64,000 nt of DNA from Acidovorax temperans (lineage in GTDB: Bacteria; Pseudomonadota; Gammaproteobacteria; Burkholderiales; Burkholderiaceae_C). This document shows, one piece after another, positions 1-64,000 of the stretch. A program made the translations under genes and the position numbers. Under the pieces are notes generated by a model. That model searched no databases. It was not told the DNA's origin and saw nothing but the letters and a program-made list of their open reading frames with translations. The stretch is from positions 673,501 to 737,500 of the forward strand of contig NZ_VFPV01000001.1 of the NCBI RefSeq assembly GCF_006716905.1, in the 5' to 3' direction. Position 1 is the first letter of the stretch; each line of letters starts with the position of its first letter.

Positions 1-1
1 G

Positions 2-151
2 GGGGTGTTTGGCACGGGCCGCAGCTGGCCCGACCTGGTGGTGGCCGGTGTGATGGCGGCCCTGGCCATCTCTGGCGGGTGGAGCGTGGTGCGCCAGGCC
101 CGCCAGGAGCTGGCCCATGCTTCGAAGGAAAATCAGCCGCAGGCGCTTTAA
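2..151 (+). CDS. C-terminal end of a probable cation transporter (partial)
   Basis: Only the last 49 codons lie in the window, ending at TAA 149-151. They encode a segment starting Gly-Val-Phe-Gly-Thr-Gly with a conserved-looking Trp-Pro-Asp, one hydrophobic helix and a basic amphipathic tail. This resembles the last transmembrane helix of CDF-like cation efflux proteins, where a WPD motif precedes the final helix. The assignment is inference from a short fragment. The copper-handling genes that follow would fit a metal transporter here. Confidence 0.45.
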   Translation, partial: GVFGTGRSWPDLVVAGVMAALAISGGWSVVRQARQELAHASKENQPQAL

Positions 152-310
152 CCACAAGCGCAAGAAGCTATAAAATCAATAGCAAATAAGCATTGAATCA
201 GCAAGCTGCCCAGGTGGCACACAGCGCCTGCTTGCTGGTTTTTTGACGCACCACAAGCCCAGGCATGGGGCTTGCATGGTTCAATCCGCCCTCGTTTCCC
301 GCTTTCAGCC

Positions 311-946
311 ATGTCCCGCACCTCCGCCGCCCCCGCTGTTCCGCCCCCCGTGGCGGTGCCCCACACCCTCACTGAAGACGCCGTGGCGATCTTCACCGGG
401 GTGCTGCTGATTTCGGTGGGCGTGGCGTTTTTCACCAATGCGGGCTTGCTGACCGGCGGCACGGCGGGGCTGGCGTTCTTGCTGCACTACGCCACGGGCA
501 TCGGCTTCGGCAAGATTTTCTTCGTGCTGAACCTGCCCTTTTACTGGCTGGCGCTGCGCAAGCTGGGCCGGGCCTTCACGCTCAAAACCTTCATCGCCGT
601 GCTGCTGCTGTCGGTGCTGACGGAGGCGCAATCGCAGTTCCTGCAGTTCGCGCAGTTGCAGCCGGTGTATGCCGCCGTGGCGGGCGGGCTCATCACCGGC
701 ACGGGGTTTCTGGTGCTGTTTCGCCACCGTTGCAGCCTGGGGGGCGTGGGCATTCTGGCGCTGTACCTGCAAGACCGCTACGGCTGGCGCGCTGGCAAGG
801 TGCAGATGGCGTTGGACTGCGCCATCGTGCTGCTGGCACTGTGGACGGTGGAGCCCCTGCGCGTGGCATGGTCGGTAGCCGGTGCCGTGGCGCTGAACCT
901 GGTGCTGGCCATGAACCACCGCCCTGGGCGCTACATGGCGGTGTAA
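311..946 (+). CDS. YitT family integral membrane protein
   Basis: A protein of about 211 residues with five or six hydrophobic helices, for example the segments around residues 28-45, 65-80 and 185-205. The Gly-rich turn TNAGLLTGGTAGLAF is typical of YitT/DUF161 membrane proteins, as is the later SLGGVG motif. The family's transport substrate is not established. The start at 311 is preferred over the in-frame ATG at 272 because the extra 13 residues are not membrane-like and lie close to an upstream hairpin-like region. It stands alone between the partial transporter and the copper cluster. Confidence 0.75.
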   Translation: MSRTSAAPAVPPPVAVPHTLTEDAVAIFTGVLLISVGVAFFTNAGLLTGGTAGLAFLLHYATGIGFGKIFFVLNLPFYWLALRKLGRAFTLKTFIAVLLLSVLTEAQSQFLQFAQLQPVYAAVAGGLITGTGFLVLFRHRCSLGGVGILALYLQDRYGWRAGKVQMALDCAIVLLALWTVEPLRVAWSVAGAVALNLVLAMNHRPGRYMAV

Positions 947-1028
947 GAACCTTTGGCAGCCTTGCAAGGCCAGGCACTGAATTCCCCAGCGCGGGAACCT
1001 TAGCCCACCTGGCCGTATCATTCCCGGC

Positions 1029-1421
1029 ATGCGTCGCGGCCTGTTTTTCGTCCTCATGGTGGTGCTGGTCCTTCGGGGCCTCACGGGCACCGCCATGGCT
1101 GCGGGGGTGCTACCGCCCCTGGCGCTGACGCAAGCCACCGCAGCGCACCAGCACGAAGCTGCTCAGCACAAGACCCACGACGACGCCAGCCACCACAGCA
1201 CCGCTGCAGACCTGGGCAACCATTGCGCAGACGCATCTGCCGAATGCCACCCGCACGAGCACGCCACCTGCTCGGCCTGTGAGATTTGCCATTCAGCCAT
1301 GCTCGCCGCGCCTGGCGTTTCCCCGAATGTGCCCCGGCTGCCCGGCGCGCACCTGCGCCATACCCCCGCGCCCTTGCACAACGCCCCTGCGGCGTTGCTG
1401 ATCAAACCGCCCATCGCCTGA
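1029..1421 (+). CDS. Small secreted His/Cys-rich protein, DUF2946-like
   Basis: This protein of about 130 residues has an N-terminal hydrophobic signal segment (residues 5-24, ending Ala-Met-Ala). A His-rich middle follows (HQHEAAQHKTHDDASHH), then a Cys cluster of the form CADASAEC...CSACEIC. The composition suggests metal binding in the periplasm. It resembles the loosely conserved DUF2946 proteins found beside copper-resistance genes. It lies just upstream of a cupredoxin, a DUF411 protein and a CusF-like protein, which supports a role in copper handling. The precise function is unknown. Confidence 0.6.
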   Translation: MRRGLFFVLMVVLVLRGLTGTAMAAGVLPPLALTQATAAHQHEAAQHKTHDDASHHSTAADLGNHCADASAECHPHEHATCSACEICHSAMLAAPGVSPNVPRLPGAHLRHTPAPLHNAPAALLIKPPIA

Positions 1422-1518
1422 TCTCCGACGCCCGAAGTGCGTCTGCCGTGGCCCTGCTGTCAGCCAGCCGGGCTTGCTTCGCAGCGCCAATGCCTTTGTT
1501 CGTTGTCTGGAGACCGCC

Positions 1519-1806
1519 ATGCGCGCCCCTGATTTATCGCCTCTTTTTGCGCCAGCCCTGCCGCGCATTTCGCCCCCACTGCGCCGATGGACTGCCTGCA
1601 TGTTCACCACCCTCAAGGTGCGCGCCAACCAGCCGGCGGGCGACTACCGCGACCCCGGCGACTACGCCCAGCCCGCAGGCACACAGGCCTACGAATGGCA
1701 AGGCGCCCCCGCCCACACCCCACGCCCCGCGCGTGCCGACACCCCCGGCACAGTGCCCGGCGCGGCCACCGCCCGCAAGCCCGCTGCCAGCAGCCACCAA
1801 CATTGA
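1519..1806 (+). CDS. Hypothetical protein; possible remnant of a multicopper oxidase C-terminus
   Basis: A reading frame of up to 95 codons. Its second half, from the Met codon at 1600, reads MFTTLKVRANQPAGDYRDPG and ends in a Pro/Ala-rich tail. From memory, this resembles the C-terminal tail of copper oxidases of Burkholderiales, which often precede a cupredoxin gene. No cupredoxin-oxidase domains lie upstream in this frame, so if the resemblance is right, this is a leftover of a deleted oxidase. The next gene starts 15 bp downstream. The start codon is uncertain. Confidence 0.3.
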   Translation: MRAPDLSPLFAPALPRISPPLRRWTACMFTTLKVRANQPAGDYRDPGDYAQPAGTQAYEWQGAPAHTPRPARADTPGTVPGAATARKPAASSHQH

Positions 1807-1820
1807 ACCCTGAACACACC

Positions 1821-2318
1821 ATGAAAACTATCAAATTAATAGCTGCCTGCGCTTTATTCATGGGCGCTACAGCCACTTTTGGCCATGAAAATATGCCCCA
1901 TGCCGCCAAACCAGCGGACGTGGTGAAAGAGCAAAAAGCGTGGGGCATTGCCGGCGACGCCAAGGCCGTGACCCGCACCATCACCCTGCGCATGGGCGAC
2001 GACATGCGCTTTGCCCCAAGCCATATCGAAGTGCGCGAGGGCGAAACCGTGCGCCTGCGGGCCCAGAACCAGGGCAAGGTGATGCACGAAATCGTCATCG
2101 GCACCAAGGCCGAGCTGGACCAGCACGCCGAGATGATGGCGAAGCACCCTGGCATGGAGCACGACGAGCCGTACATGGCCCACGTCAAACCCGGCCAGCG
2201 CGGCGACATCGTGTGGCACTTCAACCGCCCAGGCACTTTTGACTTTGCCTGCCTGATCGCGGGCCACTACCAGGCGGGCATGACCGGCACCATCACCGTG
2301 CTGCCCCGCGCCCATTGA
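1821..2318 (+). CDS. Periplasmic cupredoxin-family copper protein
   Basis: A 165-residue protein with an N-terminal signal peptide of about 20 residues (MKTIKLIAACALFMGATATF). The mature part is one cupredoxin fold with the type 1 copper ligand pattern: His in KVMHEIVIG, then CLIAGHYQAGM supplying Cys, His and Met. It probably binds copper in the periplasm, as a carrier or electron-transfer protein. It is followed at once by a DUF411 protein (20 bp gap) and a CusF-like protein, so the three probably form one copper-resistance operon. The signal-peptide codons coincide with a copy of the dispersed repeat described in the findings. Confidence 0.85.
   Translation: MKTIKLIAACALFMGATATFGHENMPHAAKPADVVKEQKAWGIAGDAKAVTRTITLRMGDDMRFAPSHIEVREGETVRLRAQNQGKVMHEIVIGTKAELDQHAEMMAKHPGMEHDEPYMAHVKPGQRGDIVWHFNRPGTFDFACLIAGHYQAGMTGTITVLPRAH
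1827..1882 (+). repeat. Dispersed 55-60 bp repeat, copy in cupredoxin gene
   Basis: Follows the pattern CTATnAAATTnATAGCT - CTGCGCTT - n - GCGCTA - n - GCCAnTTT. It lies exactly over the signal-peptide codons of the cupredoxin gene. Confidence 0.5.
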
Positions 2319-2338
2319 ATAATCCCCCGGAGATCCTC

Positions 2339-2872
2339 ATGCAACCCATCAGTACCCCCTCCCGCACTGCTCCTACCCTCAGCCGCCGCCAGTGGCTGAC
2401 CACCGCGCTGACGCTGCTCGGCGCAGGCGCGGTGGCGGCCCTGGCCCCATCCCTGGCACGCGCTGCCGGGTCTGCCCCCACACCGGTCGAAGTGTGGAAA
2501 GACCCCAACTGCGGCTGCTGCAAGGATTGGGTGGACCACATGCAGGCCAATGGATTCAAGGTGACCGTGCACGAAACCGGTAACAACGCCGTGCGCGCAC
2601 GGCTGGGCCTGCCGCAAAAGCTGGGCTCGTGCCACACCGCCCTGGTGGGCGGCTACGTGGTGGAAGGCCATGTGCCCGCCAGCGATGTGCGCGCCCTGCT
2701 GCAGCAAAAGCCCAAGGCTCTGGGCATTACCGTGCCCGGCATGCCCGTAGGCTCGCCCGGCATGGACGGCGCCGTGTATGGCGACCGCCGCGACCCCTAC
2801 GACGTGCTGCTGGTGGCGCACGACGGCAGCACCCGTGTTTTCAAGAGCTACAACAAAAAGGCGTCCACATGA
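2339..2872 (+). CDS. DUF411 copper/metal-binding protein with Tat-like signal
   Basis: A protein of about 177 residues. The N-terminus carries a twin-arginine-like signal (SRRQWLTTALTLLGAGAVAAL), so export by Tat is likely. The mature domain has the DUF411 signature, with CGCC in DPNCGCCKDWVDHM and a second conserved Cys-His pair in GSCHTALVGGYVVEGHVP. DUF411 proteins commonly accompany copper-resistance genes and are thought to bind metal. The start at 2339 has GGAG seven bases upstream; the in-frame ATG at 2315 overlaps the cupredoxin stop and lacks one. Its stop overlaps the next start as ATGA. Confidence 0.82.
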   Translation: MQPISTPSRTAPTLSRRQWLTTALTLLGAGAVAALAPSLARAAGSAPTPVEVWKDPNCGCCKDWVDHMQANGFKVTVHETGNNAVRARLGLPQKLGSCHTALVGGYVVEGHVPASDVRALLQQKPKALGITVPGMPVGSPGMDGAVYGDRRDPYDVLLVAHDGSTRVFKSYNKKAST

Positions 2873-3234
2873 CCTCCTTCCCCAAATCCCTCCCGCAGTG
2901 GTTTGCACTGTTTGCCGCAGCCCTGCTCACCAGCGCCCCCGCATGGGCACAGGCTCCCGCCTCTGACAGCCACGCGGCGCATCACACAGCTGCCGCCAAC
3001 GCACAGCAGGCCGACTTGAGCGAAGGCGAGGTCACCCGGGTAGACGTTGCCGCCCTCAAAGTCACGCTGCGCCATGGCGAGCTCAAGAACCTCAACATGC
3101 CGCCCATGACCATGGTGTTCCGTGTGCAGGACGCCGCCCTGCTCGCGCCGCTCAAGGCGGGCGACAAGGTGCGCTTTCGGGCAGAGCAGGTCAAGGGCGC
3201 TTACTACGCCACACGCATCGAAAAGGCCCAGTGA
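2869..3234 (+). CDS. CusF-like periplasmic copper-binding protein
   Basis: A 121-residue protein with a signal peptide ending around AWAQA (residues 20-28), a short His-rich stretch, and a C-terminal CusF/CopK-type beta-barrel domain. LNMPPMTMVFRV contains the Met residues typical of CusF copper(I) binding, and VTRVDVAALKVTLRHGEL matches the family's first strands. It probably delivers copper to an efflux pump; no cusCBA genes are in the window. Its ATG overlaps the stop of the DUF411 gene, so the two are translationally coupled. Confidence 0.8.
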   Translation: MTSFPKSLPQWFALFAAALLTSAPAWAQAPASDSHAAHHTAAANAQQADLSEGEVTRVDVAALKVTLRHGELKNLNMPPMTMVFRVQDAALLAPLKAGDKVRFRAEQVKGAYYATRIEKAQ

Positions 3235-3287
3235 ATGGCTGCGGCGGTAAGGTGCAGGTAGAAACGGGGCCACCATAATCAGGCCCC

Positions 3288-4295
3288 ATGAACGCCCCCT
3301 TCCCCGCTGGCGACGCCGGCAGCATCACCCGCGTGGCTGGCATTGAAGTCGGCCATTTCACCGACACCCGCCGGCCCACCGGCTGCACCGTGGTCATGGC
3401 GCGCGAGGGCGCTGTGGCCGGGGTGGACGTGCGCGGCGCCGCTCCCGGCACACGCGAAACCGACCTGCTGCACCCCTCCAACCTGGTGGACAAGGTGCAC
3501 GCCATCATGCTCGCTGGCGGCAGCGCCTGGGGCCTGGAAGCCGCCACGGGTGCGGTGCGCTGGCTGGAAGAGCGCGGTGTGGGCCTGGATGTGGCCGTGG
3601 GCCGCCTGCCCATCGTGCCTGCGGCGGTGCTGTTTGACCTGCTGGTGGGCGACATGCGCATTCGCCCCGATGCCGCAGCGGGCTACGCCGCGTGCGCCGC
3701 AGCGTCTGGCGCCGACCCCACCGAAGGCAATGTGGGCGCTGGGGCAGGTGCCGTGGTGGGCAAGGTCTTTGGCATCCAGCACGCCATGAAGGGCGGCGTG
3801 GGCACTGCGTCCATCACGGTGGACGGGGTCACGGTGGGAGCCTTGATCGCCTGCAACGCCCTGGGCGATGTGATCGACCCCGACACCGGCCATGTGATGG
3901 CCGGCGCACGCACCGACGATGGCCAGGGAATGCGCGACACGCGCCGCGCCCTGCTGCGCGGCCAGCCACCCCAGCCCTTGCTGGCGGGCACCAACACCAC
4001 CATCGGCGTCGTGGCCACCGATGCCATCCTGACCAAAGTGCAGGCGCACCGTCTGGCCATTGCCGCGCACGACGGGCTGGCACGCAGCATCAACCCCGTG
4101 CACACCATGTCGGACGGCGACACCCTGTTCAGCCTGGGCACGGGCCGTGCGGGCAAAAGTCTGGGCATGATGGTGCTGGCCACCATGGCGGCCGAAGCCA
4201 CCGCACGCGCCACCGTCCGGGCAGTGCAGGCGGCACGTTCTGTCACCACCGCAGACGGCCTGTACCTGCCAGCCATGGCAGACTTGCGCAGCTGA
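3288..4295 (+). CDS. P1 family peptidase (DmpA/NylC-type N-terminal nucleophile hydrolase)
   Basis: A 335-residue cytoplasmic protein without signal peptide. The family (L-aminopeptidase DmpA, 6-aminohexanoate-oligomer hydrolase NylC) is made as a precursor that cleaves itself to expose an N-terminal Ser or Thr nucleophile. The expected site is visible as Asn236-Thr237 in TNTTIGVVATDA, matching the Asn/Thr cleavage of NylC-type members. Other family traits are the GGSAWGLEAATG loop near residue 80 and the GNVGAGAGAVVGK turn near residue 150. The natural substrate cannot be told. It starts 53 bp after the copper genes and ends 62 bp before the TAXI-type gene. Confidence 0.85.
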   Translation: MNAPFPAGDAGSITRVAGIEVGHFTDTRRPTGCTVVMAREGAVAGVDVRGAAPGTRETDLLHPSNLVDKVHAIMLAGGSAWGLEAATGAVRWLEERGVGLDVAVGRLPIVPAAVLFDLLVGDMRIRPDAAAGYAACAAASGADPTEGNVGAGAGAVVGKVFGIQHAMKGGVGTASITVDGVTVGALIACNALGDVIDPDTGHVMAGARTDDGQGMRDTRRALLRGQPPQPLLAGTNTTIGVVATDAILTKVQAHRLAIAAHDGLARSINPVHTMSDGDTLFSLGTGRAGKSLGMMVLATMAAEATARATVRAVQAARSVTTADGLYLPAMADLRS

Positions 4296-4357
4296 TTCTG
4301 CGGCGGGCACCAGCCGGTGCACCGCCTGCTTTCTTTTTTCCATGGGTGCCCCCCGTT

Positions 4358-5692
4358 ATGTCCCCCCGCATGTCCAAGGCACTGCGCTCTGCGTTGCTGT
4401 CGTTTCGTGATCTGGTCCTGTCTGCTGGGCCCCTGGCCTTCCTGGCGGTGGGCCTGTTGGTGCTGGCCTATTGGTGGCTCAACCCCACCCCGCCCAAATC
4501 GGTCACGCTGGCCACCGGCCCGGCCCAAAGCGCCTACGAAGAATTTGGCAAGCGCTACCAGAAAGCGCTGGCGGCCGAGGGCATCGAAGTGCGGTTGCTG
4601 CCCAGCGATGGCTCGTCGGCCAATCTGCAGTTGCTGCGAGATGGCCAGGCAGACCTGGCATTTGTGCAAGGCGGCACGGCCGAGCTGCTGCCGGACGACC
4701 CGGAAAACCTGGTGTCACTGGGCAGCCTATTTGTGGAGCCGGTGTGGGTGTTCTACCGCACCGAAGCCGCCCAGCGCATGCACGAGCGCCCCCGGCTGGA
4801 CGGGCTGCGGCAATTGCGCGGGATGCGGGTGAATGTGGGTTCGGAAGGCAGTGGCGTACCTTGGCTCATGAACCAGTTGCTGGAAGCCAACCGGCTGGAG
4901 GCGGGTGCCGTGACCATGACCCGGCTGGACGAAACGCCTGCCACTGTCGCCTTCCTAGCGGGCAAGCTGGACGCACTGGTGTTTGCCTCGGCCCCCGAAT
5001 CGCTGATGGTGCAGATGCTGCTGCAAACCCCCGGCGTGCAGTTGCTCGACATTGCCCAGCACGAGGCCTACGCGCGGCGGTTCCCCTTCCTCTCCCCGGT
5101 CACCCTGCCCCGGGGGGTGGTGGACCTGGCCAGCAACGTGCCAGCGCGGGACGTGCGCATGGTGGCATCCACCACCTCGCTGCTGGCGCGGGAATCCACA
5201 CACCCGGCCTTGCTCACGCTGTTTGCGCAGCGCGCCCAGCAGGTGCACAGCACCGCGGGCTGGTTCAACCGTGCGCGTGAGTTTCCCAACATGCGCAACA
5301 GCGAACTTCCCATCGCCAAAGAGGGCGAGCGGGCCATGAACGAACCGGTGCCCATGCTGCAGCGCTACCTGCCGTTCTGGCTGGCCAATCTGATCGAGCG
5401 GATGTGGCTGGTGCTGGGGATTTTGCTGGCAGCCCTGCTGCCCCTGTCCCGGGTCGTGCCGCCGCTGTACCAGTTCCGGGTGCGCTCGCGCATTTTCCGC
5501 TGGTACGGCCGCCTGCGCGAGATCGAAGACACGGTGGAGTCTGAGCCAGACAAGGCCCCGCAAATGCTGCAGGCGCTCGATGCGCTGGAAGCCCAGGTTG
5601 AAAAGGTGACCGTGCCGCTGTCATACGCCGACGAGTTGTACGCCTTGCGCAACCACATTCACCTGATCCGCAAGAAGCTCATGCGGCCCTGA
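4358..5692 (+). CDS. TAXI family TRAP transporter solute-binding subunit-like membrane protein
   Basis: A 444-residue protein. A membrane anchor lies near residues 22-42 (SAGPLAFLAVGLLVLAYWWL). A periplasmic TAXI-type solute-binding domain follows (about 50-330), with the opening strand SVTLATGPAQSAYEEFGKRY and the motif GSEGSGVPWLMNQLL. A second transmembrane helix (about 345-370) and a charged cytoplasmic tail come last. The C-terminal membrane extension is a known variant of TAXI proteins and suggests that the protein stays membrane-bound. No TRAP membrane components are adjacent, so the partner and substrate are unknown. Confidence 0.8.
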   Translation: MSPRMSKALRSALLSFRDLVLSAGPLAFLAVGLLVLAYWWLNPTPPKSVTLATGPAQSAYEEFGKRYQKALAAEGIEVRLLPSDGSSANLQLLRDGQADLAFVQGGTAELLPDDPENLVSLGSLFVEPVWVFYRTEAAQRMHERPRLDGLRQLRGMRVNVGSEGSGVPWLMNQLLEANRLEAGAVTMTRLDETPATVAFLAGKLDALVFASAPESLMVQMLLQTPGVQLLDIAQHEAYARRFPFLSPVTLPRGVVDLASNVPARDVRMVASTTSLLARESTHPALLTLFAQRAQQVHSTAGWFNRAREFPNMRNSELPIAKEGERAMNEPVPMLQRYLPFWLANLIERMWLVLGILLAALLPLSRVVPPLYQFRVRSRIFRWYGRLREIEDTVESEPDKAPQMLQALDALEAQVEKVTVPLSYADELYALRNHIHLIRKKLMRP

Positions 5693-5715
5693 GGGCTTGG
5701 CCTGACTCCAAGCCC
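5693..5715 (+). terminator. Hairpin at the stop codon between convergent genes
   Basis: An 8-bp perfect inverted repeat (GGGCTTGG / CCAAGCCC) with a 7-base loop lies immediately after the TAXI-type stop codon, between two convergent genes. No T-run follows on either strand, so intrinsic termination is possible but weakly supported. Confidence 0.3.
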
Positions 5716-5748
5716 CCTGCGACTGGCGTGCCTTGCGGCCCGGTTGAA

Positions 5749-8130
5749 TCAGCGGCCTTTGGAAACCTTGGGGGGAGTGCGGGACAGGTCAGCCGGTGCC
5801 GAATTGGCACTGCGAGACGAGGGCTTGTAGCGAATCACGCGCAGCGTGCCTTCGCTGGCGAGTTTGTCGCGCATGCGGCGCGTCATCGACTGCGTGCTGC
5901 CATCGGGCGAGGTGAAAAGGAACAGCGTTCCGTTGGGACTGGTCCAGGTGAGCTGCGTGCGCACCGGGCGCTGGTTGGAGATCAATTCCACCCACGCACC
6001 CACCACAAAATTGGCAAATGGGTCTTCAGCCAAAGCTGCAGCCTGGCTGGCGGTGGGCTGCAGCAGCGCCTGGCTGCTGTCCTCTTCCGGCGGAAGTTCC
6101 GAGCCCATGCTGTCGCCAGGCTCGGCTACTGCATCGCCCTGTGGCAATGGAATCGAGATGCCAGGCGCTGGGGGAGCTTCAAAGGCCGCCTGGTGCAATG
6201 CCACCAGCCTGGCAATGAAAGCGCTGGCCTTGTCCGCCGGGTAATCAATGGAGCGCAGACCTTGGCGCAACTTCGCCAGCATGTCAGGGATGGCGTGGGT
6301 CAAGCGCTCCGGCTCCAGCCGGGTCAGTTCGGGCTGGGCACTCCAAAGAAGCAATGGCACCAGCGCCAGGTATCCCGAGGGGTCATCTTGCTGCCCTTCG
6401 GCGCTCACCTGCGCCAGAGACACCACGTCTGCCCAAGGGCCCGCAGCAAAATCCAGAATATCGGCAGGCACATTGCCTATGTCGTGCAGCTTGCGAATAT
6501 CGGCCGCCACACGTTCAGCCAGCATGGCCCGTTGCTCAGCCCGCTGACGTGCCTGCTGCCCTGCCGCTTCCTGGGCCTTCTTGCGCTGCTCCTGGGTGTC
6601 CCACGCGGAGTACAGTGCCCGCAGAACGGTCTCGAAAGGCGTGGAGTCTTTGATCTGGCTGGCCGCCAAATGGGCCACGCCTTCATTCACCAAGCGCACA
6701 AACTGGGCAAAGCCCGGCGCATCTTCGGTAGTGAACGCCAGACTACGCTGCGTGATCTCATCCAGCAGGCGCCGCGCCGGATGGCCTGCATCCGTAAAGA
6801 AACGCGGGTCAAAGCGCACCAATTGTTTGAGCGGCTCCTCCAGCTTCTTTACGGCGAGCTGCATGGGTGGCAGCAGCCGCGCGTCTTGCGCCAGCGTCGC
6901 CATCATGTTGGCCACCACGTCGGCCGCCACCGCAGGGGATTCCGTAGGCGCCACAAAAGGAACCGTGTAGATGGGTTGTGCCAACTGCACTGGCGCACGC
7001 CAGGCGGACAACGGCGCCGCCGCCTGGGCCCCGCCCGCCAGGCGGTTTACCAGCCGTTCCAGCTGGGCCATGTCTTCCATGGCGTCAACGGCCACGGCAG
7101 GAATTGCTGCGTAAGCAGATCCCAATGGGCCAGGAACGCTGGGCACGGCAGCCGGGGCATCCTGCCAGCGACTGCCTGGTTGCGCGATCATCTGGGGGGC
7201 AACATCCCCGTAACCGGGCGGATTGAACGGGTCGGCTCCAGCCAGCATCTGGCGCAGCATGCCCACGGTCAGAATGGCTTCCTCCGCCTCTGCCGCCAAG
7301 GGGGACTGCTGGGAATCGCCCTGCCACCCGGTAGGTGCACCCATGCCACGGTTGTTGTACCCGGAAGCCCCACCGTATCCGCTGGTGTGCCCGTAGCCCG
7401 TGGCATAGCCACCGCCGTAACCCGTGGCCACAGGCTGGGGAGCGCCGTAGCCTGATCGGCCCACCGCACCGCCGGGAATGCCCAGCACCGCGTATCCCAC
7501 AGGCTGCACGCCCTGGTCACGCAGCATTTTGGCCATGCGCTGGTACTCACCCTCCAGCAACTTGCCCAAAAGGCCTCGCATGTGCTGCATCCAGAGCTGG
7601 CGCACCTCAGACGTGGCGCCCGTTTCAGACACAACCCGCTGCAATGCACGGATGTAATTTTCGGGACGCAAGGGGTTGCGCTCGGGCTGCACGCTGCGCA
7701 AGCCCTGCGCGGAGCTGACCAGCGTATTGAGTTCTGACAGTACACCTTCGGTCGCATGGGCCGCCAGTTGTTGCGCGCGAGCCAGTTCCACCTGGTCTTG
7801 CACTTCGCTGTCGTCCATCAGCGATAGCTCGCCGAAGTCCATACCAGAGGCATCTGCCGGGCGAACCTTGGCGTTGGCAGGCCCCTCCGCAAAGATCTCC
7901 AGCAGCGCCATGGGGTAGCCCTTGAGCAAGGCTGCCTCATGCTGCTTGAGCGCATTCAGCGCATCACTCAGATTGTTGCGCTGCTGGATATTGCGAACCG
8001 AGGACTCTTCCTGGGTCAACGCATTGCGCGTGACCTCCACCAGTTTGCCCATGAGCGACTCGCCTTCACGCACCGCACTGACAACGCAGGCGCGGAAGAC
8101 GGTTCTCAGATCGAGCGCTGCCTGGGACAT
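5749..8130 (-). CDS. DUF1631 family protein
   Basis: A 793-residue cytoplasmic protein matching the DUF1631 pattern. The N-terminal helical region starts around RTVFRACVVSAV, a Gly/Tyr-rich linker lies near residues 225-275 (repeated GYG and SGYG units), and a long helical C-terminal domain ends with a basic tail. DUF1631 proteins occur in beta- and gammaproteobacteria; the C-terminal part has a PilZ-like region in some members, and no function is established. ettA lies 63 bp downstream on the same strand, so the two may be co-transcribed. Confidence 0.8.
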   Translation of the reverse strand: MSQAALDLRTVFRACVVSAVREGESLMGKLVEVTRNALTQEESSVRNIQQRNNLSDALNALKQHEAALLKGYPMALLEIFAEGPANAKVRPADASGMDFGELSLMDDSEVQDQVELARAQQLAAHATEGVLSELNTLVSSAQGLRSVQPERNPLRPENYIRALQRVVSETGATSEVRQLWMQHMRGLLGKLLEGEYQRMAKMLRDQGVQPVGYAVLGIPGGAVGRSGYGAPQPVATGYGGGYATGYGHTSGYGGASGYNNRGMGAPTGWQGDSQQSPLAAEAEEAILTVGMLRQMLAGADPFNPPGYGDVAPQMIAQPGSRWQDAPAAVPSVPGPLGSAYAAIPAVAVDAMEDMAQLERLVNRLAGGAQAAAPLSAWRAPVQLAQPIYTVPFVAPTESPAVAADVVANMMATLAQDARLLPPMQLAVKKLEEPLKQLVRFDPRFFTDAGHPARRLLDEITQRSLAFTTEDAPGFAQFVRLVNEGVAHLAASQIKDSTPFETVLRALYSAWDTQEQRKKAQEAAGQQARQRAEQRAMLAERVAADIRKLHDIGNVPADILDFAAGPWADVVSLAQVSAEGQQDDPSGYLALVPLLLWSAQPELTRLEPERLTHAIPDMLAKLRQGLRSIDYPADKASAFIARLVALHQAAFEAPPAPGISIPLPQGDAVAEPGDSMGSELPPEEDSSQALLQPTASQAAALAEDPFANFVVGAWVELISNQRPVRTQLTWTSPNGTLFLFTSPDGSTQSMTRRMRDKLASEGTLRVIRYKPSSRSANSAPADLSRTPPKVSKGR

Positions 8131-8193
8131 GGTGAGTGAAAGAAAGAGAAGTTTTCGGATGCAATCCTACTTGACCTGCGGGCGTTGGGGCGC

Positions 8194-9855
8194 TTACTTG
8201 AGCGCCTTGTAACGCATGCGCTTGGGCTTCGCACCTTCTTCGCCCAGGCGCTTTTTCTTGTCGGCTTCGTACTCTTGGTAATTGCCGTCAAAAAACGTCC
8301 ATTGGCTGTCACCTTCGGCGGCCAGAATGTGCGTGGCAATGCGGTCCAGGAACCAGCGATCGTGGCTGATGACCAACACCGTACCCGCGTATTCCAGCAG
8401 GGCATCTTCCAGGGCACGCAGGGTTTCCACGTCCAAGTCGTTCGATGGCTCGTCCAGCAGCAGCACGTTGCCGCCCTGGATCAGCGTTTTGGCCAAGTGC
8501 AGACGACCGCGCTCACCACCGGAGAGCATGCCCACCTTCTTTTGCTGATCTCCACCGTTGAAGTTGAAGCGGCCCGCGTAAGCACGGCTGGCCATCTGGA
8601 ACTTGCCGATGTTGATGATGTCCAGACCGCCGGAGATGTCTTCCCAGACGGTTTTATCGTCCGACAACGAATCACGCGACTGGTCTACGTAGGCCATTTT
8701 CACGGTAGAGCCAATGATGACTTCGCCTGCGTCAGGCTGCTCACGGCCTGCAATCAGCTTGAACAACGTGGATTTACCGGCACCGTTGGGGCCGATGATG
8801 CCGACGATGGCGCCTGCAGGGATGTTCATGCTCAGGTTGTCGATCAGGACGCGATCACCAAACGACTTGGTAACGTTCTTGAACTCGATGACCTGGGTGC
8901 CCAAGCGGTCGGCCACAGGAATGAAGATTTCCTGCGTTTCGTTGCGCTTTTGGTATTCGAAATCGCTCAATTCCTCGAAGCGGGCAATACGTGCCTTGCT
9001 CTTGGCCTGGCGGCCCTTGGCGTTCTGGCGCACCCATTCCAGTTCCTTCTTCAGGGCCTTGGCGCGGGCTTCTTCACCCTTTTGTTCAGACTCCAAACGG
9101 GCCTGCTTCTGGTCCAGCCAGGTGCTGTAGTTGCCCTTGTACGGAATGCCGTGACCACGGTCCAGTTCCAGAATCCACTCGGCGGCGTTGTCCAGGAAGT
9201 AGCGATCGTGGGTGATGGCCACCACGGTGCCGGGGAAGCGGTGCAGGAACTGTTCCAGCCAGTCCACCGACTCAGCGTCCAAGTGGTTGGTGGGTTCGTC
9301 CAGCAGCAGCATGTCAGGCTTGGACAGCAACAGGCGGCACAGCGCAATGCGACGCTTTTCACCGCCGGAGAGCACGCCCACCTTGGCGTCCCACGGAGGC
9401 AGGCGCAGGGCGTCAGCTGCGATTTCCAGTTGGTGCTCGGAATCTGTGCCAGCGGTGGCAATGATGGCCTCCAGACGGGCCTGCTCTGCAGCCAGGGCGT
9501 CAAAGTCAGCATCGGGCTCAGCATAGGCGGCGTACACCTCTTCGAGCTTGGCCTTGGCAGCAAAGACCTCGCCCATCGCCTCTTCCACGCTTTCACGCAC
9601 GGTGTGCTCTGGATTGAGTTGAGGCTCCTGGGGCAGGTAGCCAATCTTGATGCCAGGCATCGGGATGGCTTCACCCTCGATCTCCTTGTCCACGCCGGCC
9701 ATGATCTTGAGCAGCGTTGACTTGCCCGAGCCGTTCAGGCCCAGCACACCAATCTTGGCGCCGGGGAAAAAGCTCAGGGAAATGTCTTTCAAGATCTGGC
9801 GCTTGGGGGGCACCGTCTTGCTGACGCGATTCATCGAATAAACGTATTGGGCCAT
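8194..9855 (-). CDS. ettA: Energy-dependent translational throttle protein EttA (ABC-F ATPase)
   Basis: A 553-residue soluble protein with two ABC ATPase domains and no membrane part, as in ABC-F proteins. The first Walker A is GLNGSGKST (39-47) and the second is GPNGAGKST in the C-terminal half. The ABC signatures are LSGGEKRRIALC and LSGGERGRLHLAK, and LLLDEPTNHLD and LLLDEPSNDLD are the Walker B regions. The linker between the domains contains EWVRQNAKGRQAKSKARI, the P-site tRNA-interaction motif region typical of EttA. EttA binds the ribosomal E site and gates the first peptide bond according to ATP/ADP level. Length and start match the family. Confidence 0.95.
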   Translation of the reverse strand: MAQYVYSMNRVSKTVPPKRQILKDISLSFFPGAKIGVLGLNGSGKSTLLKIMAGVDKEIEGEAIPMPGIKIGYLPQEPQLNPEHTVRESVEEAMGEVFAAKAKLEEVYAAYAEPDADFDALAAEQARLEAIIATAGTDSEHQLEIAADALRLPPWDAKVGVLSGGEKRRIALCRLLLSKPDMLLLDEPTNHLDAESVDWLEQFLHRFPGTVVAITHDRYFLDNAAEWILELDRGHGIPYKGNYSTWLDQKQARLESEQKGEEARAKALKKELEWVRQNAKGRQAKSKARIARFEELSDFEYQKRNETQEIFIPVADRLGTQVIEFKNVTKSFGDRVLIDNLSMNIPAGAIVGIIGPNGAGKSTLFKLIAGREQPDAGEVIIGSTVKMAYVDQSRDSLSDDKTVWEDISGGLDIINIGKFQMASRAYAGRFNFNGGDQQKKVGMLSGGERGRLHLAKTLIQGGNVLLLDEPSNDLDVETLRALEDALLEYAGTVLVISHDRWFLDRIATHILAAEGDSQWTFFDGNYQEYEADKKKRLGEEGAKPKRMRYKALK

Positions 9856-10030
9856 TGCTTGTCTAACCTGCGAAAGTGGGCAGAAATTCTGCGTTCAAAC
9901 CGAGATTATCGGCCCATGCGACAATAGACGCCGTAATGGGCTCCAGTTGCTCATCACATCAGCAGTTTGCTGGGGACGATGGAATCTCTCTTTCCGGGCT
10001 CCCACCTTTGAACCTCATCTGCCTGAGACT

Positions 10031-10068
10031 GGCTCGGCAACCCTCTCGCGGTTGCGACGACAGGCCGA
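10031..10068 (+). promoter_or_regulatory. Structured leader upstream of rhlE
   Basis: The leader of rhlE contains a perfect 6-bp stem, GCAACC (10037-10042) and GGTTGC (10050-10055), with a CTCTCGC loop. Flanking GGC/GCC bases could extend it. Helicase genes often have regulated leaders, but I cannot assign this one to a known RNA class. Confidence 0.25.
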
Positions 10069-10101
10069 TACCCCGCGCCCCGGACGGGTGCAATCAATGA
10101 C

Positions 10102-11856
10102 ATGAAATTTGAAGAACTGAATCTGGCCCCTGCCATCCTGAAGGCTGTGCTCGAACAAGGCTATGAGACACCGACCCCCATTCAGGCGCAGGCAATCCCC
10201 GCCGTGCTTGAAGGGCATGACCTTCTGGCCGGGGCGCAGACCGGCACCGGCAAGACGGCTGCGTTCACCCTGCCGATGCTGCATCGCCTGAGCCAGGGCA
10301 CAGCCCCCAAGAGCAAATTTGGCGGCAAGGGCATTCGTGCGCTGGTACTCACACCCACCCGTGAACTGGCCGCTCAGGTCGAAGAGTCGGTGCGCGATTA
10401 CGGAAAATACCTGGACATCAACTCGACCGTGGTGTTTGGTGGTGTGGGCATGAACCCGCAGATCGACCGCATCAAGCGCGGGGTGGATGTACTGGTTGCC
10501 ACACCCGGGCGTTTGCTCGACCTGCAGCAGCAAGGTTTCCTGGATCTTTCCACGGTTGAAATTCTGGTGCTGGACGAAGCGGACCGCATGCTCGACATGG
10601 GGTTCATCCATGACGTCAAGAAGGTGCTGGCTTTGGTGCCCAAAGACAAGCAAAGCCTGCTTTTCTCTGCCACGTTCAGCGATGAAATCCGCGAGTTGGC
10701 CAACACGCTGCTCAAGAACCCCCAAAGCATCCAGGTCACGCCCAGCAACACCACGGTGCAGCGCATCACCCAGGTGATTCACCCCGTGGGCCGTGGCAAG
10801 AAAAAGCAGGTGCTGTTGCACATCATCCAGCAGCACAACTGGAGCCAGGTGCTGGTGTTCACCCGCACCAAATTCGGCGCCAACAATGTGGCTGAGTTCC
10901 TCACCAAGAATGGCGTGAGCGCGATGGCGCTGCACGGCAACAAGAGCCAGAGCGCCCGCACCCAGGCATTGGCAGGCTTCAAGAGTGGCGAGATCCGCGC
11001 CCTGGTAGCCACAGACATTGCTGCCCGCGGGATCGACATCGACGACCTGCCACACGTCGTGAACTACGAGATTCCCAACGTGTCCGAGGACTACGTTCAC
11101 CGCATCGGCCGCACGGGCCGGGCGGGCGCCACTGGCGAAGCAGTCAGCCTCGTCTGCATGGACGAGGAAGGCTTCATGATGGACATCGAGCGCTTTACCA
11201 AGCAGCAAATTCCCGTCCAGGTCATTGAAGGCTTTGGCCCTGAGCCAGGCGAAAAGGCCGAGCCTATCGCCATGGGCCGCCAGACGATCTGGGGTGGTGC
11301 AGGCAAGCCACCGAGCCGCGAAGTGATGCAGGCCGCAGCCAAGGCCGCTCGCTCTGAAATGATGGACCGCATTCGCACCAACAAGGCAGCCCAGGGCCAA
11401 GGCGAACGCAGCCCTCGCCAAGGCAATGGCGGCGGTGGACGGTCTGGGAATGGCAGCGGCCCACGCGGCCAAGGCCCGAACGCAGGCGGAGGCCGTGCTG
11501 GCCAAGGTGGTGGTGCAGGTCGCGGCAACGCTCAACCGGCATCTGCACGCAGCCGTGGCCCACGCCCAGACAATTCCCCTCGCTACGACGATGCACAGCC
11601 TCCACGGGCCAATGCGCATCTGGGAACCCACCTCGGACATAGCAACCCCGTCCATCGCAATGGAGGCCACGGCGCGGGTGGACAACCCGACCCCATGCGT
11701 ACCAGCGTAGACAGCATGGCCGAACGCGGTCGCCGTGGCGGCGGAGGTGGATACCGTAGCGGCGGAGGCGGGTACGGTGGTGGCGGTGGCGGCGGCGGCG
11801 GCCGAGGCAACGGACCACGTGGCTCTGGCGGCCCTCGCGGTTCATTCAATCGTTAA
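10102..11856 (+). CDS. rhlE: DEAD-box ATP-dependent RNA helicase RhlE
   Basis: A 584-residue cytoplasmic helicase. All core motifs are visible: Q motif around residues 22-28 (TPTPIQAQ), Walker A AQTGTGKT (45-52), PTREL, DEAD at 158-161, SAT, and the C-terminal RecA-like motifs [15 protein letters not shown] and [10 protein letters not shown]. From about residue 430 the tail is low complexity and very rich in Gly, Arg and Asn, ending in [19 protein letters not shown]. Such tails bind RNA non-specifically and can drive condensation. RhlE remodels structured RNA during ribosome assembly and RNA decay. The gene is divergent from ettA. Confidence 0.93.
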
Positions 11857-11874
11857 CCACTCCCCCCGATCAAC

Positions 11875-11910
11875 GCGCCCAGCTCCCATTTTTGTGTGGG
11901 AGTTGGGCGC
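11875..11910 (+). terminator. Hairpin after rhlE
   Basis: A 14-bp inverted repeat (11875-11888 with 11897-11910, one G-U pair) with an 8-base T-rich loop lies 19 bp after the rhlE stop. It is a strong stem, but the bases after it are not a T-run, so it may be a processing or stability element rather than a classic terminator. Confidence 0.4.
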
Positions 11911-12117
11911 AGTTACATTGGGAGAGGCTTTCACACCAGTGCACTCAGAGCCTGCCTTCGTTCCACAGCAATCAAATGAAGCCATCCAAACCATGAGGCT
12001 CATAGCTGAATGGAGGAGCACAAGATAGTGAAGACGCGCAGCGAGGGCGCGCCCAGCGCCAACAGGTAACATCCACAAAACCATGACGACACCAGCGCCC
12101 ACAACGGCCCTCGAACC

Positions 12118-13986
12118 ATGACCTTGCGTGATCCCTCCCCCGCCCTCAACCAACAACCCGTCACCAAGGCTCCCTATCGCCTCAGCGCTAGGCGACTCAA
12201 TGTCATGGCCGCGCTACTCGGGGCGGCGACACTCCTTGGTGCATGCAGCAGTACCCCGCTACCGCCCTGGCCTGCAAACCCTTCGTCGGCTCCACAAGCC
12301 CAGGCCCCCGCACCGCTTCCACGAACAGCAGCGAAGCCCGCACCACAGCCCTTGGGCGCACCTGCCCGCGTCGCAGAGCCAGTCGCAACGCCCGTTGCCC
12401 CCACGCCAGTCATCGTCAGCCGCAACGAAGATTCGCTGACGCCGCCGTACAACGCGGCAGTAGCGGCTCGTTTTCCTGAACCGACCATCCAATACAGCAC
12501 CCCTGGCCTGGGCAAAGACCGCCGCGCTTTCACAACCAATGCCGAATTGGCCCAATGGCTGAAAGACTTGGCTGGCATGCGCCCAGCCAATGAGGCCCGC
12601 CCTCACCTGATCAATCTAGGTACCTCCCAACGCGGCACACCCATCCTTGGATTGCTGCTGACGCGAGCCAAAAGTCCCACCCCAGCGGTCCTGGAATCCG
12701 CCGGTCGTCCTACGGTGGTACTGGTGGGGCAGCAACACGGTGATGAACCCGCAAGCGCCGAGGCGCTGCTAGTTCTGGCCAGAGAGTTGGCACCAGGCGG
12801 TCTGATGGAAACACTGCTGGACAAAATCAATGTGATTGTTGTGCCACGAGCCAACCCTGACGGAAGTGAAGCGGGCACGCGCGTCACCGCCAATGGGATC
12901 GACATGAACAGAGACCATCTGCTCTTGCACACACCAGAAGCCAGAGCCATTGCGCGTCTGGTACGCGACTATCGCCCCATACTGGTCATCGACTCGCATG
13001 AATACACAGTGGTCGGCCGATTCCTTGAAAAATTCAACGGCATCCAGAAGTACGACGCACTCCTGCAGCACACCACCACAGCCAACTATCCAAAATTCCT
13101 GACCAAGGCCTCGCTGGAGTGGTTTCATGGCCCCATGGTTGCTGCATTGAAGGACCAGGGCCTGAGCAGTGAGTGGTACTACACAACCTCCACCAACCGG
13201 GACGATAAATCCATCTCCATGGGTGGTACCCAGCCAGATACCGGGCGCAATGTGCATGGTCTGAAAAATACCGTCAGCCTGCTGGTAGAAACGCGGGGAG
13301 TAGGCATCGGTCGCCTGCATGCCCAAAGACGTGTGCACGCCCAGGTCGTGGCCATGACAAGTGCTCTGCGCAGTGCTTCAGAAAAAGTGGGACCCTTGGA
13401 GCAGGTTCGCTCCTTTGTCGTCAAAGACACATCTGCCCAAGCCTGCCGCGACCAAATCATCGTGAATGCGGCGGCAACACCCACTCAACGAGATCTCACC
13501 TTTCTGGATCCCACGTCGGGCGAAGACCGAACTACACGCGTCGATTGGAACTCATCGCTGACGCTGCGAACCCTTCAAGCCAGAGCTCGGCCTTGTGGGT
13601 ACTGGCTCGACGCCAGTGCGACTTCTGCAGTAGAACGCTTCAAGCTTCTGGGCATTCAGGTCATGCGCGTGGCAGAGGCTGGCTCACTTTTAGTTGAAAA
13701 ATACGAAGAAACTGCCCGTGAAGTGAGCGAACGGCGCGATGTGCGTGGAGGTATCGCTGGAAACGGTGAAATCATCCGAGTCAAGGTCAACCCGGTGCGC
13801 GCAGCGATGGATGTTCCTGCGCAGAGCTATTACATTCCTCTGAATCAGCCCCTTGCAAACCTCGCTGTCGCGGCACTGGAGCCCGACACGCAAAACAGCT
13901 ATTTCGCCAACCGCCTAGTGGACGACTTGAACCACACTGCCCGCGTGATGGCGACGCCAGCATTGGTGTTTGAGGAAATCGACTGA
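12118..13986 (+). CDS. M14-family zinc carboxypeptidase, lipoprotein
   Basis: A 622-residue exported protein. A signal segment with lipobox LLGAC (around residues 38-42) is preceded by a basic stretch (LSARRLNVM), so the true start may be the Met at 12205. A Pro/Ala-rich linker runs to about residue 100. The M14-type catalytic domain has the zinc motif HGDE in GQQHGDEPASAEALL and a second zinc His in DSHEYTVVGRF. It probably trims peptides or peptidoglycan-derived peptides in the periplasm. The C-terminal part (from about 450) shows no recognised domain. It stands alone. Confidence 0.75.
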   Translation: MTLRDPSPALNQQPVTKAPYRLSARRLNVMAALLGAATLLGACSSTPLPPWPANPSSAPQAQAPAPLPRTAAKPAPQPLGAPARVAEPVATPVAPTPVIVSRNEDSLTPPYNAAVAARFPEPTIQYSTPGLGKDRRAFTTNAELAQWLKDLAGMRPANEARPHLINLGTSQRGTPILGLLLTRAKSPTPAVLESAGRPTVVLVGQQHGDEPASAEALLVLARELAPGGLMETLLDKINVIVVPRANPDGSEAGTRVTANGIDMNRDHLLLHTPEARAIARLVRDYRPILVIDSHEYTVVGRFLEKFNGIQKYDALLQHTTTANYPKFLTKASLEWFHGPMVAALKDQGLSSEWYYTTSTNRDDKSISMGGTQPDTGRNVHGLKNTVSLLVETRGVGIGRLHAQRRVHAQVVAMTSALRSASEKVGPLEQVRSFVVKDTSAQACRDQIIVNAAATPTQRDLTFLDPTSGEDRTTRVDWNSSLTLRTLQARARPCGYWLDASATSAVERFKLLGIQVMRVAEAGSLLVEKYEETAREVSERRDVRGGIAGNGEIIRVKVNPVRAAMDVPAQSYYIPLNQPLANLAVAALEPDTQNSYFANRLVDDLNHTARVMATPALVFEEID

Positions 13987-14175
13987 ACGAAAGACTACCA
14001 GGCGCAGGTTCCACAACCTGGTGATCCATTGACGGATTGTTTAGGGCTGCACTCACCGCTGGGCTTGCTTCGGTGGTGCCTGTAGCGGGTTATCATCGCA
14101 GCTTGCGACGGTAGAGCAAACTTGCTCCATCTTGGAGAATTTGGATTATCCCCAAGTCCACCGCCACATCCCAAA

Positions 14176-14249
14176 CTGCCCGTAGCTCAACCGGATAGAG
14201 CAATTGCCTTCTAAGCAATAGGTCGGGGGTTCGAGTCCCTCCGGGCAGG
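14176..14249 (+). tRNA. tRNA-Arg (anticodon TCT)
   Basis: A full cloverleaf. The acceptor stem CTGCCCG pairs perfectly with CGGGCAG, the D stem is GCTC/GAGC, the anticodon stem is ATTGC/GCAAT around the loop CTTCTAA with anticodon TCT, and the T arm has loop TTCGAGT. CCA is not encoded. It reads AGA codons. Confidence 0.93.
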
Positions 14250-14274
14250 CCAAGAGCCTTCTACGCTTCAAACC

Positions 14275-14310
14275 AAAACCCGCACACCTCAGGCGTAGCG
14301 GGTTTTTTTT
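14275..14310 (+). terminator. Rho-independent terminator after tRNA-Arg
   Basis: The inverted repeat CCCGC/GCGGG flanked by AAA and TTT is followed by eight T residues (14303-14310), about 25 bp after tRNA-Arg. Confidence 0.85.
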
Positions 14311-14503
14311 GCGCCTCACCATGTTCAATGTGATGACCGTTCACCGTTGGCAGAGCATGGAGAGACAACACGCAGGACCAAAGAACTGTGGCGTTGCGAT
14401 TGGAACAACTCATGAAGCACAGTCACGCCAGTCGAGATGTCAGAAATTACATCACGCCCATACCCGACGATGCGATGAGCCCGTAAAGCGAAGCTAAAAA
14501 CAA

Positions 14504-14535
14504 AAAAGCCTCTGTGGGGTACCACAGAGGCTTTT
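14504..14535 (-). terminator. Former tRNA-His terminator, now separated by the integrative element
   Basis: A 14-bp perfect inverted repeat AAAAGCCTCTGTGG / CCACAGAGGCTTTT with a 4-base loop, followed on the minus strand by a T-run. It lies just outside the left 51-bp att repeat, in the position expected for the original terminator of tRNA-His before integration. Confidence 0.8.
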
Positions 14536-14572
14536 GATCGCTACATTTCACATCCTAGTGAAACAACATATT

Positions 14573-14623
14573 TTGGGGTGGCTGATGGGGCTCGAACCCA
14601 CGACAACAGGAATCACAATCCTG
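14573..14623 (-). repeat. attL: 3' fragment of tRNA-His
   Basis: These 51 bp are identical to 25909-25959. On the minus strand they hold the anticodon arm and 3' half of tRNA-His with CCA, but the 5' half is missing, so this copy cannot fold as a tRNA. It marks the left end of the element. Confidence 0.9.
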
Positions 14624-14749
14624 ACTTTTTAGTATTTCACCCCGTTGATTGATGCTGATAGAATCAATACAAATCAACAACTTAGACGTAAAGCACTGGA
14701 CAAGTAAACAGCCTTATCGTTGATTGAAATTCGGTAATTTCTACTGAAT

Positions 14750-14769
14750 TTGCCTACAGATTGCCTACA
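14750..14769 (+). repeat. Candidate integrase arm-site repeat, left end
   Basis: TTGCCTACAGATTGCCTACA, itself an 11-bp tandem of TTGCCTACAGA, occurs here between attL and the integrase start. An identical copy in the same orientation lies near the right end (25831-25850). Paired repeats near both ends are typical of integrase arm-type binding sites. Confidence 0.55.
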
Positions 14770-14786
14770 GATTTCAAGGGGGCACC

Positions 14787-16133
14787 ATGAGCAAGCCACA
14801 AAACCGCGTGAGGCTTACCGCTGGCAGGGTTGACGCCTTCACCTGCCCGGCTGGTAAATCCCAGGCTTTTCTATGGGACACCGAAGCCCCAGCACTGGCG
14901 CTGCGTGTGACGCCTACGGGCCGTAAAACCTACGTGTTTGAATCGCGCTTGAACGGGGCAACCTTGCGCCTGAGCATCGGCACTGCCGCCGACTGGCCGC
15001 TTGAAAAGGCCAGAGGCGAGGCACAGCGTCTAAAGGTGCTGGTGGACAGTGGTACAGACCCCCGAGAGCTAGAGCGCCAGCAACAGGCCGCCCAGGCCGC
15101 CGAAAGGGCCGCAGCCGTTGCAAAGGTGAAAGCCGACAAAGTGGCCGCCGTAACCGTGGGCGAAGTCTGGGCGGACTACCTAGAAAAGCGCCGCCCGTTT
15201 TGGGGTGACCTGCACTACCGTGACCATATCGACAAGGCAAAGGCCGGTGGCCTGCCATCGGGCCGCCGTGGTGGTGGCAAGCAACTGACCAAGCCGGGGC
15301 CGCTGGCCGCACTGATGCCGCTGGCGCTGAAAGACCTTGACCAAGCCACGATAGAGCGATGGGCCGCCAATGAAGGCAAGACCCGCCCCTCATCGGCCCG
15401 GCTGGCATGGCGACTGCTGACGGTGTTTTTGACGTGGTGCGCAGAACAGCCGGAATATGCCAACCTGCTGCCCGACAAGAACCCCGCCAAAACCAAGAAG
15501 GCCCGCGAGGCATTGGGCAAGGCCGGGACGAAATCGGACGTGCTACAGCGTGAGCAACTGGCCGCATGGTTTGCCGCTGTGCAGCAGATACAGAACCCGG
15601 TTATTGCCGCCTGCCTGCAAATGATGCTTCTGACGGGTGCCCGCCCTGGCGAAGTGCTGGCGCTGCGCTGGGAGGACGTGAACACGCAATGGAAGGGAAT
15701 CAGCATCCGCGACAAGGTGGAAGGCACACGCGAGATTCCCGCAACGCCTTATATGCTGCACTTGCTGGCCGCCCTGCCCCGCCGCAATGAATGGGTGTTC
15801 TCCAGCCCCACAAGCGCCAGCGGGTGCCTGACCGAACCAAACAACCCGCACACACGCGCCTGTGCCGCCGCTGGCCTGGAGGGCTTGACCCTGCATGGCC
15901 TGCGCCGCTCCTTTGCCAGTCTGACCGAGTGGCTGGAGGTGCCCGCCGGAGTGGTGGCGCAGATTCAGGGCCACAAGCCCAGCGCAACCGCTGAAAAGCA
16001 CTACAAGGTGCGACCGCTGGAACTGCTGCGCGTACACCATGAGCGCATCGAGGCGTGGATTCTGGAACAGGCCGGGATTGTGTTTGATGCCAAGGCCGAA
16101 CCGGGCAAGCTGCGCGTAGTAGGTGCTGCTTGA
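14787..16133 (+). CDS. Tyrosine-type site-specific integrase (P4-like)
   Basis: A 448-residue tyrosine recombinase. The N-terminal 90 residues resemble the arm-DNA-binding domain of P4-type integrases (FLWDTEAPALALRVTPTGRKTYVF). A core-binding domain follows (about 120-245), then the catalytic domain. The catalytic residues are visible: Arg286 in TGARPGEV, His370 and Arg373 in LHGLRRSF, His396 in IQGHKP and Tyr406 in EKHYK. It sits next to attL and presumably recombines the 51-bp tRNA-His sites to integrate the element, or to excise it with an excisionase. The AlpA-like protein at 18555 is a candidate for that helper. Confidence 0.95.
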   Translation: MSKPQNRVRLTAGRVDAFTCPAGKSQAFLWDTEAPALALRVTPTGRKTYVFESRLNGATLRLSIGTAADWPLEKARGEAQRLKVLVDSGTDPRELERQQQAAQAAERAAAVAKVKADKVAAVTVGEVWADYLEKRRPFWGDLHYRDHIDKAKAGGLPSGRRGGGKQLTKPGPLAALMPLALKDLDQATIERWAANEGKTRPSSARLAWRLLTVFLTWCAEQPEYANLLPDKNPAKTKKAREALGKAGTKSDVLQREQLAAWFAAVQQIQNPVIAACLQMMLLTGARPGEVLALRWEDVNTQWKGISIRDKVEGTREIPATPYMLHLLAALPRRNEWVFSSPTSASGCLTEPNNPHTRACAAAGLEGLTLHGLRRSFASLTEWLEVPAGVVAQIQGHKPSATAEKHYKVRPLELLRVHHERIEAWILEQAGIVFDAKAEPGKLRVVGAA

Positions 16134-16156
16134 AATAACGCAACTACAAATAATCC

Positions 16157-16190
16157 TTGAACTTCAAATAAACGTAGCTACACTAAACCA
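16157..16190 (+). promoter_or_regulatory. Promoter and candidate operator of brnT-brnA
   Basis: A sigma70-like TTGAAC (16157-16162) and TACACT (16179-16184) with a 16-bp spacer lie directly before the brnT start at 16190, which implies a very short or absent leader. The palindrome GTAGCTAC (16174-16181) overlaps the -10 region, a likely operator for the BrnT-BrnA complex, which autoregulates in this family. Confidence 0.55.
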
Positions 16191-16468
16191 TGAATGTGAC
16201 GTTCGACCCGGCAAAAGATGCCGCCAATATGGCAAAGCATGGCGTCTCACTGACCGAGGCAGCAGGCTTTGAATGGGGAACCGCCGTAGTGTGGCCGGAC
16301 ACGCGCCGGGACTATGGCGAGGCCCGCATGGTGGCGCTGGGGTACATCGGCCTGCGCATCATGGCGCTGGTGTTTGTTGACCGGCCCCCAGAGCAGCCGA
16401 CCGAGCGCCGCATCATCAGTTTGAGAAAGGCCAACAGCCGAGAGGTGAAACGCTATGCCGAAACTTAA
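16190..16468 (+). CDS. brnT: BrnT family toxin
   Basis: A 92-residue protein with the BrnT fold pattern. The N-terminal FDPAKDAANMAKHGVSLTEA matches the family opening, followed by strands ending in RIISLRKANSREVKRYAE, the conserved RxISxRxAxxxExxxY signature. BrnT is a RelE-like ribonuclease that blocks translation and is neutralised by BrnA. The antitoxin gene overlaps its end by 14 bp in the usual toxin-first order. It probably stabilises the integrative element by post-segregational killing. Confidence 0.9.
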   Translation: MNVTFDPAKDAANMAKHGVSLTEAAGFEWGTAVVWPDTRRDYGEARMVALGYIGLRIMALVFVDRPPEQPTERRIISLRKANSREVKRYAET

Positions 16469-16736
16469 AGCCGGAACCATCCTGCCCACCCCTGCCGAGG
16501 ATGCCGCAATTACTGCCGCTGCGCTGGCAGACCCTGATGCCGTACCTTTCACCGATGCCGAATGGGAGCAGGTCAAGCCGCTGGTGCGTCGTGGCCGCCC
16601 GCTGGGCAGTGGCACCAAAGCCCAGGTAACGCTACGCCTGGACGTGGAGGTGTTGGAGAAGTTCAAGGCATCGGGTGATGGCTGGCAAACCCGCATCAAT
16701 GAGGCCCTGAAAAGCTGGGTGCGCACGCACGCCTGA
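16455..16736 (+). CDS. brnA: BrnA family antitoxin
   Basis: A 93-residue protein. The N-terminal part (LPTPAEDAAITAAALADPDAVPFTDAEWE) is the toxin-binding segment of BrnA. The C-terminal half is a ribbon-helix-helix domain, with the strand KAQVTLRLDVEVLEKFKASGDGWQTRINEALKSW split here as QVTLRLD and the helices after it. It binds BrnT and represses the shared promoter through the palindrome at 16174. It overlaps brnT by 14 bp, which implies coupled translation. Confidence 0.9.
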   Translation: MPKLKAGTILPTPAEDAAITAAALADPDAVPFTDAEWEQVKPLVRRGRPLGSGTKAQVTLRLDVEVLEKFKASGDGWQTRINEALKSWVRTHA

Positions 16737-16838
16737 CCGTTTCGCCCCAGATAGGCCGGGCCGCAATCCTGCCGAAAAGCCAGTCCCCCCGCTGGCCTGC
16801 TGGGGCTCCTGATACCGGGGTGCATCGGGGGATGCTCA

Positions 16839-17786
16839 GTGGAATTGCAGTTCAGCAAAACAGACCTTGGACGCCTGGTTCGCGGGGATTGGGAGCTTGT
16901 TTGTGGTCGCTGGGAGCAGGCAGACCGCATCGGGAAGTGGCTGACCATCAAGAGCGACGGGCTGTACCTGAACGACTGCGAAAAGGCTCCCAAGCCTTGG
17001 GTGCATCCTGGCCGCGAAGGGCTGGTGTTGCCACTGCCAACCTTCACCTTGGAGCAGTTCAAGGCGTTTTGCGATTGGCACCCGACGTTTGAATGGGAAG
17101 CCATCGAATCGGTGTTTACGAACGACGACGGCACACTTGATGAGGGTGCGCTGAAAGAGCTGGCGAGTCGTGGCGAGGCTGCTGCTGCCATGGTTTGTGG
17201 TGTGCTGGCAGGCGCGGACGATGAGTACCTGACAGCGTGGGAAACAAGCTGCCAGATTGATGAATGCAGAGCGGAGATTGCCGAGCTGAAAAGCCTCAAG
17301 CCGACCACAATCACCGAGCGAGCGATTGCCAAACAGGAGTTGGAGAAACTGGAAAGCAGGCTGACTGCGCTGCTGAACCCCGATGCCGAGCCGAGCACAA
17401 CCGAAAGCCTAGAACCCGCAGTACCAGCGCAGCAACAGCCCGAGCCCGCCGCAGTAGAGGCTTCGCCAGTGCAGCCCCAGGCCGCACCGCCCGCGCCAGT
17501 GGTGGCAGACAGCGCCAGCACTGCGCCCGATTGGACAGTTAGGAAGCCCCAGCGATACAACGGATATGCCGCACCCCTGCATCGCCTGCTTGCCGCCGCG
17601 CATCGGGACGGCAATCCGTGCCCGACCGCCCGCGATGTGGTGGAGGCGTGGCGCAACAACGCCCCCGCCGAAATTGCAAAAGTGCTGCCGGACGGGTTCG
17701 ATTACTACGACGCCAAAGGCAACACAAAAACAGCCGACCTTGAAGCAATCCGTAAGGCAATCGGACGGATGAAAATCGCCCGGTAA
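16839..17786 (+). CDS. Unknown protein of the integrative element
   Basis: A 315-residue protein that I do not recognise. It starts at GTG 16839 with GGGGGA eight bases upstream. The N-terminal half is mixed alpha/beta and Trp-rich (RGDWELVCGRWEQADRIGKW). Residues about 135-185 are predicted coiled coil, and about 190-235 is a Pro/Ala/Gln-rich linker. The C-terminal 75 residues form a compact block beginning KPQRYNGYAAPLHRLLAAAH. The linker separates two likely domains. It lies between brnA and the IS200 insertion, and the IS lies just after its stop, leaving the gene intact. Confidence 0.55.
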   Translation: MELQFSKTDLGRLVRGDWELVCGRWEQADRIGKWLTIKSDGLYLNDCEKAPKPWVHPGREGLVLPLPTFTLEQFKAFCDWHPTFEWEAIESVFTNDDGTLDEGALKELASRGEAAAAMVCGVLAGADDEYLTAWETSCQIDECRAEIAELKSLKPTTITERAIAKQELEKLESRLTALLNPDAEPSTTESLEPAVPAQQQPEPAAVEASPVQPQAAPPAPVVADSASTAPDWTVRKPQRYNGYAAPLHRLLAAAHRDGNPCPTARDVVEAWRNNAPAEIAKVLPDGFDYYDAKGNTKTADLEAIRKAIGRMKIAR

Positions 17787-17798
17787 GCGCCCGGTAAC

Positions 17799-18460
17799 CA
17801 TCCCCCGGCAAAGCCGGGGGCATTCGGGATGTGAGCCGCTCAAAGCGGCTGTAAGGGGTCGCTAACGCGGCCCCTCATTCTTGGGGCCACCTATCGGTGG
17901 CTACTCACCTCCATAGACCGAGTTGGTCCAACCTCTCGTCTTCCTTCTCCTGGTTTCGGATGTACTCCCGTATCACCGCTTCGTCGCGTCCCACCGTCGA
18001 GACGAAGTACCCTCGCGCCCAGAAGTGCTGACCCACGAAGTTGCGCTTTCGCTCTCCGTACACCCGCGCAAGGTGGATTGCGCTCTTGCCTTTGATAAAG
18101 CCCACCACCTGCGACACCGAGTACTTCGGTGGGATCGACAGCATCATGTGCACGTGATCGGGCATCAGATGCCCCTCTTCAACCCTGCATTCCTTTTGCG
18201 CGGCCAACTTTCTGAATACCTCACCCAGGTGTTCGCGTAGCTGCTTGTACAGCGTTCGCCTTCGACACTTGGGGATGAAGACCACGTGATATTTGCAATC
18301 CCAGGCCGTGTGACTCAAACTTTCATACTTGTCCATCGTGTTTCTTCCTTTCGTTTGCTTGGCGGCTCACGATTGAAAGTCTCTACGGTGGACAACCTCC
18401 TGAAAAGTCAAACTTCTACTGCCTCCCCGGCAGAGCCGGGGGGCCTCCTTTTGGTAGCTA
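17799..18460 (-). mobile_element. IS200/IS605-family insertion sequence, copy 1
   Basis: A 662-bp unit containing a single TnpA gene. It is preceded by GGTAAC and ends TAGCTA. The left end has a CCCCCGGC/GCCGGGGG hairpin and the right end a CCCCGGC/GCCGGGG hairpin, as IS200 elements have subterminal hairpins instead of terminal inverted repeats. There is no target duplication. Copy 2 at 43005-43666 has the same length and an identical protein, so transposition was recent. Confidence 0.85.
17905..18336 (-). CDS. tnpA: IS200/IS605 family transposase TnpA
   Basis: A 143-residue HUH (Y1) transposase. The HUH motif is in DHVHMMLSIPP (His-Val-His), and the catalytic Tyr lies in the C-terminal helix around YIRNQEKEDE. 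The opening CKYHVVFIPKCRRRTLY is typical. It cuts and joins single-stranded DNA at the hairpin ends, moving a single-stranded circle to a short target motif (here GTAAC). No TnpB partner is present. The protein is identical to the one at 43111-43542. Confidence 0.95.
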   Translation of the reverse strand: MDKYESLSHTAWDCKYHVVFIPKCRRRTLYKQLREHLGEVFRKLAAQKECRVEEGHLMPDHVHMMLSIPPKYSVSQVVGFIKGKSAIHLARVYGERKRNFVGQHFWARGYFVSTVGRDEAVIREYIRNQEKEDERLDQLGLWR

Positions 18461-18554
18461 GAGCCGATAAGCGCCCGCCAGAGCCGACAGGATAGGGGAA
18501 ACACACACCCCAGAAAAATCATCGCTGCATACCAACTTTACGGAATGCAAAGCG

Positions 18555-18815
18555 ATGAAAGCCAGCACAACCCAACACAGCGCAGACACCCGCAGCGCTG
18601 TCACTGAGCCCCAACAGTTCCCCCCGCTGGAACAGGTCAACCGCCCCACGGTGCCGACCGAGCAAGCCGCCCATTACCTGCTGCGCCGCCCGCAGACCTT
18701 GAGGGGCTGGGCCTGCGCCGAAACATTCCCTGATGGCCTGCGCCCGGTGCGCATCAATGGCCGCTTGGGCTGGCCGGTAGCTGGCATCCGCGCCGCGCTG
18801 GGGGTGGCAGCATGA
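18555..18815 (+). CDS. AlpA/excisionase-like DNA-binding protein
   Basis: An 86-residue protein. The first 38 residues are polar and probably disordered. The rest is a MerR/excisionase-like winged helix: VPTEQAAHYLLRRPQTLRGW forms the helix-turn-helix and RINGRLGWPVAGIRAALG the wing and last helix. Proteins of this kind regulate integrase genes or act as directionality factors for excision. It is the first gene after the IS200 insertion and overlaps the next gene by 4 bp, starting a run of coupled genes. Confidence 0.6.
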   Translation: MKASTTQHSADTRSAVTEPQQFPPLEQVNRPTVPTEQAAHYLLRRPQTLRGWACAETFPDGLRPVRINGRLGWPVAGIRAALGVAA

Positions 18816-19213
18816 GCACGACCACCATCTACACCCACCCGGACGGGCACGAAATCACCGTGGGCGATGGACTCCTGACCGCCTGCACAAGCGACGGGTT
18901 TGCACTGTCTATGCCCATTGGCCCGGCTGGCCTGCGCGATGTGGCTGCAAAGCTGCTGGCGCTGGCCGATGCAGACGAGGCCGATGGGGCTGAACGTGCC
19001 GGTGCAGCATTGGGCGGCGAGTTGCTGGCCGAACTGCTGGCGCTGCGTTGCAGCCCCCAGGCCGATGCACTGCGCCACGTTCACGGCAAGCTGCTGGCCC
19101 TGCACAAGCTGGAGCACTTCGACCGCGCCGCTGGTGGCTTCGCAGTGGCACTGGTTGCCGTGCTGGTGCTGGGCATTGCGAACCTGCCGAAGTTTGAAGG
19201 GGCGAAGCAATGA
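18812..19213 (+). CDS. Unknown small protein with C-terminal membrane segment
   Basis: A 133-residue protein that I do not recognise. The N-terminal 40 residues are beta-rich (TTIYTHPDGHEITVGDGLLT). The middle is helical and Ala/Leu-rich, and residues about 112-127 (GFAVALVAVLVLGIANL) form a likely transmembrane helix close to the C-terminus. It overlaps the AlpA-like gene and the next gene by 4 bp each, so all three are probably translated together. Confidence 0.5.
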   Translation: MSTTTIYTHPDGHEITVGDGLLTACTSDGFALSMPIGPAGLRDVAAKLLALADADEADGAERAGAALGGELLAELLALRCSPQADALRHVHGKLLALHKLEHFDRAAGGFAVALVAVLVLGIANLPKFEGAKQ

Positions 19214-19665
19214 AAAAAGCCCCCGCTATGAAGCAAGGGGCCGCCGTGGCAGGCACTCCGATTTTCCCTCAAAGAACCAACACCGTTATCGCCGAAGTTT
19301 TGGCCCGGCTGCTGCGTGGCGAAGTGCTCACGTCACTGGATTCTGTTTTTGATTCCAGCACCACGCGCCTGAGCGCATTCATTTTCACCCTCAACGGGAA
19401 CGGCTGGGAGATTGAATCGGAGCCCTTCGCCGCCGGTTGCAAAGATGGCCGGGTTTCGTGGCCGCACAAGTACTACCTGCGCACAGAGGTGATTGCGAAG
19501 GCTGGCCCAGGCGCTGCCGCATGGTGCGCCGCCGTGTTCAAAGCCCGGCGCGATTTACGTCGCAAGGCCGCCCAGGCCGAGCGCGAGGCCGCACGGCTGA
19601 ACGCCATGCGACGCGCAAGCCGTGTGCATCCGGGGCAGCAGGGGTTGTTTGAGGCGGGCTTCTGA
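19210..19665 (+). CDS. Helix-turn-helix domain protein of mobile elements
   Basis: A 151-residue protein. Residues about 22-80 (NTVIAEVLARLLRGEVLTSLDSVFDSSTTRLSAFIFTL is the region, shown here only by its ends) look like the small helix-turn-helix domain common in prophage and integrative-element proteins of beta- and gammaproteobacteria. The motif FAAGCKDGRVSWPHKYYL follows. The C-terminal 50 residues are a basic, Ala-rich helix. It may bind DNA as an accessory factor; the exact role is unknown. It overlaps the gene before it and ends 1 bp before the relaxase start. Confidence 0.5.
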   Translation: MKKAPAMKQGAAVAGTPIFPQRTNTVIAEVLARLLRGEVLTSLDSVFDSSTTRLSAFIFTLNGNGWEIESEPFAAGCKDGRVSWPHKYYLRTEVIAKAGPGAAAWCAAVFKARRDLRRKAAQAEREAARLNAMRRASRVHPGQQGLFEAGF

Positions 19666-19666
19666 C

Positions 19667-20899
19667 ATGGCCGCAGACATTGCCTACTTCGCGGCAAAGA
19701 CTGTCAGCATGAGCAAGGTCAACGGGCGCAAGCCCTGCGACCTGCTGACTGCCGCCCGCCACAACCTGCGCGAGATTCAGGCAGAGCTTGGCAGCGTGGG
19801 CCGGATTGACCCAGGCCGCAGCGCCACGAATGCCATCCTGGCAGGCCCAGCCGAGGCCGCCCAGGTTCAGGCCCTGGCCGTGGACTTGCTGGCCGCTGCT
19901 GGGCTCAAACCTGCTGCCATGCGCCGCGACCACGTTCAGGCGCTGGAGTTTGTTTTCAGCCTGCCGCCATCGTGTGGGGTTGACCCTGCCACCTACTTTG
20001 CCCGCTGCCTTGCGTGGCTGATGGAGGCTCTGCCGCTGCCGGTGCTGTCTGCCGTGAGCCATGCCGACGAGCTTGCGCCGCACCTTCACGTTCTGCTGCT
20101 GCCGCTGGCTGATGGCGTGCATGTGGGGGGCAAACCCGTGGAACGCCCCAAGCTGCTGCGATTGCGCGATGGCTTTTTCAACGTGGTGGCCGGGCCTGCC
20201 GGATTGCAGCGCGAGTCGGCCAAGCTGCGCGGACAGGCCAAACGCTGGGCAGTTACCGCCGTCCTGACCCGCTGTGAAGCGATGGGACTGCCTGCCGTCA
20301 ATGGCCCGCTATGGCCGGTGCTGATGGCCGCCATCGAGCGCGACCCGACCGCCGCCGTGCGTGCGTTGGGGATTGAACTGAGCGCCCAAAAAGACCGCCA
20401 AACCCAGGCCGAGCCAAACCCTATAGGGATTGAAGGAACCACGATGAGCAGCAAAGCAAACCCTATAGGGATTGAAAAACAGGGCGAAAAAATCCAATCC
20501 CTATCCTGTGTAGGGATTGACTCAAAAACCCCCCTCAAAACAGCCCCTGCGTCCCGCCCAGGCCGAGCACCAGCGATGCCAGAACCGGCCCACAAAGACA
20601 GTTCGGGCGCTGGTGCTGATGGCATCGGGAAGCGCAACGTCATCGAATCGCTGGACGACCTTTGGCAGCGTGTCGGCATCCGTGCGATGGCTCTACCCAA
20701 GATTGGCCGCGCCGGGGCTCTGCTGGCCGACAAGACCGCCGCCGGACGCACCGACCGCCTGAGCGTGGCGCGGGCCGCCCAGCTTGAGGCCATCGCCCGG
20801 CAGACCCGCAAGCAGCCTGCGCCCGTGCTGGCCGACCCAGACGACGACCGGCATGTTGACCGCAGCGAAGCCCAAGACCTGCACGCCTGGAACGATTGA
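19667..20899 (+). CDS. MobV (Mob/Pre)-like relaxase
   Basis: A 410-residue protein. The pattern of Mob/Pre relaxases is visible. An N-terminal ARHNLREIQAELG with RIDPGRSATN corresponds to the family's first motif. The metal-binding three-His motif appears as SHADELAPHLHVLLLPL, compare HxDE...PHxH. Such enzymes nick plasmid DNA at oriT and lead transfer. After about residue 240 comes a variable linker that contains the PNPIGIE repeats encoded by the palindromic DNA repeats at 20415-20519, then a helical C-terminus. The start at 19667 follows the previous stop by one base. The family match is made by motif only, without a search. Confidence 0.65.
   Translation: MAADIAYFAAKTVSMSKVNGRKPCDLLTAARHNLREIQAELGSVGRIDPGRSATNAILAGPAEAAQVQALAVDLLAAAGLKPAAMRRDHVQALEFVFSLPPSCGVDPATYFARCLAWLMEALPLPVLSAVSHADELAPHLHVLLLPLADGVHVGGKPVERPKLLRLRDGFFNVVAGPAGLQRESAKLRGQAKRWAVTAVLTRCEAMGLPAVNGPLWPVLMAAIERDPTAAVRALGIELSAQKDRQTQAEPNPIGIEGTTMSSKANPIGIEKQGEKIQSLSCVGIDSKTPLKTAPASRPGRAPAMPEPAHKDSSGAGADGIGKRNVIESLDDLWQRVGIRAMALPKIGRAGALLADKTAAGRTDRLSVARAAQLEAIARQTRKQPAPVLADPDDDRHVDRSEAQDLHAWND
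20415..20519 (+). repeat. Palindromic repeats inside the relaxase gene
   Basis: CAAACCCTATAGGGATTGAA occurs perfectly at 20415-20434 and 20457-20476. A third copy of the core TAGGGATTG lies at 20511-20519, faced by the inverted core CAATCCCTA at 20495-20503. The copies are 42 and 45 bp apart, so they keep the reading frame. They encode the PNPIGIE peptide twice. Confidence 0.75.
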
Positions 20900-20915
20900 A
20901 CCCGAGGACACCACC

Positions 20916-21365
20916 ATGACCACCAAACTGACCCACCACCACTTGAGCGCCGAGCAGGTAAACGACGAGCACGGCACGGCCATCATGCTGACCCAGCAAG
21001 ACGGGATTGAAGAACCGCAATCCGTGCTGGTGCATCCGTTCCAGCTTCGGGCAGTCTGTGAACAGTTCGGCATCATCGCCAGTGACACCCGTGCGGCAAA
21101 GACCATCGCCACATTGCAGCGCCGCATGGTGGGACTGCGCGACCGTATCGACAACTTGGCCGACTGGATGGCAAATCACAGCGACCACGCGCACGCCGAC
21201 CTGAGTTATGAAACGACCCAGCTACGTGCGCTGCAAGACCTGGCGGGCGAGTGGTGTGCGGACTTCGAGGAAGGCTTACCCGAAGGCTTTGGCGAAGGCC
21301 CGCAACAACAGACCACGCCGCCCGAGTGCACCAGTGCACCCGCCGCCCAGGCTTCATTGCTCTGA
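20916..21365 (+). CDS. Unknown protein of the integrative element
   Basis: A 149-residue acidic protein that I do not recognise. The N-terminal half is mixed (LSAEQVNDEHGTAIMLTQQ). Residues about 65-105 form a long helix (AKTIATLQRRMVGLRDRIDN) that may be a coiled coil, and the C-terminal 25 residues are low complexity. It starts 16 bp after the relaxase stop, so it is probably in the same transcript and could assist mobilization. This is inference from position only. Confidence 0.5.
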   Translation: MTTKLTHHHLSAEQVNDEHGTAIMLTQQDGIEEPQSVLVHPFQLRAVCEQFGIIASDTRAAKTIATLQRRMVGLRDRIDNLADWMANHSDHAHADLSYETTQLRALQDLAGEWCADFEEGLPEGFGEGPQQQTTPPECTSAPAAQASLL

Positions 21366-21375
21366 GGAACTGGAC

Positions 21376-21687
21376 ATGACCGATGCAGAACGACGCCGCA
21401 TGTGGCGCAGCTACGTGGACGCCTACTTTCGAGCGCAAGGGGCGTGGGAGGCCGCAGGAAGGCCCTTTCCGCGCCCGCCCATGCCTACCCAGCCAGAAGC
21501 GGTGCAGGGGCTCCAATGCGGTGCTACGACGCGTGCAGGCACCCCATGCAAACTGACCGGGCTCTACAAGTCGGGCCGCTGCAAGCTGCATGGGGGTATG
21601 TCCACCGGGCCGAAAACCGATGCAGGCCGGGAGCAATCGCGCATCAACGGGGCCAAGGGTGGCAGGCCGCGCAACCCAAGCCCGTGA
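21376..21687 (+). CDS. HGGxSTGxKT family protein
   Basis: A 103-residue protein with the name-giving motif HGGMSTGPKT near residues 75-84. It is preceded by CGATTRAGTPCK and GRCKL, which with the His suggest a small zinc-binding or nucleic-acid-binding unit. A basic tail, INGAKGGRPRNP, ends it. Members are common in phages and integrative elements and have no settled function. It starts 10 bp after the previous stop and is the last gene of this coupled run. Confidence 0.7.
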   Translation: MTDAERRRMWRSYVDAYFRAQGAWEAAGRPFPRPPMPTQPEAVQGLQCGATTRAGTPCKLTGLYKSGRCKLHGGMSTGPKTDAGREQSRINGAKGGRPRNPSP

Positions 21688-22363
21688 AGGGTTATGGAAA
21701 GCTCACTTTGGGGTCACTGCTGCGTTACAGTGTCTGTGACGCTTAGTTTTCCTTTGCTTTTATGCCACTCCAACCAACCAGCAAAGGCCGTAGCCCTGAG
21801 CCCGCAGAGGCAGTGACTCATGGGAATTACGGCCCTGCGAGTCACAAGCCGCAAGTACCAGCAGGCGATACGCAATACGACTCTGGTTGGTACAAACGGA
21901 ATACTGAAATAGAGACGCGCAAGTGTGGGTTGCTGAATAGAGCCATCGATGTGTTTTGTGATTTCATCGGCATTCACCGTGCTGGCGCACCGTTTAGAAA
22001 CCGATTGCGGGATTGAAAAGACTTGCTTTAAGGGGCGGTATCGAGCCCAGGTATCCACGGAAAAACACTTTCCTGAAAACCGTAACTTCCGCTGTAGCAG
22101 CAAATGCGCTACTTGCGTATGTGTTTCCAGTCCTAGTTTCGAAGGTGTTTCCACAAAAAAATGATGTTCCTGCCGGTACGCATCGACCAAATACGCGAGG
22201 CCGGTACGCATGAAAGCATCACTTTGGCATCACCGCCCGGTCACCGCTTGGTTTCCCGTGGGTGCCACTGGGTTGCCACTGGGTTTACAGACTGCACAAA
22301 GCCTAAGCAGGAAATCACGCTCTGCTTAAAATTTAGGCACCCAAACCAACCCGAAGCAAAGCG
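21688..22363 (+). other. Non-coding block in the integrative element with short repeats
   Basis: About 0.68 kb without a convincing gene and with lower GC than its surroundings. It holds a direct repeat GCCGGTACGCAT (22172-22183 and 22200-22211) and a tandem 11-bp repeat GCCACTGGGTT (22263-22284). A short frame at 21762-22016 has no recognisable features. Placed between the mobilization-type genes and the replication-type genes, it could hold promoters or a transfer origin, but nothing proves that. Confidence 0.4.
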
Positions 22364-22795
22364 ATGCGCCTGAACCTGTCCGATGCTGTGGATGACCTGG
22401 CACCGCCGCCTCCGCCGTGCTTTTTCAACCGCAGCAGTTGGATGCTGTACCTCAAGAGCGCAGCCGCAGCGCAGAACCACAAGGGTAGCCAGCCCGTCAT
22501 CATCGTGGCCGCTGATGGCGAACCGGCATTCAATACCCGCCTGAACTACTGCGCGGACTGCACCCAGGCAAAGAGCCTGGAGATGCAAGGCAAGGGCCGG
22601 TGCAACCCCTACCACCTGAGCGATGACCCCGAGCCGGTGCCTGCTGGAGGGTGGCAGGCCAGCGACACGGCAGCACCACCGCGCACCAAAACGCAACAGG
22701 CCCAAGACCTACCCGTGAGCCAAGCACTGCGCTGGCAGGATGCCTTTGAGCGGCTGGTGACGCACCTGCTGGCGCTGGGTGCCCGCACGGTGTGA
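22364..22795 (+). CDS. Unknown protein with a Cys cluster
   Basis: A 143-residue protein that I do not recognise. It has a Pro-rich segment near residues 13-19, then SSWMLYLKSAAAA, and a possible zinc site YCADCTQAKSLEMQGKGRC followed by NPYHL (Cys-x2-Cys ... Cys-x3-His). The C-terminal 30 residues are helical. A Cys-rich centre with WMLYL resembles small DNA-associated proteins of prophages, but no family can be named. It has its own start after the 0.68 kb non-coding block. Confidence 0.45.
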   Translation: MRLNLSDAVDDLAPPPPPCFFNRSSWMLYLKSAAAAQNHKGSQPVIIVAADGEPAFNTRLNYCADCTQAKSLEMQGKGRCNPYHLSDDPEPVPAGGWQASDTAAPPRTKTQQAQDLPVSQALRWQDAFERLVTHLLALGARTV

Positions 22796-23535
22796 GCATG
22801 TTCCGCGCATGGCCCAGGCATGATTCGAGCGTGGGGCAACAGTTGCCGCCGATGCCCAGCGCCCCTATCGAGGCTGGCTTTGCGCCCATAACACGCCGAG
22901 AACGATGATGTGGAGTCCGATGGTGCCACTGCGGGTAACGCAGACGGCACCTACGCACCTGAGTCCTCTGGTATTCGGAATCAGGAGGGAGCGGACCGCC
23001 CCAACTCTACCCCAGGCAACCACATATGTCAGATTGGGTTTCGCTTTTTGGCGCTGCCAGCAAAGCGGTAATCCAGACTTTGGGTTGCTCCGAGTGCGAC
23101 GACTGGCACCACTCGGTATGTGGTCAGAATTCGCCTGACCGGCAAAGCAATGTGGTGTGCCCCTGGCGCGACGATGAACACCGCCAAGTATGTGAACCGG
23201 GTGACACAACTCGCCGGTTCGGCACGGCCAGCAGTTTACGAGGTTCGATATTGGCCGACACAACTTGCCGTGCTACAGTTCGCTCAAGCCGAAAGGCTCG
23301 GTGCGTTCAAACACCACATCCGAAGCGGTAGCAGCCCCCACCGATAAGCGGGGTTTTGTCATGCCCAAATTCTGGGGCCGGTGCGCCTGCACTTGTCTCC
23401 CATGGTTTCGGGCGGGATGGGCTTACCCGCAAGGATGGCCGCACGGCTTCGGACGTGTTTGAAACATCCCGCCCACCTGCTGCGCGTTCAAACGCAAACG
23501 GTGGATTCCTTGCCACTCCCGAAGGAGCCAAGACC
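22796..23535 (+). other. Region without a confident gene, possible leader or regulatory RNA zone
   Basis: Several short frames cross this 0.74 kb, but none shows a motif, clear ribosome site or convincing codon use; the longest plus frame is 23026-23331. A GC stem followed by TTTT (about 23335-23357) looks like a weak terminator. The in-frame extension upstream of the gene at 23536, from 23356, has a composition often seen before genes of prophage satellites. Parallel leader regions in P4-like satellites carry immunity RNAs, so a regulatory RNA is possible but not shown. Confidence 0.3.
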
Positions 23536-23739
23536 ATGACCGCAATCACTGAGCGCAAACCCGCGCCCAGCACGTCCACACCGGACACCATCCCCACCGC
23601 CAACCTGACCGCCGTTCTGGCCGCCTTCAACGCGGCAAACCTGGCATCCAACTACATCGAGCGCGGCAACTTCGCCGCTGCCCGCCGCAAGCTGGTGCAG
23701 GCGCTGGCATCCATCGGCCAACTGCAAGCGGGGGGCTGA
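23536..23739 (+). CDS. Unknown small helical protein
   Basis: A 67-residue protein. The first 25 residues are Pro/Thr-rich; the rest is an amphipathic helical hairpin (NLTAVLAAFNAANLASNYIE and FAAARRKLVQALASIGQL). The ATG at 23536 has GGAG about 12 bases upstream. The frame is open upstream to 23356, so a longer 127-residue form cannot be excluded. It is the first gene of a run of four leading to the Rep-like gene, with the next ATG 2 bp after its stop. Confidence 0.45.
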   Translation: MTAITERKPAPSTSTPDTIPTANLTAVLAAFNAANLASNYIERGNFAAARRKLVQALASIGQLQAGG

Positions 23740-23741
23740 CC

Positions 23742-23951
23742 ATGAGCAGCACTACCCACACCGCCCACCCCCAGGGCGAGGCCGCCGCATTGCGTGAAGC
23801 CCTGCGCCTGGCACTGGCCGCGCTGGAGAAGGCCCTTGATGACGGCTGCGCCATCGAAGCGCACGACCGGATGACGATTGACGGCGACACCTGGACTTTT
23901 GGCGGTATCTGCGCCCTGGCCCATGACGCCCTGACCAGAAAAGGGGATTGA
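23742..23951 (+). CDS. Unknown small protein
   Basis: A 69-residue acidic protein: an Ala/Leu-rich helix (ALREALRLALAALEKAL) followed by CAIEAHDRMTIDGDTWTFGG. No family is recognised. It is packed between its neighbours with gaps of 2 and 3 bp, which supports real translation as part of one transcript with the Rep-like gene. Confidence 0.5.
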   Translation: MSSTTHTAHPQGEAAALREALRLALAALEKALDDGCAIEAHDRMTIDGDTWTFGGICALAHDALTRKGD

Positions 23952-23954
23952 GCC

Positions 23955-24743
23955 ATGGCGTACTTCATCCCCGCAGATACCCCACTCAACCCGACCGAGG
24001 CCAGAGCCCCCGCAGCACCCGCCGCTGGGCCATGGACGCCCGCCAACCACATCAAAGATGGGGTGACCAAGCCCATTCGCTTGCTGGCGCTGGGCACAGG
24101 GGAATACGGAAAGACCGCGCTGCTGGAGTTCCCTGGCGGCTGGCAGCGCACGATTGACCTGCCCACCGAGGCAGACGCTTGGCACCCGTTGTTCTCTGAG
24201 CTGCCACAGGCAGATGTGCAGCGACTGCGCAAGCATGTGGCCCACCCCATCATCCGCCACCCAGACGGCACCCGCACGCGCCGAGGGGCTCTGTCCTTTG
24301 TCACCGAGGAAGTCGGCCCAGCAGGCGGATACAAAGCAGAGCGCTGCTTTGATGTTCCCCAAGAGGACTTCTACTCTGGGTGCGTCACGGGCTACCGCTG
24401 CGCCGCTGAACTGCTGGAGGCCCTGGCGCGTGGATACGGGCCGCACATCATCAAGCAACACGTCATCAAGGAAGCACTGCAAGCCAGTGGTGAACCCTAC
24501 AGCAAGCCATCCCGGCGCGGTGCAGGTTCCGCTTTCATGGAGATTGTCGGTGAGGCCCTGACTTTCATGGCCCGACACTCCCTGCACGGGCAATACATGG
24601 CCGCAAAGATTGCCGAGGCCGAGCGCTTGCAAGCAACCATGGCGGAGCTGGACGCAAAAGAGAAGGCCGCTTTCGTGGAGCGCATGAAGGCCGTCAGACT
24701 CAGCAAAGCACAGCGTAGAGTCAGCACCACGGCGCAGCACTGA
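23955..24743 (+). CDS. Unknown protein upstream of the Rep-like gene
   Basis: A 262-residue protein that I do not recognise. The N-terminal 35 residues are Pro/Ala-rich. The central domain contains RLLALGTGEYGKTALLEFPG and YRCAAELLEALARGYGPHI, and the C-terminal 60 residues form a charged helix (AKIAEAERLQATMAELDAKE) likely to be a coiled coil. No Walker or nuclease motif is visible. It lies 3 bp before the Rep-like gene and may act with it in replication or partition; that is inference from position. Confidence 0.5.
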   Translation: MAYFIPADTPLNPTEARAPAAPAAGPWTPANHIKDGVTKPIRLLALGTGEYGKTALLEFPGGWQRTIDLPTEADAWHPLFSELPQADVQRLRKHVAHPIIRHPDGTRTRRGALSFVTEEVGPAGGYKAERCFDVPQEDFYSGCVTGYRCAAELLEALARGYGPHIIKQHVIKEALQASGEPYSKPSRRGAGSAFMEIVGEALTFMARHSLHGQYMAAKIAEAERLQATMAELDAKEKAAFVERMKAVRLSKAQRRVSTTAQH

Positions 24744-24746
24744 GCC

Positions 24747-25583
24747 ATGGCGAACGGACGCAACAAGCTACGCCGGGGCGATGCGGGCCGGGACGCTGGC
24801 GGGTTCGTGGCCCTGCCGTGGTCGGTGCTGGACTCGCCCGCCTACTCAGGCTTGAGCCATCCGGCCAAGGCTTTGCTGCTGGAGTTCGCCCGCCAGTTCG
24901 TGCGTGACAACAACGGGAGGTTGCTGTGCAGCATGACCTACCTTGGCCCGCGTGGCTGGAAGTCCAACGACGTCATTACCCGCGCCGTGCGCGAGCTGGT
25001 GGCCGCTGGGTTCGTTCACCAGACCGCGCAAGGGCACCGCCCGAGCAAGGCGAGCTGGTACGCCGTGACCTGGCGAGCGCTTGACCGGCACCCAGGCTAC
25101 GACGTGGGCACCATGGAGAGCTTCCAGCGTGGTGCGTACCGGCTTTGGGTAGCAGCCCAGCGCCCTACCGAAATTGCCCCGCCTACACCGTCTCCCGGTG
25201 CAGAGAAAAACGCGAGCCTTACACCGTCTCCCGGTGTAGAGAGGGCTTCGCGTGCACCGTCTCCCGGTGTAGGAGCGCTGCCTACTGCACCGTCTCCCGG
25301 TGCTGTAGAGGGGGGTTTTGGTACTTTCTCTACACCGGGAGACGGTGACCATCTAGAGAAACCATCTACAGCACAGCGCAGCGGGGATGTTCAGGAGGTT
25401 GAAGGGGTGCAAGAGAGGTGGGCCAACATTGAGCAGGAAGACGACGCCGCCAGCAGTAGGCGCGAGGCAGCACCGCGACCCACCAGACCCAGGAGAAAGC
25501 CAAAGGGGCCGGGGCTGGATGATGCCCAGCACGTACCGCAACCGCCCGACCCAACTGCGCAGCTTGAGTTGCTGTTGCCGTAG
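24747..25583 (+). CDS. Replication-initiator-like winged-helix protein with internal iterons
   Basis: A 278-residue protein. Residues about 20-115 look like a winged-helix DNA-binding domain of the phage O / plasmid Rep type: GGFVALPWSVLDSPAYSGLS, helices around HPAKALLLEFARQFV, and NDVITRAVRELVAAGFV as recognition region. The middle (about 145-200) encodes repeated TPSPG or APSPG peptides, because five copies of a 15-bp palindromic iteron lie in the coding DNA. The C-terminal part is basic and low complexity. The layout, with DNA-binding N-terminus and origin repeats inside the gene, is like lambda gene O. It is the last gene of the element. Confidence 0.6.
   Translation: MANGRNKLRRGDAGRDAGGFVALPWSVLDSPAYSGLSHPAKALLLEFARQFVRDNNGRLLCSMTYLGPRGWKSNDVITRAVRELVAAGFVHQTAQGHRPSKASWYAVTWRALDRHPGYDVGTMESFQRGAYRLWVAAQRPTEIAPPTPSPGAEKNASLTPSPGVERASRAPSPGVGALPTAPSPGAVEGGFGTFSTPGDGDHLEKPSTAQRSGDVQEVEGVQERWANIEQEDDAASSRREAAPRPTRPRRKPKGPGLDDAQHVPQPPDPTAQLELLLP
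25186..25347 (+). repeat. Iteron array inside the Rep-like gene (candidate replication origin)
   Basis: CACCGTCTCCCGGTG occurs perfectly four times in direct orientation (25186-25200, 25222-25236, 25255-25269, 25288-25302) and once inverted (25333-25347). Start-to-start spacing is 36, 33 and 33 bp, about three helical turns. Each copy is itself a dyad, CACCG-N5-CGGTG. A T-rich stretch (GGTTTTGGTACTTTCT) lies between the fourth and fifth copies. Confidence 0.85.
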
Positions 25584-25830
25584 GGGCATCCGCTGGGTGA
25601 CGGTTACGCAGGCCATGGTTACGGCGATGGTTACACCCTGGCGCTGCATTCAAACGGGCACTAAGTACCCGATTGCAGAGAGCAGCGCTGAGGGTGGGTA
25701 CTGAGTGCCCACCCAGCAGAACGACCTACAGACCCGCCGCGAGCGGGTTTTCTTTTGCTGGCGCTGGTGGCCGAGTGCCTGCCGCCGTGGGGCTTTTTCT
25801 GTGCCGTGACCGGGGCTGGATTTGGGTAAG

Positions 25831-25850
25831 TTGCCTACAGATTGCCTACA
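25831..25850 (+). repeat. Candidate integrase arm-site repeat, right end
   Basis: A 20-bp copy identical to 14750-14769 and in the same orientation, 59 bp inside the right att repeat. The left copy is 126 bp inside the left att repeat. The unequal spacing is normal for integrase arm sites. Confidence 0.55.
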
Positions 25851-25862
25851 AGCAACAGAAAA

Positions 25863-25899
25863 GAAAAAACCCCACTACCAAATTGATAGCGGGGTTTCC
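25863..25899 (-). terminator. Element-supplied terminator for tRNA-His
   Basis: On the minus strand, AAACCCCGCTA pairs with TAGTGGGGTTT (one mismatch), followed by a T-rich run. It lies 11 bp past the tRNA-His 3' end and replaces the original terminator, now at 14504-14535. Confidence 0.7.
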
Positions 25900-25909
25900 T
25901 TTGTTTACT

Positions 25910-25986
25910 TGGGGTGGCTGATGGGGCTCGAACCCACGACAACAGGAATCACAATCCTGGACTCTACCAACTGAGCTACAGCCACC
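25910..25986 (-). tRNA. tRNA-His (anticodon GTG), host of the integrative element
   Basis: Read on the minus strand, GGTGGCTG with the extra 5' G typical of tRNA-His, D arm GCTCAGTTGGTAGAG, anticodon loop ATTGTGATT with GTG, T arm with GGTTCGAGCCC, and an encoded CCA. The 3' 50 bases lie in the att repeat, so the element supplies or retains a complete 3' half and the tRNA stays functional. Confidence 0.95.
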
Positions 25987-26045
25987 GTAGACATAAATTA
26001 TAACCCAAATTCCCGCACTAATTTCAACGCGAGAAACTTAAATGA

Positions 26046-27959
26046 TCAAATATTGGAAGACTGGGGCCGGGCAGGTTTTATTTGAACCTTGAAACGCTCT
26101 TTGAGCATTTCGTAGTAAGCAAACCCTTCGGCTGTGGTCCACCACTGCTGCAACTGCTGACGTTGCTGAGCAGCTTGCTGGGCATCCACCCCTTCGCGAG
26201 GAATGATCCGCAACACCTTCACCACTGCGGTTCCCTGCGATCCCAGATCTGCACTCACCCAGGCGGGCAAATTGTCGGGCGAGGCACGCAAGGCTGCATC
26301 CACCACAGCACGAGGCAGGTTCTGCGTCTGATCGCGGGACACAACTACCGCCGGTGCCAGCCCTGCAGCAGGCGCGGCATTGCCCATCCACGCGGCCTTC
26401 TTGGCTTCTGCGTCCTTGCGGGCCAACTCTGCCGACTTTTCCGCGATCAGCAAAAGACGTACGCGATCGCTGACCTCTTGCAGGGCAAGCGTACGTGTAG
26501 GGGTGTAAGTCGAGATGCGCCCGGCTACCAGCTGGCTTGGACCGACTTCGATCGCACTGGTATTGCGCTTACCTTCCACGGAATCGTTGGCAAACAGTGC
26601 TTCCAAAAACTTGGGGTTGGCCAACGGGCCGCTGGCGCCAGGACCAGGAACGCGCGTGACACCTTCAGCCGTCTGGATTTTGAGCTTCAGGCTGTCAGCC
26701 ACAGGCTTGAGACTGTCTGGTTGCTCGTACACGCTGTTGGTGAATGCCTCAGCCACTTCCGCAAACTTGCGTTGCGCTTGCTGCTGCTTGAGTTCAGCTT
26801 CCAAAGACGGACGCAGTTCTTCAAACGAAGGTTGGCGTGGAGTCTTGATATCCGTCAGCAAAATGATGTGGTAGCCAAAGTCAGACTCCACCACGTCGCT
26901 GATCTCACCCTTTTTCATCGCAAATACAGCATCTTCAAAAGGCTTCACCATCGCACCGCGGCCAAAGAAGTTGAGATCTCCACCCGCTGGCGCCGACCCG
27001 GAGTCCTGCGATGACTTCTTGGCAACCTCCGCAAATGACGCTGGAGACTTACGCACTTGCGCCAGCAACTCTTGCGCACGTGCCTTGGCTTGCTCGCGGT
27101 CAGCAGCCGGTGCGTCTTTAGCGGCGTTGATCAGGATGTGGCTGGCACGGCGCTCTTCTTTCGCGGCCAGACGCGTCAGATTTTCCTTGTAGTAAGTACG
27201 CAGGTCATCTTCGTTCACACGGATGCCCGAGCGGACGCTGTCCAGGTCGAGAACGACATATTCCACGGCAGCTTGCTCCTGCTGCTGGAAACGCTGGGCA
27301 TTGGCCTTGTAGAAGGCTTCGATGTCCGCCTCGGTAGGGTTGACCTGCTTCGCGTAGTCGGTGGCATTGAAGCGAGCCACTTGAATTTCGCGGCGCTGGT
27401 AGAGCGAATCGAATGCCAGCTTGGCGGCAGCGTCGGTAGCGAACGCCGTACTCATCACGCCACCCATCACTTGGCTCACCGACAATTCGCGGCGGACGTT
27501 TGCTTCGAACCCTTCAGGTGTCAGGCCTTGGGCGCCGACCAATGAACGATAGGCTTCGGTATCGAGCGAGCCGTCGGGACGCTTCAACGCGGCGATGGCT
27601 GGGATATCTTGAAGGGCACGGGCCAGACGAGCGTCGCTGGTGATCAGGTGCGAGTTCTGCGCTGCCGCGGCAAACACGCGGTCACGAACCAGCCGCTCCA
27701 GCGTGGCATAACGCGCTTGGGGGGTGTCCAGCTGCTTGGGATCCACATTGGGGGATTGGGCGCGGATGCGGTCCGTTTCTTCCCTGTGGGCGTTATCCCA
27801 GTCCGCCTGCGTGATCTTGTGCCCATCAACGCGCGCCACCACTGGGCTCTTTTCAGAGAAGTAGTTGCTGTCGATACCCACCAGGACAAACGAAGGAATG
27901 ACCAGCAAGAACAACAAGAACATCACGATCTTGGAATGCTTGCGGATGGCTTCAAACAT
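26046..27959 (-). CDS. ppiD: PpiD-type periplasmic peptidyl-prolyl isomerase/chaperone
   Basis: A 637-residue inner-membrane-anchored periplasmic protein. One transmembrane helix lies at residues 12-30 (VMFLLFLLVIPSFVLVGI) after a short cytoplasmic MFEAIRKHSK. A SurA-like N-terminal chaperone domain follows, then a parvulin (PpiC) domain around residues 265-370, seen in RASHILINA, FAEVAKKSSQDSGSAPAGGD and FGYHIILLTD. It helps newly exported proteins at the Sec translocon. In minus-strand order it follows HU and tRNA-Val, with a terminator in between. Confidence 0.93.
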   Translation of the reverse strand: MFEAIRKHSKIVMFLLFLLVIPSFVLVGIDSNYFSEKSPVVARVDGHKITQADWDNAHREETDRIRAQSPNVDPKQLDTPQARYATLERLVRDRVFAAAAQNSHLITSDARLARALQDIPAIAALKRPDGSLDTEAYRSLVGAQGLTPEGFEANVRRELSVSQVMGGVMSTAFATDAAAKLAFDSLYQRREIQVARFNATDYAKQVNPTEADIEAFYKANAQRFQQQEQAAVEYVVLDLDSVRSGIRVNEDDLRTYYKENLTRLAAKEERRASHILINAAKDAPAADREQAKARAQELLAQVRKSPASFAEVAKKSSQDSGSAPAGGDLNFFGRGAMVKPFEDAVFAMKKGEISDVVESDFGYHIILLTDIKTPRQPSFEELRPSLEAELKQQQAQRKFAEVAEAFTNSVYEQPDSLKPVADSLKLKIQTAEGVTRVPGPGASGPLANPKFLEALFANDSVEGKRNTSAIEVGPSQLVAGRISTYTPTRTLALQEVSDRVRLLLIAEKSAELARKDAEAKKAAWMGNAAPAAGLAPAVVVSRDQTQNLPRAVVDAALRASPDNLPAWVSADLGSQGTAVVKVLRIIPREGVDAQQAAQQRQQLQQWWTTAEGFAYYEMLKERFKVQIKPARPQSSNI

Positions 27960-27982
27960 GGTCTCGATCTTTCAGTGACAAA

Positions 27983-28012
27983 AACAAAAGGCGAACTTTC
28001 GTTCGCCTTTGT
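27983..28012 (-). terminator. Terminator after tRNA-Val
   Basis: AAAGGCGAA and TTCGCCTTT form a 9-bp stem with a short loop, with T/A-rich flanks on both sides (TTTTGTTTTTG on the minus strand). It lies about 10 bp after the CCA end of tRNA-Val and before ppiD. Confidence 0.75.
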
Positions 28013-28020
28013 TTGTATGG

Positions 28021-28096
28021 TGGTGGGTCCTGACGGTCTCGAACCGCCGACCTACTCCGTGTAAAGGAGCCGCTCTACCAACTGAGCTAAGGACCC
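28021..28096 (-). tRNA. tRNA-Val (anticodon TAC)
   Basis: On the minus strand: acceptor GGGTCCT/AGGACCC, D arm GCTCAGTTGGTAGAGC, anticodon arm CTCC-TTTACAC-GGAG with TAC, T arm GGCGGTTCGAGACCG, discriminator A and encoded CCA. It begins 14 bp after the HU stop codon, so it is probably processed from the HU transcript. Confidence 0.95.
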
Positions 28097-28110
28097 GCCT
28101 AAAACAATTT

Positions 28111-28383
28111 TCAGTTCACAGCATCTTTCAATGCTTTGCCTGGACGGAACTTCGGAACTTTAGCAGCTTTGATTTTAATCGCAGCGCCGGTACGGGGATT
28201 GCGACCTGTGCGAGCTGCGCGCTTGCCCACTGCGAACGTACCAAAACCAACCAGAGAGACAGTGCCACCCTTCTTCAGGGTCTTCTTGACGGCTTCAATG
28301 GTCGACTCCAGAGCGCGTGCAGCGGCTGCCTTGGAGATGTCGGCATTGTTAGCGATGTGCTCGATCAGTTCGGTTTTGTTCAC
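28111..28383 (-). CDS. hupB: HU-family DNA-binding protein
   Basis: A 90-residue histone-like protein. From the GTG start at 28383 it reads [10 protein letters not shown], the standard HU beginning, with GAGAGG seven bases upstream. An ATG further upstream (28437) would add 18 residues not found in HU. The conserved arm [24 protein letters not shown] is present, including the Pro that wedges into DNA. HU bends and compacts DNA without strong sequence preference. A good sigma70 promoter lies about 135 bp upstream. tRNA-Val follows by 14 bp on the same strand. Confidence 0.93.
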
Positions 28384-28516
28384 AAGAAGCCTCTCGGGAA
28401 TAGCGTTGATGGAATGTCTCGGGTATCTGGCCTTCACACGTCAAAGCGCTTCGCTGAAGAGCGTTAGCTTAGGACGGGGGAATGACTGGGGTACGCAGCA
28501 GGGTCTGCTGCGTCAG

Positions 28517-28545
28517 ATTAAAGCCATCGACTTCCGGGGTGTCAA
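28517..28545 (-). promoter_or_regulatory. Sigma70 promoter of the HU gene
   Basis: On the minus strand TTGACA (28545-28540) and TTTAAT (28522-28517) are separated by exactly 17 bp. Transcription would begin near 28510, giving a leader of about 127 bases before the HU GTG. The rest of the 315-bp gap between pgsA and HU shows nothing else. Confidence 0.65.
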
Positions 28546-28698
28546 TACAACACGCCGTTTTGCGGCGGCGCTGCGTGAATTCTAGTCTCATTTCTGCGCC
28601 CCGCCGGGCATGCAGCGCGTTTTTGTCGCCCCCATGCCGCATGAGCGGCTTCACCGATTGACACCTGCCAGACACTGTGAGGCTGCGCCAGATCGCGC

Positions 28699-29265
28699 TC
28701 AGCGAACCCGGGCGCGAATTTCAGGAAGGGCTTTTTGCAGGTAGTAAACCATCGACCAGACGGTGAGCACTGCAGAAGCCCAGATCAGCCAAGTTCCCCA
28801 CACGCCCGTGTCGATCACGCCAAACAAGCGCCCGTCGTACAGCAGGAAGGGGATCGCCAGCATCTGCACCGTGGTCTTGACCTTGCCGATCATGTGAACG
28901 GCCACACTCTTGCTTGCACCGATTTGGGCCATCCATTCGCGCAGGGCCGAGATCGCGATTTCACGGCCGATGATGATGAGCGCCACGAACACATCGGCGC
29001 GCTGCAAGTGCACCAAAACAAGCAAGGAGGCGCAGACCAGAAACTTGTCAGCGACCGGATCCAGAAACGCACCAAACGATGAGGTTTGATTGAGCTTGCG
29101 GGCCAGAAATCCGTCCAGCCAATCGGTGGCGGCAAACACCACAAACATCACCGTGGCGATGAGATTGCGGGTGGCCGGATCGATGGGTGCGTAGAACACC
29201 CCCACGATCAAAGGTATCGCGACAATGCGCGTCCAAGTCATCAGGGTGGGGATAGTCCAAAACAT
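28699..29265 (-). CDS. pgsA: CDP-diacylglycerol--glycerol-3-phosphate 3-phosphatidyltransferase
   Basis: A 188-residue membrane enzyme that makes phosphatidylglycerol phosphate. The CDP-alcohol phosphotransferase motif DG-x2-AR-x8-G-x3-D-x3-D is complete in DWLDGFLARKLNQTSSFGAF followed by LDPVADK. Four to five hydrophobic helices fit the family. The start at MFWTIPTLMTWTRI (29265) matches PgsA N-termini; the frame upstream to 29331 adds an unlikely Arg-rich stretch. In related genomes pgsA follows uvrC; here an IS110 element lies between them. Confidence 0.93.
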   Translation of the reverse strand: MFWTIPTLMTWTRIVAIPLIVGVFYAPIDPATRNLIATVMFVVFAATDWLDGFLARKLNQTSSFGAFLDPVADKFLVCASLLVLVHLQRADVFVALIIIGREIAISALREWMAQIGASKSVAVHMIGKVKTTVQMLAIPFLLYDGRLFGVIDTGVWGTWLIWASAVLTVWSMVYYLQKALPEIRARVR

Positions 29266-29463
29266 GGGCGCAATTGTGTCATGCACCCGACGTCCCGGGC
29301 GTGATCTCTGGCGAGCGCTGGCTTTTTGCAAAGTCGGTGCCTGCGGGCGTCAAAGTCTCAACGCGGGCAAATCCACAGGAGGCGCATAGCCCAAGCCACT
29401 GACGGAACCAGCCCACCCCTCTGTGGCGGCGGCGCCACGGCCTCGACGACAGAGGAATCAACC
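29266..29463. other. Gap between pgsA and the IS110 element
   Basis: About 200 bp of native sequence that would have lain between uvrC and pgsA before the insertion. No gene is seen. A GGCGGCGGCGCC stretch near 29424 is the only notable composition. Confidence 0.4.
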
Positions 29464-31056
29464 CTAGGGATCCCCTTACATGGACGTCTCCAGAAGAGCA
29501 AGATTCGGCGGCGTGAAGGTCTGAAGGGTTTGCAGTCTTACATACGGCCTGTCGGTGCAGGGTGTTCGTCCTGCTGGCCCTGATGGCATTCGCGGGTGAG
29601 GCTCCTGTCTGCACATCGGGCTTGATGCCCTGTATCCCTATCGGATTGCCCCCACCCCGGTTTGACCTGTTGACCCATCACACAAGCTTCTTGCATGCTC
29701 TCCTTCAAAACGGTTTCCTAGCGTTTGGTGTTCTCAGTTCATTGTGGTGGTCTCAGGCTGCGGCGAGGTCGACCGGATTCCATCTCACCTGGTCAAAGGC
29801 CTTGCCTTTGACCAGGACTGCCCAGACTGTTCGGGCCAGCTTGTTGGCCAGCGCCGCGACCACCACGCTGTATGGGCGGCGCAGTAACAGTCTCTCGATC
29901 CAGCCGCTTCGCTGACTCCTGGCAATCACGGCGCGAGCGCCGTGCATCAGCATGGTCCTCACATAAGGGTCTCCGCGTTTGGATATCCCCAACTGCCGGG
30001 TCTTCCCTCCGGTGCCAGTCTGTCGGGGCGTCAGTCCCAGCCAGGCGGCGAATTGCCTGCCGGACTCGAAGCTGGACAGGTCGGTTGCAGTAGATACCAA
30101 GGCTGTCGCCGTCAACGGACCGATGCCCGGTATGGCTTGCAGTGCCAGCATGTGCTGGTTTTGCTTGACCATCGAGGCCAGCCGTTTGTCCAGCTGATCG
30201 ATATCGCACTGCAGGCTGTCGATACGACGCAGTTGATCCTGAATGCTGACGACCACCACTTCTGGCAGCCGCTGTTCCTGGGCTTTGGCCAGTGCGTCCT
30301 GAACGAGCTTGAGCAATGCCCGGTGCCCCTCAGGCAGCACGATTCCGAACTCGTAGAGCAACCCGCGCAGCGCGTTGGTTTGCATGATGCGCACCTTCAT
30401 GAGCTGAGCGCGCATACGGTGCAGTGTCAGGCAAGCTTGCTGCTGCTCGTTCTTGACAGGCACGGCCTTGATGTGAGGTTGCTGGGCCGCTACCCAGATG
30501 GCCTGGGCATCACGGGCGTCAGTCTTGTCGCGCAGCACAAAGGCGCGAACATGCTTGGCGGGCAGCAGCTTGACCTCATGTCCCAGCGTCTGCAGCGTTC
30601 TGGCCCAGTGGTGCGCACCGCCACAAGCCTCCATCGCGACGAGGGACTTCTGACGATTGGCAAAGAATGCGGTTACTCGATCACGCCTGAGCTTGTGCCG
30701 GGTGACCTCGCCTGTCTGGGCATCCACGACGTGCAGCTGGAACACGTGCTTGGCAATATCCATTCCGATGACTGGCAGCGTTGCAGTAAATTGCATGGTG
30801 GGGCCTCCGGTTCAAAGGTGGTTGCGACGAACTTCCACTTTGGCACTTTGATGCCGTTACCGCCAGGCCCCACCTTGTATCGGGTAACAGGCCGACGGCG
30901 CCAACGGCGGTGTAGGTGGAGACGTCCATGCCATCTGCACAAATCACCGCGCCGTGTGCATCTGCGGCCTCGGGCGGTCTGCTGCGTTTTGCGCCTGGCA
31001 GCCCATCCCGATCCGCAGCGCTCACTTGCCGCTCGATTCGTGCAGAGGATCCCTAG
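29464..31056 (-). mobile_element. IS110-family insertion sequence between uvrC and pgsA
   Basis: One transposase gene with about 290 bp after it and 250 bp before it. A perfect 10-bp inverted repeat, CTAGGGATCC (29464-29473) and GGATCCCTAG (31047-31056), probably marks the ends or subterminal repeats, as in the IS1111 subgroup. The right repeat overlaps the uvrC stop codon. No target duplication is evident, as expected. The exact ends are uncertain by several bases. Confidence 0.7.
29753..30796 (-). CDS. IS110-family transposase
   Basis: A 347-residue recombinase of the IS110 family, apparently intact. The N-terminal RuvC-like DEDD domain shows Asp13 in GMDIAKH, Glu in VAMEACGG, and the Asp pair in DKTDARDAQAIW. 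The C-terminal Tnp_20 domain has AIPGIGPLTATALVS and the Ser-containing TGTGGKTRQLGISKRGDPYVR. These enzymes use a DEDD/Ser mechanism and, in characterised members, a bridge RNA encoded beside the gene. The non-coding flanks here are long enough to encode one. Confidence 0.93.
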   Translation of the reverse strand: MQFTATLPVIGMDIAKHVFQLHVVDAQTGEVTRHKLRRDRVTAFFANRQKSLVAMEACGGAHHWARTLQTLGHEVKLLPAKHVRAFVLRDKTDARDAQAIWVAAQQPHIKAVPVKNEQQQACLTLHRMRAQLMKVRIMQTNALRGLLYEFGIVLPEGHRALLKLVQDALAKAQEQRLPEVVVVSIQDQLRRIDSLQCDIDQLDKRLASMVKQNQHMLALQAIPGIGPLTATALVSTATDLSSFESGRQFAAWLGLTPRQTGTGGKTRQLGISKRGDPYVRTMLMHGARAVIARSQRSGWIERLLLRRPYSVVVAALANKLARTVWAVLVKGKAFDQVRWNPVDLAAA

Positions 31057-33050
31057 CGCAAGGCGCGGTAAATCTCTTCCGCCAGCTCGCGCGAAATGCC
31101 CTCCACCGTGGCCAGGTCTTCCACACTGGCCGCAGCCACGCCGCGCACCCCGCCAAAGCGCTGCAGCAGACGCGCGCGCTTCTTGGGGCCAACCCCCGCA
31201 ATTTCTTCGAGCTGACCGCCACCCACCCGCACCTTGGCCCGCGCAGCCCGCATGCCGGTGATGGCAAAGCGGTGTGCCTCGTCGCGGATCTGCGCCACCA
31301 GCATCAGCGCGGCAGAGTCTTTGCCCAGGTAGATCTTTTCGCGCCCATCGGCAAACACCAGTTCTTCCAGGCCCACCTTGCGGCCCTCGCCCTTCTCCAC
31401 GCCCACGATGCGTGCCAGGTCCAGGCCCAGGGTGGTGAACACCTCACGGGCCACACCCACCTGGCCCTTGCCACCGTCGATGAGCACCAGGTCGGGCAGG
31501 CGCGCGGCCCCTTTGCGCTGTGGCGCTGCGCCATCGGCCCCTGCCGCGGCAAAGTCGATACCGCCCTCTTCGCGCTGGGCTTCAACCACCTTGCTGTAGC
31601 GCCGCGTCAGCACCTGGCGCATGGCGGCGTAGTCGTCGCCACCGGTGATGCCTTCGATCTTGTAGCGCCGGTACTCGCTGCTTTGCAGCTTGTGGTGATG
31701 GAACACCACGCATGATGCCTGGGTGGCTTCGCCCGCAGTGTGCGAAATGTCGAAGCACTCGATCGTGAGCTGGTCCAGGTCCTCAGGCGGCAAGTCCAAT
31801 GCCTCGGCCAAGGCACGCGTGCGGGCCTGTTGCGAGCCCTCTTCCGCCAAAAGGCGGGCCAGTTGCAAGTCGGCGTTCTTTTGCGCCATGTCGAGCCAGG
31901 CACGGCGCTGCTCGCGCGGCTGGTGGATGGCATGTACGCGCACACCGGTTTGCTCGGTCAATGCGTCCATCAGCGCCTTGTCCACCGCCACGCTGGTGAC
32001 CAGCAAGGGCGGCACCGGCACGCCGATGTAATGCTGGGCGATGAAGGCTTCCAGCACCAGTGCCTCTACCGGGCGCGCGACAGGCGCGGGATGGGATGCG
32101 GCTTCGTCAGAGCCATCACCGCCCTCTTCCTCAAACACGGCGGCGGCATCCTCTACGTGCACGGGGAAGTAAGGCCGGTCACCCAGGTGGCGGCCACCGC
32201 GCACCATGGCCAGATTGACGCAGGCGCGCCCGCCTTGCACACGCACGGCGAGGATGTCCACATCCTTGTCGTCCACCGTTTCAATGGCCTGCTGGTGCAG
32301 CACCCGCGACAGCGCCTGGATCTGGTTGCGCACCTCGGCCGCCTGCTCGAATTCGAGCTTGTCAGAGTGCGCCATCATGCGCACCTCCAGCGCCTGCAGC
32401 AGCTCCTGCGTTTCACCACGCAGCAGCGCCTCAGCATGCTGCACGTCGGCGGCATAGGCTTCGGGCGAAATCAGGTCCACACAAGGCCCGGTGCAGCGCT
32501 TGATCTGGTACAGCAGGCAGGGCCGCGTGCGGTTGGCAAACACCGTGTCTTCGCAGGTGCGCAGCCTGAACACTTTTTGCAGAAGCTGAATGCTCTCCTT
32601 CACCGCCCAGGCGCTGGGGTACGGGCCAAAGTAGCGGTGCTTTTTGTCCACCGCCCCACGGTAGTACGCCATGCGCGGAAAGACTTGGCCCGGCGCGTCA
32701 CCAGTGCCCCCAGCCGTGCCGGTGATCTTGAGGTAAGGGTAGCTCTTGTCGTCGCGGAACAGGATGTTGAACTTGGGGTTCAACGTCTTGATCAGGTTGT
32801 TTTCCAGCAGCAGCGCCTCGGCCTCGGAGCGCACCACCGTGGTCTCCATGCGCACGATCTTGCTGACCATGTGGCCAATGCGCGTGCCGCCATGGTTCTT
32901 CTGGAAGTAGCTCGATACCCGGCGCTTGAGGTTGAGCGCCTTGCCCACGTACAGCAGCGCATCCTGCGCGTCGAAATAGCGGTACACGCCCGGCAGCGCA
33001 GGCAGCGCAGCCACCTGGGCCAGAAGTTCTTCGGAATGCACATCAGACAT
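31053..33050 (-). CDS. uvrC: UvrABC excinuclease subunit C
   Basis: A 665-residue nucleotide-excision-repair endonuclease. The GIY-YIG domain is at the N-terminus ([20 protein letters not shown]), followed by a Cys-containing region ([13 protein letters not shown]), the UvrB-binding UVR motif, the RNase H-like UvrC C-domain ([22 protein letters not shown]) and a helix-hairpin-helix pair at the end. It cuts on both sides of lesions held by UvrB. The start MSDVHSEE (33050) is preferred; the open frame to 33089 adds a non-conserved stretch. The stop codon overlaps the IS110 inverted repeat, yet the C-terminus looks complete. Confidence 0.95.
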
Positions 33051-33097
33051 GCAGCGTATTGTGGCCGCGCCACAACGGTGCAGCAGCAACGTGACTC

Positions 33098-33158
33098 CTA
33101 TAGCTACATTTTTTATAGCTTGCAGCGCTTATCCAACAAGCGCTACAAGCCATTTTTA
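33098..33158 (+). repeat. Dispersed 55-60 bp repeat, intergenic copy
   Basis: TTTTTTATAGCT, then GCAGCGCTT, AAGCGCTACAAGCC and ATTTTT, with the GCGCTT/AAGCGC palindrome. It lies between uvrC and the Bug gene. Confidence 0.65.
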
Positions 33159-33161
33159 TGC

Positions 33162-34142
33162 TTATTCCGCCTCGATCTTCGAGGTTTTCACCACCGTGGC
33201 CCAGTTGGCCAGGTCAGCACGCACCTTGTCACCCAGCTGCGCGGGCGTCTGGTAATCGGCCGTCGCGCCCTGCTCCTGCGCCTTTTGCTGGAATGTGGGG
33301 CTTTGCACCACGGTGCGGATGTCCGCTGTCAGCTTGTCCACCACGGCCTTGGGCACGCCGGCTGGGGCAAACACCGCAAACCAGGACGTGGCATCAACCT
33401 TGGGGTAGCCCGCCTCGGCCGTGGTCGGCACATCCGGCAGGCTGGGCAGGCGCTGCTTGCCCGTCACCGCCAGCACGCGCAGCTTGCCGCTGGCGATGTG
33501 CGGCATGAACGGAGGCGCGGTGCCAAAAGTCAGGTCCACCTGGCCGCCCAGCAGGTCCTGCAGCGCGGGGCCGGTGCCCTTGTAAGGCACGTGCACCATC
33601 TTGATGGCACCCTGCTGCTCCAGCATGGCACCCGTGACGTGCTGCAGCGAGCCGTTACCCGACGAGGCGTAGTTGAGCTTGCCGGGGTTGGCCTTGGCGT
33701 AGGCGATCAGCTCAGGCAGCGTTTTCACCGGCAGGTCGGCCCGTACCACGATGATCTGCGGGGCCGAGATGATGTTGGCCACAGGCTGGAAGTCGCCCTG
33801 GTCCCACTGCTTTTGCTTGGTGATGTGGGGCGAGATGACGTGGTAGCCCGAGTACTGCATCAGCAGCGTGTAGCCATCGGCCTCGGCGCGCTTGACGATG
33901 CTGGCGGCAATGTTGCCGTTACCACCGCCCTTGTTGTCCACCACCACCGTCTGGCCCAGCACGGGGCCCAGGGCCTGCGCCAGCATGCGGGCCGACAGGT
34001 CGGTGGTGCCGCCAGCGGCGGTAGGCACCACCATGGTCACGGTCTTGCTGGGGTAGGCAGATTGCGCTGTGGCGCTGCCCAGAAAGCCTGTGGCCAGGGC
34101 CGCCAGGGCGAGGGTGGTGAATTGCTTGCGATGTAGCTTCAT
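33162..34142 (-). CDS. Bug-family (TctC-like) tripartite tricarboxylate transporter receptor
   Basis: A 326-residue periplasmic solute-binding protein with a signal peptide ending near ATAQS. The TctC/Bug features are clear: YPSKTVTMVVPTAAGGTTDL at the mature start, VVDNKGGGNGNIAA, HVPYKGTGPALQDLLGGQVDL and the domain-closing FAPAGVPKAVVDKL. Bug proteins bind carboxylates such as citrate-like acids or aromatic acids. No TctA/TctB membrane subunits are nearby, which is common for Bug proteins in Comamonadaceae. It is the last of four same-strand genes ending here. The start at 34142 begins the signal peptide. Confidence 0.93.
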   Translation of the reverse strand: MKLHRKQFTTLALAALATGFLGSATAQSAYPSKTVTMVVPTAAGGTTDLSARMLAQALGPVLGQTVVVDNKGGGNGNIAASIVKRAEADGYTLLMQYSGYHVISPHITKQKQWDQGDFQPVANIISAPQIIVVRADLPVKTLPELIAYAKANPGKLNYASSGNGSLQHVTGAMLEQQGAIKMVHVPYKGTGPALQDLLGGQVDLTFGTAPPFMPHIASGKLRVLAVTGKQRLPSLPDVPTTAEAGYPKVDATSWFAVFAPAGVPKAVVDKLTADIRTVVQSPTFQQKAQEQGATADYQTPAQLGDKVRADLANWATVVKTSKIEAE

Positions 34143-34192
34143 GGGGTCTCCGTCGTTGATGTTGTGAATGGGGGACTGTGGTGCGGCAGGGT

Positions 34193-35170
34193 TCAGTCCA
34201 CCGTGGCGCCGGTGTCTTTCACCACCAGGCTCCACTTGGGCAGGTCTGCCTGCACCAGGGCCGCCAACTGCGCCGCCGTGCCCTTGAAGGGCTCGCAGCC
34301 CACGGTGGCCAGTTTCTCGACCACGTCCTTGTGCTCCAGCGCGCGGGCCACTTCGGTTTGCAACTGCGCCACGATGGCAGCAGGCGTGCCTGCGGGCGCA
34401 AACAGCGCGTACCAGGGCGCCTGGCCAAAGCCCTTGATGGTTTCGCCAATGGTGGGCGTATCGGGCAGCGCGGCCACGCGCTTTTCGTTGACCACGCCCA
34501 GCACCTTGAGCTTGCCCGCCTTGATGAACGCAATGGCCGACGGCAGGCTTTGCACCGACAGCGGCACCTGCCCGCCCACCACGTCGGTGGCGGCTGCGGC
34601 CGAGCCCTTGTAGGGGATGTGTTGCAGCTGGATGCCGGCAGCCTTTTGCAGCATCTCGCCAATCAGGTGGTTCAGCGTGCCATTGCCCGCCGAGGCAATC
34701 GAATACTTGCCAGGGCTGGCCTTGGCCAGGGCCACCATTTCGGCCACGGTGTTGGCAGGGAACGATGGGTGCGCCACCAGAACATAGCCCGCTGTGGCCA
34801 CCGGGGCCACGGGTGCAAAGTCTTTCACCGGATCAAAGCCGGGGTTCTTGTACAGCGCGGGGCCAATCACATGGGCGCTGTCGGCCGTCAGCAGCAGGGT
34901 GTAGCCGTCGTTGCGCGCGCGGGCCGTGGTGCCTGTGGCCAGCGTGCCACCCGCGCCAGGGCGGTTTTCCACGATCACGCTCTGGCCCAGTTGCTCGCCC
35001 AGCTTTTGCGCCACCACCCGCGCAATCGCGTCATTGGCACCACCAGCCGCCTGCGGCACCACCAGGGTGATGGGCTTGGAAGGGTATTTGTCCTGCGCGC
35101 CCGCGGTGAAAGCAGCAGAGCACAGCACGGCCACCGTGAAGATGCGGCGTGACAGAGTGGGGAAAGTCAT
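34193..35170 (-). CDS. Bug-family (TctC-like) tripartite tricarboxylate transporter receptor
   Basis: A 325-residue periplasmic receptor with a signal peptide ending AGAQD. It has the same architecture as its neighbour: YPSKPITLVVPQAAGGANDA, VIVENRPGAGG, HIPYKGSAAAATDVVGGQV and LFAPAGTPAAIVAQL. Sequence between the two copies has diverged, so they probably bind different ligands or are an old duplication. It starts 42 bp after the HMG-CoA lyase gene, and the lyase/CoA-transferase context suggests ligands that become hydroxymethylglutaryl-like CoA thioesters. Confidence 0.93.
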   Translation of the reverse strand: MTFPTLSRRIFTVAVLCSAAFTAGAQDKYPSKPITLVVPQAAGGANDAIARVVAQKLGEQLGQSVIVENRPGAGGTLATGTTARARNDGYTLLLTADSAHVIGPALYKNPGFDPVKDFAPVAPVATAGYVLVAHPSFPANTVAEMVALAKASPGKYSIASAGNGTLNHLIGEMLQKAAGIQLQHIPYKGSAAAATDVVGGQVPLSVQSLPSAIAFIKAGKLKVLGVVNEKRVAALPDTPTIGETIKGFGQAPWYALFAPAGTPAAIVAQLQTEVARALEHKDVVEKLATVGCEPFKGTAAQLAALVQADLPKWSLVVKDTGATVD

Positions 35171-35212
35171 GGCGTTGTCTCCTGGTGTTATGGATGAGAA
35201 AAAAGGTGCAGG

Positions 35213-36193
35213 TCAGCGTGCCAGTGCCCGCTGGCGAATCGCTTCAAAGTCGGCCGGTACCGGATGCAAGGCCAGGCGCGGCCCGGCCTTGGCGATCTGG
35301 CTGGGGATGTCGTGGCCGATCAGTGCGGGCAACTGCTGCGCCGCCGCCACCAGCTGGGCGAGGTCCACCCCCGTGTCATAGCCCATGCAATCGAGCGCAT
35401 GCACGATTTCTTCGCTGCACACGTTGCCGCTGGCGCCCGGCGCGTAGGGGCAACCGCCCAGGCCACCCAGCGACGCGTCAAACCGGTCTGCCCCCGCGTC
35501 TATGGCGGCCAGCACATTGGCCAGCCCCATGCCGCGCGTGTTGTGGAAATGCAGGGTGAACTCCACCCCCGGCCAGCGCGCGCGCGCTGCTGCCGTGAGC
35601 CGGTGCACCTGCGTGGGGTAGGCCATGCCCGTGGTGTCACACAGCGTGATGCCGCGCACGCCCACATCCACAAAACGCTGCACCCAGCCGAACACATCGG
35701 CCTCGGGTACATCGCCTTCCATGGGGCAGCCGAACACGCACGACAGCGACACATTCACCGCTACCTTGGCGCCCTGCGCCAGGGCCACTACCTGCGACAG
35801 TGCGGCGAACGACTGTTCCTGCGTCATGCGCAGGTTGGCCAGGTTGTGGGTGGCACTGACGGACATGACCAGGTTCAGCTCGTCCGTGCCCGACTCAATG
35901 GCGCGCTCCGCACCGCGCAGGTTGGGCACCAGCGCGGTGTACACCGTTCCGGGGCGGCGCGTGATCTCGCGCATCACAATTTCAGCGTCTTTCAGCGCGG
36001 GGATGGCCGTGGGCGACGTGAACGAAGTCACCTCGATCTTGGACAGGCCCGCTGACGACAACGCATTGCACAGCGCGATCTTGTCTTCAGTGGGCACGAA
36101 GGCCTTCTCCATCTGCAGGCCATCGCGCAGGCCCACTTCCTGCATGTGGATGCGGCGGCCTGCGCCTTGCCAAACGGTGCTGGGTGCGTTCAT
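35213..36193 (-). CDS. Hydroxymethylglutaryl-CoA lyase family protein
   Basis: A 326-residue TIM-barrel lyase of the HMGL family. The opening VGLRDGLQMEK supplies metal and substrate residues. HFHNTRGMGLANVLAA holds the metal-binding His pair, and GLGGCPYAPGASGNVCSEE is the HMG-CoA lyase signature with its active-site Cys. It cleaves a 3-hydroxy-3-methylglutaryl-type CoA thioester into acetyl-CoA and a keto acid. The ATG overlaps the stop of the CoA transferase, so the two enzymes are coupled: activation by CoA transfer, then cleavage. Related itaconate or citramalate-type substrates are also possible. Confidence 0.88.
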   Translation of the reverse strand: MNAPSTVWQGAGRRIHMQEVGLRDGLQMEKAFVPTEDKIALCNALSSAGLSKIEVTSFTSPTAIPALKDAEIVMREITRRPGTVYTALVPNLRGAERAIESGTDELNLVMSVSATHNLANLRMTQEQSFAALSQVVALAQGAKVAVNVSLSCVFGCPMEGDVPEADVFGWVQRFVDVGVRGITLCDTTGMAYPTQVHRLTAAARARWPGVEFTLHFHNTRGMGLANVLAAIDAGADRFDASLGGLGGCPYAPGASGNVCSEEIVHALDCMGYDTGVDLAQLVAAAQQLPALIGHDIPSQIAKAGPRLALHPVPADFEAIRQRALAR

Positions 36194-37416
36194 TGCACGA
36201 CTCCTTTGCTGCGCAGCAACGCAATCTGCTCGGCATTGAGCCCCATTTCTGCCAGCACGGCATCGGTGTCATCACCCAGGTGCGGTGCACTGCTGCGAAT
36301 GGTGCCCGGCGTGGCCGAGAGCTTGGGCACGATGCCCGGCACTTCCACGCTGTAGCCATCGCGCGTCTCTTGCGTCAGCAGCATGTCGCGGGCTCGGTAG
36401 TGTGGATCTTCGGCAATGTCCTTGGCGGTGTAGACCTTGCCCGCGGGCACGCGGGCGGCGCCCAGCGCGTCCAGCACCTGCTGCACGGTGCGCTGCGCGC
36501 TCCAGGCGCCAATGGCCGCGTCGATTTCCTCCACACGCGCCACGCGGCCGGTGTTGTTGGCCAGGTCGGGCGCCGCGCCCAGGTCCGGCCGGCCGATGGC
36601 GTCCATCAACCGCTTGAAGATGCTGTCGCCATTGCCCGCCACCAGCACCCAGCCGTCGGTGCAGGGGTAGGCGTTGCTCGGTGCAATGCCCGGCAGCGCA
36701 CTGCCAGCCGCCTCGCGCACCACACCGAAGGCGCTGTATTCGGGGATCAGGCTTTCCATCACGTTGAACACCGCCTCGTGCAGCGCCACGTCAATCACCT
36801 GGCCTTTGCCGCCGTTGACCTTGCGGTGGTACAGCGCAGTCAGCACGCCGATGGTGCCGTGCAGCGCGGCCAGCGTGTCGCCAATCGAGACACCGACGCG
36901 CACCGGCACGCGGCCGGGCTCGCCCGTCAGGTGGCGCAGGCCGCCCATGGCCTCGCCGATCGCGCCAAAGCCGGGCAGGTCGCGGTAGGGCCCTGTCTGG
37001 CCATAGCCAGAAATGCGCAGCATCACCAGGCCGGGGTTGAGTTGGTGCAACTCTTCGGGCGACATGCCCCAGCCTTCGAGCGTGCCGGGGCGGAAGTTTT
37101 CCACCAGCACATCGGCCTCGGCAATCAGCTGGCGGGCTATTGTCTGCCCTTCGGTCTGGCGCAGGTCCAGCGCCACCGAGCGCTTGTTGCGCGACTGCAC
37201 TTGCCACCACACCGAGGTGCCTTCCTTGATCAGGCGCCAGTTGCGCAGCGGGTCGCCAGTCTCAGGCGCCTCAATCTTGATCACATCGGCGCCAAACTCG
37301 CCCAGCGTCTTGCCGCAAAACGGCCCGGCGATCAGCTGGCCCATTTCAATGACGCGCACGCCTTGCAGTGCGGCGGGGCTGGGTGGAAGGGGCGGTGCGG
37401 CGGGCGGCAAAGCCAT
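36190..37416 (-). CDS. CaiB/BaiF-type (class III) CoA transferase
   Basis: A 408-residue class III CoA transferase. Typical segments are VIEMGQLIAGPFCGKTLGEFGADVIK at the N-terminus (shown by its ends), RNKRSVALDLR, NFRPGTLEGWGM, and ISGYGQTGPYRDLPGF. In the active-site helix the usual Asp position reads ALHEAVFNVMES, with Glu, a variant seen in one subgroup. It moves CoA between carboxylic acids. It overlaps the HMG-CoA lyase gene by 4 bp and is the first gene of the operon. GGAG lies upstream of the chosen start; the frame runs open far upstream without homology. Confidence 0.9.
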   Translation of the reverse strand: MALPPAAPPLPPSPAALQGVRVIEMGQLIAGPFCGKTLGEFGADVIKIEAPETGDPLRNWRLIKEGTSVWWQVQSRNKRSVALDLRQTEGQTIARQLIAEADVLVENFRPGTLEGWGMSPEELHQLNPGLVMLRISGYGQTGPYRDLPGFGAIGEAMGGLRHLTGEPGRVPVRVGVSIGDTLAALHGTIGVLTALYHRKVNGGKGQVIDVALHEAVFNVMESLIPEYSAFGVVREAAGSALPGIAPSNAYPCTDGWVLVAGNGDSIFKRLMDAIGRPDLGAAPDLANNTGRVARVEEIDAAIGAWSAQRTVQQVLDALGAARVPAGKVYTAKDIAEDPHYRARDMLLTQETRDGYSVEVPGIVPKLSATPGTIRSSAPHLGDDTDAVLAEMGLNAEQIALLRSKGVVQ

Positions 37417-37560
37417 GCGGTGGTTCTCCTGCAAACAATCAATGCGTTGGGGTTTGGCGGGCATCATGCGCAAGGGCGGGCGCACCGCAAAACGCTGATG
37501 CACGAAGCCGCCATCGCAAACGGGCATGGCTGGGTCGCTCGGCAGTACCATCGGCAGACC

Positions 37561-38445
37561 ATGAAACTTGATCCCGTGTCCCTGCGGCTTTTCGTAGCCG
37601 TGATGGAAGAAAGCACCATCGCTGCCGCGGCAGAGCGCGAGCACATGGCGGCCTCGGCCGTCAGCCGCCGCCTGGCCGACCTTGAAGAGGCCTTGCGGGT
37701 GGAGCTGTTCACCCGCAGCAATCGGGGCGCCACCCCCACGGCCGCCGCCTTTGCCTTGCTGCACCTGGCGCGGGGCGTACTCAACGATCTGGACGGCATT
37801 GCCAGCCAGATGCGCGAATACGGCACCGGGGTGCGCGGCCATGTGCGGGTGGTGGCCAACATCTCGGCCATCACGCAGTTTCTGCCGGCCCAGCTGCAAA
37901 GCTTCATGGCGCTGCACCCGCAGGTAGATGTGCGGCTGCAGGAACAGATCAGCACGGCCATTGCCAATTCGGTGGCCGAGAACGCGGCCGACATCGGCAT
38001 CCTGAACGATGGCGACTACGGCGACCGGGTGGCCCTGCTGCCTTACCGCACCGATGAGCTGGTGCTGGTCATCCCCTCTGAACACCCCCTGGCGCGGCGC
38101 AAGGCCGTCAAGCTGTGCGATGCACTGGCCTACGACTTTGTGGGCGCCCACCCTGGCAGCGCCATCAATAACCAGCTCACCCAGGCTGCCGCACAAGCCG
38201 GGCTGCCGCTGAAGCTGCGCATCCAGGTCACCAGCTACGACGCACTGTGCCTCATGGTCAACGCCGGGCTGGGCGTGGGTGTCATGCCCAGGGGCAGCGC
38301 GGCGCTGTACAAAGGCACGCTGGGCATCCGCACCATCACCTTGAACGAGCCGTGGGCGCACCGCCACCTCAAGCTGTGCGTGCGCTCGGAAGAGTCTCTC
38401 TCCAGCGTGGCGCGCCTGCTGGTGGACCACCTGCGCATGCCATGA
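37561..38445 (+). CDS. LysR-family transcriptional regulator
   Basis: A 294-residue regulator. The N-terminal winged helix-turn-helix covers residues 4-62 (LRLFVAVMEESTIAAAAERE and SAVSRRLADLEEALRVELF). The rest is a two-lobed effector domain (RVVANISAITQFLPAQLQ, ADIGILNDGDYGDRV, VNAGLGVGVMP). It is divergent from the CoA-transferase/lyase/Bug genes, with 144 bp between the starts, the classic LysR layout, so it most likely controls that operon in response to its substrate. The ATG at 37561 begins the standard domain. Confidence 0.92.
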   Translation: MKLDPVSLRLFVAVMEESTIAAAAEREHMAASAVSRRLADLEEALRVELFTRSNRGATPTAAAFALLHLARGVLNDLDGIASQMREYGTGVRGHVRVVANISAITQFLPAQLQSFMALHPQVDVRLQEQISTAIANSVAENAADIGILNDGDYGDRVALLPYRTDELVLVIPSEHPLARRKAVKLCDALAYDFVGAHPGSAINNQLTQAAAQAGLPLKLRIQVTSYDALCLMVNAGLGVGVMPRGSAALYKGTLGIRTITLNEPWAHRHLKLCVRSEESLSSVARLLVDHLRMP

Positions 38446-38541
38446 AACGCCCCCTGAGGCCCTGCGGGCCATCCCCCCGCTCTCGCAGCGCCTTGCGCGG
38501 CGGCCCTGGCGTGGGCAGCACCAGTTTCATGGGCCATGGGT
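38444..38541 (+). repeat. Dispersed GC-rich intergenic repeat, copy B
   Basis: Starts TGAAACGCCCCCTGAG and ends TGGGCAGCACCAGTTTC with a GC-rich middle. The same two ends and parts of the middle recur, inverted and with a longer middle, at about 61125-61283. It lies directly after the LysR stop codon. Confidence 0.6.
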
Positions 38542-38565
38542 GTGCTCGCAACTTTAACCACTGAT

Positions 38566-39732
38566 ATGAGCCGAACCCACTTCCCCACTTGGACCACCCA
38601 GCCCACACTGCAGTGGGACGTGTTCTGCCGCGTGATCGACAACTTTGGCGATATTGGCGTGTGCTGGCGCCTGGCAACCCAGCTGGCCGGCCAAGGCCAG
38701 CGCGTGCGCCTGTGGGTGGACGACGCCTCGGCCCTGGCCTGGATGGCACCACAGGGCTGCCCCGGCGTGGAGCTGCGCGACTGGCACGCCCCGCCCCCTG
38801 GCGCGCAAGAAGCACCCACGGATGTGATGGTGGAGGCCTTCGGCTGCGAAATTACTCCTGAATTCATAGCTAGTGCCGCTTACCAGGCAAGCGTCAGAGG
38901 CCAAAAACCTGTATGGATCAACCTGGAGTACCTGTCGGCAGAGCGCTATGTGGAACGCAACCACCGCCTGCCCTCGCTCCTCTCCTCAGGCCCAGCCCAG
39001 GGCTGGACGCGGTGGTTCTTCTACCCAGGCTTTACCGCCGCCACCGGCGGCCTGCTGCGCGAACCCGACTTGATGCAGCGGCAAGAAGCCTACGACGTGG
39101 CCGCATGGCGCAACGCCCACGCGCACCCCAGCCTGCCAGTGCCAGCCGGCGCCGCCGGTGCGGCCGTGCGATGGATGTCGCTGTTCTGCTACGAGCCCGC
39201 CGCCCTGCCCCAATGGCTGCAGCTTTGCGAGGCCGCCAGCACGCCCACCCACCTGCTGGTAGCCCCTGGTCGCCCCGCGCACGCGGTGCGGCAGGCGCTG
39301 GGAATTTCAAGCAAAAATGTGCTCCAGGGCACGACAGATAAGCGCGGGCAGCTATATATTTCATACCGCACGCCGTGCCCCCAGGCGGTTTTTGATGAAA
39401 TGCTCTGGGCTTGCGACCTCAATGCCGTGCGCGGAGAAGACTCCCTGGTGCGCGGCCTGTGGGCCGGCAAGGCGCTGATCTGGCACATCTACCCGCAGGA
39501 CGACGATGCGCACCATGCCAAGCTGCAGGCGTTTCTGGACTGGCTGCAAGCCCCCGCATCGCTGCGCCAGTTTCACCACACCTGGAACGGCCTGGATGAC
39601 TTGCCCCTGCAGTGGCCCGATGACGGCACGCTGCGCGAATGGACGGCCTGTGTGCAGGCAGCCAGGGCCCGACTGCTGATGCAGGACAACCTTGTTGCAC
39701 AGCTTTTAGGCTTCGTAATGGAAAAACGGTAA
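38566..39732 (+). CDS. earP: EF-P arginine rhamnosyltransferase EarP
   Basis: A 388-residue GT-B type glycosyltransferase that attaches rhamnose from dTDP-rhamnose to Arg32 of EF-P. The N-terminal [17 protein letters not shown] contains the catalytic Asp. [14 protein letters not shown] and the nucleotide-sugar site [20 protein letters not shown] with WHIYPQ are family hallmarks. The substrate gene efp lies 140 bp downstream with Arg32, which confirms the pairing. Two segments (about 38850-38908 and 39310-39362) coincide with copies of the dispersed repeat yet keep the frame. The start at 38566 is preferred over 38536. Confidence 0.95.
38849..38908 (+). repeat. Dispersed 55-60 bp repeat, first copy in earP
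   Basis: AATTCATAGCTAGTGCCGCTT, split here as AATTCATAGCT and GTGCCGCTT, then AAGCGTCAGAGGCCAAAAAC. It is in frame within earP and encodes part of a surface-type segment. Confidence 0.55.
39310..39362 (-). repeat. Dispersed 55-60 bp repeat, second copy in earP
   Basis: On the minus strand: AAATATATAGCTGCCCGCGCTT, here given as ATATATAGCT and CCGCGCTTAT, then CTGGAGCACATTTTTGC. It is in frame within earP, in inverted orientation to the first copy. Confidence 0.55.
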
Positions 39733-39872
39733 AATCCAAGGCTTTGCGCAATTCCTACGCGGCACACCCGTGCCCCGCAACAGCGCACTTCCGCCGCGGA
39801 ACATGCACCGGCGGGCCCCGCCTTCATCAGCAGCCCGTCCGCATTGAGCGGCCCCAACCCAAGCAATCAGCT

Positions 39873-40427
39873 ATGAAAATCGCTCAAGAAATCCGCGCCG
39901 GCAACGTCATCATGCACGGCAAGGACCCCATGGTCGTCCTGAAGACCGAATACGCCCGTGGCGGCCGCGGTGCTGCCACCGTGCGCATGAAGCTCAAGAG
40001 CCTGATCGGCAACTTCGGCACCGAAAACGTGTTCAAGGCCGACGACAAGATCGACAACGTGATCCTGGACAAGAAAGAGTGCACCTACTCTTACTTTGCC
40101 GATCCCATGTACGTTTGCATGGACGCTGACTACAACCAGTACGAAGTCGAAGCCGAAAACATGGGCGACGCACTGAACTACCTAGAAGACGGCATGGCCC
40201 TGGAAGTCGTGTTCTACGACGGCAAGGCCATCTCGGTGGAACTGCCCACCAGCGTCGAACGCGAAATCACCTGGACAGAACCCGCCGTCAAGGGCGACAC
40301 CTCTGGCAAGGTTCTGAAGCCCGCCAAGATCGCTACCGGTTTCGAAGTGGCCGTGCCCCTGTTCGTGTCGCAAGGCGACAAGATCGAAATCGACACCCGC
40401 ACCGGCGAATACCGCAAGCGCGTCTAA
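39873..40427 (+). CDS. efp: Elongation factor P
   Basis: A 184-residue three-domain tRNA-mimic that rescues ribosomes stalled at polyproline. The modification loop is YARGGRGAA with Arg32 at the tip, so activation is by EarP rhamnosylation rather than EpmA lysylation. The C-terminal domain ends with [17 protein letters not shown], the EF-P signature. It lies 140 bp after earP, probably the same regulatory unit. Its terminator has been split by an IS4 element. Confidence 0.97.
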
Positions 40428-40450
40428 GGTCTCGCTGGCCGCTGTGCCAG

Positions 40451-40470
40451 CCACCTCACTTGCGAGGTGG
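40451..40470 (+). terminator. Hairpin after efp
   Basis: CCACCTC and GAGGTGG form a 7-bp stem with a 6-base loop, 23 bp after the efp stop. The T-run terminator that should follow is split by the IS (see 40481-40490 with 41954-41963), so this hairpin may be the first part of a double-stem terminator. Confidence 0.4.
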
Positions 40471-40480
40471 CGCAGACCAT

Positions 40481-40490
40481 AAAAAAGGAG
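40481..40490 (+). terminator. Left arm of the efp terminator, split by IS4
   Basis: AAAAAAGGAG here pairs with CTCCTTTTTT at 41954-41963. The 9-bp TCTTCAAGG that was the loop is now duplicated on each side of the IS. Before insertion the stretch formed a bidirectional terminator between the convergent genes efp and rimO. Confidence 0.75.
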
Positions 40491-40499
40491 TCTTCAAGG

Positions 40500-41944
40500 C
40501 CAATGCCAGTAAGTTAAGCAAAGGCCCTTCGGGGTCTTTGTTGTTTGTACAGTGCAGGCTTGATCAATTGAGCTTTGGCCATAGAGGTCAAGCGATAGCC
40601 AATGCTGCTGCAAGAGTACCTGAACGATACCCATGAGTTTGCGAGCCCCGAACAATGGGGTGTCGTTCAAAGCAACATACCCCAGCAGTGGATTGAACAG
40701 GCCTTGCAGATGACGGGTGTAGCCACGCTGCGCAAGCGGCGACTGCCCATGGAGCAGGCACTTTGGCTGGTATTGGGTGTGGCCTTGCTTAGAGACCGCT
40801 CCATCGTGAACGTGGCCGAGGTACTGGAGCTGGCACTGCCTGGGCAGCACAATGAACCCATCAGCTCCAGCGCGCTGAGCCAGGCGCGCCAACGGCTGGG
40901 CAGTGAGCCCCTGCAATGGCTGTTTCGCCACACTGCTGCCCATTGGGCGCACCAGCAGGCCGCTCGCCACCGCTGGCAAGGCTTGGCGCTGTACGCATTG
41001 GATGGCGTGGTCTGGCGTACCCCCGACACACAAGACAACCGCCAGCACTTTGGTTGCCAGCGCAACCACGCAGACCACCAAAGTCCCTTCCCCCTGGTGC
41101 GCATGGCCTGCTTGCTCGATGCCAGAGCTCGTTTATTGGTAGATGCCAGCCTGGATGCCTACGACACCAGTGAGTACGCATTGGCTGAACGCTTGTGGCC
41201 GAAGTTGCCGCCTGACTCGCTGGTGATTGTGGACAAAGGGTTTTACTCGGCAAGTCTGCTGTGGCCGCTGCAACACCGCCAGGGACGTCACTGGCTGATC
41301 CCTGCGCGTGCCGGACTCAGGGGCGAGGTGGTGCAAACGCATGGCCCTGGCGATGTGAGCTTGCGCATGAAGGTCTCGCCCCAAGCTCGCAAGAAAGACC
41401 CCGGCTTGCCGCTCACGTGGGAGGTGCGCGCCATCACCCGTGAACTCGATGGCAAACCCAGAACCTTGTTCACGTCCCTGATGGATCCGGCACGCTACAA
41501 GGCCGAGGAGGTGTTCGCGCTGTACCACGAACGCTGGGAGATTGAGCTGGCCTATGGAGAGATGAAGACGGACATGCTGGGCCAGGCGATGACGTTGCGC
41601 AGCCAGCAACCCGATGGGGTCAAGCAAGAGCTGTGGGCAACCTTGCTGATGTACAACCTGATCCGCTTGGAGATCACGCGCATCGCAGACGAGGCCAAAG
41701 TGCAGCCCTGTCGCATCAGCTTCATCACGGCGCTGCGCTACATCGTGGATGAGTGGCTGTGGAGTTCAGGATCACACACCCCTGGGGCCATCCCGGCCAA
41801 GCTTGCGGCCATGAGAAAGAACATCCGCCGCTTCGTGCTGCCGCCTCGCAGATCCCACAGGCGGTATCCGCGTGAGGTTCGTATGACCAAGACCCAGTAT
41901 CCCGTCAAAAAAATGCCGCTCAGACTTAACTGAGCGGCATTGGT
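40500..41944 (+). mobile_element. IS4-family insertion sequence in the efp terminator loop
   Basis: A 1445-bp element with imperfect terminal inverted repeats (CCAATGCCAGTAAGTTAAG at the left; CCAATGCCGCTCAGTTAAG as the reverse complement at the right). It is flanked by perfect 9-bp duplications TCTTCAAGG (40491-40499 and 41945-41953). One intact transposase gene fills it. The perfect duplications suggest a recent insertion. Confidence 0.92.
40602..41933 (+). CDS. IS4-family DDE transposase
   Basis: A 443-residue transposase. The N-terminal DUF4372-like helical region is followed by the DDE domain. The first Asp is in YALDGVVWRTPDT, the second in VIVDKGFYSA, and Glu lies in the family's YREK signature, YHERWEIELAYGEMK (Y-x2-R-x3-E-x6-K). 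The basic C-terminus PPRRSHRRYPREVR is typical. Length and frame are intact, so it is probably active. Confidence 0.95.
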   Translation: MLLQEYLNDTHEFASPEQWGVVQSNIPQQWIEQALQMTGVATLRKRRLPMEQALWLVLGVALLRDRSIVNVAEVLELALPGQHNEPISSSALSQARQRLGSEPLQWLFRHTAAHWAHQQAARHRWQGLALYALDGVVWRTPDTQDNRQHFGCQRNHADHQSPFPLVRMACLLDARARLLVDASLDAYDTSEYALAERLWPKLPPDSLVIVDKGFYSASLLWPLQHRQGRHWLIPARAGLRGEVVQTHGPGDVSLRMKVSPQARKKDPGLPLTWEVRAITRELDGKPRTLFTSLMDPARYKAEEVFALYHERWEIELAYGEMKTDMLGQAMTLRSQQPDGVKQELWATLLMYNLIRLEITRIADEAKVQPCRISFITALRYIVDEWLWSSGSHTPGAIPAKLAAMRKNIRRFVLPPRRSHRRYPREVRMTKTQYPVKKMPLRLN

Positions 41945-42012
41945 CTTCAAGGCTCCTTTTTTATGTCCTGCTTGCTTTGACTGGAGGCCATCGCCCCCAG
42001 CCAAAGCAGTCA

Positions 42013-43004
42013 TCAAATCGGCAAGGCCACCAGGTCGTGCCCCTGCACCGCCACGATGCGGGCCTTGGTGAATTCGCCCACCTTGAGCTGTTTGCTGATC
42101 TTCTCGGGCGGCAGCAACTGCACGGTACCGTCGATCTCTGGCGCGTCGGCGTAGGTGCGGCCCACCCCGCCCTTGCGGCCCATGGCCGGGGCATGGTCCA
42201 CCAGCACCTGCATGGTGGCGCCCACGCGGCGTTGCAGCTTGGCAATCGACACTTCTTCGGCCACGGCCATGAAGCGCGCACGGCGCTCCTCGCGCACTTC
42301 CAGGGGCAGCATGCCGGGTAGCTCGTTGGCCACAGCGCCCGTCACGTCGCTGTAGGCAAAGCAGCCCGCACGGTCGATCTGCGCTTCGCGCACAAAGTCC
42401 AGCAGGTGCTGGAACTCTTCTTCCGTCTCGCCGGGGAAGCCTGCAATGAAGGTGCTGCGGATCACGATCTCAGGACAGGCCTCGCGCCAGCGCTGGATGC
42501 GCTCCAGATTGCGCTCGCCGCTGGCAGGGCGCTTCATGCGCTTGAGCACATCGGGGTGGCTGTGCTGGAACGGTACATCCAGGTAAGGCAGCACGCGGCC
42601 TGTGGCCATGAGCGGAATCACTTCATCCACGCTGGGGTACGGGTACACGTAATGCAGGCGCACCCAGGCGCCGTAGGGCTCGGCAATCTCGCCCAGGGTC
42701 TGCACCAGTTCCAGCATGCGGGTCTTGACGGGCTTGCCGTCCCAGAAGCCGGTGCGGTATTTCACGTCCACGCCATAGGCCGATGTGTCCTGGCTGATGA
42801 CCAGCAGCTCCTTCACGCCGCCTTCAAACAGAGCCTTGGCTTCCTTGAGCACATCGCCCACAGGGCGCGAAACGAGGTCGCCACGCATCGAAGGGATGAT
42901 GCAGAAGGTGCAGCGGTGGTTACAGCCTTCGCTGATCTTCAGGTACGCATAGTGGCGCGGCGTGAGCTTGATGCCCGCCTCGCCAAAGGCGCCGGGCAGG
43001 TAAC
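42013..43004 (-). pseudogene. rimO: rimO, C-terminal fragment (radical SAM and TRAM domains)
   Basis: These 330 codons are the rest of RimO, the enzyme that methylthiolates Asp in ribosomal protein S12. The radical SAM cluster motif CxxxCxxC is seen in [10 protein letters not shown], followed by the [11 protein letters not shown] region and the C-terminal TRAM domain ending GHDLVALPI. It is cut from its N-terminal part by the IS200 element at 43005-43666. Translation could restart at an ATG inside the IS end (43029), but no good ribosome site is seen. Removing 662 bp rejoins both parts into one 464-residue frame. Confidence 0.9.
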
Positions 43005-43666
43005 CATCCCCCGGCAAAGCCGGGGGCATTCGGGATGTGAGCCGCTCAAAGCGGCTGTAAGGGGTCGCTAACGCGGCCCCTCATTCTTGGGGCCACCTAT
43101 CGGTGGCTACTCACCTCCATAGACCGAGTTGGTCCAACCTCTCGTCTTCCTTCTCCTGGTTTCGGATGTACTCCCGTATCACCGCTTCGTCGCGTCCCAC
43201 CGTCGAGACGAAGTACCCTCGCGCCCAGAAGTGCTGACCCACGAAGTTGCGCTTTCGCTCTCCGTACACCCGCGCAAGGTGGATTGCGCTCTTGCCTTTG
43301 ATAAAGCCCACCACCTGCGACACCGAGTACTTCGGTGGGATCGACAGCATCATGTGCACGTGATCGGGCATCAGATGCCCCTCTTCAACCCTGCATTCCT
43401 TTTGCGCGGCCAACTTTCTGAATACCTCACCCAGGTGTTCGCGTAGCTGCTTGTACAGCGTTCGCCTTCGACACTTGGGGATGAAGACCACGTGATATTT
43501 GCAATCCCAGGCCGTGTGACTCAAACTTTCATACTTGTCCATCGTGTTTCTTCCTTTCGTTTGCTTGGCGGCTCACGATTGAAAGTCTCTACGGTGGACA
43601 ACCTCCTGAAAAGTCAAACTTCTACTGCCTCCCCGGCAGAGCCGGGGGGCCTCCTTTTGGTAGCTA
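43005..43666 (-). mobile_element. IS200/IS605-family insertion sequence, copy 2, in rimO
   Basis: A 662-bp unit preceded by GGTAAC and ending TAGCTA, equal in length to copy 1 (17799-18460), with the same hairpins and an identical transposase. Insertion is in rimO in the same orientation as the gene. The length of 662 is the value that restores the rimO frame on removal, which supports these ends. Confidence 0.88.
43111..43542 (-). CDS. tnpA: IS200/IS605 family transposase TnpA
   Basis: A 143-residue HUH transposase identical in sequence to the protein at 17905-18336: His-x-His in DHVHMML and a catalytic Tyr in the C-terminal helix. It is intact and probably active. Two identical copies within 26 kb indicate recent movement. 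It acts on single-stranded DNA, preferring lagging-strand templates. Confidence 0.95.
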   Translation of the reverse strand: MDKYESLSHTAWDCKYHVVFIPKCRRRTLYKQLREHLGEVFRKLAAQKECRVEEGHLMPDHVHMMLSIPPKYSVSQVVGFIKGKSAIHLARVYGERKRNFVGQHFWARGYFVSTVGRDEAVIREYIRNQEKEDERLDQLGLWR

Positions 43667-44069
43667 GGTCGAGGAACGGGTCGTGCGGCTTGGGCAGGTG
43701 GGCGTGTACCGCCTCCATCACCTCTTGCGTGGCGTGTGGGCCGGTGACGGCCAGCACGCTGGGGTGCACGTCTTTGACCAGATTGCCGCCGCTTTCGCCA
43801 GCGCGTGCACCCAGGCAGCCCGTGACGATGACCTTGCCGTTTTCGGCCAGGGCCTCGCCAATCGTGTCCAGGCTTTCCTTCACAGCGTCGTCAATGAACC
43901 CGCAGGTGTTGACGATGACGAGGTCCGCGCCCTCGAAGGTCTTGGAGGTTTCGTAGCCCTCGGCGCTGAGTTGCGTGAGGATGAGTTCGGAGTCCGTCAG
44001 AGCCTTGGGGCAGCCCAGGCTGACGAATCCGACTTTGGGTGTTTTTGTGGGGGAGAGTGCTTCGCTCAT
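43667..44069 (-). pseudogene. rimO: rimO, N-terminal fragment (UPF0004 domain)
   Basis: These 134 codons are the N-terminal methylthiotransferase domain of Rim[18 protein letters not shown] opens the domain, and [10 protein letters not shown] and [11 protein letters not shown] supply the other two cluster cysteines. After PHDPFLDL the frame runs into the IS200 end and stops at 43614 after about 17 foreign residues. The fragment lacks the radical SAM site, so RimO activity is probably lost unless the two halves are made and assemble. It is RimO, not MiaB, by the [12 protein letters not shown] start. Confidence 0.9.
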
Positions 44070-44161
44070 CCCCCTATTGTCCCAGTTCCGCGAGGCGGAC
44101 GCCTATTGCCACCCCACATCGGGCCAGAAAGCACTGGATGCAGGTGCAAAAAATCGTGCGA

Positions 44162-44695
44162 TCAGCGCTTGAGCCCGAATGCGCCCAGCATCTGCTCGGT
44201 CTGCTTTTGCATCTGCTCCTGCATTTGCGTGAGCATGGACTGGGACTGCTCCACGTAGTTGCCCATCATGCCCTTGAGCATGGGCGACTGCAGATTCATG
44301 AACTGCGCCCACATTTCGGGCGTCACGCTCTGGGATTGCTCTGCCAGCTTCTTTTGCACATCAGTGAACGCCTGCACATTTTTTTCGAGGTACGCCCCCA
44401 TGAAACCCTGCATGGCATGGCCATAGAAGCGGATGATGTTGGCAAGTACCGCCTCGCTGAACATCGGCGCCCCGCCCGCTTCCTCTTCCAGAATGATTTG
44501 CAGCAGGATGCTGCGGGTGAGGTCTTCTCCCGTCTTGGCATCGCGCACCACCACGTTCTGGTTGTCGATCACCAGCTGCCGCACTTCAGACAGGGTGATA
44601 TAGGTGGAAGTGTCGGTGTCGTACAGGCGACGGTTGGGGTATTTTTTGATCACGCGCTGCGTAGTCTTGTGAGCGGCGCTGGTGGATTCGGGCAA
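44162..44695 (-). CDS. phaR: Polyhydroxyalkanoate synthesis repressor PhaR
   Basis: A 177-residue regulator of polyhydroxybutyrate granules. The N-terminal DNA-binding domain is the conserved VIKKYPNRRLYDTDTSTYIT region. The central PHB-accumulation domain has FYGHAMQGFMGAYLEKNVQAF, and the C-terminus is a Met/Gln-rich helix (QMQEQMQKQTEQM). It represses phasin genes until granules form. The start is set at TTG 44695 because GAGGAG lies seven bases upstream; the ATG at 44746 would add a non-conserved stretch. The 3-hydroxybutyrate dehydrogenase gene 3.7 kb away is a pathway partner. Confidence 0.9.
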   Translation of the reverse strand: MPESTSAAHKTTQRVIKKYPNRRLYDTDTSTYITLSEVRQLVIDNQNVVVRDAKTGEDLTRSILLQIILEEEAGGAPMFSEAVLANIIRFYGHAMQGFMGAYLEKNVQAFTDVQKKLAEQSQSVTPEMWAQFMNLQSPMLKGMMGNYVEQSQSMLTQMQEQMQKQTEQMLGAFGLKR

Positions 44696-44841
44696 AACGG
44701 AACTCCTCGGGCAGAACACCCATGTGTGTATTGCAGTGCAACACATTCTAGAGAGCCGCAGGCAAGCCCCTCTCCGAGGAATACCCTGATGAATCGCCTG
44801 AACGCAAAGTCCACGACGCGCGACAGAGCGGCCCGGAAAAT

Positions 44842-44880
44842 AAAAAAGCCTTCCAAGCGATTTGCTTTGGAAGGCTTTTT
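44842..44880 (-). terminator. Terminator after tRNA-Val(GAC)
   Basis: A 14-bp stem AAAAAGCCTTCCAA / TTGGAAGGCTTTTT with T-runs on both strands, 14 bp after the CCA end of the tRNA. It separates the tRNA from phaR. Confidence 0.88.
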
Positions 44881-44893
44881 ACCAATGGTTAGT

Positions 44894-44970
44894 TGGTAGG
44901 CGCGATTGGACTCGAACCAACGACCCCCACCATGTCAAGGTGGTGCTCTAACCAGCTGAGCTACGCGCCT
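44894..44970 (-). tRNA. tRNA-Val (anticodon GAC)
   Basis: On the minus strand: acceptor AGGCGCG/CGCGCCT, D arm GCTCAGCTGGTTAGAGC, anticodon arm CCACC-TTGACAT-GGTGG with GAC, T arm GTTGGTTCGAGTCCAAT, discriminator A and encoded CCA. A second Val tRNA beside the TAC one at 28021. Confidence 0.95.
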
Positions 44971-45047
44971 GTTTGTATTCGAGAATGCGATTATAGCATC
45001 AGTTTTTACGCCGAATCAATAAATCCAAGTTCAAGATCGCCCGAAGC

Positions 45048-47258
45048 TCAGCGCCTGCGCGCCGAACGCACGCCGGCCACGCTGGCCACAATGCCCAGCA
45101 CCTTGTTGAGACGGCCCGAATCAGCCACCTCCACGGTGAATGTCATCCACGCCGTACCCTTGACCGACTGGGTCTGCACCCCGATCACATTGGTTTTCTC
45201 ACGGGCAAACACTTCAGAGATGTCACGCAGCAGGCCCTGGCGGTCGGCAGCTTCCACAGCCACATCCACCGGGTACACCGCAGCGGCAGCGGCCTTGGGG
45301 GTGCCCCACTCCACATCGATCACGCGCTCGGCACTGCGGGCGGCCATTTCGCGGAAGTTGCTGCAGTCGGCACGGTGAACGCTCACGCCCTTGCCCCGGG
45401 TGACAAAACCCCGGATGACGTCGGGTGGCGCGGGCTTGCAGCATTTGGCCAGCTGGGTCATCAGCGAATCGATGCCCACCACCAGCACCCCGCCTTTAGG
45501 TGCAGATTCATTGGTGCGGGTTTTTTTGAGCAGCAGATACTCGTCCGGTTGCAGCACAGGCTCTGGCGGGCGCAGCAGGTTTTCGATGTTGCGCAGCGAG
45601 AACTCGTCCTTGCCCACCACTTCAAACAGCGCATCGGCCGACTTGAAGCCCAGCTGGGTGGCCAGGTCATCCAGCTTCATCGCCGTCTTGCCCTCGCGCT
45701 GCAGCAGCTTTTCCACCGCCTCGCGGCCACGGGCCACGGTTTCATGCGTGGCCTGGGCGTTGAACCAGGCGCGTACCTTGGCCTTGGCCCGGTTGCTGGT
45801 GAGGTAGCCCAGCTCGGCATTGAGCCAGTCGCGCGAGGGGCGCCCTTCCTTGACGGTGGTGATCTCCACCGTCTGCCCGTTTTGCAGCGGGGTGTTGAGC
45901 GGCACCATGGCGCCATCCACGCGCGCGCCCCGGCAGCGGTGGCCCACGCTGGTGTGCACGGCGTAGGCAAAGTCTACCGGGGTGGAGCCTTGCGAGAGCT
46001 CAATCACCGCTGCGTCGGGCGTCAGCACGTAGATGCGGTCTTCAAACAGGCCACGGTTGGGCACGGCGCCTGCCAGGTCACGCTCCCACGCCAGCAGCTG
46101 GCGCAGCACGGCGATCTTGGCGTCGTACTCTCCTGCGGCAGACACGCCCGCGTAGCCCTTGCTGCCCGCCTCTTTGTAGGCCCAGTGCGCGGCCACGCCA
46201 TGCTCGGCATGTTCGTGCATGGCCTGGGTACGGATCTGGATTTCCACCGGGCGGCCCTGCTCGTCGCGCACGATGGTGTGCAGCGACTGGTAACCGTTGG
46301 GCTTGGGCTTGGCGATGTAGTCGTCAAACTCTTCCACGATGGGGGTGAACTGCTCATGCACCCAGCTCAGGGCGGCGTAGCAGTCCTTCACGGTGGGCAC
46401 CACCACGCGCAGGGCGCGCAGATCCAGCACCTGGTCAAAATTCAGCGACTTGCCCCGCATCTTCTTGACGATGCTGTAGATGTGCTTGGGCCGGCCCTGC
46501 ACGGTGGCGCTGATGCTGCGGCTGCGCAGTTCAGACTCCAGCCGCAGGCGCAGCTGCTGCATGTACATCTCGCGCTCGCCGCGCTTTTCATCGAGCAGGC
46601 GGGCCACTTCCTTGTAGGTGTCCGGCTCCAGAAAGCGGAAGGACAAGTCCTCCAGCTCCCACTTCATCTGCCAGATGCCCAGGCGGTTGGCCAGCGGCGC
46701 AAACACCTGCAGTGACTCGCGGGCCAGGCTGGGCGACACAGGCCGCTTGCTGGCCGCATGAAAACGCAGCGTTTGCAGGCGCGACGCCAGGCGCAGCATG
46801 ACCACCCGCAGGTCGCGCGAGAAGGCCAGCAGCATCTTGCGCACGTTCTCGGTCTGCACGGCAGGGTCGTCCACCTGCTCGGCTGCCAGGGCCTGGCGCT
46901 GCACGCGCATGAGCTTGGTGGTCTCGACGGCCAGGGCCGCAAAGCTGTCACCAAAGGCTTTGGCAATGACCTCTTCAGGCTTGTTCAAATGCACGCAGGC
47001 GTACACCAGATAACTGGCGGCCTGCATGGCTTCAGACCCGCCAATGCCTTTGAGGATGGCGGCCACGGCATCGGCATGGACCAGGGTGTTCTCGCCCGAA
47101 TCCAGCGTCTCGCAGGCCAGCAACGGCTCGGCAAACGCGCGGGCGCGGGCCAGGGCATCAACCTGCTCGGGCAAGGCGTTGGCGGTGGCCGCAATCAGTT
47201 GCGGCAGCGGCTCGGTCTGCGTGAGGGCGGGGGCTTGGGTAGCGGGGTTTGTCTTCAT
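45048..47258 (-). CDS. relA: GTP pyrophosphokinase RelA
   Basis: A 736-residue long RelA/SpoT enzyme that makes (p)ppGpp on starved ribosomes. The N-terminal hydrolase domain lacks the HDxxED metal site (the region reads YLVYACVHLNKPEE), so hydrolysis is not expected. The synthetase domain has RPKHIYSIVKKM, LRALRVVVP and EFDDYIAKPKPNGYQSLHT; EFDD is the ExDD form of monofunctional RelA, against RxKD in bifunctional enzymes. TGS, helical and ACT domains follow (C-terminal WMTFTVEVADSGRLNKVLG). The start overlaps the stop of the hydrolase gene upstream as ATGA. Confidence 0.93.
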   Translation of the reverse strand: MKTNPATQAPALTQTEPLPQLIAATANALPEQVDALARARAFAEPLLACETLDSGENTLVHADAVAAILKGIGGSEAMQAASYLVYACVHLNKPEEVIAKAFGDSFAALAVETTKLMRVQRQALAAEQVDDPAVQTENVRKMLLAFSRDLRVVMLRLASRLQTLRFHAASKRPVSPSLARESLQVFAPLANRLGIWQMKWELEDLSFRFLEPDTYKEVARLLDEKRGEREMYMQQLRLRLESELRSRSISATVQGRPKHIYSIVKKMRGKSLNFDQVLDLRALRVVVPTVKDCYAALSWVHEQFTPIVEEFDDYIAKPKPNGYQSLHTIVRDEQGRPVEIQIRTQAMHEHAEHGVAAHWAYKEAGSKGYAGVSAAGEYDAKIAVLRQLLAWERDLAGAVPNRGLFEDRIYVLTPDAAVIELSQGSTPVDFAYAVHTSVGHRCRGARVDGAMVPLNTPLQNGQTVEITTVKEGRPSRDWLNAELGYLTSNRAKAKVRAWFNAQATHETVARGREAVEKLLQREGKTAMKLDDLATQLGFKSADALFEVVGKDEFSLRNIENLLRPPEPVLQPDEYLLLKKTRTNESAPKGGVLVVGIDSLMTQLAKCCKPAPPDVIRGFVTRGKGVSVHRADCSNFREMAARSAERVIDVEWGTPKAAAAAVYPVDVAVEAADRQGLLRDISEVFAREKTNVIGVQTQSVKGTAWMTFTVEVADSGRLNKVLGIVASVAGVRSARRR

Positions 47259-48223
47259 CCTGCCAATGCACTTTCTGCGACAGGGGCAGCCAATAGGAAA
47301 TTCTGGACGACGGCCACCTGGTCGGCAGCGATCAAGGTGGGGGCGTGTCCCACACCTTCAAACTCCACGCAACGCGCCTTGGGCCCACGGACCTGCATGG
47401 CCTGGGCCGTTTCGCGCGACAGCAGGTCGGACTGCGCCCCGCGCAGCAACAGCGTTTGGGCCTGGATCTGGTCGTACAGCTGCCACAGCACAGATTCGCC
47501 GGCGGCTGCGGCTTCCTGGGTCAAGGCCCGGAACGGCACGGCAATCGCTGGGTCGTAGTGCAGCGTCAAGCCGCCATCGGGCAAGCTGCGCAGCATGGGC
47601 TTAGAAAGCTCCAGCCACTGCTGCTGCGTGTGCGGCCCAAAGCTGGTGGAGATGGCCCACATCGCATCGGCCGCCTGCTGCAGCGAATCAAACCTAGCCG
47701 GGTAGCCCAGGTACTGGCCAATGCGCTGCAGCGCCTCCCACTGGATGACGGGGCCCACATCGTTCAACACCAGCCGACGCAAAGGTGCGGGCAGCGGCAA
47801 GCCGGGCTGCCCCGCCACCGCCATGCCGATGAGCCCGCCCATGCTGGTGCCCACCCAGTCCAGGGTGGTGATGGGCGCTTGCTGGTGCACTTGCGCCAGC
47901 AGGGCCAGCATGTCGGCAGCGTAGACGGGCAATTGGTAACCCAGGGGGTCGGCCAGCCAGTCGCTTTGGCCACGCCCCACCACATCAGGGCAGATCACGC
48001 GTGCGTGGGCACTCAGGCTGCGCGCCAAGGTGTCAAAGTCCCGCCCCTGTCGCGAAAGGCCGTGCACACACACCACCACATGGGGGTGGGCCGGGTTGCC
48101 CGTGGCATTCCATTCCCAGTAGGCCATGCGGTGCTGCGCAGCGGCGGCGTCGGCATGGGTTGCTGGTGCCGAGGCGGCCGCAGGGCCTGGGCACGGTACG
48201 TAGTTCAGCGTAGGTTCAATCAT
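47255..48223 (-). CDS. Alpha/beta hydrolase
   Basis: A 322-residue alpha/beta-fold hydrolase. HVVVCVHGLSRQGRDFD forms the oxyanion region, GTSMGG contains the nucleophile Ser, and VGHAPTL near the end supplies the catalytic His. The substrate is unknown; nearest relatives are esterases or lactonases. The start at MIEPTLNY (48223) is chosen over 48268, which would add a stretch without homology. It overlaps relA by 4 bp, so the two are co-transcribed and coupled. Confidence 0.88.
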   Translation of the reverse strand: MIEPTLNYVPCPGPAAASAPATHADAAAAQHRMAYWEWNATGNPAHPHVVVCVHGLSRQGRDFDTLARSLSAHARVICPDVVGRGQSDWLADPLGYQLPVYAADMLALLAQVHQQAPITTLDWVGTSMGGLIGMAVAGQPGLPLPAPLRRLVLNDVGPVIQWEALQRIGQYLGYPARFDSLQQAADAMWAISTSFGPHTQQQWLELSKPMLRSLPDGGLTLHYDPAIAVPFRALTQEAAAAGESVLWQLYDQIQAQTLLLRGAQSDLLSRETAQAMQVRGPKARCVEFEGVGHAPTLIAADQVAVVQNFLLAAPVAESALAG

Positions 48224-48378
48224 GGGTGCGAAATCCGGGAGCAGCGCTTGATAATGGCCGCGTTGCATCGTAATTCATTCGGACTTGCGCAAATCAGGAT
48301 GCAACCAAAGCTTTTGCCCTGCCAAGGGGTGTCTGGCCCCCACGCTGCGCAAGTCATGCTCATTACGGAGAGACTCTC

Positions 48379-49161
48379 ATGCTGAAAGGCAAAACGGCCC
48401 TCGTCACCGGCTCGACCAGCGGCATTGGTTTGGGCATTGCAAAAGCGCTGGCGCGCCAGGGGGCCAACATTGTGCTCAATGGCTTTGGCGATGTGGACAC
48501 CCCCCGCGCTGAAGTGCTGGCCGCCGGCCAGGCCAGCGGGGCACAAGTGGCGTACCACGGTGCCGACATGAGTCGCACCGCAGACATCGAAGACCTGATG
48601 CGCTACAGCGAGGCGCAGTTTGGCCAGGTGGACATTCTGGTGAACAACGCAGGTATCCAGCATGTGGCCAATGTGGAGGATTTCCCCGTCGAGCGGTGGG
48701 ACGCCATCATCGCCATCAACCTGACCAGCGCCTTCCACACCTCGCGCCTGGCCCTGCCCGCCATGCGCCGCGCCAACTGGGGCCGCATCATCAACGTGGC
48801 CTCAGTGCACGGCTTGGTGGGGTCTGCGCAAAAATCGGCCTATGTGGCCGCCAAGCACGGCATCGTGGGGTTGACCAAGGTGACGGCGCTGGAGACCGCC
48901 ACCACCGGCATCACCGCCAACGCCATCTGCCCCGGCTGGGTGCTGACCCCGCTGGTGCAAAAGCAGGTGGACGCCAAGGCTGCCGCCCATGGCCTGACCA
49001 ACGAAGAAGCCACGAAGCTGCTGTTGGGCGAAAAAGAACCCTCCATGCAGTTCACCACCCCCGACGAGCTGGGCGAGCTGGCGGTGTTCTTCTGCTCCAC
49101 AGCCGCCAACAACGTGCGCGGCGTGGCATGGAACATGGACGGTGGCTGGGCTGCGCAGTAA
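48379..49161 (+). CDS. bdhA: 3-hydroxybutyrate dehydrogenase
   Basis: A 260-residue short-chain dehydrogenase. The NAD-binding motif TGSTSGIG lies at residues 10-17, NNAG near 88-91, the catalytic Ser in NVASVHGLVGSAQKSAYVAAKHG, and Tyr and Lys in SAYVAAKHG. FTTPDELGELAVFFCS and WNMDGGW match D-3-hydroxybutyrate dehydrogenases. It oxidises 3-hydroxybutyrate, the monomer of PHB, to acetoacetate. It is divergent from the hydrolase-relA pair. A dispersed repeat copy and a strong terminator follow. Confidence 0.92.
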   Translation: MLKGKTALVTGSTSGIGLGIAKALARQGANIVLNGFGDVDTPRAEVLAAGQASGAQVAYHGADMSRTADIEDLMRYSEAQFGQVDILVNNAGIQHVANVEDFPVERWDAIIAINLTSAFHTSRLALPAMRRANWGRIINVASVHGLVGSAQKSAYVAAKHGIVGLTKVTALETATTGITANAICPGWVLTPLVQKQVDAKAAAHGLTNEEATKLLLGEKEPSMQFTTPDELGELAVFFCSTAANNVRGVAWNMDGGWAAQ

Positions 49162-49168
49162 GCCCAAA

Positions 49169-49222
49169 CGCTATTAATTTAATAGCTACCAGCGCTTACC
49201 TATAAAGCGCCAGAGGCCAATT
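49169..49222 (+). repeat. Dispersed 55-60 bp repeat, copy after bdhA
   Basis: CTATTAATTTAATAGCTACC, AGCGCTTACC, AAAGCGCCAGAGGCCAATTT. It is the clearest copy and lies between the bdhA stop and the bidirectional terminator. Confidence 0.7.
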
Positions 49223-49228
49223 TCATCA

Positions 49229-49260
49229 AAAAGGCCCTTTGCATTGCGCAAAGGGCCTTT
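49229..49260. terminator. Bidirectional terminator between bdhA and the RND pump gene
   Basis: AAAGGCCCTTTGC pairs with GCAAAGGGCCTTT (13 bp) around a 5-base loop, with A-run and T-run flanks, between two convergent genes. Confidence 0.9.
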
Positions 49261-49284
49261 CTCATTCTGGAGGCAGTGTGGCGG

Positions 49285-52200
49285 TCAACCGTGCGCTGGT
49301 GCGGACCCTGCAGGCCCATCAGCGTGCGGGGCTGCCGAATCCACCGCCACCGTGGTCTTGGCACCCGGTACGGCTTTGCGGGCAAACAGCGTGTACATGG
49401 TGGGCACCACAAAAATGGTGAGCAAGGTGCCCAGCGACATGCCGCCCACAATCACCCAGCCAATCTGCGAGCGGGTCTCGGCCCCGGCGCCGGTGGCCAA
49501 CGCCAGCGGCACCGCGCCCAGCACCATGGCACCCGTGGTCATCAGGATGGGGCGCAGGCGCTGGGCCGAGGCCTTGACCAGAGCATCCACCATCTCCACG
49601 CCCTCTTCACGCAGTTGGTTGGTGAACTCCACAATCAAGATGCCGTGTTTGGTGATCAGCCCCACCAGCGTGATGAGCCCGATCTGCGAATACACGTTGA
49701 GCGAGCCCCCGCTCCACTGCAGCGCCAGCAGCGCGCCAATCATGGACAGCGGCACCGACACCATGATGACCAGCGGGTCGATGAAGCTCTCGAACTGCGC
49801 GGCCAGCACCAGGAAGATGAACACCAGCGCCAGCACGAAGACCACGCCCAAGGCCCCTTGCGAGCTCTTGAACTCGCGCGAGGTACCGTTCAAGTCGGTG
49901 GTGTAACCGGGTTTGAGCACCTTGGCAGCCGTGGCGTCCATGAAGTTCAGCGCTTCGCCCAGCGAATAGTCGGGCGACAGGTTGGCGGTGATGGTGACCG
50001 AGCGGCGCTGGCCGAAGTGGTTCAGCTCGCGCGGGCTCACGCTTTCCTTCACGTTCACCAGGCTGGAGAGCGGAATCATGGCGTCGTTGCGGCCCCGCAC
50101 GTAGATGCTGTCGATGTTCTCGGGCGTGGTGCGGCCCCGGGCCTCGGTTTGCACGATCACGTCGTACTGCTCGGCATCGCGCTTGTAGCGCGTCACGGTG
50201 CGCCCGCCCAGCATGGTCTCAATCGCCCGGGCCACCACGTCCACGCCCACACCCAAGTCGGCTGCGCGCTCGCGGTTCACGCTGATGCGCAGCTCGGGCT
50301 TGTTCAGGCGCAGGTCTGCATCAGGTGCGATGATGCCGGGGTTCTTGGCCATCTCGGCCAACATCTGCCGGGTCACGGCGTTGAGGTTTTCGTAGCTGTC
50401 CGAGGTCTGGATCACATACGTCAGTGGCCGCGACCGAAAGCCCTGGCCCAAGGACGGCGGCGTGATCAAAAAGGCATTCACCCCCGGCAGCGCGCCCACC
50501 TTGGGCTGCAGCTCGCGGGCCATATCGAGCGTGCTGCGCTCGCGCTGCTCCCAGTCCACCGTACGGTAGATCACGCTGCCTTGCGCCACGGTGGGGTTGC
50601 CAATGTTGGCGAAGATGCGGTCAAACTCGGGGTAGTCGCGCCCGATCTTCTCCAGCTCCAGCGCATAGCGGTTGGTGTAGTCCAGCGTGGCACCATCGGG
50701 TGCGGTGACGTTGACGAGAATGGTGCCCCGGTCTTCCAGCGGCGACAGCTCTTGCTTCATCTTGGGGTACACCAGCGCCAGCCCCACTGCGCTGGCCAGC
50801 ATCACACCCACCACCAGCCAGCGGGCCTGGAACAGCGCGCCCCGCAGTCCGCCACCACGGCCCCAACGGGCCGTGACCACCCAGCGCAGCAGCCGGCCAT
50901 AAGCGTCCGACATGGCGGTGAGCCAGCGTTCCATGGATCGGTCGAACCAGTTGGGCTTGGGGTTGTGCTTGAGCAGCAGCGAGCACATCATGGGCGACAG
51001 CGTCAGCGCCACAAAGCCGGACACCACCACCGCACCGGCCAGGGCCAGCGCAAATTCCACAAACAGGCGCCCGGTGCGGCCGGGTGTGAAGGCCAGCGGC
51101 GCATACACGGCCACCAGCGTGAGTGTCATGGCAACGATGGCGAAGCCGATTTCCTTGGCACCCTTGATGGCGGCAGAGAACGGATCGAGCCCCTCTTCGA
51201 TGTGCCGGTAGATGTTCTCCAGCATCACGATGGCATCGTCCACCACCAGCCCAATCGCCAGCACCAGCGCCAGCAAGGTGAGCGTGTTGATGGAAAAGCC
51301 GGCCAGGGCCATCAGCGCAAAAGAGCCCACCAAGCTGACCGGAATGGTGATGATGGGAATGATGGACGCGCGCAGGGTGCGCAGGAACACAAAAATCACC
51401 AGCGCCACCAGCACCACCGCCTCGGCAATGGTCTGGTACACGCTCTTGACCGAGCGGTCGATGAACAGCGAGTTGTCGTTGGCGATGTCGATGGTGATGT
51501 CTGCAGGTAAATCAGCCTTCAGGGTGGGCAGCATCGCGCGCACACCGGCAGACAGCTCCAGTGGGTTGGCCGTGGCCTGGCGAATCACGCCCATCGAAAT
51601 GGCATCGCGGCCATTGAGGCGCACGCGGCTGCGGTCGCTGGCGGCGCTTTCTTCCACGCGCGCCACATCGCGCATGCGCACGGGAAAGCCGTTCACGGTG
51701 CGGATCACAATGTCGGAGAACTGCGCCGGGCGGGCCAGTTCGGTCTGCGAAGTCACGCTGAACTCGCGCTGCTGCGATTCGATACGGCCCGCGGGCAGCT
51801 CCAGGTTGTTGCGGCGAATGGCGTCTTCCACGTCCTGCGTGGTCAGGCGGTAGCCCGCCATGCGCTCGGGGTCCAGCCAGATGCGCATGGCGTAGCGGCG
51901 CTCGCCGTAAATGGGCACATCGGCCACGCCGGTCACCGTCTGCAGCCGGGGCTTGACGATACGGTTGAGCAGGTCGTTGATTTCCAGCGGGCTACGCGTG
52001 TCGCTGCTGAAAGCCAGCCACATCACGGGCGAGGCATCGGCCTCCACCTTGGCAATCACGGGTTCATCCACCGCATCGGGCAGGCGGTTACGCACCCGCG
52101 CCGTGCGGTCGCGCACCTCGGCGGCGGCGTTGTCGGCATCTTTCTCCAGCCTGAAGCGCACGCTGATCTGGCTTTGCTCGGCACGGCTGATGGAGGTGAT

Positions 52201-52437
52201 CACGTCCACCGCATCAATGCCCGCAATCGAGTCTTCGAGGGGCTTGGTGACCTGGGATTCAATCACCTCGGCCGAGGCCCCGGCGTAGCGCACGCTCACC
52301 GTGACCACAGGCTCGTCGATCTTGGGGTACTCACGCACCGTCAGGCGGGTGAAACTCACGGCCCCTACCAGCAAGACCAGCAGGGACAGGACGGTGGCGA
52401 ACACCGGCCGGCGGATGGAGATTTCAGCAAGTTGCAT
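49285..52437 (-). CDS. RND-family multidrug efflux permease
   Basis: A 1050-residue inner-membrane pump of the HAE1 group with 12 transmembrane helices and two large periplasmic loops. The opening AEISIRRPVFATVLSLLVLL is typical. The proton-relay Asp pair is in GLVVDDAIVMLENIYRH, and the second half repeats the architecture (FIFLVLAAQFESFIDPLVIM). It takes drugs or dyes from the periplasm and inner membrane. The adaptor gene precedes it by 33 bp. No outer-membrane TolC-like gene is nearby, so a remote one is probably used. Confidence 0.93.
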   Translation of the reverse strand: MQLAEISIRRPVFATVLSLLVLLVGAVSFTRLTVREYPKIDEPVVTVSVRYAGASAEVIESQVTKPLEDSIAGIDAVDVITSISRAEQSQISVRFRLEKDADNAAAEVRDRTARVRNRLPDAVDEPVIAKVEADASPVMWLAFSSDTRSPLEINDLLNRIVKPRLQTVTGVADVPIYGERRYAMRIWLDPERMAGYRLTTQDVEDAIRRNNLELPAGRIESQQREFSVTSQTELARPAQFSDIVIRTVNGFPVRMRDVARVEESAASDRSRVRLNGRDAISMGVIRQATANPLELSAGVRAMLPTLKADLPADITIDIANDNSLFIDRSVKSVYQTIAEAVVLVALVIFVFLRTLRASIIPIITIPVSLVGSFALMALAGFSINTLTLLALVLAIGLVVDDAIVMLENIYRHIEEGLDPFSAAIKGAKEIGFAIVAMTLTLVAVYAPLAFTPGRTGRLFVEFALALAGAVVVSGFVALTLSPMMCSLLLKHNPKPNWFDRSMERWLTAMSDAYGRLLRWVVTARWGRGGGLRGALFQARWLVVGVMLASAVGLALVYPKMKQELSPLEDRGTILVNVTAPDGATLDYTNRYALELEKIGRDYPEFDRIFANIGNPTVAQGSVIYRTVDWEQRERSTLDMARELQPKVGALPGVNAFLITPPSLGQGFRSRPLTYVIQTSDSYENLNAVTRQMLAEMAKNPGIIAPDADLRLNKPELRISVNRERAADLGVGVDVVARAIETMLGGRTVTRYKRDAEQYDVIVQTEARGRTTPENIDSIYVRGRNDAMIPLSSLVNVKESVSPRELNHFGQRRSVTITANLSPDYSLGEALNFMDATAAKVLKPGYTTDLNGTSREFKSSQGALGVVFVLALVFIFLVLAAQFESFIDPLVIMVSVPLSMIGALLALQWSGGSLNVYSQIGLITLVGLITKHGILIVEFTNQLREEGVEMVDALVKASAQRLRPILMTTGAMVLGAVPLALATGAGAETRSQIGWVIVGGMSLGTLLTIFVVPTMYTLFARKAVPGAKTTVAVDSAAPHADGPAGSAPAHG

Positions 52438-52470
52438 GGCGAGCGTCGGGCAATGTCAGAAATGCAGAAC

Positions 52471-53790
52471 TCAGGAAGACTGGCCGCCGCGCACCGGCGT
52501 CGGCTGCGTGGTGGCGCTCAGCGGACTCTGGCACGGATTGGCGCCCGGCAAAGGTGGCAAAGCGGCTGGGGCAGCTGCCGTGGCCGCACCCGATACTGGC
52601 TGGGACGCAGCGGAAGATGCCGTGGCAGGAGCTTCCGCGCCTGCGGCAGAGCGCCCGGCAGAAGGCTGGCCCAGCTCCACCACGCGCACCGCCATGCCAT
52701 CGCGCTGCAAGCGCTGCTGCCCCGCCGTTACCACCACATCACCCGGTGCAAGCCCTTCCACCACCTCCACAAACCCTGGAGTGCGTGCGCCCAGCCGCAC
52801 GGTGGTGCGCTTGGCCACCTGGCTGCCCTCTTCCGGGCCAGCCACCACTCGCAACACATAAGGCGCTGCACCATCGGGAACGATAGCCTCCTCAGGCACC
52901 ACATTGGCGTCAGAGCGTTCACCAAACACCGCCGTGACGCGTGCAAACATGCCGGGGCGCAACTGCAGGCGGCGGTTGTCGATGCAGCCGCGCACGGCGA
53001 GCGAGCGGCCATCGGCATCGATCTGCGGGTTGATGGCCAGCACCACGGCCGAATACTGCACGCCCGGCAGCGCATCAAAGGCCACGCGGGCCGTCTGGCC
53101 GGTTTTCACCTTGTTCTGCAACCGCTCGGGCAGGCGGAAGTCCACGTACACCGCGTCCAGGTCTTCCACGTTGACGATGTCGGCGCCATCCTTGAGGTAG
53201 TCGCCCACGTTCACGCCGCGAATGCCTGCAACGCCATCAAACGGAGCCAGGATGCGCAGGCGCTGCGCTGTGGCTTCGGCCAGGGCGAGCTTGGCCTCAG
53301 CCACCTCAAGGTTGGCGGCACTTTCGTCCACCGATCGCTGGCTGATGAACCCCTGCGCCACCAGCTCCTGGTTGCGCTTGTGGTTGGCGCGGGCGATTGA
53401 CAACTCGGCGCGGCTTTGCTGCACCTGGGCGCGGGGCAGCTGGTCGTCGAGCTGCACCAGCAGCTGCCCCTTGCGCACGCGCTGCCCATCGCTGAAATTG
53501 AGCTGCGTGATGCGCCCGCTGATTTCAGGCCGCAGCACCACGCTGCGCCGCGAACGCAAGCTGCCCACAGCCTCTGCATCGTCGCGCATGGTCATCTGGC
53601 GCACCTTGGTCGCTTCCACCATCACGGGTTTTGCAGGGCTTTGCGCACCAGGCTTGGCCGCTGCGTTGCCCTGCGGTGCGGGAGCACCGGCGCGAGAAGA
53701 CCGCGCAGGCGATTGAAACCACCAGGCGGCGCCTGAAGCAACCGCCAAACCGAGAACAGCAAAAACGACGTATTTGTTCTTGAGCGCCAT
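52471..53790 (-). CDS. RND efflux periplasmic adaptor (membrane fusion protein)
   Basis: A 439-residue adaptor with an N-terminal membrane anchor at residues 6-23 (YVVFAVLGLAVASGAAWWF). The lipoyl-type half-motifs are seen in EISGRITQLNFSDGQRVRKGQLL and LAPFDGVAGIRGVNVGDYLKDGA, flanking the coiled-coil hairpin with AELSIARANHKRNQELV. The C-terminal 70 residues are an Ala/Pro-rich tail with no domain. It links the pump to the outer-membrane channel. The start at MALKNKYVV (53790) begins the anchor; it is the first gene of the pump operon. Confidence 0.92.
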   Translation of the reverse strand: MALKNKYVVFAVLGLAVASGAAWWFQSPARSSRAGAPAPQGNAAAKPGAQSPAKPVMVEATKVRQMTMRDDAEAVGSLRSRRSVVLRPEISGRITQLNFSDGQRVRKGQLLVQLDDQLPRAQVQQSRAELSIARANHKRNQELVAQGFISQRSVDESAANLEVAEAKLALAEATAQRLRILAPFDGVAGIRGVNVGDYLKDGADIVNVEDLDAVYVDFRLPERLQNKVKTGQTARVAFDALPGVQYSAVVLAINPQIDADGRSLAVRGCIDNRRLQLRPGMFARVTAVFGERSDANVVPEEAIVPDGAAPYVLRVVAGPEEGSQVAKRTTVRLGARTPGFVEVVEGLAPGDVVVTAGQQRLQRDGMAVRVVELGQPSAGRSAAGAEAPATASSAASQPVSGAATAAAPAALPPLPGANPCQSPLSATTQPTPVRGGQSS

Positions 53791-54129
53791 GAAATCACAG
53801 ACCTGGGATGAGCGAAATGCAGCCAAACAATGTATCAGCGAGCTGTGGCCTGCGCAGGCGCCCCGCGCTTAACCCCGCCAGCCATTCCCTGAGATTTACG
53901 CAAGCTTTACACGAACGCTGTACGAGAAAACACTGCGCCGTCGCCTGGCCATCACCATGGGGACGGAAGGCGCGAGTGAGCCGCCGTCAGAAAGAGGGTG
54001 ACGGGAGTCTGCACAAAGGCTGCCTCATCGCTATCAGCCGCCAATGAAAGCCGCAGGCAAGCAACCATGCCCACAGTCTGGCTGGCGGGCTTGGCACTGT
54101 GGCGAGATGCCAGGCAGGTCAGAGGCCTC
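53791..54129. other. Gap between the adaptor gene and rnhA
   Basis: About 340 bp with the adaptor promoter region on the minus strand and no convincing gene. A plus-strand frame at 53808-54047 has no motif or ribosome site. No operator or hairpin stands out, and no regulator gene is adjacent. Confidence 0.45.
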
Positions 54130-54576
54130 TCAGCGCCCCATCGCCTTGTCAACGCCCAGGTTGGCCAGCGCGTCAGCACGCTCGTTGCCGGGGTGACCCG
54201 AGTGGCCCTTCACCCAGCGCCATTCAATGCGGTGCCCGCCCGTGTTCACCAAGGTGTCCAGCCGCTTCCACAGCTCCACGTTTTTCACAGGCTGGTTGGA
54301 CGCGGTACGCCAGCCCTTGGCCTTCCAGCCGTGAATCCACTCGGTAATGCCCTTGCGCACATATTCACTGTCCAGAAAAAGCGTCACGGCACAAGGGCGC
54401 TTGAGGGCCGACAGCGCCTCAATCACGGCCATCAGCTCCATGCGGTTGTTCGTGGTGCCCAACTCGCCGCCAAACAATTCTTTTTCCAGCGCGCCAGAAC
54501 GCATCAGCACGCCCCAGCCGCCGGGGCCGGGATTGCCTTTGCACGCACCATCTGTGTAGATCTCAACCTGATTCAA
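54130..54576 (-). CDS. rnhA: Ribonuclease HI
   Basis: A 148-residue enzyme that cuts the RNA strand of RNA-DNA hybrids. The catalytic acids are visible: Asp in [15 protein letters not shown], Glu in [11 protein letters not shown], Asp in FLDSEYV and Asp in [15 protein letters not shown]. The start is set at TTG 54576 because AGGAA lies about eight bases upstream and the product then begins NQVEIYTDG, as RNase HI does; the frame is open further up without homology. It lies 76 bp after the methyltransferase gene on the same strand. Confidence 0.95.
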
Positions 54577-54652
54577 ACCGGATTCCTGCCAATTGATTAA
54601 AAAGAGTCGCGAGCCGATGCTTGAGCGCGACGCGCAGCGCCGCCCGGGGTGA

Positions 54653-55471
54653 TCATCGCGGCGGCATGGGGCCATGCGGCCCAGACTTTCGCGCCACCGG
54701 CACCGTGGCAGCCACCCGCTTGCGGCCCGAGCGCCATGCGGGCTCCAGCAGACGCATGCCATGCACACGCTTGACGGCCACCAAAAAGTAGCCAGCCCCA
54801 AGAATGGGCCACCACTTCTCGCCCAGGGGATCAACCCACGAAAAGCGCTCCAGCCATTCGGCACTGCGCACTGCTGGACGATAACAGCCAAAGCGGACGG
54901 TCTCGACCTCGAAGCTCAACAAACGCAGCCAGTCGCGCATGCGCCGAACACCGATGAACTCCCCCACATCGGGCAAATAAAGAGGTTCCTGTGTCCAGCG
55001 CTGGCACAGCCGTACACGCATCTGCCGCAGGCCCCACAGGCTCAGGGGGTTGAGCCCGGCAATCACCACCCGGCCCTCGGGCACCAGCACACGCTCCACT
55101 TCACGCAGCGCCATGTGCGGGTCCACGCTCAATTCCAGGGTGTGGGGCAACACCACCAAATCCAGACTGGCATTGGGAAACGGCAGGGCCTCGGGCTCAG
55201 CCCACAGGGCCGCCGCACGCGGCGCATGGGACGTGCCAGCGTCCGAGGGCTCTTCAGTGCGCGAGAGCATGGCATCCGCCCCCAGCGCCAGCCACTGGTG
55301 CGGCATACGGTTGGTGCGCAGACCTTCGATGCGCGGCATACCCAGCTGCAGCGCGTGGTAGCCAAAGATGTCGGCCACGGCGTCGTCCATGCAGGCCTGC
55401 TCCCAGGCAAGCAGGTAGCGGCCTGGGGCAGAGTCGAACCACTGGTGCAAATCTATAATTTCAGAGCTCAT
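54653..55471 (-). CDS. Class I SAM-dependent methyltransferase
   Basis: A 272-residue Methyltransf_11-like protein. The usual Gly-rich SAM motif is degenerate here; the acidic strand and post-motifs are [20 protein letters not shown] and [25 protein letters not shown]. Such genes commonly pair with gloB and rnhA in betaproteobacteria; the substrate is unknown. The start at 55471 overlaps the gloB ATG in the shared CATG; an upstream ATG at 55504 would overlap gloB coding sequence. Confidence 0.85.
55454..55459 (+). promoter_or_regulatory. -10 element TATAAT before gloB
   Basis: A perfect TATAAT ends 10 bp before the gloB ATG, so transcription would begin only about four bases before the start codon. 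No good -35 is visible. It lies inside the start of the divergent methyltransferase gene. Confidence 0.45.
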
Positions 55472-56246
55472 GAAACTGCTGCCGCTACCCGCCTTCACCG
55501 ACAACTACATCTGGATGCTGCATGACGGAACGCATGCCGTGGTGGTGGACCCTGGGGATGCAACCCCGGTGCAGCACGCATTGCAGTCGCTGGGGTTGAC
55601 GCTGCAGGCGATTCTAGTCACCCACCACCATGCGGATCATGTCGGTGGCGTAGGGGCTTTGCAGCAGCAAACGGGGGCGACCGTCTACGGCCCTGCAACC
55701 GAAAAAATCACGCCCCAACCCATCGGGCTCACGGAAGGCCTGCAGGTACAAGTGCTGGGTCTTACCCTGCAGGTACTGGACGTGCCGGGGCACACCGCTG
55801 GGCACATCGCCTACTACTGCGCAGACTCGCCCGAAGGCCCCTTGCTGTTCTGCGGCGATACACTGTTCTCCGGCGGGTGCGGTCGCCTGTTTGAGGGCAC
55901 GCCTGCGCAGATGCATGCATCGCTGCAAAAACTCAGCGCATTGCCCGACCACACCCAGGTGTGTTGTGCGCATGAATACACACTCTCTAACCTGAAATTT
56001 GCCTTGGCGGTGGAACCCACCAACGAGGCATTGCTCAACTACAACGCCTGGTGCGCGGCACAGCGCGCCAGTGGCCGCCCCACGCTGCCATCCCACATGG
56101 CGCAGGAGCGCGCCATCAATCCGTTTTTGCGGGTTCAGCAACCGGCAGTCGCACAAGCCGCCCAGGCTTATGCACCGCAGACCGATGTCAACGACGCAAT
56201 TGCCGTACTGGCGGCCTTGCGCAATTGGAAGAACGAGTTTCGATGA
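55470..56246 (+). CDS. gloB: Hydroxyacylglutathione hydrolase (glyoxalase II)
   Basis: A 258-residue metallo-beta-lactamase-fold enzyme that hydrolyses S-lactoylglutathione, the second step of methylglyoxal detoxification. The binuclear metal motif THHHADH is at residues 51-57, with further ligands in VPGHTAGHIAY, CGDTLFSGGCGRLFEG and CCAHEYTLSNL. The C-terminal NPFLR and helical substrate domain are typical. The ATG overlaps the divergent methyltransferase start, and its stop overlaps the mltD start as ATGA. Confidence 0.95.
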   Translation: MKLLPLPAFTDNYIWMLHDGTHAVVVDPGDATPVQHALQSLGLTLQAILVTHHHADHVGGVGALQQQTGATVYGPATEKITPQPIGLTEGLQVQVLGLTLQVLDVPGHTAGHIAYYCADSPEGPLLFCGDTLFSGGCGRLFEGTPAQMHASLQKLSALPDHTQVCCAHEYTLSNLKFALAVEPTNEALLNYNAWCAAQRASGRPTLPSHMAQERAINPFLRVQQPAVAQAAQAYAPQTDVNDAIAVLAALRNWKNEFR

Positions 56247-57763
56247 AATTTCTGCACATTGTCAGCCTGGTAGGCATGCTCTGGTTGACGGGCTGCGCCA
56301 CCACCGGCGGAGCCCCTGGGGTGGTCAGCAACGCCCCTGACGACACACCCACCAGCAGTCGCCCTGCGCACACCCCCATCATCCCCAAGGGCCCCCTGCA
56401 GCCCATCAAGGCGGCCAATGCCAGTAGCCAGGAGGTCGCATCGCTCTCCACCCCGGCAGACCTCTGGGACCGCATCCGGCGTGGCTTTGCCATGCCCGAC
56501 CTGCAGCACGAACTGGTGCAGGACCGCGAGCAGTGGTACGCCAGCCGCCCCGACTACATGCAGCGCATGACAGAGCGCTCCAGCAAATACCTGTTCCATA
56601 TCGTTGAAGAGCTGGAGCGGCGCGGCATGCCCACCGAACTGGCCCTGCTGCCTTACATCGAAAGTGCCTTCAACCCCCAGGCGGTCTCCAGCGCCAAGGC
56701 GGCAGGCATGTGGCAGTTCATGCCGGCCACCGGCAGTTACTTTGACTTGAAGCAGAACGCGTTCCGTGATGACCGGCGCGACGTGCTGGCCTCCACCCGC
56801 GCCGCGCTGGACTACCTGCAAAAGCTCTACGGCATGTTTGGCGACTGGCACCTGGCCCTGGCGGCCTACAACTGGGGTGAAGGCAGCGTGGGCCGTGCCA
56901 TTGCCCGCAACCAGAAACAGGGTCTGGGCACCAGCTACACCGACCTGAACATGCCGGCAGAAACACGCATGTACGTGCCCAAGCTGCAGGCCGTGAAAAA
57001 CATTGTGGCCAACCCGGAAGCCTTCAAAACCGAGTTGCCGGTGATTGAGAACCACCCCTACTTCCAGACGGTGGACATCACCCACGACATTGACGTTGCA
57101 CTGGCGGCCAGCCTCGCGGGGATTCGCGAATCAGACTTCCGGGCACTGAACCCCTCCTTCCACAAGCCGGTGATCCTGGCAGCGGGCACGCCGCAGATTC
57201 TGCTGCCCTGGGACAACGCCAAGGTGTTCCAGCGCAACCTTGAAGCCCACAAAGAGGGGCAATACGCCAGCTGGACGGTGTGGCCCGTTCCCACCACCAT
57301 GACCGTGGCCGAGGCTGCGCGGCGCACGGACATGAGCGAAAGCGACCTGCGCAGCGTGAACAACATCCCACCGCGCATGATGATCAAGGCGGGCTCGGCA
57401 CTGATCGTTCCACGCAGCGCCACCACCCGCCAGGACGTGTCTTCACACCTGGCCGACAACGGGCAGGTGGCCCTGGCGCCCGAGATCGTCACGCGCCGCG
57501 CCTCGGTGCGGGCGGGCAAGGGCGAAACCGTGGCCACACTGGCCAGGCGCTACAAGGTCAGCGCAGCGAACGTGGCCGACTGGAACGATGTGAAACTGAA
57601 CGCAGCCTTCAAGGCGGGCCAGCAAGTCGTGATGTACCTGCCGGTGCGCCAGGCATCAGCGCCTGCGCCACGGGCACAAGCACGCAGTGCCCCTGGCAAG
57701 GTGGTCTCTGCATCAACCCCCAAGCGCCGTGGCGGTACGCCATCAAAGGTGCGGAGGCGCTGA
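56243..57763 (+). CDS. mltD: Membrane-bound lytic murein transglycosylase D
   Basis: A 506-residue outer-membrane lipoprotein with lipobox LTGC near residues 15-18. The SLT catalytic domain (about 120-250) has Glu140 in LPYIESAFNPQAVSSAKAAG and MWQFMP, then ALAAYNWGEGSVGRAI. Two C-terminal LysM domains (about 335-385 and 415-465) bind glycan (TVAEAARRTDMSESDLRSVN and TVATLARRYKVSAANVADWN). It cleaves peptidoglycan with 1,6-anhydro product. The start overlaps the gloB stop; the frame open upstream is gloB shadow. Confidence 0.95.
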   Translation: MKFLHIVSLVGMLWLTGCATTGGAPGVVSNAPDDTPTSSRPAHTPIIPKGPLQPIKAANASSQEVASLSTPADLWDRIRRGFAMPDLQHELVQDREQWYASRPDYMQRMTERSSKYLFHIVEELERRGMPTELALLPYIESAFNPQAVSSAKAAGMWQFMPATGSYFDLKQNAFRDDRRDVLASTRAALDYLQKLYGMFGDWHLALAAYNWGEGSVGRAIARNQKQGLGTSYTDLNMPAETRMYVPKLQAVKNIVANPEAFKTELPVIENHPYFQTVDITHDIDVALAASLAGIRESDFRALNPSFHKPVILAAGTPQILLPWDNAKVFQRNLEAHKEGQYASWTVWPVPTTMTVAEAARRTDMSESDLRSVNNIPPRMMIKAGSALIVPRSATTRQDVSSHLADNGQVALAPEIVTRRASVRAGKGETVATLARRYKVSAANVADWNDVKLNAAFKAGQQVVMYLPVRQASAPAPRAQARSAPGKVVSASTPKRRGGTPSKVRRR

Positions 57764-57854
57764 CACAGTCGTTCGGGCGGGCTGGCCAGTCACCAGCCTT
57801 GCCTTGATTGAGTGTGTGCGGAGCAACAACCCCCACACCGACACCTCTAGGTGC

Positions 57855-58007
57855 TCAGAGGCGCATGGACGCCATGCCCATCAGGCCCAAAATTCCCATG
57901 ATGATCAGGTACAGCGCCACGATGGTGCTGAGCAGGCGTGGCATGACCAGGATGAGAATGCCGGCGATCAAGGACACCAACGGGCCGATGCTGATACTGA
58001 GCGACAT
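57855..58007 (-). CDS. DUF3096 small membrane protein
   Basis: A 50-residue protein, read from ATG 58007, almost wholly hydrophobic. SLSISIGPLVSLIAGILIL, MPRLLSTIVALYLII and GILGLMGM form two helices separated by a MPRLL turn. This is the pattern of DUF3096, a family of two-helix mini-proteins of unknown function in proteobacteria. It stands alone between mltD and the NMT1-like gene. Confidence 0.75.
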   Translation of the reverse strand: MSLSISIGPLVSLIAGILILVMPRLLSTIVALYLIIMGILGLMGMASMRL

Positions 58008-58069
58008 GCGCGGTTCTTTCTGCGAGTGGAAAAACCGCTATCTTGCCCCAGCCCAATCGCCCGGCGGCA

Positions 58070-59122
58070 TCAAACGTTGAATTTTTGCCGCGCCTTGCGC
58101 ACCCAGTCGTTCGAGAAGGTGCGAGCCAGGTCCACCTTGGTGGCGGCAAGCTCCGGGTAGGCCAGCGTGAGGGCACGCAACGCCACTGCGGGGGCATCGT
58201 CCGGCATCATCCCGTTGGGCGAAAACGTTTCGCGGATACGGTGGAACGCTGCCAGATACAAAGGTCGGTCGGTGGCCAAATACGAGGCGGGCAATGCTTT
58301 GACGATATCGGCTGGCTCGGCGGTCTGCAGCCATTTGAGGGCGTGGACCATGGCGTTCACCAGGGCCTGCACCTGATCGGGGCGCTTGTGTACAAAAGGC
58401 TGCGAGGCGTACAGGCAGCTGGCCGGCATGGTGCCGCCAAACAGTTCATGAGAAGCCTTGATCGTTCGCGCGTCCACCACCACACGCAAGCCCTGCTTCT
58501 GCTCGGCCTGCGCAATGATGGGGTCGGAGTGGCACAGCGCATGGATCTGCCCTGCGCGCAGCGCGGCCATGGCCGCCGTGGCAGAGGCCATTGACACATA
58601 CGTCGCACCCTGCGGGTTCAGCCCTTCCCGAGCCAGAATCCAGCGGGCAAACGAGTGGGTGGAGGAACCCGGTGCAGACACGCCAATGCGCTTGCCCGCC
58701 AGATCACGCACCGATTCATACTGGGGCAGCATGCGCGGCAGAATGCCCAGCGCAATCTGCGGCGCCCGTCCGTGCAGCACCACCGAGCGCAATACGTATC
58801 CATTCAGCTGCTGCCGGATGGTGTGCTCGTAAGAGCCCGAGACCACATCTACCGAGCCATCCTGCAACGCCTGCAGGGCCAGAGCACCGGCAGAAAAGTC
58901 GCGCAGCACCACATCCAGCCCCTCGGCCTTGAAGAAACCCAGCTGCTCTGCCAGCAGCACGGGCAAGTGGTACATCTCGCCTTGCCCCGCCACCGCCAGC
59001 GTCAGGCGATCACCGAGCGCCGCAGCGCGCGAACGGGCCGCCAGCAGGGGCGCGAACACGCCCGCTGCACAGGCGGCAGACATGATCCCGAGAGTACGGC
59101 GGCGAATCAAAGCACGCGGCAT
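58070..59122 (-). CDS. NMT1/SsuA-like ABC transporter substrate-binding protein
   Basis: A 350-residue exported protein. The N-terminus MPRALIRRRTLGIMSAACAAG is a Tat-like signal (RRR with a hydrophobic run). The binding domain shows YHLPVLLAEQLGFFKAEGLDV, DVVSGSYEHT, and IGVSAPGSSTHSFARWIL. Such proteins bind sulfonates, thiamine precursors or nitrate-like ligands; no permease or ATPase genes are adjacent, so the ligand is unknown. The start at 59122 begins the signal; an upstream ATG at 59203 is unlikely. Confidence 0.85.
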   Translation of the reverse strand: MPRALIRRRTLGIMSAACAAGVFAPLLAARSRAAALGDRLTLAVAGQGEMYHLPVLLAEQLGFFKAEGLDVVLRDFSAGALALQALQDGSVDVVSGSYEHTIRQQLNGYVLRSVVLHGRAPQIALGILPRMLPQYESVRDLAGKRIGVSAPGSSTHSFARWILAREGLNPQGATYVSMASATAAMAALRAGQIHALCHSDPIIAQAEQKQGLRVVVDARTIKASHELFGGTMPASCLYASQPFVHKRPDQVQALVNAMVHALKWLQTAEPADIVKALPASYLATDRPLYLAAFHRIRETFSPNGMMPDDAPAVALRALTLAYPELAATKVDLARTFSNDWVRKARQKFNV

Positions 59123-59257
59123 GAAGGTAAAGATGTGAAGGGAATGAATTGCTGCACCGCAACAATTGTGCAAGCACCCAGCAAACGAAGCATCAGGGAA
59201 CACCCCTGAGGACTTTTACGTACTGCCGTGCTTTTTCAGCCAGTGAGGGCAAGTAAC

Positions 59258-59297
59258 CATCCCCCGGCAGAGCCGGGGGGCCTCCTTTTGGTAGCTA
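59258..59297 (-). mobile_element. 40-bp IS200 remnant (fused ends)
   Basis: Preceded by GTAAC, it starts CATCCCCCGGCA like the left end of the IS200 copies and continues GAGCCGGGGGGCCTCC... to TAGCTA like their right end. The 622-bp interior is missing. It fits recombination between the two related hairpins. Confidence 0.8.
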
Positions 59298-59333
59298 GTG
59301 CCCATGGCATGCAAAAAACCTGCCCACCGCAAC

Positions 59334-59768
59334 TCAGCGATAGCCCACGAACAAGATCGCGACATTCACCATGAACGCCCCGGCCCACACAGCGCTGCGG
59401 GCTGTGGGCATGTTGGAGACATACACCATGACGTAGAACATGCGCAGCATGACGAACAGCATGGCCAGCAAGTCCAGCAAGTCCAGCCAGGTCTGCCGCG
59501 CCCCAAGCTGGTGCGCAATGATGACGGCGCCAATGAAAAAGGGCAGCGACTCAAAGCTGTTGGCCTGCGCGGCGTTGGCGCGGGCGCGCCAGTCACCCTG
59601 GCGTGCAAGCCAGCTGCGCGGGTCACTGTTGTCATAGCCACCCTGAGCGGGCGGCTTGCCCAGGGTGCCGCTCTTGGCGATCCAGGCGCACACGATGGGC
59701 AGCAACGCCGCCACCAAAACGCACCAATAAGCCACGGTGAATCGGGCCACTTGCAGGGATGTATTCAT
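59334..59768 (-). CDS. MAPEG family membrane protein
   Basis: A 144-residue protein with four hydrophobic helices. The MAPEG (eicosanoid and glutathione metabolism) pattern is visible: RARANAAQANSFESLPFF is the glutathione-site loop, followed by RMFYVMVYVSNMPTARSAVW. Bacterial MAPEG members act on glutathione conjugates or are of unknown function. It has its own start and no operon partner; the IS200 remnant lies after its stop. Confidence 0.88.
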   Translation of the reverse strand: MNTSLQVARFTVAYWCVLVAALLPIVCAWIAKSGTLGKPPAQGGYDNSDPRSWLARQGDWRARANAAQANSFESLPFFIGAVIIAHQLGARQTWLDLLDLLAMLFVMLRMFYVMVYVSNMPTARSAVWAGAFMVNVAILFVGYR

Positions 59769-59870
59769 TTGTAAGCCTTTTAGGGCCCAAAGCCCCTGTT
59801 TATCAGCGCGAGCCGCTATGATTTTGGGAGTATTCTACCTGCGACAAGCGGGGCCAAATGCCCTGCCAAT

Positions 59871-60461
59871 TCAGCGGCGATCGACCAGCGCGTGCGCAAT
59901 CGTGCCCAGGTCCACATACTCCAGCTCGCTGCCCACGGGCACGCCGCGCGCCAGCCGCGTCACATGCAAGCCCCGGCTCTTGAGGGCTTCGCTCAACACA
60001 TGGGCCGTGGCCTCGCCCTCGGCATTGAAGTTGGTGGCCAGAATCACCTCCTGCACCACGCCATCGCTGGCGCGCTCCATCAGCTTGTGCAGGCCTATCT
60101 CTTTCGGGCCAATGCCATCGAGCGGGCTCAGCCGCCCCATCAGCACAAAGTAAAGCCCTTTGAACGCCCCCGTACGCTCCAGCGCCGACTGGTCAGCCGG
60201 GCTCTCCACCACGCACAGCCGCGATGCATCGCGCTCCGGGTTCAGGCAGGTGCTGCAGATATCGTCTTCGGTGAACGTGTGGCAACGCGCGCAGTGGTGA
60301 ACGTTTTGCACCGCATCGTGCAGCGCCACCGACAAAGCCTCGGCCCCCGCACGGTCATGCTGCATCAAGTGAAACGCCATGCGCTGCGCAGACTTGACCC
60401 CCACCCCCGGCAAACGGCGCAGCGCCTGGATCAAGACCTCAAGGGCGTTGGTGGAAGACAT
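59871..60461 (-). CDS. recR: Recombination mediator RecR
   Basis: A 196-residue protein of the RecFOR pathway, which loads RecA at gaps. The helix-hairpin-helix [20 protein letters not shown] is at the N-terminus. The zinc finger [16 protein letters not shown] follows, then the Toprim domain with [15 protein letters not shown] and [14 protein letters not shown]. It belongs to the conserved dnaX-ebfC-recR order on the minus strand. The start at 60461 begins the standard N-terminus. Confidence 0.95.
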
Positions 60462-60621
60462 GGGAGAAGATTTGAGAAAAAAGTGAGCGCAGTTAACAAC
60501 CCGTTGTAGGCACGCCCGGCCCAAACGCAGACGCAAGATTGGCTTTTCCGGCCTTTCACACCCCACCCTCAAGGGCGTAGCGAGCGGGATGAGCTGCAAG
60601 GCGGCCGGAGCACAGCAACCG

Positions 60622-60640
60622 GAACGTACTTGAAGTACGT
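60622..60640. repeat. Intergenic palindrome between ebfC and recR
   Basis: ACGTACTTGAAGTACGT (60624-60640) is a perfect 8-bp palindrome around one base, flanked by inverted GCAACCGG / GGATTGCG-like bases. It looks like a REP-type element. The rest of the 234-bp gap shows nothing else. Confidence 0.5.
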
Positions 60641-60695
60641 GAGGATTGCGAGCACCGCCCAACAACGCAGATCGCCCGCTCGGTAGCCAACCCCC

Positions 60696-61028
60696 TCAGA
60701 AAGGGAATTTCATGCCGCCGGGGAGGCCTGGCATCCCTGCGGTGAGTTTGCCCATCTTCTCCGCCGAAGTCTCTTCAGCCTTGCGCACAGCCGCATTGAA
60801 CGCAGCCGCCACCAGGTCTTCCAGCATGTCCTTGTCTTCGGCCAGCAGGCTGGGGTCGATGGTGATGCGCTTGACGTCGTGCTTGCAGGTCATCACCACC
60901 TTGACCAGGCCCGCGCCCGATTCGCCTTCCACTTCGATGAAAGCCAGTTCGTCCTGGGCCTTCTTGAGGTTGTCCTGCATGGCCTGGGCTTGCTTCATCA
61001 GGCCGGCGAGTTGTCCTTTATTGAACAT
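60696..61028 (-). CDS. ebfC: YbaB/EbfC family nucleoid-associated protein
   Basis: A 110-residue DNA-binding protein. [20 protein letters not shown] is the family start, followed by [20 protein letters not shown] and the helical dimer part. The C-terminal [13 protein letters not shown] is typical. It binds DNA broadly as a dimer. It sits between dnaX and recR, the conserved position, with the start at 61028. Confidence 0.95.
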
Positions 61029-61124
61029 GGATGGTTTCCTTTGCTTTCTTTCTGGTTGATCGATTCCCACGTAGGGACGGAAATTCAGTATCCGAAATTC
61101 ACGGTATTGTGCTTTGCGCCGTTA

Positions 61125-61283
61125 GCGGCCATCGAAACCGCCGCTGCCCAGACCAGTGCTCCCGCGCAAGGGCCGCCAAGCCGCGTAGGCGGCGCTTCGC
61201 TCGCGTGCGCTGGGAGCGTCCCCCTCCCGCGAAGCGAGAGAGGGGGAAGGCGCCGAAGGCGACTCAGGGGGTGTTTCATCTCA
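61125..61283 (-). repeat. Dispersed GC-rich intergenic repeat, copy A
   Basis: On the minus strand it begins TGAAACACCCCCTGAGTCGC and ends TGGGCAGCGGCGGTTTCGATGG split here for length: first end near 61278, last near 61125. The ends match copy B at 38444-38541. An internal hairpin CCCCCTC...GAGAGGGGG lies at about 61220-61246. Confidence 0.6.
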
Positions 61284-63290
61284 CGCGGGCTTGATGCTGC
61301 CCGGCACGATCTTCGCGCCGTGCTCACGCATCAGCGTCTGCACATAGGGGTCGTTCATCACGATCTCTTCGGCCAGTCGCTGGCGCTCGGCAGCAGCGGC
61401 GGCGTTGCGGCGGGCGGGGCTGTCGATGACGCGGCCCACTTCCACGCTGATCTGCGTGGCGTAGCCCGCAGCCTCCAGCGCGGCGCGCAGGCGTTCGCGG
61501 GCGGTGGGCTGGTTCAGCGATTCGCGCTCCACCCGCAGCAGCCAGTGGGCGCCGTCGCGCGCCACCAGTTGGGACTGCAAGGCCAGCTCGCGCACCAGGG
61601 CAGTAATGGCCTCAGCCGCCACCAGCTGCTGCACCGTGGCGTGCCACACGTCGCCCTCTTCCGTGGGCGTGTAGCGCGCGGAAACCGGTGTGGGCGCCGA
61701 CAGGGGCAAGGGCTGCAAACGCTCGCTGGGGTCGGACGCCTCGCGCACCGGAATTGCTACCAATTCAGGAGCTGCCTGCGCTTTTTCTGCTTGCGCTGGA
61801 GGCAGATTTTGCTCTACCTTTTCAGCCATACGCACAGGCGGCACGGCCGGGGTGGTGGGCACCGACCCATCGTCCGCGTCGGGCCATGGAGGGGGTTCGC
61901 TGCTGCTGTCTTCTTCCCAAGGCGGCACAGACTCTGCCACCGAGGCGGGTGCTGCAGCGGGCTGCACAGGCGCTGGGACCGGGGGAGCGGGTTCGGGTGG
62001 CTGCGCAACGGCCGGGGCCACAGATACCACTGGGGCTGCAGCAGCAGAGGGAGCTGGCGCCAGGGCAGGCGCCGGTGGCAGCGCCACTGGCGAAGGGGTC
62101 GCTGCAGGCTGCGCCGCAGCCACCGGAGCAGGTGCGGGCGCCGCCTCAGGCCGCGTCAGAGTTTTTTTTTCAGCCGGGTCTGCAGGGGCTTTGAAGGCCA
62201 GCAGGCGCAGCAGCACCATGGTGAGCGCCGCGTACTCGTCGGGCGCCAGGCCCAGCTCGGCCCGGCCGTGCAGGCACAGGCTGTAAAGCAGCTGAGTTTC
62301 GTCCGCGGGCATCTGGCTGGCCAGGCGGGCGGTTTCCATGGCTTCAGGGTCGTTCGCATCCACCGCCTGGGCCATCTGCGGCACGGCCTGGTACACGGCC
62401 ATGCGTTGCAGCACGGCGCTCATTTCTTCCAGCGTCGATGCGGCCGACAGACCGTTCATGCGCAAGGCATCGGCGGTTTCCACCACCGTTTTGCCGTCGC
62501 CCTGGGCCAGCGCATCGATGAGGCGGAACACGTAAGAGCGATCCACCGCGCCCAGCATCTGGCGCACTCCCGCTTCCTGCAGCTGGCCGCTGCCAAAGGC
62601 AATGGCCTGGTCGGTGAGCGAGAGCGCATCGCGCATGGAGCCCCGCGCGGCGCGCGAGAGCAGGCGCAGCGCCTGTGGCTCGGCAGGCACGTTTTCGTTG
62701 CCCAGCACGCGGGTCAGGTGGTCCAGCACCGTCTCGGGGGCCATGGGGCGCAGGTTGAACTGCAGGCAACGGCTCAGCACCGTGACCGGCACCTTTTGCG
62801 GGTCCGTCGTGGCCAGTACAAACTTGAGGTATTCGGGCGGCTCTTCCAGCGTCTTGAGCATGGCGTTGAACGCCGTGTTCGTGAGCATGTGCACCTCGTC
62901 GATCATGAAGACCTTGAAGCGCCCTTGCACCGGCTTGTACACGGCCTGCTCCAGCAGGCTTTGCACCTCATCCACGCCGCGGTTGGAGGCCGCGTCCAGC
63001 TCGGTGTAGTCCACAAAGCGGCCGCTATCGATGTCGGTGCACGCCTGGCACACACCACAGGGCGTGGCGGTGATGCCGCCGTTGCCATCAGGCCCCTGGC
63101 AGTTCAGCGACTTGGCCAGAATGCGCGACACCGTGGTCTTGCCCACGCCGCGCGTACCCGTGAACAGGTAGGCGTGGTGCAGGCGCTGCTGGGTCAGCGC
63201 ATTGGACAGGGCCTGAACCACATGCTCCTGCCCCACCATTTCGGTGAAATTGCGGGGGCGGTACTTGCGGGCGAGCACGAGATAGGACAT
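61281..63290 (-). CDS. dnaX: DNA polymerase III subunits gamma and tau
   Basis: A 669-residue clamp-loader ATPase. Walker A GTRGVGKT is at residues 45-52, zinc cysteines in CGVCQAC with upstream Cys64, Walker B MIDEVHML, then the SRC-type motif in VLSRCLQF. A Pro/Ala-rich linker and the tau-specific C-terminal domain follow. At codons 374-377 the gene has nine A residues in a row (62162-62170), with stop codons close behind in both other frames, suggesting a gamma form of about 378-381 residues. A dispersed repeat copy lies in the linker. It is first in the dnaX-ebfC-recR operon. Confidence 0.95.
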   Translation of the reverse strand: MSYLVLARKYRPRNFTEMVGQEHVVQALSNALTQQRLHHAYLFTGTRGVGKTTVSRILAKSLNCQGPDGNGGITATPCGVCQACTDIDSGRFVDYTELDAASNRGVDEVQSLLEQAVYKPVQGRFKVFMIDEVHMLTNTAFNAMLKTLEEPPEYLKFVLATTDPQKVPVTVLSRCLQFNLRPMAPETVLDHLTRVLGNENVPAEPQALRLLSRAARGSMRDALSLTDQAIAFGSGQLQEAGVRQMLGAVDRSYVFRLIDALAQGDGKTVVETADALRMNGLSAASTLEEMSAVLQRMAVYQAVPQMAQAVDANDPEAMETARLASQMPADETQLLYSLCLHGRAELGLAPDEYAALTMVLLRLLAFKAPADPAEKKTLTRPEAAPAPAPVAAAQPAATPSPVALPPAPALAPAPSAAAAPVVSVAPAVAQPPEPAPPVPAPVQPAAAPASVAESVPPWEEDSSSEPPPWPDADDGSVPTTPAVPPVRMAEKVEQNLPPAQAEKAQAAPELVAIPVREASDPSERLQPLPLSAPTPVSARYTPTEEGDVWHATVQQLVAAEAITALVRELALQSQLVARDGAHWLLRVERESLNQPTARERLRAALEAAGYATQISVEVGRVIDSPARRNAAAAAERQRLAEEIVMNDPYVQTLMREHGAKIVPGSIKPA
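61754..61813 (+). repeat. Dispersed 55-60 bp repeat, copy in dnaX linker
   Basis: ATTGCTACCAATTCAGGAGC, CTGCGCTTTTTCTGCTTGCG, CTGGAGGCAGATTTTGC. It is in frame within the low-complexity linker of dnaX. Confidence 0.6.
62162..62170 (-). promoter_or_regulatory. A9 slippage run in dnaX (candidate gamma-subunit signal)
   Basis: On the coding strand, GAA AAA AAA ACT lies at codons 374-377. In the -1 frame a TGA comes after five further codons; in the +1 frame CTC TGA follows at once. Homopolymer A9 runs in dnaX support transcriptional slippage in Thermus; here they would give a gamma-like product ending at the domain III border. Confidence 0.65.
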
Positions 63291-63390
63291 GGGGCCGGAT
63301 TCTACGGGCTGGGCAGGGGTCGCCCTTTTGACGGCAGCGATAAATCCCCGCGCTGGTCGATGGGGCCCGGCAACCGCAGTACAATGCGCA

Positions 63391-63488
63391 GTGACGGGCC
63401 TCCCCGCATGGCAAAGCAGCCAACCGGGTCAGGTGGGGAACCAAGCAGCCCTAACTGTAGAGTCAGTGCCGGGGGTAAGGCTCGTCAC
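63391..63488 (+). ncRNA. ffs: 4.5S RNA (bacterial small SRP RNA)
   Basis: The conserved SRP apical part is clear: GGGTCAGGTGGGGAACCAAG followed by CAGCC, matching the GUCAGG...GGAA...AGCAGCC signature. The 5' end GTGACGGGCCT pairs with AGGCTCGTCAC at the 3' end (one G-U), giving the long stem expected. A TACAAT -10 lies at 63380-63385. It binds Ffh for co-translational targeting. The position next to dnaX and divergent from it is common in bacteria. Confidence 0.88.
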
Positions 63489-63600
63489 CTCATTGATCGG
63501 ATGCCACTGCATCCACGCCAGAAGGCACCGACAGGTGTCGAATTTCTCCCCCCACTTCCTGATATCGCGGATACCGCACCTGGCTTCAGGTGCGCTGGGC

Positions 63601-63789
63601 TCAGCCGCGCCGCACGCCGGATTCGCGCATGAACTTCTCCATCTCCTGCAGCGTGGAGACGATGGTCTTTAGCTCGGTTTCCTTTTCACGCAACTCGGCG
63701 ATGGCGACTTCGTGGGTGCGGATTTGCTCCTGCAACTGCGCAATCTGCGCCTGCATCTCGGCAATGGCGGGGCCGTTGGACGTGGTCAT
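63601..63789 (-). CDS. Small coiled-coil protein
   Basis: A 62-residue protein, nearly one continuous helix: IAEMQAQIAQLQEQIRTHEV and IAELREKETELKTIVSTLQE with heptad spacing, ending in a basic tail. The start at 63789 (MTTSNGPAI) is chosen over 63822. It resembles short SlyX-like or cell-division-like coiled-coil proteins, but no family can be named with certainty. Confidence 0.5.
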   Translation of the reverse strand: MTTSNGPAIAEMQAQIAQLQEQIRTHEVAIAELREKETELKTIVSTLQEMEKFMRESGVRRG

Positions 63790-63854
63790 GCGAAAAATCT
63801 CTTTCCGTTGGGCCAGGGACATCGTACCCGGCCATTCTGCTCGTTTGGCTCACA

Positions 63855-63910
63855 CGCTATCAAATCGATAGCTTCTAGCGCGCGCCCATCAAGCGCTGCG
63901 CCCCAAAAAC
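63855..63910 (+). repeat. Dispersed 55-60 bp repeat, copy at the flavoprotein 3' end
   Basis: GCTATCAAATCGATAGCTTC, AGCGCGCGCCCATCAAGCGC, then CCCCAAAAACGC. The flavoprotein stop codon (63889-63891) lies inside it. Confidence 0.6.
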
Positions 63911-64000
63911 GCTAAAACCCCCTGCCCCGCACGCACGCCGCTGGCCAAGCACGCCGTCAGCAGGTAGCCGCCGGTCGGGGCCTCCCAGTCCAGCATTTCG
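63889..64000 (-). CDS. C-terminal end of a TIGR03862-type flavoprotein (partial)
   Basis: Only the last 36 codons are inside the window; the gene begins beyond 64000. EMLDWEAPTGGYLLTACLAS is the conserved C-terminal segment of a family of FAD/NAD(P)-dependent oxidoreductases with BaiN-like fold. The last ten residues (GVLAFLGRSA) are encoded by a copy of the dispersed repeat, so the normal C-terminus seems to be extended by repeat sequence. Confidence 0.65.
   Translation of the reverse strand, partial: EMLDWEAPTGGYLLTACLASGVRAGQGVLAFLGRSA

What the first reader, a model, noticed from the sequence alone, without database searches (positions are those of the whole stretch)
25186..25347. Iteron array inside the coding sequence of a Rep-like gene: a candidate lambda-O-type origin
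Five perfect copies of the 15-bp dyad CACCGTCTCCCGGTG (four direct, one inverted) lie inside the gene at 24747-25583 at 36, 33 and 33 bp spacing. The N-terminus of the product looks like a winged-helix DNA-binding domain. Established: lambda O binds four iterons within its own gene. Inference: this integrative element has its own replication origin in the rep gene and can replicate when excised.
Basis: partly seen in the sequence, partly recalled or inferred. Interest (0 to 1): 0.75.

Follow-up and report, generated by a model that had tools for sequence, protein, structure and literature searches.

The report
Self-recognised repeat array in mobile island
A small mobile DNA island carries a gene for a DNA-binding protein that ends in, or just before, the row of DNA sites that the protein itself appears to recognise, most likely the island's own start point for copying its DNA; protein and sites have changed together in dozens of related islands.

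Summary
The repeats are real: five perfect copies, four direct and one inverted; 500 random and 500 recoded versions of the gene never reach three. The gene is the last one of an 11,336-bp element in tRNA-His. In 82 distinct related arrays the conserved object is not the local dyad but a ~150-bp array of four two-armed units, spaced 33/33/45 in 79, flanked by two conserved boxes. Arms R1, R2, L3 and L4 share one sequence per element, L2 and R3 another. The array persists where the reading frame stops before or inside it (19 of 82). Arm sequence follows residues 63, 74 and 78 of the encoded winged-helix protein (37 contrasts, five rules drawn from the same data: 31 with, 0 against, 6 neutral; held-out support partial). 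So the element's own protein very probably reads the array as duplex DNA. A replication origin is the best function: remote matches to phage and plasmid initiators, in-gene layout as in lambda O and pSK41, a primase-type gene directly upstream in 6 of 77 loci. Against: no AT-rich region, no conserved C-terminal domain. New variant of a known kind; origin activity untested.

The parts
14573..25908 (.). integrative element, 11,336 bp
   Evidence: 51-bp perfect direct repeat 14573-14623 / 25909-25959; the right copy is the 3' part of tRNA-His 25910-25985 -
14787..16133 (+). tyrosine integrase
   Evidence: Pfam Phage_integrase 3.7e-13
16744..16820 (+). int-alpA RNA
   Evidence: RF02996, 50.2 bits, cut-off 35.8
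18555..18815 (+). AlpA-like small gene (label recalled)
   Evidence: cluster c4 in 27 loci; no NCBIfam match
19622..20899 (+). MobV-like relaxase
   Evidence: Pfam Mob_Pre 25.4 bits, just under the 25.5 cut-off; NCBIfam MobV 34.7 bits, cut-off 100
23955..24743 (+). conserved gene just upstream of the winged-helix gene
   Evidence: cluster c73 in 5 loci; no Pfam match
24747..25583 (+). winged-helix protein gene, 278 aa
   Evidence: remote PHROG matches of its family to replication initiators
24747..25142 (+). conserved winged-helix domain, residues 1-132; predicted recognition helix 74-87
   Evidence: alignment A4; AlphaFold best model pLDDT 84, the five models 84 to 64
25186..25200 (+). extra unit before the conserved array
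25206..25221 (.). 5' box AAAAACGCGAGCCTTA
   Evidence: conserved across arrays
25217..25241 (+). unit 1: arm L1, core TCTCC, arm R1
25250..25274 (+). unit 2: arm L2, core TCTCC, arm R2
25283..25307 (+). unit 3: arm L3, core TCTCC, arm R3
25328..25352 (+). unit 4: arm L4, inverted core GGAGA, arm R4
25348..25367 (.). 3' box ACCATCTAGAGAAACCATCT
   Evidence: conserved in A5 and recognisable by eye in distant members
25560..25577 (+). codons for QLELLL, possible sliding-clamp motif (motif recalled)
   Evidence: such a motif in 4 of 82 products: window, L068, L081, L089

Best explanation
The array at 25217-25367 is a cis site read as duplex DNA by the winged-helix protein encoded around it, and most likely is the element's replication origin. 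Proposed steps: integrase excises the element between the 51-bp repeats; the protein binds the mirror-symmetric half-sites (A class R1, R2, L3, L4; B class L2, R3); the complex, perhaps with a factor at the conserved 3' box, lets the host's, a helper's or, where present, the element's own helicase and primase start replication. Shown here: conservation of the array, its independence of the reading frame, and residue-site co-variation. Inferred: binding, origin firing, helicase recruitment.
For: Homologue in 29 of 198 genomes, own included. Of 91 sequences (76 + 14 loci, and the window) 84 arrays were parsed, 82 distinct. 19 of 82 frames stop before or inside the array or its 3' box. Residue-site rules by greedy independent contrasts, site change with/against/none: R63~GT 13/0/2, Q or D78~T 7/0/4, R74~GA 5/0/0, K74 3/0/0, H74 3/0/0. 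Partial Mantel r 0.319 for five chosen residues, 0 of 1000 permutations. L146 and L084 differ at 9 aligned residues, 7 of them within 61-83, and their site changes from ACACCG to ACTACG. Array model: 19 of 20 genomes with a match carry the wH gene beside it. Initiator links: PHROG replication-initiation families in 25-27 of 40 members at E up to 1, best 1.1e-5; PDB initiator 4pta E 0.0025 with profile A1; initiator domains among the top VIA rows, Z 7.4. A Toprim/primase-type cluster lies near wH in 7 of 77 loci, directly upstream in 6.
Against: No AT-rich region: median percentile 0.58 against the rest of the same locus, 76 loci. No conserved C-terminal domain: 48 of 82 products end no more than 20 aa after the 3' box. 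Profile A4 finds no initiator in the PDB. Foldseek has no PDB match at E 0.001 or below, and CodY and the MarR-type AdcR rank first; TFIIE ties with the initiators by VIA, at a Z that may mean only a common fold. 70 of 77 loci show no member of that primase cluster in the flanks held. Held-out arrays: residue-63 rule 9 of 10 right (Fisher p 0.033), residue-78 rule 8 of 10 (p 0.17), the one lysine-74 case wrong (L178). ACA and ACG sites go with the same residues. Helix 1 (residues 40-50) correlates with the site as well as the recognition helix does (0.168 against 0.15-0.16). L164 and L186 have an intact domain and no array.
Confidence: 0.65

Rival explanations
1. The array is a folded RNA or single-stranded DNA element: one long hairpin pairing R1-L4, L2-R3 and R2-L3.
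For: RNAalifold finds it with 15 of 22 pairs changed on both sides; 92.2% of cells pair and no shuffle of 500 reaches the covariation.
Against: Arms in the same orientation, which cannot pair, are as alike as the pairing ones: R1-R2 0.89 and L3-L4 0.85 against R1-L4 0.85 and R2-L3 0.81. The best match, R2-L4, lies outside the nested fold. No consistent G-T over A-C excess. No Rfam family reaches its threshold there. Arms follow recognition-helix residues.
Confidence: 0.1
2. The protein and array serve packaging of a satellite: the array is a pac or cos-like site and the protein a small-terminase-like adaptor.
For: 10 of 77 loci have a phage capsid gene cluster and 10 a large-terminase cluster downstream.
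Against: 7 of the 77 loci carry a separate small-terminase candidate (label recalled); 67 of 77 show no capsid cluster in the flanks held, the window among them; remote matches are to initiators.
Confidence: 0.1
3. The array is an operator or silencer: the protein regulates genes downstream.
For: Weak MarR and GntR matches of a few members; a capsid gene starts 0.45-0.95 kb downstream in eight loci.
Against: The commonest downstream cluster is in 18 of 86 loci, and in the window only the att site follows. A four-unit mirror array with conserved boxes is more than a simple operator needs (judgement).
Confidence: 0.1
4. The repeats only encode a repeated peptide (TPSPG).
For: 63 of 82 frames run through the array.
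Against: 19 of 82 stop first; the inverted copy encodes another peptide; recoding never reproduces the copies.
Confidence: 0.02

Closest known systems
RepA_N plasmid initiators, pSK41 Rep (PMC5703833, passages read)
   Same: N-terminal winged helix binds four Rep boxes inside the rep gene; protein sequence encoded by the ori is dispensable; initiator N-terminal domains 4pt7 and 4pql are the first two VIA rows (that these are RepA_N domains is recalled).
   Different: No RepA_N Pfam match up to E 1, no conserved C-terminal domain; here paired half-sites in mirror order, at the 3' end of the gene or after it.
Phage lambda O and its origin (recalled)
   Same: Winged-helix initiator with four dyad-like iterons inside its own gene; PHROG O-like matches.
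   Different: No Phage_rep_O match up to E 1; no AT-rich region; 48 of 82 products end no more than 20 aa after the 3' box.
PICI pri-rep-ori modules (PMC6092414, passages read)
   Same: Initiator gene followed directly by iterons, on an element with int and alpA; primase-type gene upstream in 6 of 77 loci.
   Different: PICI origins are described as two iteron sets flanking an AT-rich region; here none was found, and 70 of 77 loci show no member of the primase cluster in the flanks held.

Membership tests
RepA_N initiators | RepA_N Pfam domain | tested here: not met
   24 members scanned, E up to 1: not among the 15 families listed
RepA_N initiators | winged-helix NTD fold of the family | tested here: inconclusive
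   first VIA rows 4pt7, 4pql, Z 7.4 and 7.2, tied with TFIIE; 4pta E 0.0025 with A1, no initiator with A4
RepA_N initiators | conserved C-terminal domain that contacts DnaG | tested here: not met
   48 of 82 products end no more than 20 aa after the 3' box; DnaG contact not testable
Lambda O-type initiators | Phage_rep_O domain | tested here: not met
   no match up to E 1 in 24 members
Lambda O-type initiators | similarity to O-like phage initiators | tested here: inconclusive
   PHROG 678 in 26 of 40 members at E up to 1, best 1.1e-5; the window protein itself reaches only phrog_428, E 0.18
Lambda O-type initiators | four binding sites within the initiator gene | tested here: inconclusive
   four-unit array, within the frame in 63 of 82; binding itself not testable here
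Iteron origins | AT-rich unwinding region beside the sites | tested here: not met
   median percentile 0.58, 76 loci
Iteron origins | autonomous replication | not testable with these tools
   needs a mini-replicon
PICI satellites | int, alpA, primase, rep, ori together | tested here: inconclusive
   integrase cluster in 66 of 77 loci, alpA-like in 22, primase-type in 7, within the flanks held; the window element shows a relaxase and no member of the primase cluster
Structured RNA families | Rfam match at the array | tested here: not met
   none in the window up to E 0.1; in 14 loci up to E 1 only two miRNA matches far below threshold

The most novel reading that the evidence does not exclude
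A widespread initiator family, not seen described in my searches, in which the whole functional protein is one winged-helix domain and the origin has no AT-rich region. Specificity is rewritten by about three residues, giving an incompatibility code that lets many related satellites and mobilizable islands coexist.
Probability: 0.4. Interest if true: 0.72.

Novelty: new variant of a known kind. Interest (0 to 1): 0.58.

Why it matters
Initiators are known to read in-gene origins in a few model replicons. Here 82 natural protein-site pairs give a partly readable recognition code, so specificity, incompatibility between islands and co-evolution can be tested directly. It also suggests that small integrated elements without a visible primase may replicate when excised. 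And it is a warning: co-varying half-sites mimic a conserved RNA structure.

Tried and rejected
Rejected: protein repeats (19 of 82 frames stop first); chance; RNA hairpin. Thought unlikely but not tested: an excision-factor site (in loci with head genes the integrase lies kilobases upstream and the head genes downstream; element ends not mapped there); a partition centromere (a ParB_N protein was seen in one scanned member of a cluster in 3 loci; ParA was not searched). No match of the protein in phages and one 40% match in plasmids, both at E 1e-5.

Rows dropped: of 91 sequences L157 gave no parse and six scored low (L103, L127, L129, L139, L141, L142). The array model finds the array in L127 and L129 and half of it in L103, and none in L139, L141 and L142, whose domain matches are partial. 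Two duplicate arrays (L150, L156) were removed. The parser favoured 33/33/45 spacing. L068 was parsed one unit out of register and left out of A5 together with L109, L126 and L149 (78 of 82 used). On 53 later loci, which overlap with the earlier genomes, the array model matches 42. The 11 without a match are L164, L186 (locus ends 358 bp after the domain) and nine loci outside the close family.

Held-out: 15 new arrays scored above 10; the 10 with at least 50% identity to a training row were judged. The five more distant ones were not; of these L193 has F63 with a GT site and R74 without GA, against both rules. The rules and the five Mantel residues were drawn from the same 82 arrays. The 37 contrasts use 30 distinct locus pairs, so they are not all independent of each other. 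A second weak array match in G115 (324962-325061) was not followed.

Literature: six searches; among the rows shown I saw none on this module; only the listed rows were seen. Two papers were read in passages only.

Full report
Observation. Five perfect 15-mers lie at the stated places and nowhere else in the genome with at most one mismatch. Random and recoded versions of the gene never gave more than two copies of any 15-mer within 200 bp (500 each).

Element. A 51-bp perfect direct repeat at 14573 and 25909 bounds 11,336 bp. The right copy is the 3' part of a tRNA-His gene. The element carries an integrase, an int-alpA RNA, a MobV-like relaxase just under its Pfam cut-off and, as its last gene, the gene in question. 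Same-genus genomes match named Acidovorax contigs by length and position, so the host is probably Acidovorax (inference).

Homologues. 29 of 198 genomes, own included, encode a relative. A pattern scan gave 76 loci in genome contigs and 14 in viral contigs. With the window, 84 of 91 sequences gave a parsed array and 82 were distinct; two more carry a diverged array and one half an array. Spacing is 33, 33 and 45 bp in 79 of 82, with a parser that favours it. A 5' box (AAAAACG...CCTTA) and a 3' box (ACCATCTAGA...CCATCT) flank it. Distant members, 33-42% identical in the domain, keep the array and a recognisable 3' box.

DNA, not peptide. 19 of 82 reading frames stop before or inside the array or its 3' box, yet the array stays. 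With a sequence-only array model, 20 of 198 genomes matched, and 19 of these carry the winged-helix gene beside the array. The twentieth, G080, is weak (E 7.7e-4). Ten of the 29 genomes with the gene had no array match in that search: two genes are truncated (G008, G043), seven are at most 43% identical, and G136 (60% identical) has none in the 358 bp left on its contig. G421 (L164, 69% identical) also lacks it within 1.5 kb.

Anatomy. Arms within one unit pair in 70.8% of cells, arms of different units in 92.2%. At the locus-specific bases R1, R2, L3 and L4 agree in 80-91% within an array but 42-47% between arrays. L2 and R3 agree in 87%, against 61-68% between arrays. The order is therefore C-A, B-A | A-B, A-C', a large mirror. 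The array model also matches the opposite strand of many of the same arrays.

RNA or DNA? The pattern looks like a covarying hairpin. But arms in the same orientation, which cannot pair, are as alike as pairing ones (R1-R2 0.89, L3-L4 0.85), and G-T and A-C mismatches show no consistent bias. A common reader explains this better.

The best AlphaFold model (pLDDT 84; the other four 80 to 64) is a winged helix with helices 63-69 and 74-87. Arginine 63 goes with GT in the arm, arginine 74 with GA, lysine 74 with G followed by C or T, histidine 74 with TC, glutamine or aspartate 78 with T. On a tree built without residues 58-90, 37 contrasts over the five rules (30 distinct locus pairs) gave 31 site changes as predicted, none against, and 6 without a site change. 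The rules were drawn from these data. Residues 63, 72, 74, 77 and 78 correlate with the site after correction for the rest of the protein (partial Mantel r 0.319, 0 of 1000). Among 11-residue segments, helix 1 (40-50, 0.168) scores as high as the recognition helix (0.15-0.16), so the signal is not confined to one helix. On 10 held-out arrays the residue-63 rule was right in 9, the residue-78 rule in 8, and the single lysine-74 case was wrong (p 0.033 and 0.17 for the first two). ACA and ACG sites share the same residues, so the code is partial.

Function. Members match PHROG replication initiators (428, 678, 270) in 25-27 of 40 cases at E up to 1, best 1.1e-5. The window protein alone does so only at E 0.18. 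Solved initiator domains lead the structural list (4pt7, 4pql; Z 7.4, 7.2), but a transcription factor ties, and such a Z may mean only a common fold; Foldseek itself gave no match at E 0.001 or below. A Toprim/primase-type cluster lies near in 7 of 77 loci, directly upstream in 6, with a helicase-cluster gene just before it in 5. Of this cluster five members were scanned: four show Toprim, and L141, whose wH gene is truncated, Toprim and DUF3987. Integrase clusters occur in 66 of 77 loci and capsid clusters in 10. Published parallels are pSK41 Rep, with four Rep boxes inside rep (PMC5703833, passages), and PICI rep followed by ori (PMC6092414, passages).

Against an origin. No AT-rich region, no conserved C-terminal domain, and 70 of 77 loci show no member of the primase cluster in the flanks held. 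Four products, the window's among them, end in or near QLELLL or QLELML (4 of 82), like a sliding-clamp motif (recalled), which fits an initiator but is not tested.

Conclusion. That the element's own protein reads the array is very likely (my estimate 0.9). That the array is an origin is likely (0.65). No family is claimed: RepA_N and Phage_rep_O matches were tested and not met.

Noticed in passing
25348-25367: The 3' box (ACCATCTAGA...CCATCT) is a highly conserved stretch that is not an arm, recognisable even in distant members; its reader is unknown.
   Followed up: partly
16744-16820: int-alpA RNA (RF02996), also found in L017 upstream of the homologous gene.
   Followed up: no
23411-23481: Sub-threshold sRNA-Xcc1 match (32.4 of 53 bits), at a similar relative place in L007 and L008.
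   Followed up: no
17905-18336: ORF that reads like an IS200-type transposase (label recalled) inside the element.
   Followed up: no
L068:10001-10700: Domain 98% identical to the window's, but one unit fewer in the array, as if a unit was lost or gained recently.
   Followed up: no
L074, L084, L085, L144, L146, L155: wH gene and array upstream of capsid, protease, portal, HNH, terS and TerL clusters (some labels recalled): candidate capsid-forming satellites.
   Followed up: partly
19210-19665: Product ends with QQGLFEAGF, and a relative (cluster c30, L079) with QGDLF near its end, resembling clamp-binding ends (recalled).
   Followed up: no
L181:1504-2496: Two winged-helix copies in tandem; the array follows the second one.
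   Followed up: no
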